Shown here in pieces: positions 1 through 64,000 of a stretch of DNA of 64,000 nucleotides. The DNA is from Siphonodentalium dalli (Eukaryota; Mollusca; Scaphopoda; Gadilida; Siphonodentaliidae), in the NCBI GenBank assembly GCA_032622095.1, contig CP136063.1, forward strand, positions 74,005,980 through 74,069,979, read 5' to 3'. The position numbers were made by a program, and so were the translations under genes. The notes below the pieces were generated by a model. The model was not told the origin of the DNA, ran no database searches, and saw only the letters and a list, made by a program, of their open reading frames with translations. How positions within the stretch are numbered: the first letter of the stretch is position 1; every line of letters begins with the position of its first letter.

Positions 1-84
1 TGAGTTTGGATCACCTCTGAAGAGCAAGAAATAAAGTAAATTCAGATATTTCAATAATTCTATTTTATTCATGGAAAATACACA

Positions 85-500
85 ACTAGATCATGCCATG
101 AATCTCTACTGTGGCTAACGCCTGCAGTGATCATATTCCATCAGTATAAAACCTGGGAACTTTTGAAGTTTTGACAGCGAACCTTATAAAGTCGAAAACA
201 TAACGCAAGGAATATGCTCCTTAGATAGTACCTGTTCCTTAATAATGTACTTCATTGTAGGTGAATGCCCAACTCAAAATTGCACGATTTAAGTGACTTT
301 GTGATCGATATTGCTTTGCGTCGCTTACAATTATTGAATTTCTCCTGGGCATTTATTTCAATGTTTATTACGATATTGGCTCACAAAAGTTGCAGAAAAG
401 CATGCAATTTCGAGCTGAAATCTTCACCTTCAGTGAGGTACATTATTCAGGAACAGATAAGAGCTAAGAAATATATAACCCTTCTTTGTATATTGGCATA
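85..500 (+). repeat. Interspersed repeat family A, copy 1
   Basis: About 400 bp that recurs in the same orientation at about 1448-1745. A shorter inverted part lies at about 1763-1875 and a fragment at about 41316-41385. Shared phrases include ATCATGCCATGAATC near the start and TTGCTTTGCGTCGCTT in the middle. The 80-codon open frame at 265-507 lies inside it and is not intact in the second copy, so I do not call it a gene. The family is unclassified. Confidence 0.7.
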
Positions 501-718
501 TGAATGAATGAACCAATGAAGCCATTATTAAAATAGTTCAAATTATATATCTTTTTGAATGGCCATACAGACTTTTTCTCGGATTTGCCAAATACCATGA
601 CAAATGCCAATTATAAACTTATAACAGTACTTTTTCTTTTGTTTTCCGCACCAACATAATAGGAATATAGCCAGACCACTTAACCAGACTTGAAGACTGC
701 GGTCGGTGCGCGATTAGT

Positions 719-1300
719 TGAAAAAGGGGAATAACTCCACACAAAAAATGTCCGACAGACGTCATAATCGCAGGTGCACAGGTTCCCATGGTACTAAATA
801 TCAGTGCCAAGATTAAAAAACATTGACCGAAAAATGTAGGAATAAAAGCTCTGACAAAATTATGCATGTTGCAAAAAAAATTCTAAGTCGAAATAGGGGG
901 ATAACTCCACCAAAAAATGTCGGACAGACGTCATAATCGCAAGTGCACAAGTTCCCATGGTACTAAATATCTGTGCCACGTTTTAAAAAAAATTGACCTA
1001 AAAATGTAGGAATAAAAGCTCGGACAAAAGTATACATGTTGTAAAAAAATTCTAAGTCGAAAAAGGGGGATAACTCAACCAAAAAAGGTCCGACAGACGT
1101 CATAATCGCAGGTACACAGGTTCCCATGGTGGTTGATGTCTGTGCCAAGTTTCAAGGAAATTGATCAAAAAACGACTGAGAAAAACTCCGGACAAATTTG
1201 TGTCCACGGCACGATGGACGGCTCGACGGACGGATGGACGGACGAGCTGACTCCAGTATACCCCCCCTAACTTCGTTGCGGGGGGGGGGGGGGGTATAAT
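719..1300. repeat. Tandem array of ~170-bp units with GGAC-rich tail and terminal hairpin
   Basis: Three imperfect units begin near 719, 890 and 1058. Each has a 'GGGGATAACTC' phrase, then GACGTCATAATCGCA and GTTCCCATGG. The third runs into a GGACGGA-type minisatellite (about 1210-1240) and a C-run/G-run hairpin at 1261-1292 whose loop reads AACTTCGTT. This architecture (core tandem repeats, short minisatellite, terminal hairpin) resembles the non-autonomous Helitron-like 'pearl' elements described in bivalves. That assignment is inference. Confidence 0.6.
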
Positions 1301-1447
1301 TATTAATATAGATAATCACCCTGCACCATAAAATCGATTCAACCAGCTGGATTCATTGCGAAAAAAGCGATTAATTTATCTGAGTGAAACATGTCAATTT
1401 ATAATGAGCTATGTCATGACGAATCAGTTACAGATAGAATATTGTAG

Positions 1448-1745
1448 ATCATGCCATGAATCACTACTCTGGCTAATTCCCGTAGAGATCATAATCCACC
1501 AGTACAAAACCTTGGAATTTTTTGAAGTTTTGACAGGGAACTTATGAAGTTGAAAAAAATAACTAGAAATTTCACGACTTAAATGACTTTGTGAGCGATT
1601 TTGCTTTGCGTCGCTTGCAATTATGGAATTTCTCCTGGGTAATTATTTCATGTTTATCGACTCAGAAAAGCATGCAATTTCGAGTTGGGAGCTTCACCTT
1701 CAGTGATGTACATTATTAAGGAACAGATCATAACTAAGAAATATA
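1448..1745 (+). repeat. Interspersed repeat family A, copy 2
   Basis: Direct copy of the repeat at 85-500, at roughly 80-85% similarity by eye. It is followed directly by a third, inverted partial copy at about 1763-1875, so copies 2 and 3 form a spaced inverted repeat. Confidence 0.65.
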
Positions 1746-1974
1746 TTCCCCGCATTATTTTTTCGACTTTATAAGGTTCCCTGTCAAAACTTCAAAAAGT
1801 TCCAAGGTTTTGTACTGGTGGAATATGATCTCTACGGGCGTTAGCCAGAGTAGTGATTCATGGCATGATATAATACACAACCAATGAATAAAATAAGAGT
1901 GATGGGGCATACAATACATGTAAATTAAAACAACACATAATCTTCAAGCTTCAAACAAAACTTAGTATAAACAC

Positions 1975-2245
1975 TTTTTTACTAACTGTAAATGGATTCT
2001 TCCATTTAGTATACATGAAGGTATACATTGGAATGGTCTACTATTCAGTTGGAGGGATGTTCAGGAAATTTAAGCAGAAGACAGGCAGCCAAAGAGATAA
2101 TACATGTGCAAAAGGATTCCCATTCATGTTCAGATAATATATTCAACAAATGGTCTATGGTCGTTTATTGAACTTATTAGCAGAACATTTTCTAAGGGTA
2201 CCACTTGTCAATGACTATTTAGAGTAGAAAGGGTGAATATCAACC
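1975..2245. repeat. Degenerate CCCTTT/GTATAGAAAGGG-type repeat (family T)
   Basis: Related over most of its length to the TTAA-flanked element at 16241-16495. Shared parts are AAATGGATTCT near the left end, a 'GAACTTATTA' segment and the right-end phrase TAGAAAGGGT. The left terminus is degraded and no clean TTAA pair remains. No gene is seen in the flanking stretch 1880-2270. Confidence 0.5.
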
Positions 2246-2269
2246 TTTTTGCAGGCATTTAGATTAGTG

Positions 2270-2486
2270 TACAGTAATGTCCTAAGTAATCGACTCTTTA
2301 ACTACAGCAGAATTATGGGTAACTTTTCAGGATTTAGTCGGAAATATGGCTTGTTGCCATTAATCGGAAAGCTCTCGGGGAGAGCTTTCCGATGAATGGC
2401 AACAAGCCATATTTCCGACTAAATCCTGAAAAGTTACCCATAATTCTGCTGTAGTTAAAGAGTTGATTACTTAGGGCATTACTGTA
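2270..2486. mobile_element. Palindromic TA-flanked MITE, family R, copy 1
   Basis: The element at 2272-2484 (213 bp) is an almost complete inverted repeat. It starts CAGTAATGTCCTAAGTAATC and ends with the matching complement, with TA on each side (2270-2271 and 2485-2486). The centre reads CTCTCGGGGAGAG. Three further copies are at 29939-30150, 36885-37097 and 51973-52150. A TA duplication and a fully palindromic body fit a Tc1/mariner-type MITE. It encodes no protein. Confidence 0.85.
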
Positions 2487-2624
2487 ATTGGGGCATGTCA
2501 GGCAAACCATTGTTTGACCTGGTAGAATGATAACAAATTTTAATTTAGACCAAGAATATGTGTAATCATAGCATTAGATTTCTGAGAAATGATCGATACC
2601 CAATTCTGGGTAAACATACATTAA

Positions 2625-2755
2625 AGCAACACAATCCGATTCGATGGTCCCCATATCATTAAAATCATCAGATTCCAAAAACAACATTTCTTGAAATGCC
2701 GGCTCAGTTATCAGAATCGATTAATTGCAAAACAATAATGCTAACCACTGATTAT
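2625..2755. repeat. Short interspersed repeat shared with 26665-26800
   Basis: Phrases such as CAATCCGATTCGATGGTCCCC, GAAATGCCGGCTCAGTTATC and AATAATGCTAACCAC recur in the same order near 26675-26800. Terminal structure is not clear. No coding potential. Confidence 0.55.
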
Positions 2756-2761
2756 ACATCT

Positions 2762-2969
2762 TTAACCCTTTCATGACTGGAGCTTCATGAAAATTTGCGA
2801 AAACCCTGTGCCAATGCATTGGCCTAACAATATTTACCTTGACCTTGTAAGCCAGTACATTCCCTTATATATGTGAGGCTTCCTATCGGAGACTCGCATA
2901 TATAAGAGAATGCACTGGCACAGGATCTTTAATGCTGCATAAGCACAGCTCCTGTCACGAAAGGGTTAA
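2762..2969. mobile_element. TTAA-flanked MITE (CCCTTTCATGACTGG ends) with hairpin module
   Basis: The 200-bp element at 2766-2965 lies between TTAA at 2762-2765 and 2966-2969. Its ends are CCCTTTCATGACTGGAGC and the imperfect complement GCTCCTGTCACGAAAGGG. It contains a partial copy of the palindromic module 'TGCCAATGCATT...TATATAAGAGAATGCA' found many times in this window. TTAA target sites and CCC-starting ends fit piggyBac-like MITEs. Confidence 0.7.
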
Positions 2970-5222
2970 TAGTTTAATAGTCAGACCAACCTACTGAATA
3001 TATCAAAGTCTTGTCGAAATGCCATTTCCTGGAAGTGTGCATGCTTCCCCGAAATTACATCACATCGTATTACGTTAATTTCCTCGATTGGACACTTTTA
3101 TCTTAAGTCTACTAATAGTGAGTTCTGAATGGCGCTACTGATGTGGAATCCCGCAGTTTGGGAAAGAAATAGAAACGTCTACGATAATTAATCACACCCA
3201 CTATTTATATGTGGGTCTGTAGTATTTTAACTGATCGATTCCATGACAATTTTTCACTGATATCAAGAAGAAATCATTTTACAGTTCTCAGTACTGAATA
3301 AATATACATGAGTGCATAAGAAGATGCTGATTATTGCATAGAAAGAGATTATTTTGATCTTTCCCGAATACAGCTGAATGTGTTTCCCAGACGTCGGGAG
3401 ATCAAAGACGACATCATGCATCTTTGATGTTGGACCAACTTTGTAACTTTCAATTCCTGTAAGACTTCTGATTTCACCTGATTCTGACTTTGCAGGGATG
3501 GTTCCAGCCCCCTGTTCATACCAGTAACAGGTCTGGGCACACAAAAACAAATAAAATTTTGCCCCAAAATAATTTTTTTTTTAAATATTTATATATAAAA
3601 TATAATTCATGGTACCAATCTCATTCTCCCAACTTGATTTTATTCTTCCAGTTTCTATTAGTTTAAGTTACTGGTTTCAATTCAATGAGTCATTAGCCTA
3701 ATTAACTTGCAAAATTGCACTCACAAAACACAGGGATAGTTGACTAACAAACATCCAAAAACATGATTCCTCAAAAATAGGCAACTTTAACCCAGTCTTT
3801 TAGACTTATGGGTATGGACTATGTTTATCAACTCAATTTGAAATGTTTGGGGATGTTGATTAATAGAAATTAAATAGCTTTGGACATATATGACAATTTG
3901 TTATTTCATACAAATTCTCAACAATCTGTTGTTAAATTTTCTGATAGTTTTAGCAGGTCAATATTGTTCACATACAGGGAACTCATGGTTTGACGCAACA
4001 TGTTATTATGGAATAACTAATTAATTCTACATGCTTGTACTAAATTATACCAAGAATCAATCATATATAATAGTCCTGACTATAATTTTTAAACAATAAT
4101 TTCAACTACATGTAACTAGAATAAAGTCTATATCAGTTTTATAGAGGTATTGACTTAGTATTTTTGTGTCCAATGTGGGGAAGGTAGTGGTGAAGTGAAA
4201 GCTTCCCGAAGACAAAAGATTCAAGACAGCCACTCCTATATGCGAGATTTGTACAAAGAGCAGTCTGACTCCTGTTATTGCCAGGCCATATGAAAAATAA
4301 AAACTGAAATAAAATAAAGTGCCTTGCAAGTTCATTACAATATTATATCTAGATAGACTATATATACATTATTACATATTATACATGTATCTGTATCTAC
4401 AATACATTAAGGGCTGTTATTACCTCGTGCGTTATGGGAATTTAAAAAAGAAAAAGAAAAAAGGGTTTACCCCTACAGCTTCCTACCCTAATTTTTTGCC
4501 CTCCGTTACCGGAAACGAAGGTACTAATTTATTTGGCCTAAACAGAATACATTTAATTAATATGCTAACATTGGTTCGTTTTCCATACTTCTGAGGCACA
4601 ATCAATTTGACAGCCAAAGAAACCATGTCAGTACCATATTTACGGTGCCTCTGATGCATTTATGCGATAGTGACAAATCCATTACAATAGATGCATTTAT
4701 TGATATTTCAAATGTTAATTATGATAAAATGTCTTATTAATTCACCTGAAAAATAATGAGTCAGATAGGCTGATAAAGGCTTCGATTCCCTCTCAATGCA
4801 TGGATTTTCAAAACTTTTGTTGGGGGGGGGGGCCCCAGAACCAGAACCCCTGTCAATAGGAGGGAGACACCCCCCCCCCAAACCCACCCTGAGACATACG
4901 GCCAGCGGGATATGCCCTGGATCCATCCCTCGACTTTGAGTACACTTGATTGTACCTGCTATTGGTATTTCAGAATCAAAACTTTGTGACAAAATTGATA
5001 TTTAAAACAAACAACATTGATTAAGGACCTGATTATATCAGATTTTTCCACTGGTACCGCATTTGTTTATAGCATTGTGGCTAAACAATTTATCATAATT
5101 CAACTGGTTGCCAACGATAACAATGGTTGTTAACTAGGTATCCTTTTCAGCACTATAAATGTCAATTAAACGAGATTATGATGTACTCAGTATGTCAGTA
5201 TGATCAGAATACAGATACTCAC
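2970..5222. other. Stretch without a confident gene
   Basis: If the NDUFS4 gene continues 3'-ward on the minus strand, this is intron or downstream sequence. I looked for the expected C-terminal exon of NDUFS4 here and could not find it. A 95-codon minus-strand frame at 3263-3550, preceded by an acceptor-like pyrimidine stretch and CAG near 3541, is unrecognised. A G-run at 4822-4831 faces a C-run at 4871-4879. No repeat family was traced across most of the stretch. Confidence 0.4.
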
Positions 5223-5395
5223 GTTGAACACCATCCCATCAGTGGGTTTTCCCACCTCTCACGTCCATCAAACTCAATCTTCCAGCTAGTTTTGTTTACA
5301 CCAGACTGCATAGCATTCTTTGTGGGGACGAAGATTCTGACTTTTCTTGTTTTTATATGTTCCTCAGGAACGCCGCTTACAATAGAAACATCATC
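5223..5395 (-). CDS. NDUFS4: NDUFS4 internal exon (complex I 18 kDa / AQDQ subunit)
   Basis: This exon encodes 57 residues plus two bases of the next codon. It belongs to NADH dehydrogenase [ubiquinone] iron-sulfur protein 4, a nuclear-encoded accessory subunit of mitochondrial complex I that sits at the N-module/Q-module junction and supports assembly and activity. The translation carries the family signature [17 protein letters not shown], then MQSGVN and [11 protein letters not shown]. The splice sites are good: the acceptor reads TTTTTCAG just above 5395 and the donor is GTGAGT at 5222-5217. The exon starts in phase 0 and ends after two bases of a Thr codon. A mitochondrial presequence exon should lie at higher coordinates and the C-terminal exon at lower coordinates; I could place neither, so the gene is partial here. 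The flanking introns are AT-rich and repeat-bearing. Confidence 0.93.
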
Positions 5396-5574
5396 CTGAA
5401 AAATTGAAGTGGTAATCAGTGTTAAAAAAACATTATATATTGGGCTGTAAGATAATAAATTAATAAATAATACAAAATAATAATATAATATATAAAAGAT
5501 AATAAAAAAATAATAATAGACAACATACCTACCCAAACTTTTTACATTGGTATGGGCCAACAGATATATTTTAA

Positions 5575-6000
5575 TTAACCCTTTCAGTGCCAGGGGCCAT
5601 TCTCATCGGCCCTAATTTACGGTCTGTAATATCGGCCCAAAAAACAAAAACAAAACATATATGCTATAGCGAATTTAAAAACAAACTGGATAAAACCTTA
5701 GGGGCATGTTATAACTCAAAACTATCCCCAAGTTTTCATAGTAATAATTTTGATGCCCATGAAAAATGTAAGATTCCCTGGCACTAATCCTACAAAATAA
5801 GTCTGGCACTGAAAGAGTTAGAATATAAGAAAAAATTATTAAAATTGTAAAAAATAATAACAATGATGAAAAATTGTTAGGCCAATGCATTCTCTTAAAT
5901 GTGCGAGGTGACCTATGGTCGACTCGCATATATAAGAGAATGCATTGGCACAGGGTATATGTGTTGATACAAAAATCGGACTTGGCACTGAAAGGGTTAA
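5575..6000. mobile_element. TTAA-flanked element (CCCTTTCAGTGCC ends) carrying the hairpin module
   Basis: The element at 5579-5996 (418 bp) lies between TTAA at 5575-5578 and 5997-6000. Terminal inverted repeats are CCCTTTCAGTGCC and GGCACTGAAAGGG. An extra internal end-like copy (CTGGCACTGAAAGAGTTA) at about 5803-5820 suggests a composite or an internal end duplication. The right half contains the palindromic hairpin module (about 5880-5955). It lies upstream of the NDUFS4 exon, probably within that gene's intron. Confidence 0.72.
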
Positions 6001-6175
6001 TAATAGCGGGCTGCCTTAGAGCCTGTTACATGAGGCGGGCAGGGACAACTCGATTGTGCTTTTACGTGAGCCAAGACAACTTGGCTAGCCGAGTCAAGGC
6101 AGTGTGACGTGGGAAAAAACAATCATAGCTGTCATTTCTACATGTACTTAGTATATGTCTATCACTGGGAAACGA

Positions 6176-7113
6176 TGTAGTGAGGGTGGTTACTAAATAT
6201 AAATGAAAGTGTCAATGACACTGTAGCTCAACTTAGGTAGGGGAATAATATAATAGTTGACAGTAAATGGAGGAATAGGAAAGGTGCTATAATTGAAATG
6301 TCTAAGGCCAAAAAAAAAAAGTGTTTTGGTTCTCGGGCAATTTTTTTTTCAAATCAATGAGGGAGGGAGGGTTTTATTTTTATTTTTTATTTTTTTTCTG
6401 CGCATAGTAAGCATGGACAAATATACCTTCCTCTGTCTAGTAATAACCAGAAAGGTACAGGGAACTGTTATGCATATAAACTCATTTAGTCTTATATAAA
6501 AATGACATTGTACTACCAGTGTATGACTGGGATTACCTAACAATATATAATGCCCCTGACATTAACTACTGTTATTGTTGTCTAAAAACTGATACCTCCC
6601 CATTCTAATTCATAAGTTTTTTTGTCATAACATCAGGCATTGCAATAAAAAGGCCTAATGCGGCCCTTTTTATTCAATGCGGCGGGCCTGAGAACCAAAA
6701 CCTTTTTTTTTTGGCCTAAGTAAGACAAGATGTACATGTCAATATCAACATTCATGACAGGTTTCATAATGATCGAATAAGGGATGTGGTGATTATGGTG
6801 TGCCAAAGGATTTAGTGATGCAAAGAGTAAATTATAAAATGGCCACCGGCAGCCATGTTTTTTTCCGAATTACCCCAAAATGACTTGTTCCCATCTACAG
6901 CCTTTACAAATCTCATAATGATCTGACCAAAGGTACGACCTGTGCCAAAGGATTTAGTCATGCAAAGAGTGAAATCCAATATGGCTGCTGGCGGCCATGT
7001 TTCTTAGCCAAACGACCCCAAAATGACTCGTTCCCCATCTACCTGTCAATGTCAACAGCCTTTACAAATCCCATCTACATGTGGTGAGGGTGGTTACTAA
7101 ACATAAACGAGAG
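6176..7113. repeat. Repeat block with directly repeated ends and ~145-bp internal repeats
   Basis: The phrase GTGAGGGTGGTTACTAAA occurs at both ends (about 6180 and 7084) in direct orientation. The interior at 6735-7090 has two imperfect units with GCCAAAGGATTTAGT, ATGCAAAGAGT and GGCGGCCATGTTT-like phrases. The same family reappears at about 42590-42840 and 43490-43770. A separate MITE (6302-6720) is nested inside. Direct terminal copies could reflect an LTR-like or tandem structure; no reading frame supports either. Confidence 0.5.
6302..6720. mobile_element. MITE with ~37-bp terminal inverted repeats
   Basis: The left end reads CTAAGGCC, an A-run, then GGTTCTCGGGC. The right end carries the complement GGGCCTGAGAACC, a T-run, then GGCCTAAG. 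The body is about 420 bp with no credible open frame. No clear target duplication is visible. Confidence 0.65.
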
Positions 7114-7740
7114 GCCGATCACGATCGGCAGATGTTTAACCCATCCCTTTGCGATAGTAAATTGTTAAGATCAGAATCATAATCTTTTAATGTTGAATTA
7201 TAGAGTATACTGTTATGATCTAAAGTAGTATATGACAAATGTACATAATAACCAGTAATAACACAAATTATTGGAATGTATGAGTCAATATAGAAGGGTT
7301 AATATAACATCTAAACTCTAGAGCCTGTCACCACTATCATAGTGTGAGCAGTTCTATTCATGTTGTTGCAAATTGCCATGTGAGATATCAAAATAATATA
7401 ATTATTTATTTAATGGAAAAGGTTAAAAGACATGGAATGGGTAAAAGGGGTTAAATCACCTATCTCTGCCCTGTTTGATCCAATGTAGTCCCATCATCCA
7501 AGGACTTAGAGAGCTCCATTGGTCTAGTTAAATAAATTCACCTGGCTAAGTTCTGGTTAAACAGATAGCTAAATCAATTTATCCAATAATTCACTGTGTC
7601 TCTTATACAGACCTAACATATGAGGGCTATAAATAACTCTCAAAGCAATAAACTATATTGTCTTTTATCTTGCTCACAGAGAAGCAGGTATTCATTAATT
7701 GTAAGTTACTTGGGTTATAATCTGGATAATTCTTAGTTTA
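7114..7740. other. No gene seen
   Basis: A+T-rich sequence. A GGGTTAAATCACC phrase followed by CAAGGACTTAGAGAGCTCC near 7450-7520 looks like part of an interspersed repeat, but no second copy was located. Nothing else was identified. Confidence 0.35.
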
Positions 7741-8453
7741 AAAAGGGCCATATCTCTGGTATAACAAATTGGATCTAACCCATATTCAAACTCGTTCTGT
7801 ATTTTGAGTTGAGAAACTCACATACCAAATTTGGTTCCTATCAGATGAAAAATGGTTGATTTATCGAAGTACATGTATGTGTGAATCATATGTCAAAGGA
7901 CCATAACACCATTAAAAAAAATCCGATCAAACCCATATTCGAAATCAATCTGTATGTTGGTCTGAGAAACTCATACACCAAATTTGGTTCCAATCAGATA
8001 AAAAATGTTTGAGTTATGGCAGAATTCATGAATTCTAAGTCGAAAAAGGGCCATAACTCCGTAAAAAAAACTCCGATCAAACCCATATTCGAACTCGATC
8101 TGTATTTTGGGTCGAGAAACTCACATACCAAATTTGGTTCCGATCAGATAAAAAATGTTTGAGTTATGGCAGAATTCATTAATTCTAAGTCGAAAAAGGG
8201 CCATAACTCCTTAATAAAAAGTCGGATCAAACCCATATTCGAACTTGATCTGTATTTTGGGCCGAGAAACTCACATACCAAATTTGGTTTTGATCAGGTA
8301 AAAAATGTTTGAGTTATCGCATTACACGTAAAGTGTCTACGGACGGACAGACAGACAGATGGACGGACAGACGGACGGACGGACGGACGCACGACGAGTG
8401 GTCAATCCGGACAACGACACTATGTTTACCATACATGGTATGGGTAAACATAA
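7741..8453. repeat. Tandem array of ~147-bp units ending in GGAC minisatellite and hairpin
   Basis: Four units start near 7741, 7898, 8045 and 8191. Each contains GGGCCATAACTCC (or a variant), ACCCATATTCGAA and ACATACCAAATTTGGTT. The last unit leads into a GGACGGACAGAC minisatellite (8338-8392), then a hairpin at about 8420-8452 (ATGTTTACC...GGTAAACAT). It has the same overall plan as 719-1300 but different unit sequence. Possibly a non-autonomous Helitron-like bivalve element. Confidence 0.65.
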
Positions 8454-9088
8454 AAATCATTACCATACTCTCAAGTGCCCAAAATAGTTTCAGCACGATT
8501 ATTAATTTTGGAGAAAATTCCCAACAATCACTATTAGTTTGGCATTGAGACAGAGTTATTGTGAACCTAACCTTCATACAAGTTTCATTTAGATCGGATA
8601 ACCCATGGCTGAGATATATGCGCAGATGCACAAATAACCTACATTTCCAGATAGATAAAGGAAAACGCTAGAATGGAAAATGTGGACAACATCATTTGTC
8701 CCTTTTTGAAAGCAGTCATGAATGATGGCGAATGTCCTGATACAATAACTGAAGGCTGATAGATACATGTATGCCCGGACAGGCGGACACAGTCATTCAA
8801 GTATCCCCCATTCTCTTTGAGATTGAGGGTATAATAAGCACAGCATTAGGAAAAATGTCCCACGGCAAATTTAGTGTTGTATCATTAGAGATTTCACATG
8901 TTGCTATAGCGTTTCCCACAGCAATACTCATTGGCCAATTTCAAGGACTGATAAGCAATAAGCCGGATGAGGAAAAAAAATCAAACGAAAGTTTATTTGT
9001 AACATGAGAGTATGAAATTCGATCTGTTATTTTATAAATATAATTTATCCACTGCTCACTACCTCTATTGCCTACATGAAGTCTGCCT
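8454..9088. other. No confident gene
   Basis: A 78-codon plus-strand frame (8771-9007) has no recognised motif, no signal or membrane segment and no visible splice context. A decayed tail of the preceding repeat continues to about 8640. Confidence 0.3.
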
Positions 9089-9359
9089 AATAGAGGAGCG
9101 GTCTTGACCAGAATTTTTTTTTTTTTAATTTTTTCTTTTACACACGGAAAAATTATATATCATATGAAAGTAGAAGATGTAGGCTTCATGTTCCGCCCTG
9201 CTGTAAAATGTGAAAGTGGTGCCGTTGCCATGGAAACAGAATGTAAACAATGTAGACACAGTTTGATATTAAACCATTTCCGCGAATGGTAAAAACTAAT
9301 TTAAGCCCATTCTAGGACAGGAACAGACGTTGAAGTTCATTTATTGAGGATTTGTCCAC

Positions 9360-10265
9360 TATAACTATGTTCCAACGATTCCAGTAGTAAATAGGATGCA
9401 CATATAGGTTATACGGGTCTTTATTGCCATTTTGGGGTGAAAAATGGTGATTTTTGCAAAAAATGCGATAATTTTGGAATTGGGACATTTATTGAATACT
9501 ACATTGGTTACAGTAATAATTTATGCATTATTATGATGGCATCATACGTGTACTTAAAATTAATTTGGATAAAACTGCCGAAAAGGCCCAACAACAAGAG
9601 AAATACCTGTTACCATGGAAACGATATTTAAAAATACAAAAAATGCCGTTATTGGAAAGAAATGAAGACCTATAACCCTTGCGACACAATATAACTTTTT
9701 GAAATTTGTTTTCTATGACCTGCACTTTTAATCCGGACTTCTGTGTTGGGTAATTGATGCGGTTTATTCAGCTGTTGTCATGGAAACGGACCAAATTTCG
9801 CCAAATAATGATGTTTTTTTTCCCATAGAGCTGACATTTAACGCATGTAATTTTATGAAGCAAAGCGTATTATGACAACCCGTTATAGATGTCTCAAAAC
9901 CTTTTTCAAAGATTACTATTTCCCAATTATCCCAGTAGTAGCTAGGATGCACATATAGGATATGAAGGTTTTATTGCCATTTTGGGGTAAAAACTGTTAA
10001 TTTTTGCAAAAATGCGATAATTTTGGAATTGAAACATTTATTTGATACTACATTGGTTACAGTAATAATTTATACACATTATGATGGCTTCTTACGTGTC
10101 CTTCAATCTAGTTTTGATAAAACTGCAGAAAAAGCCCAATACCCTGAGAAATACCTATCACCATGGAAACGATATTAAAAAATACACAAAATTTCATTAT
10201 TGGAAAGAAATGAAGTTCTATAACCATTGCGACACAAATTAACTTTTTGAATAATGAATAATGAT
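9360..10265. repeat. Tandem ~540-bp duplication inside the left foldback arm
   Basis: Two units (about 9360-9900 and 9900-10265, the second truncated) share CCATTTTGGGGT, GCGATAATTTTGGAATTG, GATACTACATTGGTTACAG-like and CCATGGAAACGATATT phrases. The mirrored pair occurs at about 13985-14880 in the right arm, so the duplication pre-dates formation of the inverted structure or was copied with it. Confidence 0.75.
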
Positions 10266-10389
10266 GTTTTCCCCTATAAACCGGACATTTAAATTGTGCA
10301 TGATTAAAATGGGTCAGGTAGTGTGATAATAGTGAGGATTGCTATGCAAATGCGGTGATATGGTACGCCATAGCTGCCTTATGTCAAGT

Positions 10390-11043
10390 TCAGGCAATAT
10401 ATCCGGTTAATATATCAATATATGTGGTTAGTTATTCAATAGATGCAGCCTCTTTGCAATTATATTTGGCTACTTTGTCAATATTGGAGGTTAGTTAGTC
10501 AATATATGCAGCTATGTTTCCAATATATGTGGTTAGTTGGTCAATATATGTAGCAAATTAGTCAATATATGCGGTTAGTTAGTCAATATATGTCGTTAGT
10601 TAGTCATTATATGCAGTTACTTAGTCAAGATATGTGTCAGTTAGTCATGATATGCAGCTACTTAGTCAATATATGTGGTCAGTTAGTCATTATATGCAGC
10701 TACTTAGTCAATATATGCAGTTAGTTAGTCATTATATGCAGCTACTTAGTCAATAAATGTGGTTAGTTAGTCATTATGTGTAGATAATTAGTCAATATAT
10801 GTGGCTAGTTAGTCATAATATGCAGTTTCTTTGTCAATAAATGTGGTCAGTTAGTCAATATATACATCTACTTTGTCAAAATGTGCAATTGCATTGACAA
10901 TATATCCAGCTAATTTATCAAAATATATGGTTAGTTGGTCATTATATGCAGCTACTTGGTCAATAGGTGTGGTTAGTTAGTCATTATGTGTAGATATTTA
11001 GTCAATAAATGCGGTTAGTTAGTCAATATATGCATCTACTTTG
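10390..11043 (+). repeat. 21/42-bp satellite, left block
   Basis: Repeated phrases are TTAGTCATTATATGCAGCTAC and TTAGTCAATATATGTGGTTAG, alternating at about 21 bp, so 42 bp makes a higher-order unit. Units are more divergent than in the right block. Orientation flips at the quasi-palindrome around 11036-11056. Confidence 0.85.
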
Positions 11044-13395
11044 TCTAAGTAGCTGCATATAATGACAAACTGACCACATATATTACAAAGTAGCTGCATA
11101 TAATGACTATCTAACCTCATATATTGACTAAGTAGCAAAATATAATGACTAACTGATCACATATATTGACTAAGTAGTTGCATATAATGACCGACTAACA
11201 CATATATTGACAAAGAAACTGCATATCATGACTAACTAACCGCATATATTGACTAAGTAGCTGCATATAATAACTAACTAACTGCTTATATTGACTAAGT
11301 AACTGCATATTATGACTAACTAACTGCTTATATTGACTGAGTAACTGCATATAATGACTAACTAACCACACATGTTGACTAAGTATCTACACATAATGAC
11401 TAACTAACTGCTTATATTGACTAAGTAGCTGCATATAGTGACTAACTATCCGCATATATTGACAAAGTAGCTGCATATAATGACTATCTGACCACATATA
11501 TTGACTAAGTAGTTGCATATAATGACTAACTAACCGCATATATTGACCAAGTAGCTGCATATAATGACTAACTGACCAAATATTGACTAATTATTTGCAT
11601 ATAATGACTAAATGATCGCATATATTGACTAAGTAGATGAATATAATGACTAACTGACCACAAATATTGACTAAGTAGTTGCATATAATGACTAACTAAC
11701 CGCATATATTGACTAATTAGCTGCATATAATGACTAACTGATCGCATATATTGAATAATTAGCTGCGTATAATGACTAACTGACCATATATATTGACTAA
11801 GTAGCTGCATATAATGACTAACTAACCGCATATATTGACTAAGTGGTTGCATATAATGTCTAACTGACCGCATATATTGACTAAGTAGCTGCATATAATG
11901 ACTAACTAACCGCATATATTGACTAAGTTGTTGCATATAATGACTAACTGATCGCATATATTGACTAATTAGCTGCATATAATGACTAACTGACCATATA
12001 TATTGACAAAGTGTTTGCATATAATGACTAACTAACCGCAATTATTGACCAAGTAGCTGCATATAATGACTAACTGACCGCATATATTGACTAAGTAGAT
12101 GAATATAATGACTAACTGACCACAAGTATTGACTAAGTAGTTGCATATAATGACTAACTAACCGCATATATTGACTAATTAGCTGCATATAATGACTACC
12201 TGATCGCATATATTGACTAATTAGCTGCATATAATGACTAACTGACCATATATATTGACTAAGTAGCTGCATATAATGACTAACTAACCGCATATATTGA
12301 CTAAGTGGTTGCATATAATGACTAACTGACCGCTTATATTGACTAATTAGCTGCATATAATGACTAACTGACCATATATATTGACTAAGTAGCTGCATAT
12401 AATGACTAACTAACCGCATATATTGACTAAGTTGTTGCATATAATGACTAACTGGCTGCATATATTGACTAATTAGCTGCATATAATGACTAACTGATTG
12501 CATATATTTACTAATTAGCTGCATATAATGACTAACTGATCGCATATATTGACTAATTAGCTGCATATAATAACTAACTGACCATATATATTGACTAAGT
12601 GGTTGCATATAATGACTAACTAACCGCATATATTGACTAATTGATTAAGTAGATGCATATAATGACTAACTGACCACAAATATTGACTAAGTAGTTGCAT
12701 ATAATGACTAACTAACAGCATATATTGACTAAGTAGCTGCATATAATGACTAACTTATCGCATATATTGACTAAGTAGCTGCATATAATGACTAACTGAC
12801 CACATATATTGACTAAGTAGTTGCATATAATGACTAACTAACCGCATATATTGACAATGTAGATGCCTATAATGACTAACTAACCACAAATATTGACTAA
12901 GTAGTTGCATATAATGACTAACTAACCACATATATTGACTAAGCAGCTGCAAACAATGACTAACTAATCATATATATATATATATATATTGATAAAGTAG
13001 CTGGATATATTGTCAATGCAATTGCACATTTTGGCAAAATATATGTATATATTGACTAACTTACCACATTTATTGACAAAGAAACTGCATATAATGACTA
13101 ACTAACCGAATATATTGACTAAATTGCTACATATATTGACTAACTAACCAAATTAATGGACAAAGTATTGACGAACTAACCACATATATTGGAAACGTAG
13201 CTGCATATATTTGCAAAGTAGCTGCATATATTGACTTAACTAACCACATATATTGACAAATTAGCTGCATATATTGACTAACTAACCTCCAATATTGACA
13301 AAGTAGCCACATATAATTGCAAAGAGGCTGCGTCTATTGACTAACTAACCACATATATTGATATATTAACCGGATATATTGCCTGAGCTTGACAT
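11044..13395 (-). repeat. 21/42-bp satellite, expanded right block
   Basis: About 2.35 kb of 42-bp units (CTGCATATAATGACTAACTG followed by ACCGCATATATTGACTAAGT and AG), each made of two related 21-bp halves. There are roughly 55 units. Because 42 is a multiple of three, one minus-strand frame stays open for 157 and 195 codons (11568-12041 and 12042-12629), reading as a 14-residue repeat. I regard this as a by-product of the period. A short TA microsatellite sits near 12970-12990. The block is about 1.7 kb longer than its left-hand mirror. Confidence 0.9.
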
Positions 13396-15173
13396 AAGGC
13401 AGCTATGGCGTACCATATCACCGCATTTGCATAGCAATCCTCACTATTATCACACTACATGACCCATTTTAACCATGCAGGTCTACATTTGACCCAAAGG
13501 GGTTCGGATGTGATATATTCCAGGAACTTGTTATGCCGTTATTCTGAGTAAGTACAGGTAATTACTATTTAGGGATGTAGCTTATAATCATCAACTATTT
13601 GCTTTCAAATCAGTTTCATAATCCCAGACAGCGAATCTGTTAAAATCCTATCATGGCATTTTCCAGTTACGTGGTGTTGGTTTTCAAACATACCCGTAAT
13701 ATTTTTTTGCAAAACACATCACTATTTAGACAATTTTCGTCTAGATCCACCGAAACAGCTGAGAAATTGGGAATAAAATGATCAAAACGCGTGGACTCTG
13801 AGTCTGATGAGTACCATGTCAGGGTGCGTTCACATAATGGTAAATTTGTCTGGCAAACCTGCAGGAAAGTCGTCTTAGGGGTGCTCTTATCCCCTATTGT
13901 ATTATATATATGAGTTGAAGATTTTGAGATACCTATAACAGGTTGTTACAATATGTTTTGCTTGATAAAATTCACAATTTAAATTTCCATCATTATTCAT
14001 TATTCAAAAAGTTAATTTGTGTCGCAATGGTTATAGAACTTCATTTCTTTCCAATAATGAAATTTTGTGTATTTTTTAATATCGTTTCCATGGTGATAGG
14101 TATTTCTCAGGGTATTGGGCTTTTTCTGCAGTTTTATCAAAACTAGATTGAAGGACACGTAAGAAGCCATCATAATATGTAAAAATTATTACTGTAACCA
14201 ATGTAGTATCAAATAAATGTTTCAATTCCAAAATTATCGCATTTTTTGCAAAAATTAACAGTTTTTACCCCAAAATGGCAATAAAACCTTCATATCCTAT
14301 ATGTGCATCCTAGCTACTACTGGGATAATTGGGAAATAGTAATCTTTGAAAAAGGTTTTGAGACATCTATAACGGGTTGTCATAATACGCTTTGCTTCAT
14401 AAAATTACATGCGTTAAATGTCAGCTCTATGGGGAAAAAACATCATTATTTGGCGAAATTTTGTCCGTTTCCATGACAACAGCTGAATAAACCGCATCAA
14501 TTACCCAACACAGAAGTCCGGATTAAAAGTGCATGTCATAAAAAACAAATTTCAAAAAGTTATATTGTGTCGCAAGGGTTATAGGTCTTCATTTCTTTCC
14601 AATAACGGCATTTTTTGTATTTTTAAATATCGTTTCCATGGTAACAGGTGTTTCTCTTGTTATTGGGCCTTTTCGGCAGCTTTATCCAAATTAATTTTAA
14701 GTACACGTATGATGCCATCATAATAATGCATAAATTATTACTGTAACCAATGTAGTATTCAATAAATGTCCCAATTCCAAAATTATCGCATTTTTTGCAA
14801 AAATCACCATTTTTCACCCCAAAATGGCAATAAAGACCCGTATAACCTATATGTGCATCCTATTTAATACTGGAATCGTTGGAACATAGTTTTAGTGGAC
14901 AAATCATCAATAAATTATCTTCAACGTCTGTTCCTGTCCTAGAATGGGCTTAAATTAGTTTTTACCATTTGCGGAAATGGTTTAATATCAAACTGTGTCT
15001 ACATTGGTTACATTCTGTTTCCATGGCAACGGCACCACTTTCACATTTTACAGCAGGGCGGAACATGAAGCCTACATCTTCTACTTTCATATGATGTATA
15101 ATTTTTCCGTGTGTAAAGAAAAAAATTAAACTCGAAAAATAAGCCCCGTTTGGGCCAAGACCGCTCATCTATA

Positions 15174-16236
15174 ATGAACGTTATGTTTATTACGTCAAAG
15201 TAGCTTTATTAGGTCAACGTAATTGCATATGCAAATTGAGCAGGTAACTAGGGAGGTCAACCGACCTGAATGACGTCATTGTGATTTTGGATCCTTTTTA
15301 TCGTCCATAATTCACCGCAATTGATACAAAATTCGTAATCAGGTATGTGTTTTCGCTCTAAAACATCTATAAACCATTAGCTAAAGGTCAGCTTAGAATA
15401 ACTATTAAAAAACCCAACGAACTATTTCACTCTAATCTGCACTCCGGTTTTGCCACGTCATGAATGCTAATTAGTTTGTTTGACCTAATAAATGTAAGGG
15501 CGTCATCGAAGTAACGAATGTAAAACTGAGGAAAATGACAGATTTACTGCAAAAAATGCATGCTTTGTGCGATGGATAAATAAAATATGTAGCTAATGTT
15601 GTCGCTAAAACTGTTTATGTCCGCTCGGGGGTTTTGGCATCTATTGGACCGATGTTAGTAGAATGCTACATTCCCACAGTTGGCATGGTGACTGTGTACA
15701 AACTTATCAGTTGCACGCACTCGAACAAGCCCATAATATGTCTTTATGTGCTCTGCTGCCTGTGCAACTTTATTGCATTATTTCCAACCACTGACCTTGA
15801 TGCATCACTTCGATATTGTTCGGCAGTTTCACTATTATTAATGCAGCCCTCTCAATTGTTTGGTAATCTGCTATGGCAACCCTTTGTCTTGACCCAGTTT
15901 GCTTCAACAAATGGCTTCGGCATTGCTGATTGCCATAGCCAATTATGAAGGATGTTAATGTCAGCCAAAAATTTGTCGATTTCCTGTTATTCACTAATAT
16001 ATATTGGTTGGCAGTTGAAAGCACCCAAAATATCCATTTCAACGCCAGTGTGCCCAACTCTTACCTTTTGGTCAATGCTTATTTTTTGCACTTTTTTGTT
16101 GATCTCATCGAAGGGTTGTAGAGTGGTAGTCCTTACATCACTACTGTGCCTCACACATCTACAATAATACAATAAAAGTTCATTTGACACTAAACTTGAT
16201 GTTCACAAGGGGTTCAAAGGTCATTTATTACTGTAT
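15174..16236. other. Region without a confident gene; contains an end fragment of family E
   Basis: Positions about 15645-15745 share GTAGAATGCTACATTCC and CGAACAAGCCCATAATATGTC with other copies of the repeat I call family E. Several overlapping open frames (15634-15948 plus; 15770-16057 and 15987-16190 minus) have no recognisable domain and I cannot decide whether they are a decayed gene. 15174-15600 holds nothing identified. Confidence 0.35.
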
Positions 16237-16499
16237 TTAACCCTTTATATTCTGAATGGATTCTACCCTTCAGTTATAAAACTTTACATTGACATGGTCT
16301 ATTAATCATCTGGAGGGGTTTTCAGGAAAAATAAGCAGACGACAGATAAACAAGTACAGAAGGAGTTCTATTTATTGGAGGAAAATGCTCAGATAATAAG
16401 TTCAACAAACAACCTATTTTGTTGCTTCTTGAACTTATTATCTGAACATTTCCAAAGAATAACAACTTGTTATTAAGTATTTAGTATAGAAAGGGTTTA
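16237..16499. mobile_element. TTAA-flanked MITE, family T
   Basis: The element at 16241-16495 starts CCCTTTATATTC after TTAA (16237-16240) and ends GTATAGAAAGGG before TTTA (16496-16499). An internal hairpin lies at about 16393-16451 (TCAGATAATAAGTTCAA and its complement). Its right-end 70 bp is the unit that is tandemly amplified at 27142-27756. Confidence 0.65.
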
Positions 16500-16563
16500 G
16501 CAACTGCTGTGACTCCTAATCTTCAGGTCTCAATTTGACATAGAAATTTCTCATTTTTGGCAC

Positions 16564-16832
16564 ATTTCAGCTAGAGCTGCAACAATTCATCGTGATTGCG
16601 ATACGCTTTCACACGATACGCATATCGTATCGTGTGAAGTGTATCTCGATACACAAATATCGCAATTTTAGCGAAAATAACCCATATTTACTGTGTTTTT
16701 TTTAGCAATTTAGGTAGAAAATACTTGCAAAACATGTTTTTTGCGTATCATGATATGTATCATATCGTTGGTCATGTATCGTGATACGTATCGTATCGTG
16801 AGAAAGTGTATCGTTGCAGCCCTAATTTCAGC
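16564..16832. mobile_element. hAT-type MITE with perfect 8-bp target duplication
   Basis: The element at 16572-16824 (253 bp) has ends TAGAGCTGCAACAAT and ATCGTTGCAGCCCTA. It is flanked on both sides by ATTTCAGC (16564-16571 and 16825-16832). The interior is rich in ATCGTATCGTG-like motifs. The TIR form and the 8-bp duplication are hallmarks of the hAT superfamily. It has no coding capacity. Confidence 0.9.
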
Positions 16833-16926
16833 AATTAAAATAGATCAAAACAAGAGTTGGACATAAAAAATGACTCTGGTGAATCTGTTCGACGAGAATC
16901 ACTCAAAATGGATGAACAAAAGAACA

Positions 16927-18450
16927 ATAAGTCAGAACTAAGGGCCATAACTCAGGTAAAATAAAGTTGGACAAACCTGGTTTTTGAACTAAATCAAGAT
17001 ATTGTTGTGAAATATACATACACCCTATATGAATGTAATCGATTGAAATTTGTTCAAGCTTTCGAACTAACATTTAACGGTCATTAAATTGCTAACAAGA
17101 GCTACGCTGGGCGTGCAATATACGCCCTCTCTTGGGTCGGCGGAAACTGGTAAAAAAGGGGCATAACTCTGGTAAAAAATGGCGGACGGAACTCAAATTT
17201 GAACTTGACCTGTGTTTTGGTGGGAGAAAGTAATATACCAAATTATCATTGAATCCGATAAGCTCTAGTAAAGTTATCATCCGGACAACAAATTTCAGGG
17301 ATTTTCTAAGTCAAATTACGTCAAATAAGGGGCATAACTCCGGTGAAAATTGGCGGACGGAACCCAAATTCGAACTTGATCTGTCTTTTCTCCTAATAAA
17401 CCCACATACCAAATTTGATTGAAATCGGTTCACTCTAACTAAAGTTATCATCCGGACAACAAATTTCAGGGATTTTCTAAGTCAAATTACGTCAAAAAAG
17501 GGGCCATAACTCTCGCAAAAATTATCGGATTAAAACGAAATTCGGACTTGAGCTGTATTTTGATATATGTAATCCACAAAAAAACGGGTTTTGCGTATAA
17601 ACATTCCAAAATCGAGTTATCATCAGGAAACCAAAAAACATAAGAAAAACTGAATTTTCTGAGTCGAAAAAGGGGCATAACTCTGCCAAAAATGGTCGGA
17701 CAGAACCCAAGTTCGAACTTGACCTGTGTTTTGGTGAAAGAAAGTAATATACCAAATTTGGATTCATTCCGATAAACTATACTAAAGTTATCATCCGGAC
17801 AACAAATTTCAAGGATTTTCTAAGTCAAAAAACGTTAAATAAGGGGCATAACTCCGGTGAAAATTGGCGGGCGGAACCCAAATTCGAACTTGAACTTACT
17901 TTTCGGCTAATAAACCCACATACCAAATTTTACTAATTTTGGTTCACTCTAACTAAAGTTATCATCCGGACAACAGGTTAACGGACGGACGGACGCCCGG
18001 CTCGACGGACCAATACTATAATACGGCCTTTTTTTCAAAAGGGCGTTTAAAAATAGATAAACTAAAGGCTGTAACAGATCAAATAAATCGGACAAACCTG
18101 TTTTTTTAACTTGATCATAATTTTGTGATAGGTCCACAGATCAAACATAAATGTAATCGTTGACATTTGTTCAAGTTTTTGGACGAACAGTCATAAAATT
18201 GCTAAAAATAGACAAACTTTAATAGGGCCATAACTGCGGCAAAAGAATAGGACAAATCTGGTTTTTGAACTCCTTCGAGATATTGTCGTGAAAGATCCAT
18301 ATGTAGATGTTTCTACAATTTATCGCACTAACAAACCTAAAATTGCTAAAAAATATAGATGGACAACTACTAGTAAGGGCCGTAACTCATGTGAAAATAA
18401 GAGGACAAACCTGGTTTTCGAACTCGATTGAGATATTTTTATGAGCGATG
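16927..18450. repeat. Nested pair of ~170-bp tandem-repeat elements
   Basis: An outer array (16927-17096, resuming at about 18048-18450) has units with GGGCCATAACT and AGGACAAACCTGG. It is interrupted by an inner array (17097-18047) of five units with GGGGCATAACTC and GTTATCATCCGGACAAC. The inner element begins AGAGCTACGCTGGGCGTG and ends with GGACGGACGGACG, CCAATACTATAATACGG and a hairpin around GCC...GGGC. The outer sequence reads through if the inner one is removed (TTGCTAA joined to AAATAGATA). Confidence 0.65.
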
Positions 18451-18467
18451 CATACGCCTTATGAAAT

Positions 18468-18562
18468 AGGTTGACACCATGGGAGACTTGCATATGTAAC
18501 AGAATGCATTGACACAGGTTTTTCAAAATAATTTCAGGAAGCTCCAGTCATGGAAGGGTTAA
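18468..18562. mobile_element. Right-end remnant of a TTAA / hairpin-module MITE
   Basis: Degraded hairpin-module sequence leads to GGAAGCTCCAGTCATGGAAGGG and TTAA at 18559-18562, matching the CCCTTTCATGACTGG end type of 2766-2965. No left end is identified. Confidence 0.5.
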
Positions 18563-18574
18563 GACCTGAATATA

Positions 18575-18870
18575 TCAGACTTTTCTGCTGGAACCGCGTT
18601 TGTTTATAGCATTTGGGAAATACAAAAAACTAAATTTTTCTCGCACAGCCCCAACGAAATTGCTCAAAGTAATTTTTACAAATATTAGATCCAAATTGAC
18701 AACAAACGCCATCATTCTTATGTATTTATATATTAAATAAATGCAGTGACTCTCAATGGCAAAATTGTTTTTGTTAGTCTATCGCCGAGTTGTGTCCTGA
18801 ATCGAGAGTTAAATATTTACAATTGAGCATTGACTGCACTAGTTGTTCAGACCACATTTGTGTCAAAAAC
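18575..18870 (-). repeat. Interspersed repeat family E, partial copy
   Basis: Contains GCTCAAAGTAATTTTTAC, CCATCATTCTTATGTAT-like and TAAATATTTACAATTGAG phrases. These are shared, in the reverse complement, with 34955-35270, 40197-40565 and 51555-51792, and in the same orientation with 53335-53700. Probably a non-autonomous element; class unknown. Confidence 0.55.
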
Positions 18871-19612
18871 CCCCCAAAAAATATCTACACATATAGAGAA
18901 TATATAGGGCCAAAATTAAAAAAGACCTGTGTTTCTGGTGACCCACCCGCCCCTATTCCAGCGCCCCCGTCCATTTTCATTTATTGATTTTGCAAAATTA
19001 GTACGCATCCCATTTTATTTTCCATGTAAATTGATTCGTTTCTCTGTAAAATGGACACATCGCATATACTGTTAAACCAGAAATTCCACTCATCATACTA
19101 TATTCTAATATTATATACTTAGTTTTATTATTTTATAGTACATTAAAACAAGGAGAAGAGTCTGGGGGTGTATTCATATTTATTTTTAGCAAAGTTGAAA
19201 ATAAAATGAAAAAATAAAATGTAAAGTCACCACCCCCCCCCCTCCCCCGCCCCTATTTTTTTCTTGCATGTCACCAGAAACACAGGTATATATTTTTTTG
19301 GCCTACACAAATTTCCAACAACTGTTGTTCTGTCTTCTGACGATGTTTTCTAGAGTGGTATGGTAGACTTTCTTGAGATTTTCGGCGATGGTAGTAGAAT
19401 GCTAACTTTCTCCAGTTGGCATAGCGCATGTATAAAAACATGTATCAGTTTTACGCACTGAACAAGTCCATAAATTCATAACATCAGGTCTGATAAATGT
19501 GAAAATACAGCTACCAAGTACATGTACAATAGCTGTATTCAGCTACTAGTAAGCTACCGGTAGCTGAATACAACTACATATTCTACACTCAAACCAGCTT
19601 TTTTCTTGATCA
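18871..19612. other. No gene seen
   Basis: A C-rich run lies at 19230-19250. The phrase CTGTGTTTCTGGTGAC at 18928 and its complement near 19273-19286 form a loose inverted pair about 350 bp apart, possibly degraded element ends. A family E end fragment is at about 19380-19480. Confidence 0.35.
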
Positions 19613-20219
19613 TTAACACTTTCATGAATGGAGCTTCCTGAATTTTTGCGAAAACCCTGTGCCAACGCATTCTCTTATATATGCAATTCTCCCATAGGGC
19701 GATAGGGAGCCTCGCATTTATAACAGAATACTGTACATTAGCTTAACAATATTTACCTTGACCTTGTAAGCCAGTCCATTGACTCCATTCTCCCTAATTA
19801 TGCGAGGCTCCCTATCGGAGACTGGACTCGTTCCTAGCGCTCAGCCTCCACTACGCTAAGGCACAACGTTACGGCAAGTAGCGACTAGTAAGTGCCGACA
19901 TAGCTTTTCTGGGGATTACGTCGTTGATATATACTAGTATAGCGTCACCAGAAATGCCCGAGGTAACCAGCGCCCAAGTGTACTGGAGCATAGAAAGCAG
20001 AATAGCTACTACGTCATTAGCTCATGACGTCGTATCCGAAAATAGTAGGGGGCGAAATTGCGGCGCCTAAGATGGTGGCAATGACTGGACTCTGACGGCG
20101 GAAGCGTTACGTCGTGGAGTTGGACGGAACAGTGAGCGGAGTGTCTGAGCCAGGTACGAGACTAATCGGAGACTCGCATATAGTGCTGCACCAACACAGC
20201 TCTCGTCATGATGGATTAA
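19613..20219. mobile_element. TTAA-flanked hairpin-module element with a G+C-rich insertion
   Basis: The element at 19617-20215 lies between TTAA at 19613-19616 and 20216-20219. Its ends are CACTTTCATGAATGGAGC and the imperfect complement. Its right half is split by about 330 bp of distinctly G+C-richer DNA (about 19826-20160). That insert starts ACTCGTTCCTAGCGCTCAG and ends CTGAGCCAGGTACGAG, is followed by ACT, and has matching ends. It looks like a second MITE inserted with a 3-bp duplication. Confidence 0.55.
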
Positions 20220-20380
20220 CTAGAAATGCTATTTTGTGCATCAAATCTAGGTTACACCATTCTCCAATCACTTTTAAACAAATCAAAACCGTCACTTGTT
20301 TTGTGACAAAGTGTTGCGTTTTGTTCACATATGGCAATGTTGATTATGTGTGAAATCTCACTACGCCGATCGATGTCAGT

Positions 20381-20526
20381 CCACAGTTACTGGACATAAA
20401 GTCCCAAAAATAAGGTTTTAATCGAGTTCAGAAATCGGTATCTTATATACTTCGTCATATATAAGATACCGATTTCTGAACTCGATTAAAACCTTATTTT
20501 TGGGACTTTATGTCCAGTAACTGTGG
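20381..20526. repeat. Perfect palindrome, 69-bp arms with 8-bp loop
   Basis: The arms at 20381-20449 and 20458-20526 appear to match without a mismatch and are separated by CTTCGTCA. The outer bases are CCACAGTTACTGGACATAAA. The lack of divergence suggests recent formation or gene conversion. It may be a palindromic MITE; no other copy lies in this window. Confidence 0.8.
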
Positions 20527-22886
20527 TCAGTCTTAACGGTTTAATTCATTTAGACTTAGTGATTCAGTTCATGTTTTACATTCACCTCCCGTTGTAGTCC
20601 GTAAACCTGACGTAAATTATCAGAGCTCTATTAATCGAGCGTCTAGCTCTGTTTGATTAGTTGGGTCCACCAACTACTCCCGTTGTAGAAAGTTTTCACA
20701 AAACAAGTGACTTTTTTTATTTGGTTGAAATTAAATTGATAATAGTAATACGGTAGGCCATTATAGGGTGATCTAATTTTGATGTGCAAATTATCGCTTT
20801 TAAGTTTATTACATAATACATGACAATTGACATTACACAGTTATTTGCCCTTACCGAGCATGAAGGCTTAATAAGCCTTCAACAAGGATTCGCCAAGGAT
20901 TCGAGTGCTTATGTCAATCACAATAAGCATTCGCTTAGTACTCGAGTGCTTATATCGATCACAGTAAGCACTCGCTTAGAACTCGAGTGCTTATATCGAT
21001 CACAGTAAACACTCGCTTAGGACTCGAATGCACTCGCTTAGGACTCGAATGATTAAGATGCAGTGCAGGTATAAGCACTCGATAAGGAATCGAATCCTTA
21101 GGTCTCCCACATAAGCACTCTGGAAAATGAGGGCTTCTGGCGAAGGCTAACATTTTCTGTTAACTAATAAAATTTAGACTTCAGCCAGACATATGACTCT
21201 AAAATCAGCATTCAAATTAAGGCTTCAATATATTGTTGGCCTCTTAGCCCTCGATGCTCGACTTAGAATATTTCAATACAAAACTGTTCTGAATCTGAAG
21301 CTGCAAATTAACCAAGTCCAACATGGAGAAATATATGGAAAAATTAATAATTATTTGGCAAATTTGTAGTTTTAACAATTTGTTTGGCAATATACATTTG
21401 AAAATATTCAGAATTTGTCAAGCTTTCACATGGTGTAAATATTGTGGTTTAATCCGAATTTTAATAAATTATAATTAATTAAATAATTAATACAATTAAT
21501 AATTTTCAACTTGTAGGACGTACCCCATATGGAAATGTCATATAGGAACCTATAGGAATCATATTGGAAATGACGATTCACATTAGGAAAATTATAGGAC
21601 CGTATTTCCTATAGGAAAATTGCCATGGATAAGAACATTTTGAGACAACCTAAAGCAATAAATAATTTTATAGGAGATTTTGCAATTTTCTCAAGATCTC
21701 TATATTTTTCTCAAGATATGTTGGCCCACTGATAATTCAGAACAGCTAGTCTATATCATCCAAGGTACCAATTGAGAAAAAAGCAAAGCCCAAGGGGGAG
21801 GGTGCAATTTGGGGGTTTGGTGCAAGGGAGGAAATGTAGTTGGAAATTCCAAGGTGAACACCCCCTTGCCCAATGGAGACCCTCTAGCTACATCCCTGTA
21901 TAAGTCTGATTCATCTCATTGCCAATAATAAATCACTTTAACATTGTAATCAATCCTACTATTTAATTGGGACAACTGCTTTACTCTGTGTCTATGAGTA
22001 CCTGTTATGTAATCACCCTGACTTGCCCCAATGCAAATTGAGACCAGATGGATTTTTCTCAAATTCACAAACTGGATAGCTCACAATGGGAATTCAAGGT
22101 TTATATTGGTTTTCTTTATATCACATTCAGGATTATTTACTGATAGTTTAAATTCAGGTGAGTATATACTTTGCATTTATTTTATCAAATTATAACATAT
22201 AGGATGATGTTTATATTTATACTTTATTCGTAATTTAAGTATTATAAATCACTGGCAATTTAAAATAATAGTTAATAACATTTTAAATTGACAGCTAGGT
22301 CTCCAAAAAATATGAAATTTTGCTGAGGTTGCCTGACAGATACAGGTCAATTAATTGTCAGCATTACAATTTGCATGGAGTTACAAAAATAATGTTGGGG
22401 TCAGCAAAGAAAATAATTATACCATCTATTTAACTGTTATTTTAAAAATTCAGCATTAAATAGCTGCATGGTATCATAATTTTTCTGTGACTTTAAAATA
22501 ACTGCTCAATTTTTTGCATTGATTTTTAAACTGACAATCTCCATCTGTTGACAATTAACTGCATGAATTGATATTTGGGTAAATACTAAAAAGGTTGTGT
22601 GGACTTCTGGTGTTTTATGAATTTTCAGTGTACATAATCTATTTATTATTCATAATTAATTAATATGCATGGTAACATCAATTTCAGAGGAAGATAATGT
22701 TCACACATTGAACAAGTACATTATACACGTCTTGTTTGAACCTATGGTAATTTAAATGCAGGGGAGCCAATGGGTTCCAAAACTAGTAATATAAAGCGTT
22801 CTTAATCATGTGATTGGATACGGGACGCGCCACCATGTTGGATGTATATCCTATAGGAGCAATATTGATATAGGAACCTACGGTAT

Positions 22887-22959
22887 ATGAAACCATATCG
22901 CTGGTCCAATGATTTCCTATTTAACAAGAAAATGACAGCAAAGGGCATTAATGCAAAAA
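22887..22959 (+). CDS. Candidate small gene, exon 1
   Basis: An ATG at 22887 opens 24 codons plus one base (MKPYRWSNDFLF...), ending at a good donor GTAAGT at 22960. It joins in frame to the acceptor at 23365, giving a predicted 68-residue basic protein with no recognised domain, signal peptide or membrane segment. It sits inside the possible element 20848-24162. Support is only splice-site quality and phase agreement, so this may be chance. Confidence 0.28.
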
Positions 22960-23365
22960 GTAAGTTAAATTAGCATTATAAAACTAGCATTATATTATAA
23001 ATTGGATATCTTATTTTCTTATTATTTGAACCATTTCCTTCCAGTTAATGCACACATTTAGAATATCTAATCAGCTATCTAATCTCAATTTTGGATATGC
23101 CTGCATAATGATATCATAAACTGATTATCAATCAAAGGTTGGTTTATCGGATGTTAAATCCACAAAAAACATCACCAATATCATTTTTTGGGCATTTTAA
23201 TAGTTCAATGCTAGCTAAAAATATTAATATTCAGTCCAATACAATATTTGATAAATTTACAAACAACTGTATCATTCACATAACTCATTTTCTGAAACAT
23301 AATATCATTTCAGTTATTTCTGATGTAAACATAATTTAAAATTTGTTTACTATTTCTCATTTCAG

Positions 23366-23499
23366 AATTTGAAAACGACTCCCAGAAAAGAAGACTGAGA
23401 CTGCATACATCGCCAGTGGAATTGACATATATCCTAAACAATTTATTAGCTAGGGCGACCTACACGGAGCCTGAGAGTACAGAAATCAAATTGCATTAA
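23366..23499 (+). CDS. Candidate small gene, terminal exon
   Basis: Follows an acceptor TTTCTCATTTCAG ending at 23365. The phase fits exon 1 at 22887-22959. It encodes FENDSQKRRLRLHTSPVELT and a further 23 residues, then TAA at 23497-23499. Lys/Arg-rich at the start, then a leucine-rich stretch. No family recognised. Confidence 0.28.
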
Positions 23500-23929
23500 A
23501 CATGGACATGATAGTGACGGCTAACATAAATTCTTGATATAAATATATACTCAAAATTGTTCATTTCACAAATATAAAATTGTTATCACGTCATAATTGT
23601 TTTGTTATTTCTAGCATCTCCAGAATGGATATCCAATTTTGATGACACCACCCATATTCCCATGCATCCTGCATAGAGTTATCCCTCATTTCCATGCAGT
23701 ATAGGTAACTCTATGAAAACAGGCCATCATTTCACCATAATCTTTAGCATTCGGGGACCAATTTAAGGATTCGAGACATGGTTCGTAAGGCTTCATTTAA
23801 GCCTTCATCATTTGCATATAAGGCTTCGAAGCCTTAAATATAAGCCCTCGAAGCCTTATATGCAAATTATGAAGTCTTATTTAGCCTTCGAGTGCTTACA
23901 GGAACCAACAAGCCTTCTATAGGGTCGAC

Positions 23930-24018
23930 TTATTTAAATGAGCTAAACCCTCGAAGGCTTAATAAGCCTTCGAGTGCTTATGGGAGTACTTAGCTCATTT
24001 AAATAAGTCGGCCCTATT
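23930..24018. repeat. Nested hairpin
   Basis: The outer arms GACTTATTTAAATGAGCTAA and TTAGCTCATTTAAATAAGTC enclose the shorter palindrome CGAAGGCTTAATAAGCCTTCG. That inner motif also occurs near the other end of the putative element at about 20864. Confidence 0.7.
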
Positions 24019-24581
24019 GAGGGCTAAATTCTGTTTCGAGTGCTTATTTTGCCTGTAACTGGCCCATTGCATTGATTGAGATAAGGATTCATTTAAGTCT
24101 TCATTTGTAAGCATTCGAATCCTTCCTGAATGCTTACCGACGGCTTGTGATTTCGGTAAGGGTGTGTATCTAAAAATAGCCAGTTCGAACCTCGAATGGC
24201 TCGATGCACATGATAATGATATTACATTATTATTAGTATATTATTACTCATTATTAGCGCTTCTAAAGTTCTATGTTTATTATATTACATGTGTATCAAA
24301 AAATAGCCACGAAGAGTAGAATATATAGCTGAATTTGCAAGACTGAATATGTCTTTAAAACCTGATGACCTTGACTTGCCAATGCCATCGGGGAAAATTC
24401 ATAACATTACAATCAGTGCCAGTGCCACGAAAATTGGAGAAATATACTACACTCGCTATCACAATAAGGGTCTGTGAATTTTAAGAAAGTGTCGATTGTA
24501 AATTATGCAAATAAATGTAGTCATTTTTCCAATACCTGTTTAATATTTGAGGAAAATTTCGATTTGCAACTTGCAGAAATC

Positions 24582-24932
24582 TCCGAGAAGCCATTTTTTC
24601 TCGGATGGCGATTATCGCAATATGATAGGGGAACACTTTTACGTTCGTACTCATATTTCACCAATGTTTGTACCTGGCTTGCCTGTCCTGAGTTTCACGG
24701 CAAAATGGCCAATTTGATTCTATTTGTCGTTGTATACATATTTATCACCCCATTTATTATTCATTTTTATAAAAATAAAATAAAAGAAGCTGAAGATGAC
24801 ATGTTTAAAATGTTTGAAGCATGAATTTGGCGATAAGTAGTTTTCAGAGTACGTTATACTTGCGATAGTTACGTTACGCACACAATGTTCCCCTATCGTA
24901 TTGCGATAATCGCCAACCTTTTTTCTCGGCCA
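24582..24932. repeat. Spaced inverted repeat, ~45-bp arms
   Basis: GGCGATTATCGCAATATGAT AGGGGAAC at about 24606-24633 is matched in inverse at about 24887-24915, with TTTTTTCTCGG flanking each. A 116-codon frame (24474-24824) spans the left arm and ends in a hydrophobic stretch. It is not recognised and I do not call it a gene. Confidence 0.5.
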
Positions 24933-25025
24933 ATAAAAACAATCTGCAACCGGATCAGGAAGTGGATACCTATTTGTAACGGACAACACTCGCACGAATC
25001 TGGATTGTCGCGATCGCCGCAGGCA

Positions 25026-25484
25026 TATAGGTTACACTGGTGTAAATGTTTTCCATAGGCCTCAGTGCTAACGTTTTAGCGTATAGTGTTGGCAATATAA
25101 ATGTTGGGTCCAAAGTTTTCTTTAAATCTGAAAAATTGACATTTTGGGAAACTTTTTACACAAAAAAATCATGTCTGTCTAGCAGGGAATTCGCCTTTAA
25201 ATCTTATGTTTTCGTAACTAGTGTCAGAACCGCATAAAAAAATACAGTCATATTTTAGACCACACCAAAAAATTCAAACTTCACTACAAAGGGTTAATTC
25301 CTGTGCCAATGGTTATTTTACCTATGGGAAATCATAGGGAAGAGGTGCGATGATTTTTTTATGTGAAAAGCACACAAGGCTATTGACCAATCAGGGCCCA
25401 GTGTCTATTTTATTCTCTCCTATATATTCCTCCCGCATCCGCTAGATGTCACTCGGAACCTTATTTACACCAGTGTAACCTATA
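25026..25484. mobile_element. MITE with TATAGGTTACACTGGTGTAAAT ends
   Basis: 22-bp ends (TATAGGTTACACTGGTGTAA on the left, its complement TTACACCAGTGTAACCTATA on the right) bound about 460 bp without coding capacity. TA or TATA target duplication is possible but overlaps the symmetrical end. Confidence 0.7.
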
Positions 25485-25488
25485 GACA

Positions 25489-25520
25489 TCGGATATAAAA
25501 AGACGTCTTTTTATATCCGA
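25489..25520. repeat. Perfect 32-bp palindrome
   Basis: TCGGATATAAAAAGAC followed directly by its complement GTCTTTTTATATCCGA, with no loop, 4 bp outside the preceding MITE. Confidence 0.8.
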
Positions 25521-25788
25521 TTTATATGGCCATAGGAAGCCACAGACGGCAAAAATTCCGGACATTGAGACGGGCTGGATTATCAACAGGCTGACGGATC
25601 AAATTCAGTCCCCCACAAGAGGAGCTATAGCTCCACAATTGTGAGTGAGAAACATTTAAGTGATATGCCATATTTATTGCTTGATGTTTCCATGCATGTA
25701 TAAGTACTTAGTTAATTCAATATATGTTAGTTATATTTGAATTTTGAAGAGCGGCACCACCACGTAGTGAAAACTGTTCAGTTGGTAG

Positions 25789-26231
25789 CCTGCTAACTGG
25801 GGCCTTAATTGGCTAACTTGGACCTCAAGTTGGCTAACTGGGACCTTGGCTAACTGGGATCTTGGACCTTGGATAACTGGGACCTTGGCTAACTTGGACC
25901 TTGGCAAACTTGGACCTTGGCTAACTGGGACCTTGGCTAACTGGGACTTTGCCTAACTTCAAGTACTTGGGCCTTGGCTAACTTGGACGTTGGCTAACCG
26001 GAACCTTAGCAAACTTGACCTTGGCTAACTGGGACCTTGGCGAAGTGAGACCTTTACCAACTTGGACGTTGGCTAACGTGGACCTTGGCAAACTTGGACC
26101 TTGGCTAACTGGGACCTTGACTAACTGAGATATTTACTAACTTGGACCTTAGCTAACTGGGACCATGGCTAACTTGGACTTTTTGGCTAACTGGGGACCT
26201 TGGCTAACTGGGACCTTGGCTAACTGGGACC
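25789..26231. repeat. 16-bp minisatellite
   Basis: About 28 imperfect copies of GGCTAACTGGGACCTT, with variants GGCTAACTTGGACCTT and GGCAAACTTGGACCTT. No long open frame results. Confidence 0.9.
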
Positions 26232-27136
26232 ATATATATTTTATTAAGTCAGGAAAGTTAAAACAGACGAAATGTTAACATTTTAAAACAATGACATAAA
26301 CAAAGCAAACAATACAAACACTATACCAGTTTGATCAGCGGACATTGCAGTTTTGTGTAGCACTAGCACTGCATGTATCTGTGTATATATGTACTAGTAT
26401 GCTGCTTTACTCTGCTTCACGCGTGTCTGGCTCTGGAACTGGTGAAAACACATGGGCAGAGATCTCTGATTAGCTAACTATTTGAGATCTCTTTGGCATC
26501 GCATTGGTCCCATAGATTGAATATCTTGCCCTGCAACACATTTGTATGTTTTTCTGTCGACGTGCCATATGTCTACTTTTGCCTTTAGCTGTTCGAATGC
26601 AGCGGGTATGTCGGTGGCAGCCATGAATGGAATAGCGAACGTATATGTTGTCTTTGGGTAAACTGTTAAAGGTACTCAATCCGATTCGATAGTCCCCATG
26701 TCATCAGATTCCAACAACAACAACACCAACTATTTATGAAATGCCGCTTTCAGTTATCAGAATCGAATAGTTGCCCAAAAATAATGCTAACCACAGTCAT
26801 AAAAATGCCAAAAACCTGTCATTTATCAACATTTTGTTCAACGAAATTTTGCCGGTTTGTCAAATATCTGATACAAAAAAGCCACTTGATTTTAGAGTTA
26901 TCCATCTTCATCCGAAATATGGCAGAGAAAGTCTTCTCGCCGAATGTTTACTGGGTCACTTAAAATTATCGGCGGTGAAAAATAATAGATTCCAATATCG
27001 ATATCTGATCACTCTGAGCTTTGATGGGTTGGTTCCTCGACTCGAATCAAATATTTTTTACCCCCGATATCAAGGAAATGGAAATTTTCGAGCGTTAATT
27101 CGGATTAGGCATCTTTAAATAATAAATTCAATAGTC
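26232..27136. other. No confident gene
   Basis: Contains the repeat shared with 2625-2755 (about 26675-26800). Overlapping frames at 26736-26963 and 26771-27118 cover part of that repeat and are not recognised. Confidence 0.35.
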
Positions 27137-27141
27137 GTTTG

Positions 27142-27756
27142 TTGAACTTATTATATGAACATTTTCTATCTATGGGATAACTACTCATCAATGATGCTTT
27201 GGTATAGAAATTGTTAAACTTATTATCTGAACATTTCCTATCTATGGGATAACTAATCATCAATGGTGATTTGGTATAGAAAGGGTTAAACTTATTATCT
27301 GAACATTTCCTATCTATGGGATAACTAATCATCAATGATACTTTGGTATAGAAAGGGTTAACCTTATTATCTGAACATTTCCTACCTATGTATAGAAAGG
27401 GTTAAACTTATTATCTAAACATTTCCTATGGGATAACTACTCATTAATGACGCTTTAGTATAGAAAGGGTTAAACTTATTATCTGAACATTTCCTATATG
27501 TTGGATAACTACTCACCATGCAATGACGCTTTGGTATAGAAAGGGTCAAACTTGTTATCTGAACATTTCCTATGGGATAACTACTCGTCAACGATGCTTT
27601 AGTATAGAAACGGATAAACTTATTATCTGAACATTTCCTATGGGATAACTACTCGTCAACGATGCTTTAGTATATAAAGGGTTAATCTTATTATCTGCAG
27701 CTGAATATCTCGTATATGATAACTATTCACCAATGACGCTCTGGTATAGTAAGGGT
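27142..27756. repeat. TTAA-punctuated 72-bp tandem array
   Basis: Nine units, mostly 68-72 bp (one cut to about 44), begin at or near TTAA at 27214, 27286, 27356, 27402, 27470 and 27682, with TCAA or ATAA variants at 27546 and 27614. The unit runs AACTTATTATCTGAACATTT, then CCTATCTATGGGATAACTAC, and ends GGTATAGAAAGGG. It is the right-end segment of the family T MITE seen at 16241-16495. It abuts the element at 27756-28760. Confidence 0.85.
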
Positions 27757-28760
27757 TAAAGGCACGGGCGGTGTTCGTTGCAGATATATTCATATTTGTT
27801 CAAATCGCCATCAACGGAAGGAATATTAAAATATATATAGTTTTGTTCATATGCCAAACATAATCAGCGCGTAAATAGTATATTGTCGTCAAGACGTACG
27901 ATGGTCTACGTAAACAAGAACCTACTCGTGTTACAGAAGTTTAATTTGCTTCTGTTTACATAACACAGCGAAATTCTATCGGTTTAATCACACACAACTG
28001 ATACAAACGCTCTTTATTATTTCCATATCAGGAAAACAGTAACAAATAACGCTCTTTATGTTTACCATATCCGGATCTAAACAAAAGCCAGGTTATGTAA
28101 CTTGTTTTGCTTTTGTTTACATAACACAGAAAAAACAATTAGGAGATAAACATACCCTGTTGAGTTGTACATTCTGGGATTCGAGCATGAAAACAGTTTG
28201 TGAACTCGCCGGCTTAAAAAGTATCACTTAGTCATTTTCATGACACGAATCGAGACTTTCATTTCGCCGTTGTCACCCTGCACAAATCATTGGGTTTGTT
28301 CATTGCGTTACTCGGAACACTGCTCCGTAACCATTTCCTGTGGGGCGGCTTGGCTCGTTTCGCTACTCCGTTCTGCGCCGATGAAATTGTACCGTGCCAC
28401 ATTCAGATTTGATGCACACTGAAGCGGCCGATGAACGGTATCTATAGACAACAACGCGCGGGTGTGCTCGTTTCGCTACTCGTTCTGCGCCGTGCTACAT
28501 TCAGATTTGATGCAGGCTGAAGCGGCCGATGTCGGTGAATCGAAAACGAAAGTTAGCCGCTCTCGGCCAATCAGAATGCTTGTTTTTAGTGACAAATACT
28601 CAATTGAATTACAATTGACAATAACATACTGTTTATGCCATATTTCTGATTGGTATAAGAAGGTCAGTCTATATTTTACTATTCTTTCTGTTTATGGCGT
28701 TTTTGAAGAAGCTGAATATTTTAACAGCATACACACCGCCAACACCGCCCGTATCTTTAA
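27756..28760. mobile_element. ~1-kb TTAA-bounded element with ACGGGCGGTGTT ends
   Basis: TTAAAGGCACGGGCGGTGTT on the left and AACACCGCCCGTATCTTTAA on the right give matching ends with TTAA on both sides. The interior is G+C-richer than its surroundings, holds a duplicated TGAAGCGGCCGATG segment (about 28422 and 28518) and two GCTCTTTAT-type repeats. The frames at 28240-28422 and 28462-28827 look unrelated to any transposase. It inserted at a TTAA of the adjoining array. Confidence 0.6.
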
Positions 28761-29111
28761 ACATCATTCGTATTGGACAAGCTTTTGCGAAAATCCACAG
28801 TTCCACACACCTTTTTCCATAAGATGATGAGGAATACATCGAAAACGATCAGATAAGCTCATAATTGATAACGCTCTTTATTATCCGCCCCTTTTGGGCG
28901 ACGGAATCATGAACGCTCTTTATTAGCTGCCACTTTTGGGCGGCGTAAGCATGGACGCTCTGGAATTTTTACCAGCCTGACAAAGACAAAAACAAAACTT
29001 ATTGAATATAAATTATCCTTTAGAAAGTCAATATCTGATTATCAGAACTTATTATAGTTACAGTACTATATACCTTTCTGACAGGATTTTTAGCAACAAC
29101 AACGTTTCAAA
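28761..29111. other. No gene seen
   Basis: Contains two further AACGCTCTTTATTA repeats, each followed by a CCCCTTTTGGGCG-type inverted motif (about 28870-28935). These match units in the preceding element and suggest that its boundary may once have been further right. Confidence 0.35.
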
Positions 29112-29696
29112 CCAAGTCTTCTTGGTCCAAAATAGCTTGGCATATCGGTTGGGTTGATTCTGTTTTGGACCTAGTCCGTCCTGTTATTCTTCGATAACGG
29201 CCTGTCATTTAAAAGACATTTACATTTACACATGGATCCCGGGCATTCACGTGAACCCCTGCATATGATTAAACATATTACATAATCTCCCTTCAACAAT
29301 CTGATATATCATTTACCGTGAGGTATAGTGATGATACGATTGTTTAATGTATTGTTTTCATACATGTTCTGATAGCGCGACTATATAATCAAAATTCTCT
29401 GAAAAATAAGGCTTTGTTGAATTATAAATCTCGTTGCTTTGACATTCAACGGACCTCTGATATGCGCATGTTTGATATCATCATGGTTGGAAAAGGCTGC
29501 CTTCTATGTTCGTATACGCAAAGTATCAATTTGACCTAATCCGACGACACACAAGCAAGACCCCCCCCCCCCCGTAACGATTAGATGCGTAAATTCCGTT
29601 ACAGGACAGGACTCGGTCCAAAAAAAAAAAAAAAAAAAAAACATCAAGTCAACCGATATCCCAAGCTATTTTTTTTTGGACCGCGAAGATTGGTCT
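29112..29696. mobile_element. Inverted-repeat element with ACCAAGTCTTCTTGGTCC end
   Basis: Left about 29112-29185 and right about 29602-29696 are inverted. Both contain a GGTCCAAAA-type phrase, ATAGCTTGG and ATATCGGTTG. The right arm carries a pure A-run (about 29618-29641). The interior has a C-run (29562-29573). A related end fragment (GGTCCGCGATTGATTGGTC) occurs near 48729. No coding capacity. Confidence 0.6.
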
Positions 29697-29936
29697 ATAG
29701 GCACGTTCCAGCCTTTATTACCACACAACAGAGATTTTTCAATAAACAGTGATGTAATGTTATAAACAATCGCCATCTTTCCTGTCCCGGTTCATTGGAA
29801 ATAATTGTAGAAAATAAATGTCCTTGTGACACAAGCTCCTGGACACAATTGATAATTTATACGTCCAAATTCATACAAAAGTTCAAGGAAGAGATACACC
29901 ATCTTTATTGGGCTCATTGACTGGTAATAGTGCATA

Positions 29937-30152
29937 TACAGTAATGCTCTAAGTAATCGACTTCTTAACCACAGCAGAATTATGGGTAACTTTTCAGGAT
30001 TTAGTGGGAAATATGCTTGTTGCCATTCATCGGAAAGCTCTCGGCGAGAGCTTTTCGATGAATGGCAACAAGCCATATTTCCCACTAAATCCTGAAAAGT
30101 TACCCATAATTCTGCTGTGGTTAAGAAGTCGATTAATTAGGGCATTAATGTA
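29937..30152. mobile_element. Palindromic TA-flanked MITE, family R, copy 2
   Basis: Element 29939-30150 (212 bp) with TA on both sides. The body is nearly identical to 2272-2484, including CAGAATTATGGGTAACTTTT and the central CTCTCGGCGAGAG. Confidence 0.85.
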
Positions 30153-30952
30153 GCAATTCTGTATCGAGATATAGAGTCAAAATTACTACAAAAGAATACA
30201 TAGTTCGCATGCACTCATGTACGGAATGTATAGCTACAGGGACCGACGATTCCGTGTAAAGAGTATTCCTGGGAGGCTCCAACCCCTGAAACAACCTCCA
30301 TGTCATGTGGCGAAACTCTGTTATCTGTTCAGATGTGGAACATTTTCGTCATTTTGAGAGTCATTTCCAAGGATCGGTTGAGTCAATAGGGCATAGGTTT
30401 CTTGATGGAACAATAAATAATAGGTACACAGCAACAATGATACAAACTCGATTGTTGATGGTGGCAGTAGGTGGTTCATATTGTTACTTGTAAATAGTAA
30501 ATATTTTAATATCGCGGAAGTCCACCAAATGTGGGTAAAATGTCGCCGATAGCAGCGGTATTACCGAGTCAACAAGGGAAGTAAACCCTGTTTGACAGAT
30601 GTTCTCAAAATGAACCATTGAATGTTATGGAACGTATGGCACATATTATATGAAACAGACGACATCTGACTGGCTGAAGACCCGATATAAAAATAGGATA
30701 AAACTATGCAACTCTATAAGCCACCTAATTCGTTTATCCAAACGAGGATGAATCTCCATTACTGAGGGGAAATATGAATTTATGAGTTTTACTATAAAAC
30801 ACAATATATACATTACAATGGCTATACAATTACCTCACCCATACACAACTAGTGTGCAATGTTTGTTTAATAGTATTGAACTCTGTGTTTATATTGTCAT
30901 TTCGGACACCCATATGAACCAATGATGTTTCTTGGTTGTACAGTGCAGGCAG
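30153..30952. other. No gene seen
   Basis: Unique-looking sequence downstream of the PAN/IgGFc-BP gene. A 62-codon frame at 30305-30493 is unremarkable. Confidence 0.35.
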
Positions 30953-31078
30953 CTACCAATATGTAATGTATCCAATGACTGTCCCGACTCCGTTCATGTC
31001 CTTAATTCCAAACAAGTTCGCATGAAATGCACAGTTGTGTCCGAGTGCTACAGAGACGACTGTCTCCCCTAGCAACTG
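30953..31078 (-). pseudogene. Second copy of the IgGFc-BP-domain gene's 3' coding end
   Basis: The minus-strand frame, open from 31078 to the TAG at 30953-30955, reads ...NLFGIKDMNGVGTVIGYITYW. It parallels YLFGIEERNGVGTVI at the end of the upstream exon, about 224 bp away. It lacks about 15 residues present there. An AG suitable as acceptor (TTCATAGCAG) lies just upstream near 31077. It may be an alternative terminal exon, or a relic of tandem duplication. The TAC Tyr codon here corresponds to the TAG stop of the main copy, so the main gene may end a few residues early relative to an ancestral form. Confidence 0.55.
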
Positions 31079-31142
31079 CTATGAACAGCCCTTTAATGAT
31101 GGCGGTGGAATAATCCATTCGGGTCCTCAGTGGAACCAAGAC

Positions 31143-31148
31143 TTTATT
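31143..31148 (-). promoter_or_regulatory. Polyadenylation signal of the PAN/IgGFc-BP gene
   Basis: AATAAA on the minus strand, about 46 bases beyond the stop codon at 31194-31196. The position fits 3' end formation for this gene. Confidence 0.55.
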
Positions 31149-31193
31149 GTGGTTGCTTAGTTCAGAGACATCTATCAAGTTCCAATATGTAAT

Positions 31194-32423
31194 CTATCTA
31201 ATGACTGTCCCGACTCCGTTCCTCTCCTCAATTCCAAACAAGTACGCCGCGAAATACACAGATGGGTTTGAGTGGAACAAACTGTGTAAACCGGAATTGA
31301 TCTCGAGCTCAACGCAGACGACTTCGGGAGAGGCTGGATATGTTCTCGTGGTGGCGCTGTATGTGGTGAGTGGCTGACCGTCTAGTGTCACCCCGGGTAG
31401 GTCTGACTGGTTCACAACAACAGACAGAAAACTTATATAAGTAACATCGGTCCAGCCCGCTGTTTGGAAATTGTAAGCATTTTTGTATCTGTTCTGTCCG
31501 ATTACCGTCATCATAAATGGATCCCCGAGACCATCCGACCTTTGACCTGGACTGAAGAGAGTTAACATGATCGGGTTCGATGCTGTGATTTTATGGTATT
31601 CATTAACGGAGAATGTGAATGTGTTCATGTCACCTGCATATGAACTTGCCCATTGTGCTACCCCATCAACCGACACGGATATACCTGCTTCACTTGCAAC
31701 TGCTTGGTAGTAATCAGATTTGTTTCCGAATGGGAAGTGAATGGTCATGTACTCCGTTTCCCATTTCTCAACGGGTGGCATCTGTTCTACGACCGTGTCA
31801 CACTTTAATGTATCTATCCAAACACAGAGGTTGCCGCTTACAACTGCAATTGGTTGACACGCCGCTATGTGAGTCCCTGTAAAATCTGAATTGGTGAACA
31901 GGTTGAGAACGTCAAATTTCTTCATCTCGATGTTAATTATATCTCCAGATTGATATGAAGTATAATTATACATCACGTTGCCAGATACTGGTAACATAAA
32001 CTCGATTTGCACCGCGTTGTTGTCGCTGCCCGAAGTTATAACAATTTGTGAGCCGTATTGTGCAGAATCAAGCCACGTTGACACGAAATAGTTCTCCCCC
32101 AACTCATTATCCCCAAGAGCGGCATACAAATCACTTGCGGTCAGGAAATTAACCATTCCATAAACCACTATTTCCTCTTTTGACGTAATCAAGATCCCTT
32201 TTCTTTCAATGATACCTCTCGTTGGGACGAGGCTGTTGTCAAGAGTTGCCATCGCTGATCCCAATGGGGGTACTATGAGCTCAATAGACATCGGCGCTCC
32301 GTTGTTCGGGCTGGTTATATTGACGACAGCTCCCGTTGGCGATTTGGTCGTAACCAGTATGTTGTACGTCGCTAACGTTATGTAGCTTTCGAAAACCGCC
32401 ATCATGGTATAGTGTACATGTAT
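31194..32423 (-). CDS. Secreted PAN/IgGFc-binding-domain protein, exon 2 (terminal)
   Basis: This exon encodes 409 residues and a TAG stop. It carries an IgGFc-binding-protein N-terminal-like domain, found in secreted or mucus-associated proteins. The domain starts MMAVFESYITLATYNILVTT and shows the typical PP.GSA strand (PPLGSAMATLDN). It has the hallmark block CQPIAVVSGNLCVWID then KCDTVVEQMPPVEKWETEYM, and ends in LFGIEERNGVGTVI. Several N-glycosylation sequons are present (NIT, NYT, NKS, NQS). An acceptor ATTTCAG lies directly above 32423 and the frame is open through it, so the first internal Met (32405) is probably not the start. It joins in phase 0 to exon 1 at 35701-36024, giving a 517-residue product if no exon lies between. 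Related invertebrate proteins are often linked to immunity or mucus. The ligand here is unknown and IgG binding is not implied. Confidence 0.85.
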   Translation of the reverse strand: MHVHYTMMAVFESYITLATYNILVTTKSPTGAVVNITSPNNGAPMSIELIVPPLGSAMATLDNSLVPTRGIIERKGILITSKEEIVVYGMVNFLTASDLYAALGDNELGENYFVSTWLDSAQYGSQIVITSGSDNNAVQIEFMLPVSGNVMYNYTSYQSGDIINIEMKKFDVLNLFTNSDFTGTHIAACQPIAVVSGNLCVWIDTLKCDTVVEQMPPVEKWETEYMTIHFPFGNKSDYYQAVASEAGISVSVDGVAQWASSYAGDMNTFTFSVNEYHKITASNPIMLTLFSPGQRSDGLGDPFMMTVIGQNRYKNAYNFQTAGWTDVTYISFLSVVVNQSDLPGVTLDGQPLTTYSATTRTYPASPEVVCVELEINSGLHSLFHSNPSVYFAAYLFGIEERNGVGTVIR

Positions 32424-33603
32424 CTGAAATAAAAATGTTAGTCTTGGAATGTTCTGATGAACGATTGCAATGGTGTGCTATCTACAAAGCTACACGTATC
32501 ATTATATACGATGTTGAGATAACGTTGTTTGTTTATACGGTGACGCTGAAGTGAACGTTCATGCAGACGACCGCGATACAACCGTAAGTGAAGGAATCGA
32601 GCCCGACGAGATCGTGGATAGTTTGTTCACACGATTGTGATATCGTCGTACATGATTATATCGTAGGTTGTTCGTAAAGCATGTGATTGACTACACTGCG
32701 AACTTTCCAGCCACGATATTTTACGTACACATGACTGCGTTTACGTTGCAAGTGGAGGTATCCAAGGTAACGCCACGATTTCGAATCTAAAATCAAACAG
32801 TGCTTGATATTATTTTTTGACTTGCGATTCTGACGTGAGCATGCGCAGTCTTAACTATCGGTTACTTCCTACGACGGAAATCCTTCCACTTACGATTGAA
32901 TCGTGGTCGTCCGAACGTTCACTAAGTGACAAACATTCACCTGCGCCACCTTAGCAGAAACCAAGAAGTCTCAACATGGATGGTATACTGTACATGTACA
33001 AATCTGACGATTTACACTTGGTTACTCTGTTAAGTTTTGAACGATTTGTAATACGAACAATCAGTTACGAAAATAAAATGTTCAAGATGATCAAAAACTT
33101 TCCAACTCGAATTAGTCACGATTAAAACCACTTTTGGGTTCAACATTATTTTTCGATGAATACTATAGTGACAATTCTTACATAAGCATCGCTCCCAAAT
33201 AAACTGATGTCAGTAATACGTCTTTTTTGTATCATTTTGTTTGTTTTATTGTTTTGCTCTGATTTTTTGTTGTTGTTATTGTTGTTGTCAACAAAATTAG
33301 ATAAAACCAATTGCAGATTGATTTTTGTGTAGTATACACAATAGTATTGGTAAACATATTCGTTGTCCACTCCGTGTGTCCACATAACCCCATGTATCGA
33401 TATGCGATCCAGTGTTGGTATCTCTACATTATGGCTACACTTACAATAATCGTTTTTGGTTTCTTGAACAAAACATCGACATCGAATACTTAGTCACATT
33501 TACTTATAATGGTCGGTCAAATGTCTGCTCACAGAGTGGCAAACCGACTTGACTGATAGTTGAACCATTTGAGAACCCCCTTCTGCGCGTGCACCGTGAT
33601 CTA

Positions 33604-33732
<129 letters not shown>

Positions 33733-34139
33733 ATAGTGCAGGCAATTTCACTAGATGTCTCATTGCCTAATAATAGTGTAGGGTTGTAAAATGTCATGCA
33801 TGCACTATTATTCGGTAGGTGGGATTATGCATAATATACTATTATTGTTTGAAATTATACAACTTGTAATTTTGAATAATTGTTTTAATCTGATCCCATA
33901 AGACCCATACGAAAATACAGGGTTAGCATCGAGATCTCTTTGTTTATCACATAATTAACCGCTAAATCCGGCCTCATATTTTTAGTAAGAAAGACGTGTA
34001 TTATCGGCACGGCGGTGACATAAGAGCTAAGCGAAATTATATCAATATCAATACCGGAAATCTATTATTATGTTAATTAGAATATAATTATGATATTCAA
34101 TTTTTGTTGGGTTATTTAGTGCTGACTGTAAGGTAACGA

Positions 34140-34600
34140 GCGTCAATTTTGGTGCCGCGACCCCGCCCTAACTCAGAGGTGCCACTTTCTTCAAACCACA
34201 CCATGCAGTATTCCTCATATCAGATGCTGAACATACACGATTATATTCCTACTTACTATCACGGAGAAGAATGTGTATCAATTTGGTGGAAATTGGCTCT
34301 AGCAATATTGTTATCAATTTTAGTGCCCCTCCCACCCCAAACCCTGACTCGAACGGCGTCGTGGTTTGCATCTTTAAACCACACCGTTAGACTCCTAATA
34401 TCATGGAAATTATTATGTATAAGTTTCGCTGAAAAGGCGACAAATAATGTCATTGATTGTGTTACCCCTCCCCTTTTCTACCCCTGACAGTTTAGATAAT
34501 TTTTACCTGGACCATTATCTTCATCGTAAAAAAGTTACCCCTGTTAGACCCCTTTGGAGCCACCTAGGTGGTCCACTATTAACTGTTATATTTCTAATCT
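34140..34600. repeat. Tandem ~140-bp repeat, family U
   Basis: Units share ACCCTGACTCGAACGGC, TTTAAACCACACC and TTGGTGGAAATTGGC-like phrases. The same family occupies about 49690-50336. Confidence 0.6.
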
Positions 34601-34954
34601 GTTTCATTAAACGGTATGTTGATACAAAATATGAGTTGTGATATTATGAAACATTTCAATTTGATCTCAGTTTAAAACAAAGTTAGTTTATTTTAGCACC
34701 TCATGTTCGCAATTCACTTACACCAAGTACTCTCGACATTTGCAACATGACTTGAATTAATATTTACATTATTAATTCAATACATGGTTATAGTGTCATA
34801 TGTATGGTTTATTTTCAATTAAGACATCTTTAAAACGGTTACAAATGCTATATCTGCGCTTATAAATTATTGAATAAAAAATAAGACGATAGTGTGGAAA
34901 TGTGTTTATGCAAGTTTTAACCACCCACATCGACTACCGTCTTGCATATTTTAA

Positions 34955-35270
34955 CACAACACCTGGATGAACATCGCCCAAAATTTCAAAGAAATCGACC
35001 ATGCAACTCCATAGAAACACCATCTGAACTACGCTCAATTGTAAATATTTACATCTCGATTCGGGAAGCAACAATCGGCGATAAACTAACGCAAATGATT
35101 TCGCCATCGATACTCATTGCATTAAATAAATATATAAGACTCATGGTGTGGTTTTAAATTTGGATTAATATTCATAAAAATAACTACTTTGAGCAAGATT
35201 ATTCTCCATTTCTATTTGACCACCCAACTGGAGCGTTTCGCATCACTTTAACAAATCGCACTGGTCTGTA
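34955..35270 (+). repeat. Interspersed repeat family E, copy
   Basis: Contains CTACGCTCAATTGTAAATAT, ACGCAAATGATTTCGCCATC and GAGCAAGATTATTCTCCATT, ending near CATCACTTTAA. Collinear with 40197-40565 and 51555-51792. Confidence 0.75.
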
Positions 35271-35700
35271 TTTGCAGTCCTGAACGCGTTGACCCTGCAC
35301 ATGTATCAATAATTAGAACGTCCTTTTAGACCTACAAACATGTGCCCAAAAGATATTGTCAACGTATTGCGTCACACCACATTTTTTACAAATGCCACAC
35401 TACCCTTAAAAGGGATCGAGAAAAATATGACATCTTAAAAAAAAAACACCAAACCCTCCCATAAATTATTCGCCCATTTGACAGTCGTAACTTTTGTTCG
35501 TGTGGCTTTATTTGATGTTTCTAGTCGGGAAACATGTTTGTTCATTTTTTCGCGCAATTTCCAGCCATGTACAAGTGGCCATTCAACTGCAAGGATTATT
35601 TATGCTGAAACTAGCTTGGGGATCCCAGGGTAAATCACTCTACTAATTTTTAGTTGGTGTATTGAAACGTATAATGTAAAACATTTATATACTGACTGAC

Positions 35701-36024
35701 CTCTCTCTCCATGTATGTCGAGTTCTCCGAATCAACAAGAGAGTCCGAGTTCAAGCTGGTATGGTAGGATGAAAGCACACACCTATATCCGGTGTCGTCC
35801 TTGATGGCGTTGGCAGAGTTGCATTGTTCATGTTGTGCACATGCAGTGCTACATTCAATACGGCTCCGCGCGCGAATCTCCTCATGAAACCCATAACCCG
35901 TACCACCAATTTTCTTCTTCACGGTATGGAACTTGTCATTGGATGATTTTGCATGGACTCCGAAAAGAGTGACAATTGTCAGAATTGAGAGCAGGTAAAC
36001 CTTTGTGAGATCAACTTCCACCAT
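35701..36024 (-). CDS. Secreted PAN/IgGFc-binding-domain protein, exon 1 (signal peptide + PAN/apple)
   Basis: This exon encodes 108 residues from the Met at 36022-36024. A second upstream in-frame Met at 36055-36057 is possible, but the chosen one places a classical signal peptide at the N-terminus (MVEVDLTK, then VYLLSILTIVTLFGVHA). The mature part has a PAN/apple-like module with CSTACAQHEQCNSANAI, then C in GYRCVLSSYH and the ending NSTYMERE. PAN modules bind proteins or carbohydrates. The donor after the final Glu reads GAG|GTCAGT, phase 0, matching exon 2. Upstream on the minus strand a GGGCGG box and TATACACTATAT lie near 36180-36202 and may be promoter parts. Only four or so Cys are visible, so the PAN fold is shortened or diverged. 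Confidence 0.75.
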
Positions 36025-36179
36025 ATTTGTTATTTTCAAACTTTTGAACCGACTCAAGATAAACGTGCTGTTTAGTATGTTCAGCTACAGCGTGAGTGTG
36101 CATGCAGCTCAAAAAACACAACACATAACCCCAAGCTGTCACCAAGGAGTTTTGACCATAACATTTACTGGGTGGTCGC

Positions 36180-36202
36180 CCATATAGTGTATAATGCTCC
36201 GC
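36180..36202 (-). promoter_or_regulatory. Possible core promoter of the PAN/IgGFc-BP gene
   Basis: On the minus strand GGGCGGAGC is followed by TTATACACTATAT, about 160 bases above the chosen start codon. Weak, motif-only evidence. Confidence 0.25.
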
Positions 36203-36884
36203 CCATTCTGCACATTGCTACGGCAATCTTATATTGAACTTTCATTGAGAGTTCATGAGAGTGTCAAGCTTCACCATCTTCAAACTTATAGCACTTTAAC
36301 AATGGAAGGTTTTGTTATTATAAGTACGTGTCATCAGTGTCACGTAAAAGAATAACGTGTAATCGATTGGTTTACTTCTGGTCAGATTCATCACCGCCCT
36401 TCTCGGTTACCTTGTTTTATTCCTCTGAAACGGAACAAGGCAACCACATCACGTATACAATTAGTCTAGTGTGCCCTAAATATAGTTTGTGTTTCTTTAA
36501 TTTCCGATTCGCGTTCAAGTCTGGAACAGAATTTATATGGCATATACTTAAAGATGTATTCAGGGTTATTGATATCGTGTAAACACTCTTGCTTGATAAG
36601 CACCATAATGCATAACATACGTTTGTGTTGGGGAAAATAATCAGTCAAGTCTATAACTAATGTTATTTAGTGGAATACTATAGGGACCATTAAATGGAAA
36701 AAAAAATTCAGGTCACCCATAGCATGCAGTTGGGGCAGTATATGAGGCCTAAGCAGGATGAGGTCCCCAGAGGGTGAATCTTCGGTTTCGCCTACCAGTA
36801 GGTCCAACCAGATCTTAGTTTAAATTTATTGTCCCTATATCGTCTTTGTATAATGTTTTGTGATAAGAATTTACCGCGACATTA
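36203..36884. other. No gene seen
   Basis: Upstream flank of the PAN/IgGFc-BP gene. A fragment at 36757-36780 (GAGGTCCCCAGAGGGTGAAT) matches the arm of the palindrome at 44797-44909. Confidence 0.4.
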
Positions 36885-37099
36885 TAGTAATGCCCAAAGT
36901 AATTGACCACTTAACCACAGCAGAATTATGGGTAATTTTTCAGGATTTATTCGGAAATACGGCTTGTTGCCATTCATCGGAAAGCTCTCGCCGAGAGCTT
37001 TCCGGTGAATTGCAACAAGCCATATTTCCGACTAAATCCTGAAAAATTACCCGTAATTCTGCTGTGGTTAAGTGGTCAATTACTTTGGGCATTACTGTA
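36883..37099. mobile_element. Palindromic TA-flanked MITE, family R, copy 3
   Basis: Element 36885-37097 (213 bp) with TA on both sides. The first base is T instead of C. Same palindromic body, with CTTAACCACAGCAGAATTAT and the central CTCTCGCCGAGAG. Confidence 0.85.
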
Positions 37100-37307
37100 T
37101 ATGGATCAATGGAGAACATCACACCGGATATTGTGTATTTTCGCGGCATCTCGGATAGTCGTTCATACCAAAATCGTAACATGTTTTGCGCTGAATGGGG
37201 TGGGACATGGAATAAAGTGACAAACCGCTGAAAAGGGTTTGGATCCCACGTAGATGACGCATTTTGGTGTCAAGAGAAAGCATGATATTCACCCAAACCC
37301 AATACAA

Positions 37308-38334
37308 TTCAATTCAATTCTTTAATCTCAGTAAACCTATAAACATGGTATCTGAGATATACAAATTTAAATAAAAATATATGACAAAAGCACATTTAAC
37401 AGGTACATAATTATATAATAGTATATGTAATATTAATGTATTCATTGAAGGCACATCCACCCAAAACTTATGTTATTAAACCTTTAGGTGCGAATGAGAC
37501 TCTTCCCTATTCGACAGTATTGTGAATATCGCAATCATTGAACATAATAACAAAAATAGAAAAACATCATTGAATAAAAAGATAAAGACCAAGTAGATGT
37601 GCCCGTTATATACTATATACAGACTATCTATTTATTTGATACAAACGCACACACAACATTGAAGAGAAAGTTCAACTTTCAGGGATGTACATGTAAATTT
37701 AATGGGTAAAGCTATGAGGGGTGGAAACTGTTCTTGCACATTGTCTAAACAATAATAGAGCTAGAGACTTCAAATGTTGACGCCATAATTCACCAATAAT
37801 TCATATTCCAGGAACGTATAGCTGCTAGTTTAAGTGGTGTCGCTATAGCAGGGTCTTGCACGATTCTTGGGCGATATCTCAAGAAATTAGGATCTAGAAA
37901 GTTCCTAATCCCAGGATTGATGTACTAAGCCTAAACAGAAGGCCATATTCAAATTTAAGCTAGGCAGCCGCATGGTTTTAAACGGGTGGGACAAAGAGGG
38001 GTGCAAACGGTTCTTGGCCTTTGTGACAACAACAGCGTAGGCGAAATACATTTTCGTCTCAAGTCAGCATTTATACATTTTTATGCATGTCGCTATGACA
38101 GTATTCCTGAGTGAATGACGCGAGTGTATCAAATAAATAGATAGTCTGTACATATAGTGGGCACATCCACTCTGTTTTGGGCGGATGTGCCTTCAGTGAA
38201 TGCATTAATAATAAATACCATTATATAACTATGTACCTGTTAAATGTGCTTTTGTCATGTATTTGTATTTAAATGTGTATATCTCACATACCATGTTTAC
38301 TGGTTTATTGAGATTAAATAATTGAATTGAATTG
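37308..38334. repeat. ~1-kb inverted structure with (AATTC)n-tailed arms
   Basis: Both ends carry a short AATTC repeat next to TTTAATCTCAGTAAACC (left), or TTTATTGAGATTAAATAATT (right, the complement). Inner arm segments also match inversely: GCACATCCACCC near 37450 with GGCGGATGTGCC near 38181, and AGACTATCTATTTATTTGAT with its complement near 38133. The AATTC-type tail looks like a LINE or SINE 3' end. Two head-to-head copies of one element, or one foldback, would explain it. Confidence 0.65.
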
Positions 38335-38412
38335 AACATTTGGTTGTCGGACAGTATCTTAAAGTCGTGAAATGTGAACATTAAACTCGGCCAATGAAAC
38401 TACACCAGGGCT

Positions 38413-38510
38413 TTCTCTATACCCCGCAACTAACAGCTATCTCCATACCCCGCAACTAACAGCTATCTCCATAACCCGCAACTAACACCTATCTCCATGC
38501 CCCGCAACTA
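38413..38510. repeat. 26-bp minisatellite, ~4 copies
   Basis: Unit CGCAACTAACAGCTATCTCC followed by ATACCC. Repeats start near 38425, 38451, 38477 and 38503. Confidence 0.9.
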
Positions 38511-39078
38511 GCATCTTCCGCTCAGATGATCGGCATCCACAAAGAGGTAATAGGATGTCTCTAACAGCTAAATTTATACTTGTGATGCCTTTTTCGTCAC
38601 GGAGATTGAAAAGATGTCGGAGAGGCATGTTAGTATTTACTGTCAATTTTAATACATGTACATGGTCGCATTAGTGTGGGTGATACATATACTTACGGTA
38701 CGGTGGCGAATCACGTGGTTTCGAGGTTGGTGAGTATATATGCCACGCAAAATGGACGAGGCTATAGGGCAAACGCACAAAAACATAATTTATGAGGAAC
38801 TGACACAAAACACAGCATATTGACTGTTACGAGCTTATGCTAGTTTATCTTTAAAACAAGTTGATACCTTATTTGTTCCGAAATACTCGGAAGTTTTTTA
38901 TAACATTCTGATCAAAGTTGCCAGTCGGAGGAACGTGGAATACACCACACATAGCCTACATCTAGGATAATCCTTCTACGGACATCTTTGGTCAGAATGT
39001 TAGAGCAAACAACTGTGAGTTTGGACACAAATTAGGTATCTGCTTGTTTCACAAATAGTATAGCATATATGCCCGTAA
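38511..39078. other. No gene seen
   Basis: No recognised frame or repeat between the minisatellite and the next element. Confidence 0.35.
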
Positions 39079-39469
39079 CCCTTTACCCAACAGAAGGGCC
39101 CTGTGGCAATGCATTCTCTTATATATGCGAGTCGACCATAGGTCGCCTCGCATATATAAGAGAAAGCATTGGCTTAACACATTAAAAATTATAAAATTGT
39201 TAAAGAATGTAAGAAAAAATGGTAAAAAGTGTTAAAACAAAGATTTTTTTAGGCCAATGCATTCTCTTATATATGCGAGGCGACCTATGGTCGACTCGCA
39301 TATATAAGAGAATGCATTGCCACAGGGCATAACTGTAACTATCACAATGTGGTCAAGTAGCCGGTTCCAATGATATCCATATTTGTATGGTTCTATTGAG
39401 ACAGACCGAAGATATTTTAGGCTGTTGAAGCTTTATTTGGCCGGTTTTGGCCGTTTTGTTGTTAAAGGG
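39075..39469. mobile_element. TTAA-type MITE (CCCTTTACCCAACA ends) with two hairpin modules
   Basis: Element 39079-39469. The left end CCCTTTACCCAACAGAAGGG follows GTAA, a decayed TTAA. The right end TTGTTGTTAAAGGG is mutated. Two hairpin modules (about 39105-39175 and 39253-39325) flank an A/T-rich spacer. A tail follows with CACAATGTGGTCAAG and GGCCGGTTTTGGCCGTTTTG. It is the reverse orientation of 45344-45725. Confidence 0.75.
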
Positions 39470-40196
39470 TTTTAACTGCCAAAATACTGCGTAATATATT
39501 GTTATCCTAGTTTATTACCATTTTCCTCGTTTCATGTCGAGCTTTAGATCGCCTGTGGCATTTTGAATGCGTGATACTCATCCAATCGAAACCACGCGAT
39601 TCCCCAGCGTGGTACTACTCATCAAGACAGCATAGTTGCAAACGAAAACGATTGTATATATGTTGGCGAGCTTCCTCTCAGAACTTGGGAACTCTTCTAC
39701 CAAGATATAACAATCTTCCTCCAAGATGAACAGCAGACGAATTCTTGAACATGTATTTGCTCTAGGTGTAACTTAAAATAAACTCGCTGTTTCAGGGCCC
39801 ATATACTTATATATACTTAGTTTATTGCGAAGCCCGGAAATTGCATGCATGGCAATATTTCGCTCAGCTATCTTGTTTTTTTTTATTTCCACCATATAGT
39901 TTGCCCAAGGGTATATTAATTAACATAATTTTAATTACCTTCTTCGGCAATGCTGTATGGAATAAAATGTTCTTGAACATTAGTATGGTTTAAAATGTCG
40001 ACAATCAGGTGTAGGTTGTGTGTGGGTCGGTGATATGTTGGCACTGAGAACTACTGGCACGCGTACGGTTGTTTCATGAGATTAGGTAGCCCATGCAGGC
40101 GTCCTCGGGCTCGGTATTCTAGGGGATGCTGGCGACACAAGTTGTCTCAATAACAAACGATCCATAAGAATAACGACAGTGTGATTTAAAGACATA
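39470..40196. other. No gene seen
   Basis: No recognised frame, repeat array or element ends. Confidence 0.35.
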
Positions 40197-40565
40197 TTAA
40201 GGACTTGTTCGAGTGCGTGAAACTGATAAGTTAGTACCCAGGCGCTATATAGCAACTAGAGGAATGTAGCATTCTACTAACATCGTCGAAAATTTCCAAC
40301 AAATCGACCGTACCACTGCAAAGATAAAATCGTGTGAACTACGCTCAATTGTAAATATTTACATCTTGACTCGGTACGCAACTATCGGCGATAAATTAAC
40401 GCAAACGATTTCGCAAACAAGAGTCACTGCATTTAATTAATATATACGCATGACGGTGTGCGTTGTGAATTTTGGATATAATATTTGTATACATAACTAT
40501 TTTGAGCAAGATTATTCCTCATTTCTATTTGATCACCCTACCTGCGTGTTTCACATCACTTTAAG
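40197..40565 (+). repeat. Interspersed repeat family E, long copy
   Basis: The longest copy, about 370 bp, running from ACATATTAAGGACTTGTTCG through TAGCATTCTACTAACATCG and CTACGCTCAATTGTAAATAT to the CATCACTTTAA end. Both termini can be compared with the inverted copy 53335-53700. Confidence 0.75.
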
Positions 40566-41459
40566 ATTCACGGAATAATTTGTTCAGAATACGCCAATAA
40601 TGGTTGTTTTGCTTTTGGTGTCAGTGTCACTCATCAAACCCCTCGTGCTGATGTGACACGTACTCACGTTCTGTGTGGAGGTAGGAAGAGTGGCTACTTC
40701 AGTATTAATAACTCGTGCACTGATCAATTTTTAAATTGTGTATGGTTTACGAATAACTGTATCGACGTCAATAAAGCTTGCTTCTATCGCCCGCGCTGTT
40801 CATGCCGCCTGTAAATAAGCCAGAATCACTGGCTGGCGAACAACATGGCCAATTCTGGAGAATTCCCTAAATTATACCAACCCATCGGCAAAGGTCAAAG
40901 ATCTGGAATAGCATCCGTTTTTAAAGTCGACATTGTGTCGATTGCGGGCAGTATTTTTGTCAAATTTATATAAGATTTTAGCTATTTTGTGTCCATGTAC
41001 ATATATTTTGCGAAACCTATTTACCGTAATGTATTCATGTCCTGTTTTAATTATGTTAGTGAAGTTGTCACATGTGAGATTCGGCACTGCATTGTATTAT
41101 TTTTTATTTTTTGGAATTTCCTGGCTGGATGTCAATCATGCCATATACTAAAAATAGATACTACTTCTCAAATTTGATCTCCGCCAAACCAACAGAGAAT
41201 CCACCGCGATCAAGTTATGTCGATTATTGTACACATTGTTTATGGTCAATCGATAGTACCACGCTTCATGTCTTGTCAGGCACCTCTGACTACGAGTTGT
41301 ATATATTTCCTCGATCATACCATGAATCTCGATTTACTTCTGGCTAACGGTCGTAGAGATCATATTCCACCAGCATTCTCAACAAGAAAACTAAGATGCA
41401 TGCATCAGGTCGGCCGTGAACTATCTACCATAGAATTGTTGTAGCTATCGATTATACAT
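40566..41459. other. No confident gene; family A fragment near the end
   Basis: Overlapping short frames (40872-41444, both strands) have no recognised domain. 41316-41385 matches family A (ATCATACCATGAATC; GGTCGTAGAGATCATATTCC). Confidence 0.35.
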
Positions 41460-41474
41460 TTTGAAACACCTGTC

Positions 41475-41840
41475 TGTATGTATGTATGTATGTATGTGTG
41501 TATGCGTGAATGCATGTGTGTATGTGTTATAGACTCTAACACTGCTCGAATTTGGTATTTAACGTGTCAACTTGACCTCGCTCATAGGCATGTTTCTGGA
41601 CCTTGACCGATCCGACTAAAAATTTGTGTGTAGGACTACTTCGATCCCGGGAGCAATATGGACGGGTCCAATTTCACGTGGGACCATGTTCTCGAACGTG
41701 CTGATATAGGCATGTTTCTGGACCAATTGACCAATAGTTTGGCCAGACGCTGTATATACTGGGTACTGTCCAGATGGAGGCGATCACAAAAAAAATCCCT
41801 AACTAGCCCGAACGAAGTCGAGTACATCAGCTAGTTTAAT
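41475..41840 (+). mobile_element. Helitron-like non-autonomous repeat, family H, copy 1
   Basis: Begins with a TATG microsatellite, then TGTTATAGACTCTAACACTGCTCG, a GATCCCGGGAGCAATATG-like phrase and GGACCAATTGACC. The 3' end is a hairpin CCCGAACGAAGTCGAG, then TACATCAGCTAGTTT. A hairpin followed some ten bases later by CTAGT resembles a Helitron 3' terminus. Copies are at 46015-46270 (partial) and 46690-47015. Confidence 0.55.
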
Positions 41841-42350
41841 ATATATTCTGGACATTTGTCTGTCTGTTTGTCTGTTAGCTATGGCCGGGAAAACTGCCGG
41901 ACAGATTTGACGAAATTTGATACCTAGGGGAAATTATTTCCAGGGAGTATTTTGGACGGGTCAAATCTTGATCCCGACCTGACTTTGACATTCAAAAAGA
42001 TCAATTCAAGGTCAAATCTGGTAAAACGGAAGTATTTCAACGAAATTTGATACCTACTGTTACTTTTGTCCCAGGAGTGTTTCGGGTGGGTCAAATCATG
42101 ACCCTGACCTGATCTTGACATTCAAAATTGTCAATTCAAGGTCAAATCGGGTATAAAGCCGGGCGGATTTCGACGGGTACTTTTGTCGTGACTTTTGTCC
42201 GGGGAGTGTTTTGGACGGGTCAAATCGTGACCCCGACATGACCTTCACCTTTAAAATAGTCAATTCAAGGTTAAATCGCGCATTTCTCCGAAAATCAGAG
42301 GGGAACATCCCGGACGAAGTGGGGTCCACGAGCTACTATTATATATTTCT
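41841..42350 (+). mobile_element. Helitron-like repeat with ~133-bp tandem core
   Basis: Starts with a CTGT microsatellite (41855-41877). It then has three units containing GGACGGGTCAAATC, CCGACCTGA and GTCAATTCAAGGTCAAATC. It ends in CCCGGACGAAGTGGGGTCC, then ACGAGCTACTA. Microsatellite, tandem core and an ACGAAG-loop hairpin repeat the plan of the preceding element with a different core. Confidence 0.55.
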
Positions 42351-42589
42351 AGATTTAGTTACAAACTAAATACCTGTATATTGTACAAAGAAATGTTTGA
42401 CAAATATATCTGTATCAATATTACCATACGGGTCATTAAAATAGATACGACGAAACAAATTTTGAAGGGTGCATGTATCAGGTAAATTTTTATATTTCAA
42501 ATGATGACAGGAATGCAGAAAGTTGAAGTACCTACGTAATACTGGCTATCCGCATGAAGAGATATACATGTATATAAAAACCAGATGAG

Positions 42590-42840
42590 GGATATGTCTG
42601 TACAGTTGCTAAACAATTCAGTCATGCAAAAGAGGATCAAAGAGTAAGATACCAAATTGCTGCCTGTGGTAATGTTTTTTAACGAAATTCGGGAAAATTA
42701 GATTACTCTCACCCTGGTTATCCAGAAGATAATTGTGGAATCTGATGACGATCGGACAAGGGTGTCGTCTGTAGGATCAACCAAATTATTTAGCCATAAA
42801 AATAGTAAAATTGAAGATCACCGCTGGCAGTGATGTCTTC
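42590..42840. repeat. Repeat related to 6735-7090
   Basis: Phrases such as CAGTCATGCAAAAGAGG, GATGACGATCGGACAAGGG and ACCGCTGGCAGTGATG match the family whose arrays lie at 6735-7090 and 43490-43770. The ORF at 42830-43192 is not recognised. Confidence 0.45.
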
Positions 42841-43489
42841 ACAAGGACAGTTTGAGAACAAAATATGGCTCACATCTAGCGGTGACCCAAAATATCCACA
42901 TAAGAAAAAGTTCTCCAATAAAAGCTGGCTGCAGGGTGCGCCAATTGATTCAAATTCGAAATTTAGCAGGGTGTACTGCTTGTGGCCATGTTTTCCCCGC
43001 AAATTTGATAGACTGATGGACAAAACCACTGAATCCGTTGAATCAATATACATGTATACATGGATTAATTTATATGCATTGTTATACACAGTACTGGTAT
43101 ATAAGGGTACTGAAAATAACTATATTACTAGTATACACAAAATAAACCATATATCATGGCTATGGGTTCTAATATCCGAACATGACAGCTGAGAACTTGG
43201 TGTGAATTAAAGAGTGGTGGTTTCTCAAGCATATCTAACCCTCCACGTTAGAAACATGCCATTAAATGTCATAAGTATAATCTAGCTTGAGGACAGAAGT
43301 GATCCATAAAACCCCCCTTAATTCAACAGGTCCTCGCGCGATGTATGATCGATCACATGATGATCTAGGGGGATTAGAATTGATGTATAAAAACAGCACT
43401 GCATGTAAATATAAAATAAAATAGTGCTACATCTTATTACAGATTATTGCCATATATAATCAGTGATTATACAGACAGTCTGACAAAAT

Positions 43490-43776
43490 AAAGTTTCAGT
43501 GACACTCTATCCGAAGAGGGGAATAATTTCATCTGTTACAGTCAATGGAGCAATTATGAATCTGGAAAGGTGAAATTTCTAAGTAATACTAGATATCGAC
43601 ATGACGCGATAAAATATAACGTAAATGCAATATGGCCGCTGGCGACCATTTTTTCCTATGAAATTAAAAAAATATTTGATAGCTCTCATCTGATAGATCA
43701 ATATCAAGATAAATATGAAGTTTGGTGATGATCGGATGAGTGAAGTGAACTGTGCTAAACGGTTTAGTAATGCTTA
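43490..43776. repeat. Repeat related to 6176-7090
   Basis: GTTTCAGTGACACTCTA, GAGGGGAATAATTTCATC and AATATGGCCGCTGGCGACC recapitulate the order found at about 6205-7000, including the flank preceding the internal units. Confidence 0.5.
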
Positions 43777-44085
43777 AAAAGATTCTTACCTTAATATTTT
43801 TATGTTCACTTTATAAACTTCACAGAGTCATCTTTGTCATGTATTGAGTTTGATATCTTTTGTTAACAGTTTATAAATCATGTATGTCTCATGTTTGTTA
43901 TTTTAATTTATGTGTTTATTATCATTAAATAAAGTTGCATTCCTTAAAAAGATTCTTACCTCAATGTTTTTATGTTCACTTTATAAACTCCACTGAGTCA
44001 TCTTTGTCATGTATTGAATTTGATATCTTTTGTTAACAGTTTATAAATTAGGTATGTCTCGTGTTCGTTATTATATTATATACAC
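43777..44085. repeat. Tandem duplication, ~168-bp unit
   Basis: Two copies (43777-43945, 43946-44085) share AAAGATTCTTACCT, TTATGTTCACTTTATAAACT and GATATCTTTTGTTAACAG at roughly 90% identity by eye. The first ends ATTAAATAAAGTTGCATTCC, like a retroposon tail with an AATAAA signal. Confidence 0.75.
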
Positions 44086-44796
44086 TTTATAGTGTGTTTT
44101 CAGAACGAAAAAAAATTGAATAAAATCAACAAATTTGTAAATTTAAAAACAATTCAAACGTTGTTGTATTCCATATCCCAGCCCGGACATATACACCAAA
44201 TTTCAATAATATTCATTGAGAAACAACGGACCAAACGCTATATAACACCCGTATACATCTTTTATTCCGAATCGGACTCGGGTACATGTTATAGTAGGTA
44301 CCGAATTGACACACGTCGACTGGGCGAGTTGGCCATGGGGCGATTAGGCCGATTCCGGCACATTCTATAATTTACCGTATGTATCCGTTTACGCGTAGTT
44401 TACTTTAGAAAGTTCCGCAATTAATACCGTAAATAGAGCGACCTTATTTGACAGAGAATGCCTCTGTTATTGATTATCAAGTTGCTGTACATTAAAAACG
44501 ACAAATTCACATGCTCGTTCAAGCGCAGTAGTCTATTTTTCCCATGTTAAAGGACATCCACAAATACTAAATAACGCTAACCTACTGCCGAATGTTTGAC
44601 ACGACAACTGTTAACATATTTGGGCTGAATTCATCTGACGCGGTATTATTCCTCAAAATAAACAACAAAACCATCGTTACTTGGAAATGTAGTTTGGGCT
44701 AACATTTACATAAATCCTCCAGATCAATTATCCGACACACACGTCAGATGAAAAAGTCACATGAAGTAACCGGCCAAATTGGCCGAAACGACTCGG
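44086..44796. other. No gene seen
   Basis: Includes a GGCGAGTTGGCCATGGGGCG phrase near 44321-44341 of unknown origin. No confident frame. Confidence 0.35.
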
Positions 44797-44909
44797 CCTG
44801 TCATTTGCAGAATGAGGTTCCCAGAGGGTGAATTTAGTTATGCTACCCCGCATAGCGGGGTAGCATCACTAAATTCACCCTCTGGGAACCTCATTCTGCA
44901 AATGACAGG
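44797..44909. repeat. Near-perfect palindrome, ~55-bp arms
   Basis: The left arm CCTGTCATTTGCAGAATGAG, then GTTCCCAGAGGGTGAATTTA, is mirrored on the right. The centre is CTACCCCGC ATA GCGGGGTAG. Part of the arm occurs alone at 36757-36780, so this is probably a dispersed element and not a local structure. Confidence 0.8.
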
Positions 44910-45339
44910 CACACTATTTCAAGGCTTGGCGACATTCTACACCGGGTTCGTTAGTGAGATTTTCGTAACGCGCCATACTATATTCAGTATTAATTGTATT
45001 TTTCTCCAACATTTACTATCTGTGAATATTATGTCTTATTGCCACTCATGAGTCATGACTGAACACATCTTGTTTCTTTTGTCACAAAGCACTCAACAGT
45101 TCATTGCTGACAGAATCTTGAGACATGCTGAACATTATGAGTTGAATATGATTTCGATATTTCGCCGACTTGAATTTTCAAACAGGTATACATTTTTACT
45201 ATACTACATGCGACAAGCGTATGATCTGAACTGCATGTATTGGCTTATGACAATGCAATATTGGTGTATCATCGTTGCTAAGTGCCGTCTGCTGGTGAAA
45301 CGTGTGTTCCAAGTCTGCTCATTTGATCTTTTATTCATC

Positions 45340-45729
45340 TTAACCCTTTACCCAACAAAACGGCCAAAACCGGCCAAATAAAGCTTCAACAGCCTAAAAT
45401 ATCTTCGGTCTGTCTCAATAGAACCATACAAATATGGATATCATTGGAACCGGCTCCTTGACCACATTGTGATAGTTACGGTTATGCCCTGTGCCAATGC
45501 GTTCTCTTATATATGCGAGTCGACCATATTATAGGTCGCCTCGCATATATAAGAGAATGCATTGGCCTTTTTACCTTTTTACCATTTTTTCTTACATTCT
45601 TTAACAATTTTATAATTTTTAATGTGTTAAGCCAATGCATTCTCTTATATATGCGAGGCGACCTATGGTCGACTCGCATATGTAAGAGAATGCATTGACA
45701 CAGGGCCCTTCTGTTGGGTAAAGGGTTAA
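45340..45729. mobile_element. TTAA-flanked MITE (CCCTTTACCCAACA ends), intact, two hairpin modules
   Basis: Element 45344-45725 (382 bp) between TTAA at 45340-45343 and 45726-45729. Ends are CCCTTTACCCAACAAAACGG and CCTTCTGTTGGGTAAAGGG. It contains hairpin modules at about 45490-45565 and 45632-45707, with a T-rich spacer between. The best-preserved representative, used here as the reference for this family. No coding capacity. Confidence 0.85.
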
Positions 45730-46014
45730 TACCGTATCTGATAGTGATAATAATCATCGGAACTCCATTCACTTTGAGTGGCATGTAAAGTCATCAATCC
45801 AATGTACGAAACCGTTATTAGTTTGTTTTATTGAGGTTTATGATCGTTTTAGCTGCATATCATGTCAGGTTTAAAGGTCGAGGAAATGCTTGTGCAGGAT
45901 ATATTTCACTGATAATATATCACTGAACACATGCAGCTAGGAAAGCAACTAAAAACCTTTCGCAATTACATGTACATGAATCAAGTTACCTACCATGGGT
46001 GTGGACCACAGATC
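45730..46014. other. No gene seen
   Basis: Short stretch between the TTAA MITE and the TGTA microsatellite. Confidence 0.3.
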
Positions 46015-46270
46015 ATGTGTGTGCGTGCGTGTATGTATGTATGTATGTATGTATGTACTATGTATGTATGTGTGTATGTATGTATGTATGTATGTATTGC
46101 TCGACCGATCCGACTCAATATTTTTAAGTAGGCCTACTTTGATCCCAGGAACAATATGGGATGGTCCAATTTCACGTGCGACCGTGTCCTTGACCTTGGC
46201 ATAGCTCATATACGCTTATATAAGCATATTTCTGGACCGATCGAACAATAGTTTCTATTTGATCACTCTG
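46015..46270 (+). mobile_element. Family H Helitron-like repeat, 3'-truncated copy
   Basis: A (TGTA)n microsatellite at 46018-46100, then GCTCGACCGATCCGACTC, GATCCCAGGAACAATATG and TTTCTGGACCGATCGA. Truncated at about 46255, where family E end sequence begins. Confidence 0.55.
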
Positions 46271-46689
46271 TCGGCGTTTTTCACACCACTTTAAGACAGA
46301 AACCCTGCAGTACTGCAAATGCTTATAGCAGCGAGATCTAATGATATCTAATAGACACAAGCCGTGTAGCCGATTACAATCAAATAACTCTTTTATATTT
46401 CTGCTTCAGTCACTGCGATGTATTGTTATAGGTATATTCCGAAAGCGTGCCAATTTTCCATACGCCATTTCTCATATTGACCGTTAGAAGTCTATAAAAT
46501 GTTGTCGCTTCACTTGAACCTCACACTCACTGGGGAACAGAAGCGACCATTGTGCCACACAAGAACTTTACTTTAAGGCATGGCTAGTAGCTGAAAAATC
46601 AATGGCAAAATACTCTACGGTATTACGTGAGCCACATTATCAGTCAGTTTAAAACTAATTTGGGGCTATTTTCTAAAGTTATGAGTACA

Positions 46690-47015
46690 GGTATATATTC
46701 TATAGATTTTGGAATGTTTGTCTGTGTGTATAGTTGTGTGTACGTGTGTATGTGTGCTATAGACTCTAAAACTGCTCGACCGATCCGACTCGAAAATGTT
46801 GGCCTACTCTGATCCCGGGAACAATATGAACGGGTCCAATTTCACGTGCGACCGTGTCCTTGACCTTGACCTCGCTCATATACGCTCATATAGGCATGTT
46901 TCTGGACCGATCGAGCAATAGTTTGTCCAGACGCTGCCTATTCTGCCAAGAGGGAGGCGATAGCAAAGCAATCGCTAAATAGCTCGGACGAAGTCGGGCA
47001 TATCAGCTGGTATTG
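46690..47015 (+). mobile_element. Family H Helitron-like repeat, copy 3
   Basis: A GTGTGTA-rich start, then TATAGACTCTAAAACTGCTCG, GATCCCGGGAACAATATGAA, and a 3' hairpin GCTCGGACGAAGTCGGGC followed by ATATCAGCTGGTATT. Collinear with 41518-41840. Confidence 0.55.
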
Positions 47016-47376
47016 GATATAATTATGATTGTTGCAATATGTTTCAATAAAACATCAAACCTGATATGCCTAATATATTCCCTCTCCCAAGTGACAAGTG
47101 ACACCTTGGTAAAGTTTCAAGTTCAAGGTCACAAAAAACATTCCAACTCTTACACAAATTAAGCCCCCGAATATTACAATATTAGTCAAAGTATGTCTCC
47201 TCGGTATATGCTGTAATGAATAATATGCACAATTCGTCCCTTTTTAGCTCCCTTGTGCACATTGCAGGCAGCCTATAGTGAAAATGCATGCTGATTACCT
47301 TGACCTAGACATCAAGGTCATAAGAGGGGTCTGCCGATTTGGGTCTCATTTCGAATTGAACCCCCATGGTCTACTC
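47016..47376. other. No gene seen
   Basis: A TTTCAAGTTCAAGGTCAC phrase and a CCTTGACCTAGACATCAAGG phrase suggest a degraded GGTCA-type repeat. Nothing coding. Confidence 0.35.
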
Positions 47377-47844
47377 TATATGTGACCCGCCATATAAAAT
47401 CCAGTCGTAAGTCGGGATCTTTTTTACCCTGTGCCAATGCATTCTCTTATATATACGAGTCGACCATATGTCGCCTCGCATATATAAGAGAATGCATTGG
47501 CCTAACAATGTTTTGTCATTTTTTTTAAATAAATGTTTCTTACAATTTTTAGGACATAAAATAAAACACATCCATTACCCTGCAGGGAGCCCCACACATA
47601 TATAGAAGCATATAGAAGCGTGTCGTCTGCTCATGTTTGTCTGGGGCTCTGTATGGGTGAAATTAAAAAATTGTTAAAGAATACAAGAAAAAATTATTAA
47701 AATTGTAAAAAATTGTTAGGCCAATGCATTCTCTTATATATGCGAGGCGACCTATGGTCGACTCGCATATATAAGAGAATGCATTGGCACAGGGTAAAAA
47801 AAATCCCGACTTACGACTGGATTTGATATGGCGGGTCACATATA
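47377..47844. mobile_element. TA-flanked MITE (TATGTGACCCGCC ends) with two hairpin modules, copy 1
   Basis: Element 47379-47842 (464 bp), TA on both sides. Ends are TATGTGACCCGCCATATAAA and its complement, running on through CCAGTCGTAAGTCGGGAT, a T-run and the hairpin module. Both ends carry a module (about 47435-47505, 47715-47795). The centre holds a GGGAGCCCC...GGGGCTC hairpin. The second copy at 63024-63488 is in opposite orientation. Confidence 0.8.
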
Positions 47845-49128
47845 TGTGCCAATGTTCATGCTTTTATCCAAATTTGCACACCCTCATCAGCTAACAACCC
47901 CTACTATTGAGGCCACTATTCGTTTGCAACAAATCACACCCAGCGTTACACAGCAATTATCAACAAATTGTAGTTGAACTATATCATGTATATAGCATTG
48001 GACACGATGTCGCGCCATTTCGTATGGATATAATATTTTTCATTCTAAATGTATCCATACTACATGTTGTAGCTGCACACTTGAATAACATTTATTTACG
48101 ATATATCCTGATATATACTTAATGACCCGTGTCGACTTTAAGTCCTCAATATTTTCTCTGTTGTTGCCTTGTCGCAACCCTTTCCGGAGATAAATATAGG
48201 TCGACGAATACATTAAACATTTTATACTGACTATTTCACAGAAACACTTATCCAAATCATAGCTTTTTGAAAAGTATAGGGTCCCGATTTCGCTCCAATG
48301 TGAGACAATATAACGAGCTCTGTGTTAGTATATTCCTTATATAAGTTATATGGTGAAATATTTCAGTATATTTCCTGTGCGAAAACATTTTAAAAGCCGG
48401 AAAATTTCTACGACCGCGCAAGAATTTATTTATCGGCCCACGTTCCAAATTACGCAATCATAATTTGGAGGTTCGTATGACTCATGTGCGTTTAAATGAG
48501 GCTTCACAAAATCGCAGATATCGGACACCGACCGGTGGAAATTCCAAGGTGTTCACACCCCAACGCAGACGACATGTCCCTGATCTATGAATTTCGATGA
48601 AATGTTAATCTAATATCGGTACGTATCATGGTGTCATGCATGAACACCGATCTTTCATGCCATGTTTATATTCGAAGGTCATCACCTGTATTGAGACTAA
48701 AATTAACAATTCATATGAGATTTTCTGGTCCGCGATTGATTGGTCTATAAAGGCAATAGTATTGGGGCATGTCGTCGAATAACTTATATAGGTGCATGTG
48801 GCTGTCTGTACACGTGGTTCTAAATATCAAGTCATTCGCGCGTGTTGCAAGTGAATTTTTATCATGCGTTGATGGAAGCTGTATACTCATAATTGGTGTC
48901 TAAAAGTTGGTTAAGGGGTTTACTTGTTCATAAATTCGCAATCCAGGTACGTACCTCGCATGTGTTTGCAGTTTTATGTTATTTGTCTGTTTTATATATA
49001 TACATGTAGGTTTGTAAAGCTATATTGAGTACCCTAATGGTTATCCGGCGTTTCCCAGGTTAAAGTGATGTGGAACTAAAACAATATGTTTCGTTCTCTT
49101 CGTTTTCCAGCTTCTATATAGGTGAATC
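47845..49128. other. No confident gene
   Basis: Small frames at 47907-48122 and 48040-48457 are unrecognised. A fragment near 48726-48750 matches an end of the element at 29112-29696. Confidence 0.35.
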
Positions 49129-49616
49129 TATAAGAGAGTGGGATCTGTCTGTCTGTCTGGAATTTTCTCACAGACCCTGGACCGATTTCAACCAAATTCG
49201 GTATGGTGACTAATTTAACAAAAACCAAATAATATATTGAACAAGGAGTTCCATCTAAAAAATAAATACCCCCCCCCCCCCCCATTTAATTATTTTTCTT
49301 TAAATCAAAATGGACCTGAATATTGACATTGGTATACATTGGACTTATTTTTGGTTCTGATATAAGCTCTTAGTAGACTTATACCCGCTAGTTTCTGTTG
49401 GATGGCTTGGGCCACAATAAAAACACATCTACAAAGAGCGTATATCTGGTACTGAATTAGGCCCAAGGTGAGCGTATTGTTTTTTTTTATTTATTAAATT
49501 GTTTTTAAATCAAAATTTTGAAAAAACTAACGCCGTTATAACCTTCGCCAGGGTAATGGCAGTCTGTGAGAAAAATCCGGACAGACAGACTGACAGACAG
49601 ATCCTACTCTTATATA
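49129..49616. mobile_element. Element with ~50-bp inverted ends
   Basis: TATAAGAGAGTGGGATCTGT then CTGTCTGTCTGGAATTTTCT on the left pair with the complementary TCCTACTCTTATA end on the right. Interior about 390 bp with a C-run at 49269-49283. No frame supports a transposase. Confidence 0.6.
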
Positions 49617-49689
49617 TATATAGAAGTACTACACATTACTAAAGGTCATGCATGCTAAGTAACATGCAATACGATTGAGTATTCAACAA

Positions 49690-50336
49690 GGGTGGCCAAT
49701 GGTGTGGGTTAAAGATGCCAAACTTTTGCCGTTCGAATCAGCCGAGGAAAGGAGAGGGGCACCAAAACTGATAAAAAATATTGTTTTTGTCGCCGATTTC
49801 CATCAAATGTATATATAATCATCTCCACGATGCGATGAATCTAATAGTATATATGGTTTAAAGACGCAAACTCGGTACAGTTGGAGTCAGGAATGGGGGT
49901 GTGGCACCAATTGATAAAAAGTATTTTTGTCGCCGATTCTCGTCAAATTTATATATAATCATCTACATGATACGATAAATCTAATCGTGTGGTTTACCCC
50001 CGACAACACTTTGGCATCTGTATGCCACATCATTATATTCCTCATATCATGGAGATAGTTAGATATAAATTTGATGGAAATCGACGACAAAACATTTTGA
50101 TATATGCTGGTGCCCGTCTTCCTCTAGACCCTGACTCGAACGGCAACATGTTAGCATTTTTATACCACACCATTATATTCCTCATGGAGACTAATATATA
50201 TTTATCAACTTGGTGGAAATCGGCGACAAAAAAAATCATCGTTTCCTTTTTCTGCCACTGACTGCGACAGCGTCACTTTAATAATTTTTAGCCTGGGCCA
50301 TTAACTTCCTTGTAAAAAAAATACCTCTGTCTAAAA
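49690..50336. repeat. Tandem ~140-bp repeat, family U
   Basis: Units share GTGGTTTACCCCCGAC-type, CACATCATTATATTCCTCAT and TGGAAATCGGCGACAAAAA phrases, with the family also at 34140-34600. It abuts the LINE fragment. Confidence 0.65.
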
Positions 50337-51030
50337 CATGTATTTTGTGGAAAGTTATAGAATCGTTTTCAGGCGACGCAATTATATCGCACATGGAGCA
50401 AAACAAATTATTCTCAAGTTGCCAGCATGGTTTCAGTTCTCGTAGATCGTGTAAGACACAACTGATTGAACATTTATCAGTCGTAACAGCAGCTTTAGAC
50501 AACCACGAGCGTGTAGATTCTGTTTATCTCGACTTAAAATGCATTTGACTCTGTGCCACACAAAAGGCTCATGTGTAAACTTATATCATACGGGGTAGAA
50601 TCAAATATTCTTGATTGGATTCAGGATGTTCTGAACTCAAAGACAAAGTGCGCGTAAATTCTTTCTCTGGATGGGATAGTGTTACCAGTGGTGTTCCACG
50701 GGGTTTAGAATTAGGTCCCATTTTATTTATAATATTTATAAATGATTTACCAAATCAGCTGAAAAGTGTCTGCGGAATATTTGCTGATGACTAAACTCAT
50801 TGCCATCTACCAACTTACAGGATGATATACTAGTAAACGAAGTTTGCAAATGGTCATTAAAATGACAAATTCCATTAAATTCCTCTAAAATATGCTCCAT
50901 GCATTTCGGACACACTAACTCCAAAACAAACTATGTTATGGCAGATGATCCTGAAATACCAAGCATACTTCACAGTGACTGTGAAAAAAGACATTGGAAC
51001 TAACACTGATGGCAAACTTAAATTTGATAT
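50337..51030 (+). pseudogene. Decayed LINE (non-LTR retrotransposon) reverse transcriptase fragment
   Basis: Frame-shifted remains of an RT domain. An open segment (50345-50548) begins with the E..I..SHMEQNKLFSS...QHGFSSRRS region and ends in VDSVYLDLK, the RT motif A area. Further on, in other frames, come a GVPRG/LGPILFIIFINDLP region (about 50688-50750) and FADD at 50780-50791. A stop codon follows at once, so the catalytic motif is present but interrupted. The order matches CR1/Jockey-like LINE RTs. There is no endonuclease segment and no 3' tail. At least two frameshifts and one stop show it is inactive. Confidence 0.85.
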
Positions 51031-51225
51031 CCACAATAATATGACAATGATAATTACTACTTAAATTTAAGATTTCAAACAACGTACTAAGTCCCTGCGT
51101 AATTGTCAAATTACGGAGATCAAAATAAGTTGATTAATGCATGAGCTAGGCCTATATACATGTACTACTTAAATGCCGAATATGTAGGCTAGCTATGTCT
51201 TGCAAACGCATCATGAATTACCATA

Positions 51226-51244
51226 GAACACACACACACACACA
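51226..51244. repeat. (CA)n microsatellite
   Basis: Short ACACAC run; nothing else around it to 51370 except degraded sequence. Confidence 0.9.
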
Positions 51245-51373
51245 ATAAACTCATACAACATGCATGTACTGTGTTAATATATTAGTTGAGGTAGCAGCGA
51301 GTCCTTGTCAATCGTGGGAAACGATTGTGCTTTTTGTCTGTTCAGTTTTCGTTGTGTGTGTGCATGTCATTTG

Positions 51374-51545
51374 CACAGCCTGTTCTCCTAAAAACAAGCA
51401 CATTATCTGCTTAGAATATAACTTATTTTAGTTAGATACTCTGCTTAAAAAGTACCGTTTTTTTAGTTGATAATGTGCTGAAAATGTGAACATGTTAGTC
51501 ACATTATCGACTCATAATGAGGCGATTCTATGCAGATAAAAAAAT
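51374..51545 (+). repeat. Interspersed repeat family G, copy 1 (short)
   Basis: Shares GCACATTATCTGCTTAGAAT, ATAATGTGCTGAAAAT and GACTCATAATGAGGCGATTC with 52404-52770 and the inverted 53860-54245. Internally quasi-palindromic around ATTATCTGCTTAGAAT. Confidence 0.65.
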
Positions 51546-51554
51546 AAAGGTATA

Positions 51555-51792
51555 GAAAACATCGTCTGAACTACGCTCGATTGTGAATATTTACTACTCG
51601 AATCGGGACGAATCTATCTGCGATAAACTAACGAAAACGATTTCGCCATCGAAAGTCACTGCATTTAATTCATATATAAGAATGATGTGTTGTCAATTTG
51701 GATATACTATTTGTAAAAAATACTACTTTGAACAAGATTATTCTCCATTTTTATTTGGTCACCATACCGGAGTGTTTCACATCACTTTAATA
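51555..51792 (+). repeat. Interspersed repeat family E, copy
   Basis: About 240 bp from ATCGTCTGAACTACGCTCGA to CATCACTTTAATAATTTT, collinear with 34955-35270. Confidence 0.75.
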
Positions 51793-51970
51793 ATTTTACA
51801 TGAACTGTTTATACATGAGTTAACAAAATAATAAAATGACAGTGCTGGGAATTTAAGTATATTATATGTATCTGATGAGAGGGGACTTCAACAGTTAACA
51901 CATTCTAGATATGCTTCTATGTGTCCCTCGTCTTTGGAATCAGCACCATCCATACTCAGACCAGCCATAC

Positions 51971-52152
51971 TACAGTAATGCTCTAATTAATCGACCTCTT
52001 AACCACAGCAGAATTATGGATAACTTTTCAGGATTTAGTCGGAAATATGGCTTGTTGCCAACAAGCCATATTTTCGAGTCCCGACTACATCCTGAAAAGT
52101 TACCCATATTTCTGCTGTGGTTAAGAAGTCGATTACTTAGAGCATTACTGTA
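51971..52152. mobile_element. Palindromic TA-flanked MITE, family R, copy 4 (centre deleted)
   Basis: Element 51973-52150 (178 bp), TA both sides. The arms are intact at the ends, but the central GAAAGCTCTCG portion is missing and about 5 bases are inserted near 52075. Confidence 0.8.
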
Positions 52153-52261
52153 GTTCGCTGACTCTTCACAAAGGGACTCACTATCTAGAGAGAGAGAGAG
52201 CGAACACACGCCGTTATAGGCAGGAGTATCTACTTCTAGTGCGACAATCCTGTATTTAACG

Positions 52262-52866
52262 GTTAACCGTTTCGTGGCGGGAGCTGCAGCATTAAAGATC
52301 GTGTGCCAGTCCATTATCTTATATATGGGAGGGTCTCCCATAGGGAGCTTCGCATATATAAGAGAATGCACTGGCTTACATTGTTAAGCCATTGTTTTCT
52401 CTTATTATATGCACAGCCTGTACTCTCGAAAACCCGCACATTATCTTTTTATAATATAATTTGTTTTAGGTAGTTAATATGCTTAGAAACGCCTCATTTT
52501 GAGTCGATAATGTGCTGAAAATAAGACCGTTTGAGTCACATTATTGACTCATAATGAGACGATTCTAAGCAGATTATGCGCTGACAATAATACAAAGAAT
52601 CCAAGTCGCGATTGTTCAGGTATACGCTCTTTAACACGTGTTTTATTGTGACCCGCGCCGTAAAACGAAACAACGGGTATGCGTCCATTATCTGCTTATT
52701 TCGGAATCAAATGATCACATTATGAACCTATTTCATATTATACATGTAGGTCGATTATGTGCGTATTTGCGCGAGTATATGTTCATATGGGAGACTCGCA
52801 TATATAAGATAATCCATTGGCACAGGGTTTTCGCAACATTTCGGGAAGCTCCAGTCATGGAATGGC
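52262..52866. mobile_element. TTAA-type hairpin-module element interrupted by family G
   Basis: The left end GTTTCGTGGCGGGAGCTGC after TTAACC pairs with GAAGCTCCAGTCATGGAATGG at 52844-52866. Hairpin-module segments lie at about 52304-52375 and 52785-52830. Between them is a family G copy (about 52404-52770) in plus orientation. Removing it would restore a short MITE like 2766-2965. Confidence 0.55.
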
Positions 52867-53334
52867 TAACTACCACGAATTCCTCCCCAGATGAGATGAC
52901 GTCGTGTGGTATGCACATATAGTCGAGATATATATAGAGTGGCCAAGGAAAATGTTTCAACTTTCAAGTCGCCAAATATACCCGCACAATGGTAGCACCT
53001 GGAAGTTAACACGGCAATTGGTCCAGTCTACAGTGAGCTGATCCCAGAAGTTTATATGAAATAAATATTTAACTTTCATATCGAGAGGACCCGGAACGTC
53101 ATTTGCTCGGTCAACGACAGACCACCGGTGTTATTTATAGCAGGAAACCGGAACGTGAAGCAAACCGCTACCAGATTGTGTTGCAAGTTATTTTCTTTCA
53201 AAGTGATGACATGAAAATTATGTTGTCACATAAGATTAAGTCCGCCGATTATATTCGTAATATCGCAATATTCGGAGAATAATTAATTCTACATGGATTT
53301 AATCATGCAGTCTTCTAAATTTGCCATGTTATAA
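52867..53334. other. No gene seen
   Basis: Unremarkable A+T-rich sequence upstream of the SLC17-like exon. Confidence 0.35.
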
Positions 53335-53700
53335 GTGAGGTGTAACACTCCGGTTGATCAAATAGAAATGGAGAATAATCTTGCTCAAAGTTATATATTG
53401 TTACGAATATTAATCCAAATTTACAGTACACACACCATCATTCTTATATATTAATTAAATGCATAACTCTCGAAGGTGAACTCGTTTTCGTTAGTTTATC
53501 GCAGATAGTTGCGTACCGAATCGAGAAGTAAATATTTACAATTGAGGGTAGTTCAGACGATGATTTCTATGGAGTAGTACGATCAATTTGCTTGAAATTT
53601 TCGGCGATGTTACCAACATGCTACATTCCTCCAGTTGTCATAGCACCTGAATGCTAACTTTACCCGAACAAGTCCATAATATGTCGTTAATATATCATTA
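53335..53700 (-). repeat. Interspersed repeat family E, inverted copy
   Basis: Reverse complement of the 40197-40565 type, with AGAATAATCTTGCTCAAAGT, CGTTTTCGTTAGTTTATCGC and ACATGCTACATTCCTCCAG. It ends near ACAAGTCCATAATATGTCG. Confidence 0.75.
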
Positions 53701-53859
53701 AAAAATGCAGTATATAATATTTCATGCGGATAAAATTAAAACACAGCTAGTCATTTCACCTAAAGAATATATAGTATATACTTATCCCATTTATAATGAC
53801 AACGAACATAGGTCGCTAGTCGAGCATGTTTGTTTCTGTCAACAATAAAACGGTAAGGT

Positions 53860-54245
53860 GTATACGCATATCACCAGGAGTGCAACATATCCTCGCGCAA
53901 ATACGGACAAAATAGACCGATAATGTGAAATAGGTACATAAAGTGATTATTTGATTCTGAATAAGCAGATAATGGAGTCATAACCGTTATTTCGTTTTAT
54001 GGCGCGATCCACAGTGAAAACGCATGTTAAAGAGCTTACACTTGAAAAGTCGTGGGTTGGCCTATTTGTGTCATTGTCCGCACATGATCTGCTTAGAATC
54101 GCTTCATTATGAGTCGATATGTGACTAAAATGTTCTAATTTTCAGCACATTATCTACTCAAATTGAGTCGATTCTAAGCAGATTATCTACCTAAAATAAA
54201 TTCTCAATAAGCAGATAATGTTCTGATTTTAGGGAGAACAGAATG
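53860..54245 (-). repeat. Interspersed repeat family G, inverted copy
   Basis: Reverse complement of 52404-52770. Contains AATAAGCAGATAATGGAGTC, GCGCGATCCACAGTGAAAAC and CTAAGCAGATTATCTACC. It lies just upstream of the SLC17-like exon. Confidence 0.65.
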
Positions 54246-54334
54246 AACTGCACGGAAATCGTTCCGGTATTTTCAATGCTTGCGTGTACGCTGAGGTATA
54301 TATTATATTTACATATATAATTATTGCATTTCAG

Positions 54335-54488
54335 AATGAGAAGTCTTATTCCTCGGCGATATTTCGTCTTGATGTTGAACACTGCAACTTTCGTTACATT
54401 CATAGCATATAGGACGACATTTTCCATGGTGATGACCCATGTTTCACGTGTAAATACAACGACAGAGGCAGACAGTATGTTTCCAAAC
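54335..54488 (+). CDS. SLC17-type transporter, N-terminal exon
   Basis: This 154-bp exon carries one base finishing an upstream codon and 51 codons. The acceptor is TATTGCATTTCAG (to 54334) and the donor GTAAGT follows at 54489. The translation begins MRSLIPRRYFVLMLNTATFV and continues FIAYRTTFSMVMTHVSRVN. This is the basic cap plus first transmembrane helix typical of SLC17 organic-anion/sialin-like MFS carriers. NTTTEA supplies a glycosylation sequon in the lumenal or extracellular loop. The ATG immediately inside the exon could be the start, with a 5' UTR exon upstream; otherwise another coding exon precedes it. It ends in phase 0, matching the exon at 62067. Substrate cannot be deduced. 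Confidence 0.7.
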
Positions 54489-54974
54489 GTAAGTATGTAT
54501 TCTTGGCCACAGGTTAACCATAACTATAATGGCTAATCCCCGTGGAAAATGTAGGTCAATATAAGTTGGACAATTTGGAGTGTAAACTGGTTCCTGATTG
54601 CTTTCTACTCACAGCAATGTCCCAGGCCCATCTTTATTTTAAAAAATTCAAACAATTGGATATTTTACGCCTGACACAACATTAATTAACACAAAAAAAG
54701 CCCAAATTGTTCTGATAATTCCTACGAATTATGTTCTTAGAACAATAGTCGCATAGTCCGCGATGAAAAATTTCTAACTATGATTTTCACAGGGCTTTTG
54801 CATTTGGTCGGATGTGAAATTCCGCCGTATTTTGTATTAATGCTTTACATGAATTGATCTGTCTGAGATATAACGCATACCTATGTTCGTATAATATTTA
54901 TTTAAAGTTGTTTTTGTGTTGTTTTAGTAATATTTTGATTCTGAGTAACAAATACAGTTTAAAACAAATATTTT

Positions 54975-55100
54975 AGTTATTAATTGTGAAGCGCCGAGGA
55001 AATGATGATTTAATTAAAAAACATTTGGCCAAAGTTTTTTTCATTTGGCTAAACGTTTGGCCACAAGATTTTTCGGTCCAGCGCGAACACTGCGCATATA
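54975..55100. repeat. Solo fragment of the hAT-like element at 56604-57153
   Basis: ACATTTGGCCAAAG and TTTTCATTTGGCTAAACG-like phrases lead to CGGTCCAGCGCGAACACTG, matching the right end of 56604-57153 (CGGTCCAGCGCAAACCCTG). Confidence 0.55.
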
Positions 55101-55604
55101 TCCCTATGTTCTCTCAATGTTTTTGGACTGAAATGGCAATCAGTAGAAAACTGTTCCAACAGCTGCAAAGCGTAGCATACCATTTGGAAAAGTCTGATAC
55201 AATGGGGATGCAAGTGGAATAAACTAGAGTTGGGACATTTAGGCTTAGTTCAATTGGGGTCAGTCGGACATGATAATTTGACAACACCTCAACAGAGACC
55301 CACTTGCCACGCCCTTACTCTCGCCCGTTATCCGTTTACAACCTCTTCAAAACTCAACCCTTATACGGTCCCCCAGATTGAACAGGGTTGCGGCCTTCCT
55401 TATAACCCCGTCTTTATTGAATTGTGTGTCTGTCTGTAACAATATTTGACAGTGTCTCAAATAAACCCACATATGACCACATAAGTAGACATTGACACCG
55501 GAAACCTGGAGAAGTAATATGTACGTATACATGTATGTAGACCAGAAGTCTACAATTGCGTACCATGCTGTTCGATGATCTATCAGTATGTAGGCATACG
55601 ACCA

Positions 55605-56401
55605 TACACTCTTATGACTAATGTGTAGGTTTTCTACACAAAATGTGTAGCCCTGCTACACAATCATTATTCAATTTTGATCTTAAACATATTTGTGTAG
55701 TATATGTGTAGTTTCATATTCGTACACAAATTATGTAACAATTTTTACACATAAATGGGTAAATTTTTACACATTTATACACAACTGTGTGTATAAAATC
55801 AACACATATCCCTTACACATTTTGTGTAGGTTCTTACACACAGTTTGTAGACAAGAAATGCAAGTTCAGTAGTCCGACCTGTGGGTATAGTATTAAAGAT
55901 ATATGCAGATGTATATGTTAAAACTTTCATGGCGGATAGTGGTATGTAGTATTTTGTTCTGTACTGTGAGTTTTTGCTTTGAATGAACAAACCAGGGTCG
56001 AGGCGTGATTGCATAATATTAGTATTATTACAACAATCATAACAAGAGTCTAAGGGCAGTAATCGCCATGAACGTTTTAACAAATAAATCCTCGTATACT
56101 ATTAATACTAAACCCACAAATTGGAATTCTGAACTTACATCCTTGTCTACGATCGCTGTAGATTGTATTCCAAAAAATATACTCAAACAATATGGCCGTC
56201 ACGTAGCAGACTATGAAACTGAAGGCACGGCAATGCGCATGTCTACGTTCTTACACAATTGTGTGTAACAAAATATACACATTATGTGTAGAACGGCACT
56301 TGTCAATGTATTTGTATGTACAACTACACATTGCTATGTGTATTAACCGGGTTTACACATTTGATGTGTAATCGTTTCTACACATTAGTTATAAGAGTGT
56401 A
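55605..56401. mobile_element. 793-bp TIR element with iterated TGTGTAG/CTACACA motifs and inverted halves
   Basis: Element 55607-56399 with TA on both sides. The ends CACTCTTATGACTAATGTGT and its near complement (ACACATTAGTTATAAGAGTG) are followed by many dispersed CTACACA/TGTGTAG copies in both subterminal regions. The inner halves are themselves inverted relatives. The minus frame 55799-56083 contains AMKVLTYTSAYIFNT and the plus frame 56068-56268 contains AMNVLTNKSSYTINT. No transposase. Subterminal motif arrays resemble transposase-binding sites of cut-and-paste elements. Confidence 0.75.
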
Positions 56402-56603
56402 CTAGTATCGTAATATATTTAAAAATAGATCTCAAATATAATTAATTATTTGACCACGGTATCTATTGATTCAACATAGTTACATTAGATGCTTGAATAA
56501 CACATCTTGTGTCTAGAAATCGGAAAACGGATGTAGAACGGAAGAGTGCACGCATGCCTACATTGTGTGGTTACATCACATAGGGAGGTGGAAAGTGTAT
56601 AAT

Positions 56604-57153
56604 CAGGGTTCGCGCTGCCACTTGCCAAATTTGCCAATGACAAAAATAATTTACATTTGGCAAAAATTATTTTCATTTGGCAAAAGTTTTGGCAAGTCAC
56701 TTTTTAAATTCTCAAGAAAAAAAATATTTATCACTCATGACATTAATTTCAGGAAACCATTGCAATTAGGTGCGGTCTATACGGTTATAAAATGTTAACA
56801 CCTTTGCAGGTAATCTAATAGCATTAGTATCGATGAGATTACAATATAATTTTTTGTTGTGGTGTTTACATATAGATAATCCTCTTTTCTATTTGACCTT
56901 CTGGTGAAGCGACCCTTCAACAATCATATTGTTCGGTAATTGGTTTGTTGTTATATGATAAACCACAGTAGAGAGGCCTGAATTATTAATAATTAACTGC
57001 TTTCCTATCGATAACAGAAGTTTTTCAAACAGCGCTTGTAGAAATATAAAACTCAATTTTGCAGAAAGTGATAGCATTTGGCAATTTCTAAAAGAATTTG
57101 GCAAAAAATATTTTCATTTGGCAAAAGTAAATTTCGGTCCAGCGCAAACCCTG
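56604..57153. mobile_element. hAT-like element with CAGGGTTCGCGCTG ends
   Basis: 550 bp. The left end CAGGGTTCGCGCTG and the right end CAGCGCAAACCCTG differ by one base. Subterminal repeats of ATTTGGCAAAA occur on both sides. No 8-bp duplication is discernible, so the copy is old or rearranged. The frames inside are unrecognised. Confidence 0.65.
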
Positions 57154-58495
57154 TGGAAACCTAGTTCATGTTTTCGTAATTCTACCCAAATCCCATCACC
57201 ACAACTGCGTACATATGTTCGACAACTAGTGACCGCAACTTAAGCAACTAGACGTACAGTGACTGACGAGTGAGGCGTTAAAATAAATAATCTCTATTTT
57301 CAGATTGTGAACACACTCGAGCCTAGGGAATGTAAATTTATACTGCAAACATAACGGGCTTTCCGTTGCAACACAGTGGGATTTACAACAGATGCTGTGT
57401 TTGTGTTAGCATGGCATTTGAAGAGGGATTTTTTTCGAGAAAATTATTTTCTGAAGTGATTATTTAAAGGCCATTTTTATCTATAATAAGAGTCCTTCGC
57501 TCAAATGGAGCGCGCTGGCGATCGGCAAATGTATATTTACATTTATAGTTGTTGGTAATCCGTCTATTCGGTCAGAACACTTGTTTTATGATGTTATTCT
57601 TGTTATTCTGCAATATTTTGATCTAAATATAGAATTGTCTCGCCTCGGCGACAGCAACTTCCGATCAGTTGTTTGGTACGGGTTTGTACTGTGATATTAG
57701 AATTGTAATTTTGGTTGACTATTATACATATATACCGAACTCAGCTCCGATCAGATAACACAAACTGAAGTTACCGATTGGAAACCAGATTACTATTAAC
57801 AAAACGAAGCCAGTAAATTAGGTCTGGACATAGCCTTTGGTGGGGTAAAAACCTAATTTACTGGACCACGCAGTTATGTAATTTTACTGGATCCAAAACC
57901 TCCATAAAACATACTTAAATCACTAAATGCGACACGAAACTAACAGCGGCCTCTATAAGGTATGAGACGACGTTTCAAATAACTATGCGATGTTTGTTCG
58001 CATAAAGAAATAGTCCCAGAGAATTATAACTCTTTGAAGTATTGAATGGCGTAAATTTAATGACATATTTCTTCAAACTAATATACAAATATTCAAACAA
58101 TAGTCACAAACACCGAATTGGCGTACGTAACGCGCGGAATGTAAACAGACGAGAACTCGAAAGTCAAAGGTCACATTTGCGCAACAATAATATATTTGGT
58201 ACACCTGGCACTATTCCCTGTTATACAATAACCGCTGTATATAATTATTATAGAACGGGTTTAATTAATGAAATACTCGGGTTGTCATTCTGCGTAAACA
58301 TATGCACAGTTAGGATCATAAGTGTCAACAGTCGCTCTTCAAGTCTAGTTTTGTGAGATTTCGCATTTTAAAAGTACATTCTATAATTTCCAGTCAAAAC
58401 CCAGGTTTCGATGTGATGTGTTATAATTATTTCTGTCACCTTTGTGCATATACGTTAAACTTATATTTGACTAAGTTTCTACCCAAATTGTTTGG
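57154..58495. other. No confident gene
   Basis: Intronic sequence downstream (3') of the Cys-loop receptor. A 104-codon plus frame at 58042-58356 has no recognised features. Confidence 0.4.
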
Positions 58496-58860
58496 CCCAG
58501 GTGGTCATATTTGCCACCATTCCTGGACATTGTCGAATACGAAATAAAGAATAAAAGGTCAGCCGACCACAGTGTCCCCCGACAACGTGGCAAGTCGATG
58601 CCGCTTTGTTAAAGAAATTTAAAAAAATGTTGATATGTTCTAATTCGAAAGGGTCTATATACATGTTGCACATCTCCAATATGTGGGTAACAATACTCTG
58701 AAGTTTCAAATCTCTGAGATGAAATCTGTAGGAGGAGATGATTACACCATGAAGGTACTCAAACGTGTGACGGACGGACGGAAGGGTGGACGAACGGCTA
58801 GACAAACGACGGACAGAGTCCGTTTCTATAGTCCCCCTTTTCTTTCAGAACGTCGTAGGG
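58496..58860. repeat. Bivalve-type repeat unit with GACGGACGG tail
   Basis: GTGGTCATATTTGCCACC, then TGGCAAGTCGATGCCGC, TGTAGGAGGAGATGATTACA and a GACGGACGGACGG segment ending TTCTATAGTCCCCC. A related tail fragment is at about 62750-62830 (GGGAGGAGTTTATCACAC; GGACGGAGG). Confidence 0.5.
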
Positions 58861-58901
58861 ACAATAAGTACCATAGTTCACGTTGCTTCGGACAAGTGAT
58901 A

Positions 58902-60233
58902 CTATAATAGCAGAGAACAAAGTAGTAGCACAGTTTCCAACAAGAATATTGTCAAGAAGAATAACAAGAACAAACGATTCATCATGTCAGAGAACGCCCT
59001 CCATGAGAATCTGTCTTCGGCGGTCTTCGGCGGTATTCGGCGGTCTTCGGCGGTCTTGGACCTCGTCTCATACTCCGATTCATCGGGATCCACCTGTAAG
59101 GCCGGCGTATATTTGACAGTTTTGTAAATAAAAGTCGCTTCAGTCACGCAAAAGTCATCGTCGTTGAAAACACGTATGCCGTATCCAAACAGCTTCATTG
59201 CAGTGATATGTATCTTGGATGGCGTCTGGCTCCTGTGACGATCAGCATATTTTTGAACAACCGCAACGGCACTCACGATAAGTGCATTCTGAACATACTG
59301 AATGCAGAGATAAACGGCAAATCTCGAAATCGAATATGAAGATCTGGGCATCCACTCACTGAAGAATGCAAGGAAAACAGCATTCGAGAGAAACATCGTA
59401 ATTGCAAATGACATTTTTTCTCCAGATTTAAGGGGAACCACGAAGGCCACCAAGCTGAGTAAAGCTAGTCCAATAGCGGGTGCGATAGTAAACATGACAT
59501 GGTAGGAGGGGCGTCGCTTGACTGACAGTTTGACCTGACAGCTTGACATTCGATCGCCGTCTTCACCATACTCATCACTGGATAACAATGCGGAAACGAA
59601 ATCCCACTCACCATTTTCAACATAATTCTCCAGACTTACATGGTCGTCCTTGTGTGTGACGTTAACTTCGGTGGCCATTGAAGTCCACGGTCCGATTTCT
59701 ATAGTACACGACTGCGTGTCAAACGGGAATTGTCTGACGTCAAACTGACAATTTGTGACGTATGAATCACCCGGGTACCATTCTACTGTTCCGTCAGACC
59801 AGACAGTCATCAGCTGAAACTCAGCGCCTATGATTTTTGATTCCCCACGTGCATTAACAACGGATATATCTGGTTTCCATAGAATAGATGATGGCAGGTT
59901 AAGACGGTCTAATCCCGCAGCACCATCGTCCCATGTTAGTCTCTCGTCAACCCACGATATGCTCATCCATGCATCAACCTCAATTGTGTGTGCCACTACA
60001 TCAATGTCCCGGATTTCTGACAAGGCAAAGGACAGTTTAACTTGCAGTGACCCATTTCCGGGCTTCAGGTGCTTACTGTAATTTGACCACAGACTATTAT
60101 ATAAACCGTACGCCCTACTTTGCTCATAAGAATAACACAGGTCGAAGATATGTAGTTGAATCACTACCAAGAGCGTAAATTTCCTGACGATTCTCCACGC
60201 CATGGATTCAGTTTTCATAATATGAAGCCACAT
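58902..60233 (-). CDS. Intronless nicotinic-type Cys-loop receptor subunit
   Basis: An intact 443-residue subunit of the pentameric ligand-gated channel family, in one exon. The signal peptide lies within the first 36 residues; starts at Met1, Met6 or Met11 are possible, and Met11 (AWRIVRKFTLLVV...) gives the tidiest one. The extracellular domain has WKPDI (119-123, loop A region), the Cys-loop CQFDVRQFPFDTQSC (162-176, 13 residues between cysteines) and GPWTS (loop B Trp183). Transmembrane helices are M1 ~246-267, M2 ~272-293 preceded by GEK as in cation-selective channels, M3 ~303-327 and M4 ~419-441. Loop C has a single Cys (SSC, 232), not the vicinal pair of alpha subunits. The M3-M4 loop is short and contains a 10-bp minisatellite. 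Likely a plasma-membrane cation channel subunit; the ligand is unknown. Lineage-specific expansion of such intronless subunits is known in molluscs. Confidence 0.93.
   Translation of the reverse strand: MWLHIMKTESMAWRIVRKFTLLVVIQLHIFDLCYSYEQSRAYGLYNSLWSNYSKHLKPGNGSLQVKLSFALSEIRDIDVVAHTIEVDAWMSISWVDERLTWDDGAAGLDRLNLPSSILWKPDISVVNARGESKIIGAEFQLMTVWSDGTVEWYPGDSYVTNCQFDVRQFPFDTQSCTIEIGPWTSMATEVNVTHKDDHVSLENYVENGEWDFVSALLSSDEYGEDGDRMSSCQVKLSVKRRPSYHVMFTIAPAIGLALLSLVAFVVPLKSGEKMSFAITMFLSNAVFLAFFSEWMPRSSYSISRFAVYLCIQYVQNALIVSAVAVVQKYADRHRSQTPSKIHITAMKLFGYGIRVFNDDDFCVTEATFIYKTVKYTPALQVDPDESEYETRSKTAEDRRIPPKTAEDRFSWRAFSDMMNRLFLLFFLTIFLLETVLLLCSLLL
59012..59062. repeat. 10-bp coding minisatellite in the receptor's M3-M4 loop
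   Basis: About five copies of CGGCGGTCTT or a variant (one reads CGGCGGTATT). Since 10 is not a multiple of three, copies are read in different frames, giving KTAEDRRIPPKTAEDR in the protein. Three copies return to the same frame, so copy-number change in other steps would shift the frame before M4. Confidence 0.85.
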
Positions 60234-60309
60234 TATCTGAGTCGATTAAGCGATACGCCAAATAATTCAGGGATAAACTGCAATCCGAATCCTCTCTGAT
60301 TTGCAGCAA

Positions 60310-60490
60310 TATGTTCGCTTGAAGCTTGACATTGGATCGCCCGCTAGAGCATAATCATTCCTGGATACAATGCCGAAACAGAATTCCCATTCGCCTTTTT
60401 TCAACATAATTCTCCAAACTTACACAATCAGGATAAGATTATCGAATCCGACAGACTCTTAATTCCTCCCAAGTCAGTCTCTTAGTCTAT
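60310..60490 (-). pseudogene. Fragment of a paralogous Cys-loop receptor gene
   Basis: GACATTGGATCGCCCGC through TTTTTTCAACATAATTCTCC parallels 59545-59640 of the intact gene. CAAGTCAGTCTCTTAGTC near 60470 parallels 59938-59950 (RLTW region). The two pieces are in gene order, but the roughly 280 bp between them in the intact gene are missing, so it is an internally deleted relic upstream of the intact copy. Frames are broken. Confidence 0.7.
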
Positions 60491-61133
60491 TCTCTGGTGG
60501 TTAAGGGTGTAACACAAAACAATCTAATTTCCATTTCGAAACACTATTATTGAAGAAGACCAAAGCCGAAAGCCATACTACATGCATATATATGTGAGCG
60601 TTATCGTTGTCATCTTGAAAGTCTGTCCCTGTCGGCTTGAAAATGAACATTACTCTGGGTCTACTGCCGTCCGCGCGATCTGGGAATGCATCAGCCTTGT
60701 GTCCATGTCGCCCCGATCGGACGCCGATGTTGGTGATTCTCCGGTGTAACACACATATATGAACGAGTTACATCTAATTCGTTGTGAAATATCACACAGT
60801 ATTCTCCTGTAATGCCTTCGGGTGCACCTGCCTTCTATTCGTATATAAATTCACCGGGGAACCGATCACTTATTGTAGATTTACCATTTCCGTTCCATTG
60901 CGTGCACAAATTGTACATGTAACCTCTTCGGGCGAGTATATCGAATAGTATGTCATCGCGCAATCACATAATGCATTCCTGATTTACCATTTCTACACCG
61001 AGGGTGTAAGCGTCACCATATATGATTTATCTACACACATATATAACGATATTGCGAGTATAGACTATGCGCGTTATCATGCAGTATGGTAGGATTATAT
61101 TAATGTCACGCGTTGCGCTTGTCAATATATTTC
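60491..61133. other. No confident gene
   Basis: An 83-codon minus frame (60501-60752) is unrecognised and may be further decayed sequence related to the neighbouring fragment or its 5' flank. Confidence 0.35.
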
Positions 61134-61508
61134 TTAACCCTTTACCAAACAAATAACACCATACAAATATGGATATCATTGGAACCGGTTCATTGACCAC
61201 ATTGTGATGGTTACAGTTATGCCCTGTGCCAATGCATTCTCTTATATATGCGATATATAAGAGAATGCATTGGCCTTTTTTTTAACACTTTTTACCATTT
61301 GTTCTTACATTCTTTAACAATTTTATAATTTTTTCTTACATTTTTTAACAATTTTTATAAACATTTTTCTACATTCTTTGACAATTTTATCATTTTTAAT
61401 ATGTGTTAAGCCAATGCATTCTCTTATATATGCGAGGCGACCTATGGTCGACTCGCATATATAAGAGAATGCATTGGCACAGGGCCGTTTTGTTGGGTAA
61501 AGGGTTAA
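61134..61508. mobile_element. TTAA-flanked hairpin-module MITE, one module collapsed
   Basis: Element 61138-61504 between TTAA at 61134-61137 and 61505-61508, family of 45344-45725. The left module has lost its central GAGTCGACC...CTCGC part (TATATGCGATATATAAGAGA), and the T-rich spacer is duplicated. It directly abuts a family T-like start (ATCCTTTCTATCTAAATGG) at 61509 that shares the TTAA. Confidence 0.8.
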
Positions 61509-61604
61509 ATCCTTTCTATCTAAATGGATTCTCCCATTCAGATAACAATATACATTGTCCGAACTTACAATGAATAATTAGGACGAAGGAAACTGCACAA
61601 TGCA

Positions 61605-61742
61605 CTTCTACCATCCTACCCGGCCTACCCGGAAACAACTCAAAAACTTCTACCATCCTACCCGGCCTACCCGAAAACAACTCAAAAACTTCTACCATCC
61701 TACCCGGCCAACCCGGCCTACCCGGAAACAACTCAAAAACTT
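61605..61742. repeat. 42-bp minisatellite, 3 copies
   Basis: Unit CTTCTACCATCCTACCCGGC, then CTACCCGGAAACAACTCAAA and AA. The third copy has a 10-bp internal duplication. A minus-strand frame through it is a by-product. Confidence 0.9.
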
Positions 61743-62066
61743 ATAATGTATAATTAAATTAGCGTTCGAAAAGGATCTTGTTAATTAGGTTGCATCATTC
61801 GAGCGCAACATAACTAACATCCATGTCTTAATTGAACTATCGGTAGGGGTCTACTTATTATCGCGCTGAGCTGCGATGGGCTTGCGGTTAGTACGTTCGA
61901 CTACTGCGCCAGAGGTTTCGCTTGGCCCCGAGTCACGGCGCTTTAAATGTGCTTACTTCAGTGAGCGTGAATTTTTTTCATTTCTTATCGAAATTAGTTT
62001 CTACACATGACCAATTGTCACATGACCAATTGTCTGGATTCATTGTTCAACATTCCATTATTTCAG
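61743..62066. other. No gene seen
   Basis: Immediately upstream of the SLC17-like exon. It ends in a pyrimidine-rich acceptor. Confidence 0.35.
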
Positions 62067-62209
62067 TGTACAACGACAGGAACTAACCGAGATTTCGCAG
62101 TTCCATGGACGGTAGAAGACATCTCCCTACTACATACAGTATTCTTCGCTGGGGGTGTGATAACACAGATACCGCTGGGTATCGTAACGACCCTCGTATC
62201 ACCCAGGAA
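62067..62209 (+). CDS. SLC17-type transporter, second recognised exon
   Basis: A 143-bp exon with acceptor CATTATTTCAG (to 62066) and donor GTGAGT at 62210. It encodes CTTTGTNRDFAVPWTVEDIS, then LLHTVFFAGGVITQIPLGIV. The W...(L/I)..(S/T)FF.GG.ITQIP.G pattern is the TM2 signature region of SLC17 carriers (sialin, VGLUT, NaPi-I relatives). It starts in phase 0, fitting the end of 54335-54488, and ends after two bases of a codon. The remaining MFS helices would be encoded beyond 64000. The short lumenal loop contributed by the two exons is normal for the family. Confidence 0.75.
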
Positions 62210-62399
62210 GTGAGTCTAGTCGATCACGACGAGTAATCACGTGGATTCAAATTGAAATAAAGGCTCGCCGACCACCAAAAAGATGGTTTCTTAGGAGATT
62301 GGCTTTTTCGGACCAAATGTTTTGGTAAAAAAAATCATTCTGAGTCACGAAAGGAGAATAACTCTGAAATATGATTTGGTTTGTCGTCCATATATACAT

Positions 62400-62694
62400 G
62401 TAGCAAATATGGATATCATTGGAACCGGCTCCTTGACCACATTGTGATAGATCAGTTATGCCCTGTGCCAATGCATTCTCTTATATATGCGAGTCGACCA
62501 TAGGTCGCCTCGCATATATAAGAGAATGCATTGGCCTAAAAACACTTTTTACCATTTTTTCTTACATTCTTTAACAATTTTATAATTTTTAATGTGTTAA
62601 GCCAATGCATTCTCTTATATATGCGAGGCGACCTATGGTCGACTCGCATATATAAGAGAATGCATTGGCACAGGGCCGTTCTGTTGGGTAAAGG
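62400..62694. mobile_element. Hairpin-module MITE, left end missing
   Basis: Matches 45344-45725 from the ATGGATATCATTGGAACCGG phrase to CTGTTGGGTAAAGG. It has two intact modules but no left TTAA/CCCTTT end, and the right TTAA is replaced by AGCAAG. Truncated copy. Confidence 0.75.
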
Positions 62695-63021
62695 AGCAAG
62701 TTTGTAGCAAATTAGTGTAACACTATGCTAAAGTCTCTACATTCGAAACTGTGGGAGGAGTTTATCACACAAATGCAATGAAGGTAACCATGCATACTGT
62801 GACGGATACGAGCGGATGGAAGGACGGAGGCCATTTTCGGGGGCACAATAAAAAGTATACAGCAAACCTTTATGTTGTTCTGAAATACGCTAGTTTTTTT
62901 TATAATTCCGTACTACCAATGTTAACAATAGAACAGTATTTCATTTCACTTGAGACCATGCGATTCTTTACCGTGATCATGCATGTATGTCACGTGAATA
63001 ATGACCGTGATAATACATGTA
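62695..63021. other. No gene seen; repeat tail fragment
   Basis: About 62745-62835 resembles the tail of 58496-58860. A long plus frame (62751-63170) runs into the next MITE and is rejected as a gene. Confidence 0.35.
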
Positions 63022-63490
63022 TATATGTGACCCGCCATATCAAATCCAGTCGTAAGTCGGGATTTTTTTTTTACCCTGTGCCAATGCTTCTATTTTATAT
63101 GCGAGTCGACCATAGGTCGCCTCGCATATATAAGAGAATGCATTGGCCTAACAATTTTTTACAATTTTAATATTTTTTTCTTGTATTCTTTAACAATTTT
63201 ATAATTTCACCCATACAGAGCCCCAGACAAACATGAGCAGACGACACTCTTCTATATGCTTCTATATATGTGTGGGGCTCCCTGCAGGGTAATGGATGTT
63301 TTTTATTTTATTTCCTAAAAATTGTAAGAAACATTTATTTTTAAAAAATGATAAAAAATTGTTAGGCCAATGCATTCTCTTATATATGCGAGGCGACCTA
63401 TGGTCGACTCGCATATATAAGAGAATGCATTGGCACAGGGTAAAAAAAATCACGACTTACAACTGGATTTGATATGGCGGGTCACATATG
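63022..63490. mobile_element. TA-type MITE (TATGTGACCCGCC ends) with two hairpin modules, copy 2
   Basis: Element 63024-63488 (465 bp), TA on the left and TG on the right. Same ends, modules and central GGGGCTC/GAGCCCC hairpin as 47379-47842 but in opposite orientation. The left module carries a small deletion (TGCTTCTATTTTATATGCGA). Confidence 0.8.
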
Positions 63491-63845
63491 TGATCTATTT
63501 CTACGTACAGATCATAGACATGCATGAACTTGATCCATGCTTCTGCAATTGCCGAGACTCAAAGAGTGACATTCCCACGTCCCCATGACAATAGCCAACT
63601 TATAATTTAAACATATGTTATTGCACCAATTATGTACAAATGGGATTGGGGCTCAATGTACAACAACTTAGATCGTCACTCTCCCCCATACAATTACAAA
63701 TTACAACAAGATAGTGACATAAAGTTGAAATTGTTAATATCGTTACCAGATCCAGGTCCGAGATATGTATGCCTTAATTTGGATTACTGAATATAGACCT
63801 TGGATAGATCCGTTAGTTTTATAAAATTGGGGTAATACATATCTA
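63489..63845. other. No gene seen
   Basis: Unremarkable sequence between two MITEs. Confidence 0.35.
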
Positions 63846-64000
63846 TTAACCCTTTACCCAACAGAACGGCCCTGTGCCAATGCATTCTCTTATATATGCG
63901 AGTCGACCACAGGTCGCCTCGCATATATAAGAGAATGCATTGGCTTAACACATATTAAAAATGATAAAATTGTCAAAGAATGTAGAAAAATATTATAAAA
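63846..64000. mobile_element. TTAA-flanked hairpin-module MITE, cut by window end
   Basis: TTAA at 63846-63849, then CCCTTTACCCAACAGAACGG, one complete hairpin module (about 63872-63945) and the start of the A-rich spacer. Confidence 0.8.

Follow-up and report, generated by a model that had tools for sequence, protein, structure and literature searches.

Foldback transposons such as FB (Drosophila melanogaster) and TU (sea urchin) have a variable middle between inverted arms that consist in part, and indeed largely, of short tandem repeats, and they make 8- to 9-bp target duplications. Foldbacks of these two hosts are mentioned in the available sections of PMC4079207, which places the majority of described foldbacks in Mutator and names exceptions, among them Galileo in P. 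The closest published systems to the locus described here are Tetris and Galileo of Drosophila. Tetris of Drosophila virilis resembles our element in being non-autonomous, with arms of up to 1.7 kb, a flanking domain, internal tandem repeats in the arms, and a noncoding middle; its repeats feed satellite-like arrays, and a shorter derivative, DAIBAM, is described (PMC4079207, sections available). Galileo, of the P superfamily, shares long, internally repetitive arms, unequal repeat numbers between the arms of one copy, and rearrangement between copies, and its repeats are extra transposase-binding sites (PMC3688188 and PMC3573991, both in part). The original prediction called a foldback plan whose arms also contain a tandem duplication an unrecognized combination, but the long arms of both Tetris and Galileo hold tandem repeats (excerpts of PMC4079207, PMC3573991, and PMC3688188).

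The element described here lies in Siphonodentalium dalli (assembly GCA_032622095.1, contig CP136063.1). The window, meaning the whole 64,000-nucleotide stretch that was analyzed, spans positions 74,005,980 to 74,069,979 of the forward strand. The palindromic element occupies window positions 9091-15171 (6,081 bp), with TAA duplicated at both flanks:

9088..9090, no strand: left target-site duplication TAA, read from the sequence (26 of 28 copies have a duplication of 3 bp)
9091..9106, plus: terminal inverted repeat of L type, TAGAGGAGCGGTCTTG; ACCAGAAT and a T tract come next
9091..10302, plus: left outer arm, containing a pair of ~549-bp tandem units plus four GTTNCCATGGAAAC-like boxes
9361-9911 and 9912-10251, plus: left-arm tandem units
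9224, 9609, 9774, and 10157: left-arm GTTNCCATGGAAAC-like boxes
10298..10299, no strand: junction of a 495-bp deletion (the missing segment corresponds to 13478-13972 of the right arm)
10387..11045, plus: short satellite array, in which 21 monomers were scored; the monomers, each of 21 bp, form a 42-bp higher-order unit
11030..11062, no strand: central strand-switch junction, hairpin
11041..13361, minus: long satellite array, in which 86 monomers were scored
about 11592-12180 onto about 12054-12642: block duplication at a 462-bp lag inside the long array
13478..13972, minus: inner arm segment, absent from the left arm
13988..15171, minus: right outer arm, with tandem units and four boxes
14890-14341 and 14340-14003, minus: right-arm tandem units
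15017, 14632, 14467, and 14084: right-arm GTTNCCATGGAAAC-like boxes
15128..15171, minus: R-type terminal region TAGATGAGCGGTCTTGGCC...GGGGCTTATTTTTCGAG
15172..15174, no strand: right target-site duplication TAA, read from the sequence

As predicted, the two arms are inverted copies of one another, with 98.2% identity over 1,144 alignment columns (9124-10266 against 15130-13988). Within 9144-10265, 1,104 positions match, 17 differ, and 3 columns are gaps. The mirror symmetry reaches into the satellite, where 10303-10500 agrees with 13475-13276 at 192 positions, with 6 mismatches and 2 gap columns. The outermost 53 bp of the arms diverge more (44 matches, 9 mismatches, and 10 gap columns). The earlier observation that 64 codons translate identically in both arms is true but restates the DNA identity. 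The tandem duplication of ~540 bp claimed within the arms takes the form of ~549-bp units, which are 85% identical within an arm (9361-9703 against 9912-10251). The right arm had been thought to carry ~480 extra bp; instead, 495 bp were lost from the left arm, a loss common to copies L009, L012, and L021. In the corresponding segment at 13478-13972, the first ~55 bp extend a third 549-bp unit.

The 21/42-bp satellite runs in one orientation across 10387-11045 and in the opposite one across 11041-13361, which agrees with the proposed flip near 11044 by placing a single flip at about 11041-11046; the right array is ~3.5 times longer, as claimed. The flip folds tightly into a hairpin, and none of 200 shuffles folded equally well (z = -7.4). 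It is not peculiar to the window copy: among 23 young copies in which the same junction could be read, it has the standard orientation in 21, the window copy and 20 others, and is reversed in 2 (L010 and L040). Judged from these sequences, the strand switch is one inherited junction. The outer 1.2-kb arms of L010 align to other copies in plus orientation at 97.7-99.5%, whereas its core gives its best alignments (4.0-4.3 kb) in reverse at 88-96%; in the control pair, L009 and L021, the core aligned in plus. The alignments show that the outer arms of L010 enclose an inverted core, the product expected of recombination between arms.

The original prediction proposed searching the genome for further copies of the outer ends, and in the 2.23-Gb host genome (9 contigs), the exact 16-bp end had 378 matches, compared with 0 for a reversed-pattern control. 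Among 918 candidates for the left arm, 40 scored copies, including that of the window, have 97-100% identity and are spread over all nine contigs. Arm sequence in the opposite orientation lies on the far side in 19 of the first 20 further copies (L026 has only its left side within its stretch, and in L013, L014, and L023 the right arm is incomplete or extends past the stretch). Three short, duplication-flanked deletion forms (L038, L036, and L033) were considered as self-moving mini-elements and rejected, as each junction is single copy with up to 2 mismatches allowed.

High arm identity had been taken to mean that this copy is recent or self-converted. However, all 16 young copies compared, among them that of the window, have a within-copy identity of 97.3-99.0%. 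A tree computed from 48 arms unites the old L arms with every young arm in one clade (support 1.0), and old R arms fall outside it; L arms mostly cluster with L arms from other copies, and L and R arms intermingle in one young subgroup. As shown by this tree, the R arm of the young subfamily apparently derives from the L-arm lineage, with the outer ~45 bp staying R-type. Because within-copy identity is similarly high in all these copies and L arms mostly group across copies, arm homogenization is older than the spread.

An exact 3-bp duplication flanks 26 of the 28 copies with both ends read (21 of 23 copies, L028, and 4 of 4 copies), L012 and L018 match over 2 bp only, and a 4-bp identity occurs in 0 of 23 copies. 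Every one of the 27 end pairs among the 100 ends listed joins one L-type and one R-type end; by the typed base alone, 26 of 27 convergent pairs are L/R, and the exception, L037, was assigned by its L-type interior GGCCAGAATTTTT. R ends carry a GCCCCAACGGGGC hairpin in 21 of 27 cases, and the window copy carries GCCCAAACGGGGC. The L/R rule could partly stem from common ancestry rather than selection.

The predicted absence of a transposase from the window copy held for the ten ORFs scanned for domains out of 41 of at least 45 amino acids. Likewise, no transposase was found in 7 scanned ORFs of L029-L030 or in 5 from the interiors of other copies. Partial ORF scanning of copies found no autonomous partner; ORFs of at least 130 amino acids in L009-L028 were sorted by eye and position, a procedure that shorter exons could escape. 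The 18.4-kb copy (L029 plus L030) contains a reverse transcriptase ORF, read as a nested insertion, and in the interior of L041, a copy of 13.5 kb, a single ORF of 110 amino acids or more lies outside satellite frames, without a Pfam match. A captured gene at 13670-13945 (minus) in the right arm was not accepted. Its Pfam match to Hisat_C is weak and under the cutoff (E=0.0011; nine shuffles reach 0.013 at best), its best PDB match has an E of 0.18, and among 33 matches in L009-L028 (13 full length and 20 partial), the 12 full-length ones that are intact and gap-free (one is broken) show 18 nonsynonymous against 8 synonymous codon differences in total. A Focal_AT match over the cutoff (E=1.3e-5) in the satellite frame 12045-12644 (minus) was read as a repeat artifact. 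Two repeat-built frames in L016 have weak, sub-cutoff ADGRF3_N matches (best E=9.6e-6).

The foldback-like plan proposed for this locus is borne out by long inverted terminal arms that make up most of the element, tandem repeats within the arms (549-bp units and 21/42-bp arrays), and dispersed copies bearing target-site duplications. Since it has 16-bp ends, 3-bp duplications, and unlinked copies on nine contigs, and no transposase was found, the palindrome is very probably a nonautonomous cut-and-paste (TIR-order) DNA transposon of foldback architecture and a member of a multicopy family. A transposase encoded elsewhere would recognize one L and one R end, cut with a 3-bp stagger, and mobilize the entire palindrome. 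The end regions may stay distinct because the transposase needs polarity, leaving the remaining arm free to convert, and the repeated CCATGGAAAC boxes are putative extra transposase-binding sites by analogy with the Galileo repeats. The block duplication visible at a 462-bp lag in the long array suggests that satellite arrays expand and contract by unequal exchange, presumably starting at a single founder junction in the center of the hairpin.

More tentatively, the family may represent a foldback lineage outside both Mutator and P, with a 3-bp stagger and an obligatory end polarity hidden in a near-perfect palindrome, a reading we entertain without favoring it. The outer ~45 bp would never homogenize, the kilobase arms would, and the core could flip; the transposase would distinguish left from right ends, and the arms and satellite would act either as cargo that recombines or as additional binding sites. 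The fixed L/R ends yield a testable prediction about the putative transposase.

PIF/Harbinger elements make 3-bp target duplications of the form TWA, and the TAA of the window copy, taken by itself, would point to that superfamily. TTA or TAA accounts for 9 of the 26 duplications, but the other 17 are different triplets (AAT, TAT, CCA, TGT, CAC, etc.), making this assignment unlikely even though the length fits. EnSpm/CACTA elements have ends that start with CAC and make 2- to 3-bp duplications; the duplications here (3 bp in 26 copies and 2 bp in 2) fit, but the ends read start with TAGA. Duplications of Zator, Academ, and Chapaev3 are 3 to 4 bp.

A Mutator- or P-superfamily foldback, as in Drosophila and elsewhere, would share the anatomy, in which a noncoding middle lies between long arms that contain tandem repeats (available parts of PMC4079207 and PMC3688188), yet a 3-bp duplication stands against 8-10 bp in Tetris and 7 bp in Galileo. 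Duplication length refutes this very improbable affiliation, barring such a transposase between TAGAKGAGCGGTCTTG ends.

A satellite-bearing Helentron/HINE of the Pearl type of bivalves is scarcely credible, as elements of this kind are not known to make a target duplication. They do carry tandem cores in bivalves, together with subterminal repeats, a microsatellite, and a one-sided 3' palindrome (PMC7492417, in part). Three look-alikes occur in the window (716-1244, 7728-8393, and 17152-17990), but the palindrome has kilobase inverted arms and 3-bp duplications, without the one-sided hairpin/microsatellite plan. Similarly remote is the idea that a Crypton-type tyrosine recombinase inside L031 (a 586-amino-acid ORF; DUF3504, E=8e-16; Phage_integrase, E=2.1e-6) is the mobility enzyme of the family, and Cryptons are not known to make 3-bp duplications. 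The recombinase splits the right arm, and arm sequence is directly repeated on its two sides. Its DNA occurs in the genome at 40 or more scored places with 96-100% identity, none of which but the query's own is at any end among the first 100 matches listed in each of two end searches, and it was rejected as an independent repeat. Finally, a one-off palindromic duplication or misassembly, e.g., a missed-adapter palindrome, has practically no chance of being right: a long near-perfect palindrome is a classic form of assembly artifact, but the arm alignment stops at the element limits, the flanks are unlike, the two arms carry independent indels, and hundreds of ends lie elsewhere, with copies bearing their own duplications.

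Arm and satellite strings had no match in collections of viral contigs or genome contigs, none of four end-sequence strings matched in the literature searched, and no paper was found there that joins a foldback transposon with a 3-bp TSD and long terminal inverted repeats. The copies of the family form a natural series (standard, core inverted, arm converted, and satellite expanded or deleted) in which satellite turnover inside a palindrome can be tracked copy by copy. The Pearl/Cg_HINE Helentrons of oysters are likewise mobile carriers of satellite-like arrays, but they are of the rolling-circle type, with other ends and without inverted kilobase arms, so far as PMC7492417 is available. In the parts of PMC3688188 and PMC3573991 available, Galileo differs in its 7-bp duplications and identified P-type transposase, and a satellite core is not among the features described. 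According to the accessible text of PMC4079207, Tetris has 8-10-bp duplications instead of 3 bp, ~220-bp arm repeats instead of 549-bp units with a mirrored central 21/42-bp satellite, and three structurally complete copies, compared with ends by the hundred in S. dalli. Two further departures of the S. dalli family from Tetris and Galileo are the pairing of an L-type with an R-type end in every listed pair and the satellite strand switch inherited as a single junction. Unlike most foldbacks, the S. dalli family has a 3-bp duplication that fits neither Mutator nor P, and a family with such duplications and hundreds of ends would show the foldback plan arising in another superfamily.

The outer arms of the window copy are 98.2% identical over an alignment of 1,144 columns, and each carries two tandem units of about 549 bp (U1 and U2) that are 85% alike. 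When aligned, the left and right copies of the same unit are 98.5-99.4% alike versus about 86% for U1 against U2; therefore, the tandem duplication predates the mirror symmetry. The outer edges of the two satellite arrays still align as mirror copies of one another, and the center of the element is predicted to fold into a tight hairpin. The long array contains a block duplication with a 462-bp lag (11 x 42), for which the best 200-bp window is at 98%.

Features of the window copy (element and duplication read from the sequence)
9088-9090 and 15172-15174: target-site duplication TAA, on both sides
9091-15171: foldback element, 6,081 bp
10387-11045: satellite, first orientation
11041-13361: satellite, opposite orientation
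9224, 9609, 9774, and 10157: GTTRCCATGGAAAC boxes, regularly spaced in the arms
15017, 14632, 14467, and 14084: mirror sites of these boxes

The element is a member of a family. The original prediction had proposed looking for other genomic copies of the outer ends, and the 16-bp end has 378 exact occurrences in the host genome (2.23 Gb, nine contigs; the window is C3:74005980-74069979) versus 0 for a reversed-pattern control. A search with a 512-bp left-arm query gave 40 scored matches of 918 candidates, the window's own included, at 97-100% identity over nearly the whole query. We examined 20 further copies from the same subfamily and then twelve other elements picked for odd length or end type. 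An exact 3-bp target duplication flanks 26 of the 28 copies with both ends in the fetched stretch (21/23 in one comparison, L028, and 4/4 in another), a count that omits four copies of the first set with a single end in that stretch (L013, L014, L023, and L026) and an interior piece (L041); in L012 and L018, only 2 bp match. On host contig C2, between 123.45 and 124.12 Mb, there is a series of foldback ends, many of them paired about 6.1-6.7 kb apart, that repeats every few tens of kilobases, apparently a large tandem segmental duplication carrying the element along.

The two ends differ: the L end reads TAGAGGAGCGGTCTTGACCAGAATTTTT and the R end TAGA(T/G)GAGCGGTCTTGGCCCCAACGGGGCTTATTTTTCGAG. 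Convergent pairs number 27 among the first 100 of the 326 ends typed; most are typed from a single base only, and by that base 26 of them comprise one L and one R end. As the remaining pair, L037, has an L-type interior with one base changed, all 27 listed pairs are L/R, a count whose weight is reduced by shared ancestry.

Within-copy arm identity is 97.3-99.0% in the young subfamily (16 copies), to which the window copy belongs, and 78-87% in the old one (L029, L032, L033, and L034; L031 left out). In a tree built from 48 arms, with three others left out because they were short or held insertions, old L arms form a clade with all young arms, both L and R, at a support of 1.0, and old R arms fall outside. 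These sequences are most simply read as descending from a young founder in which the L arm had overwritten the R arm apart from the outer ~45 bp; arms appear to convert and ends do not. Young L arms group mostly with L and R arms mostly with R, so within-copy homogenization has not been general since the spread; a subgroup mixing the two (L019, L022, L024, L027, L028, and L036) is the exception.

The right arm was originally described as having about 480 extra bp. Alignment shows instead a 495-bp loss from the left arm, in which TTGTG is joined directly to CATGATTAAAATGG; the segment between the matching points of the right arm begins as the continuation of a third tandem unit. Of the first 20 further copies, 14 retain at least part of it on both sides; like the window copy, L009, L012, and L021 lack it in the left arm, L010 and L028 lack it in the right arm, and L026 shows only its left side. 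Part of the segment (13670-13945, minus strand) has a weak Hisat_C Pfam match below the cutoff (E = 0.0011), and a search for coding constraint there gave no sign of it.

We surveyed the strand-switch junction in 28 young copies, the window copy included. It is readable in 23 (L035, L038, and L039 have no satellite center for comparison, and L014 and L026 are unreadable there), with 21 in the standard orientation, differing by small base changes; L010 and L040 have it the other way round with respect to their L and R ends. In seventeen standard copies, the scored monomers range from 7 to 25 on the L side and from 23 to 98 on the R side; 23 monomers are misoriented in L012, which has an internal duplication, and none in the others. 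The counts are 92 (L) and 21 (R) in L010 and 48 and 24 in L040, the latter judged reversed from junction and array sides only. The outer arms of L010 align with other copies in plus orientation (97.7-99.5% over ~1.2 kb), whereas the best alignments of its core are reversed (4.0-4.3 kb, 88-96%); in the control pair L009/L021, the core aligns in plus orientation. This is the pattern expected if the two arms of a single element recombined. On these comparisons, the strand switch is an inherited feature and the core is able to flip. The satellite arrays of two copies, L014 and L041, are interrupted by insertions about 5 and 7 kb long; one ORF scanned from each had no Pfam match.

No transposase was found among the ten ORFs scanned of the window copy's 41. 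ORFs of at least 130 amino acids were listed for L009-L028 and sorted by eye, and five from copy interiors and seven from an 18.4-kb copy were also scanned. A 586-amino-acid Crypton-type tyrosine recombinase (DUF3504; L031:5686-7443) was rejected as the family's enzyme, being a nested, independent repeat with at least 40 scored places; it sits in a foldback arm between ~121-bp direct repeats of arm sequence. With none among the scanned ORFs and this recombinase independent, we infer that a transposase would be supplied in trans. Short deletion forms of 0.68-2.2 kb occur, and the three junctions searched for were each single copy, giving no evidence that such forms spread.

The arms carry CCATGGAAAC boxes at regular places; the GTTRCCATGGAAAC boxes resemble RFX X-box sites. 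Matches to GTTNCCATGGAAAC with at most one mismatch all lie inside the element and nowhere else in the 64-kb window (10 listed at 6 places, both strands counted; 0.06 expected), and the arms of L031, L032, and L034, the old copies examined, have box-like sites as well. The boxes may be extra transposase-binding sites, a candidate lead modeled on Galileo (PMC3688188).

Coding sequences for a Cys-loop receptor subunit and an IgGFc-binding-type protein lie in the window, as do other repeats.

Repeats elsewhere in the window
716-1244, 7728-8393, and 17152-17990: 150-171-bp tandem repeats, then degenerate ACGG microsatellites
2270-2486, 29937-30152, 36883-37099, and 51971-52152: ~217-bp MITE, nearly perfect palindrome, four copies
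39076-39471, 45342-45728, 47378-47845, 61152-61508, 62404-62694, 63021-63489, and 63846-64000: cluster of mutually inverted repeats with a common ~80-bp core

The palindromic MITE copies are about 87-96% alike, end in TACAGTAATG or near it, and are probably TA flanked; the center of the last is shortened. The inverted-repeat cluster is probably another MITE group. The tandem repeats with ACGG microsatellites resemble the Pearl/Cg_HINE Helentrons of bivalves, for which PMC7492417 gives GTCC/GTCY as the comparable microsatellite.

Duplication triplets in the foldback family are AT-rich yet mixed, with TTA or TAA in 9 of 26 and other triplets in 17, a mixture at odds with the TWA rule to which the window copy by itself had pointed. 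CACTA elements follow an end rule and Harbinger elements a TWA triplet rule; the ends of the element rule out the former, and the duplication triplets rule out the latter. Zator, Academ, and Chapaev3 are possible superfamilies. Architecturally, the family belongs with foldback elements, and the closest known systems are Tetris (PMC4079207) and Galileo (PMC3573991 and PMC3688188). Their target duplications, 8-10 bp in Tetris and 7 bp in Galileo versus 3 bp in the S. dalli family, keep the latter out of Mutator and P.
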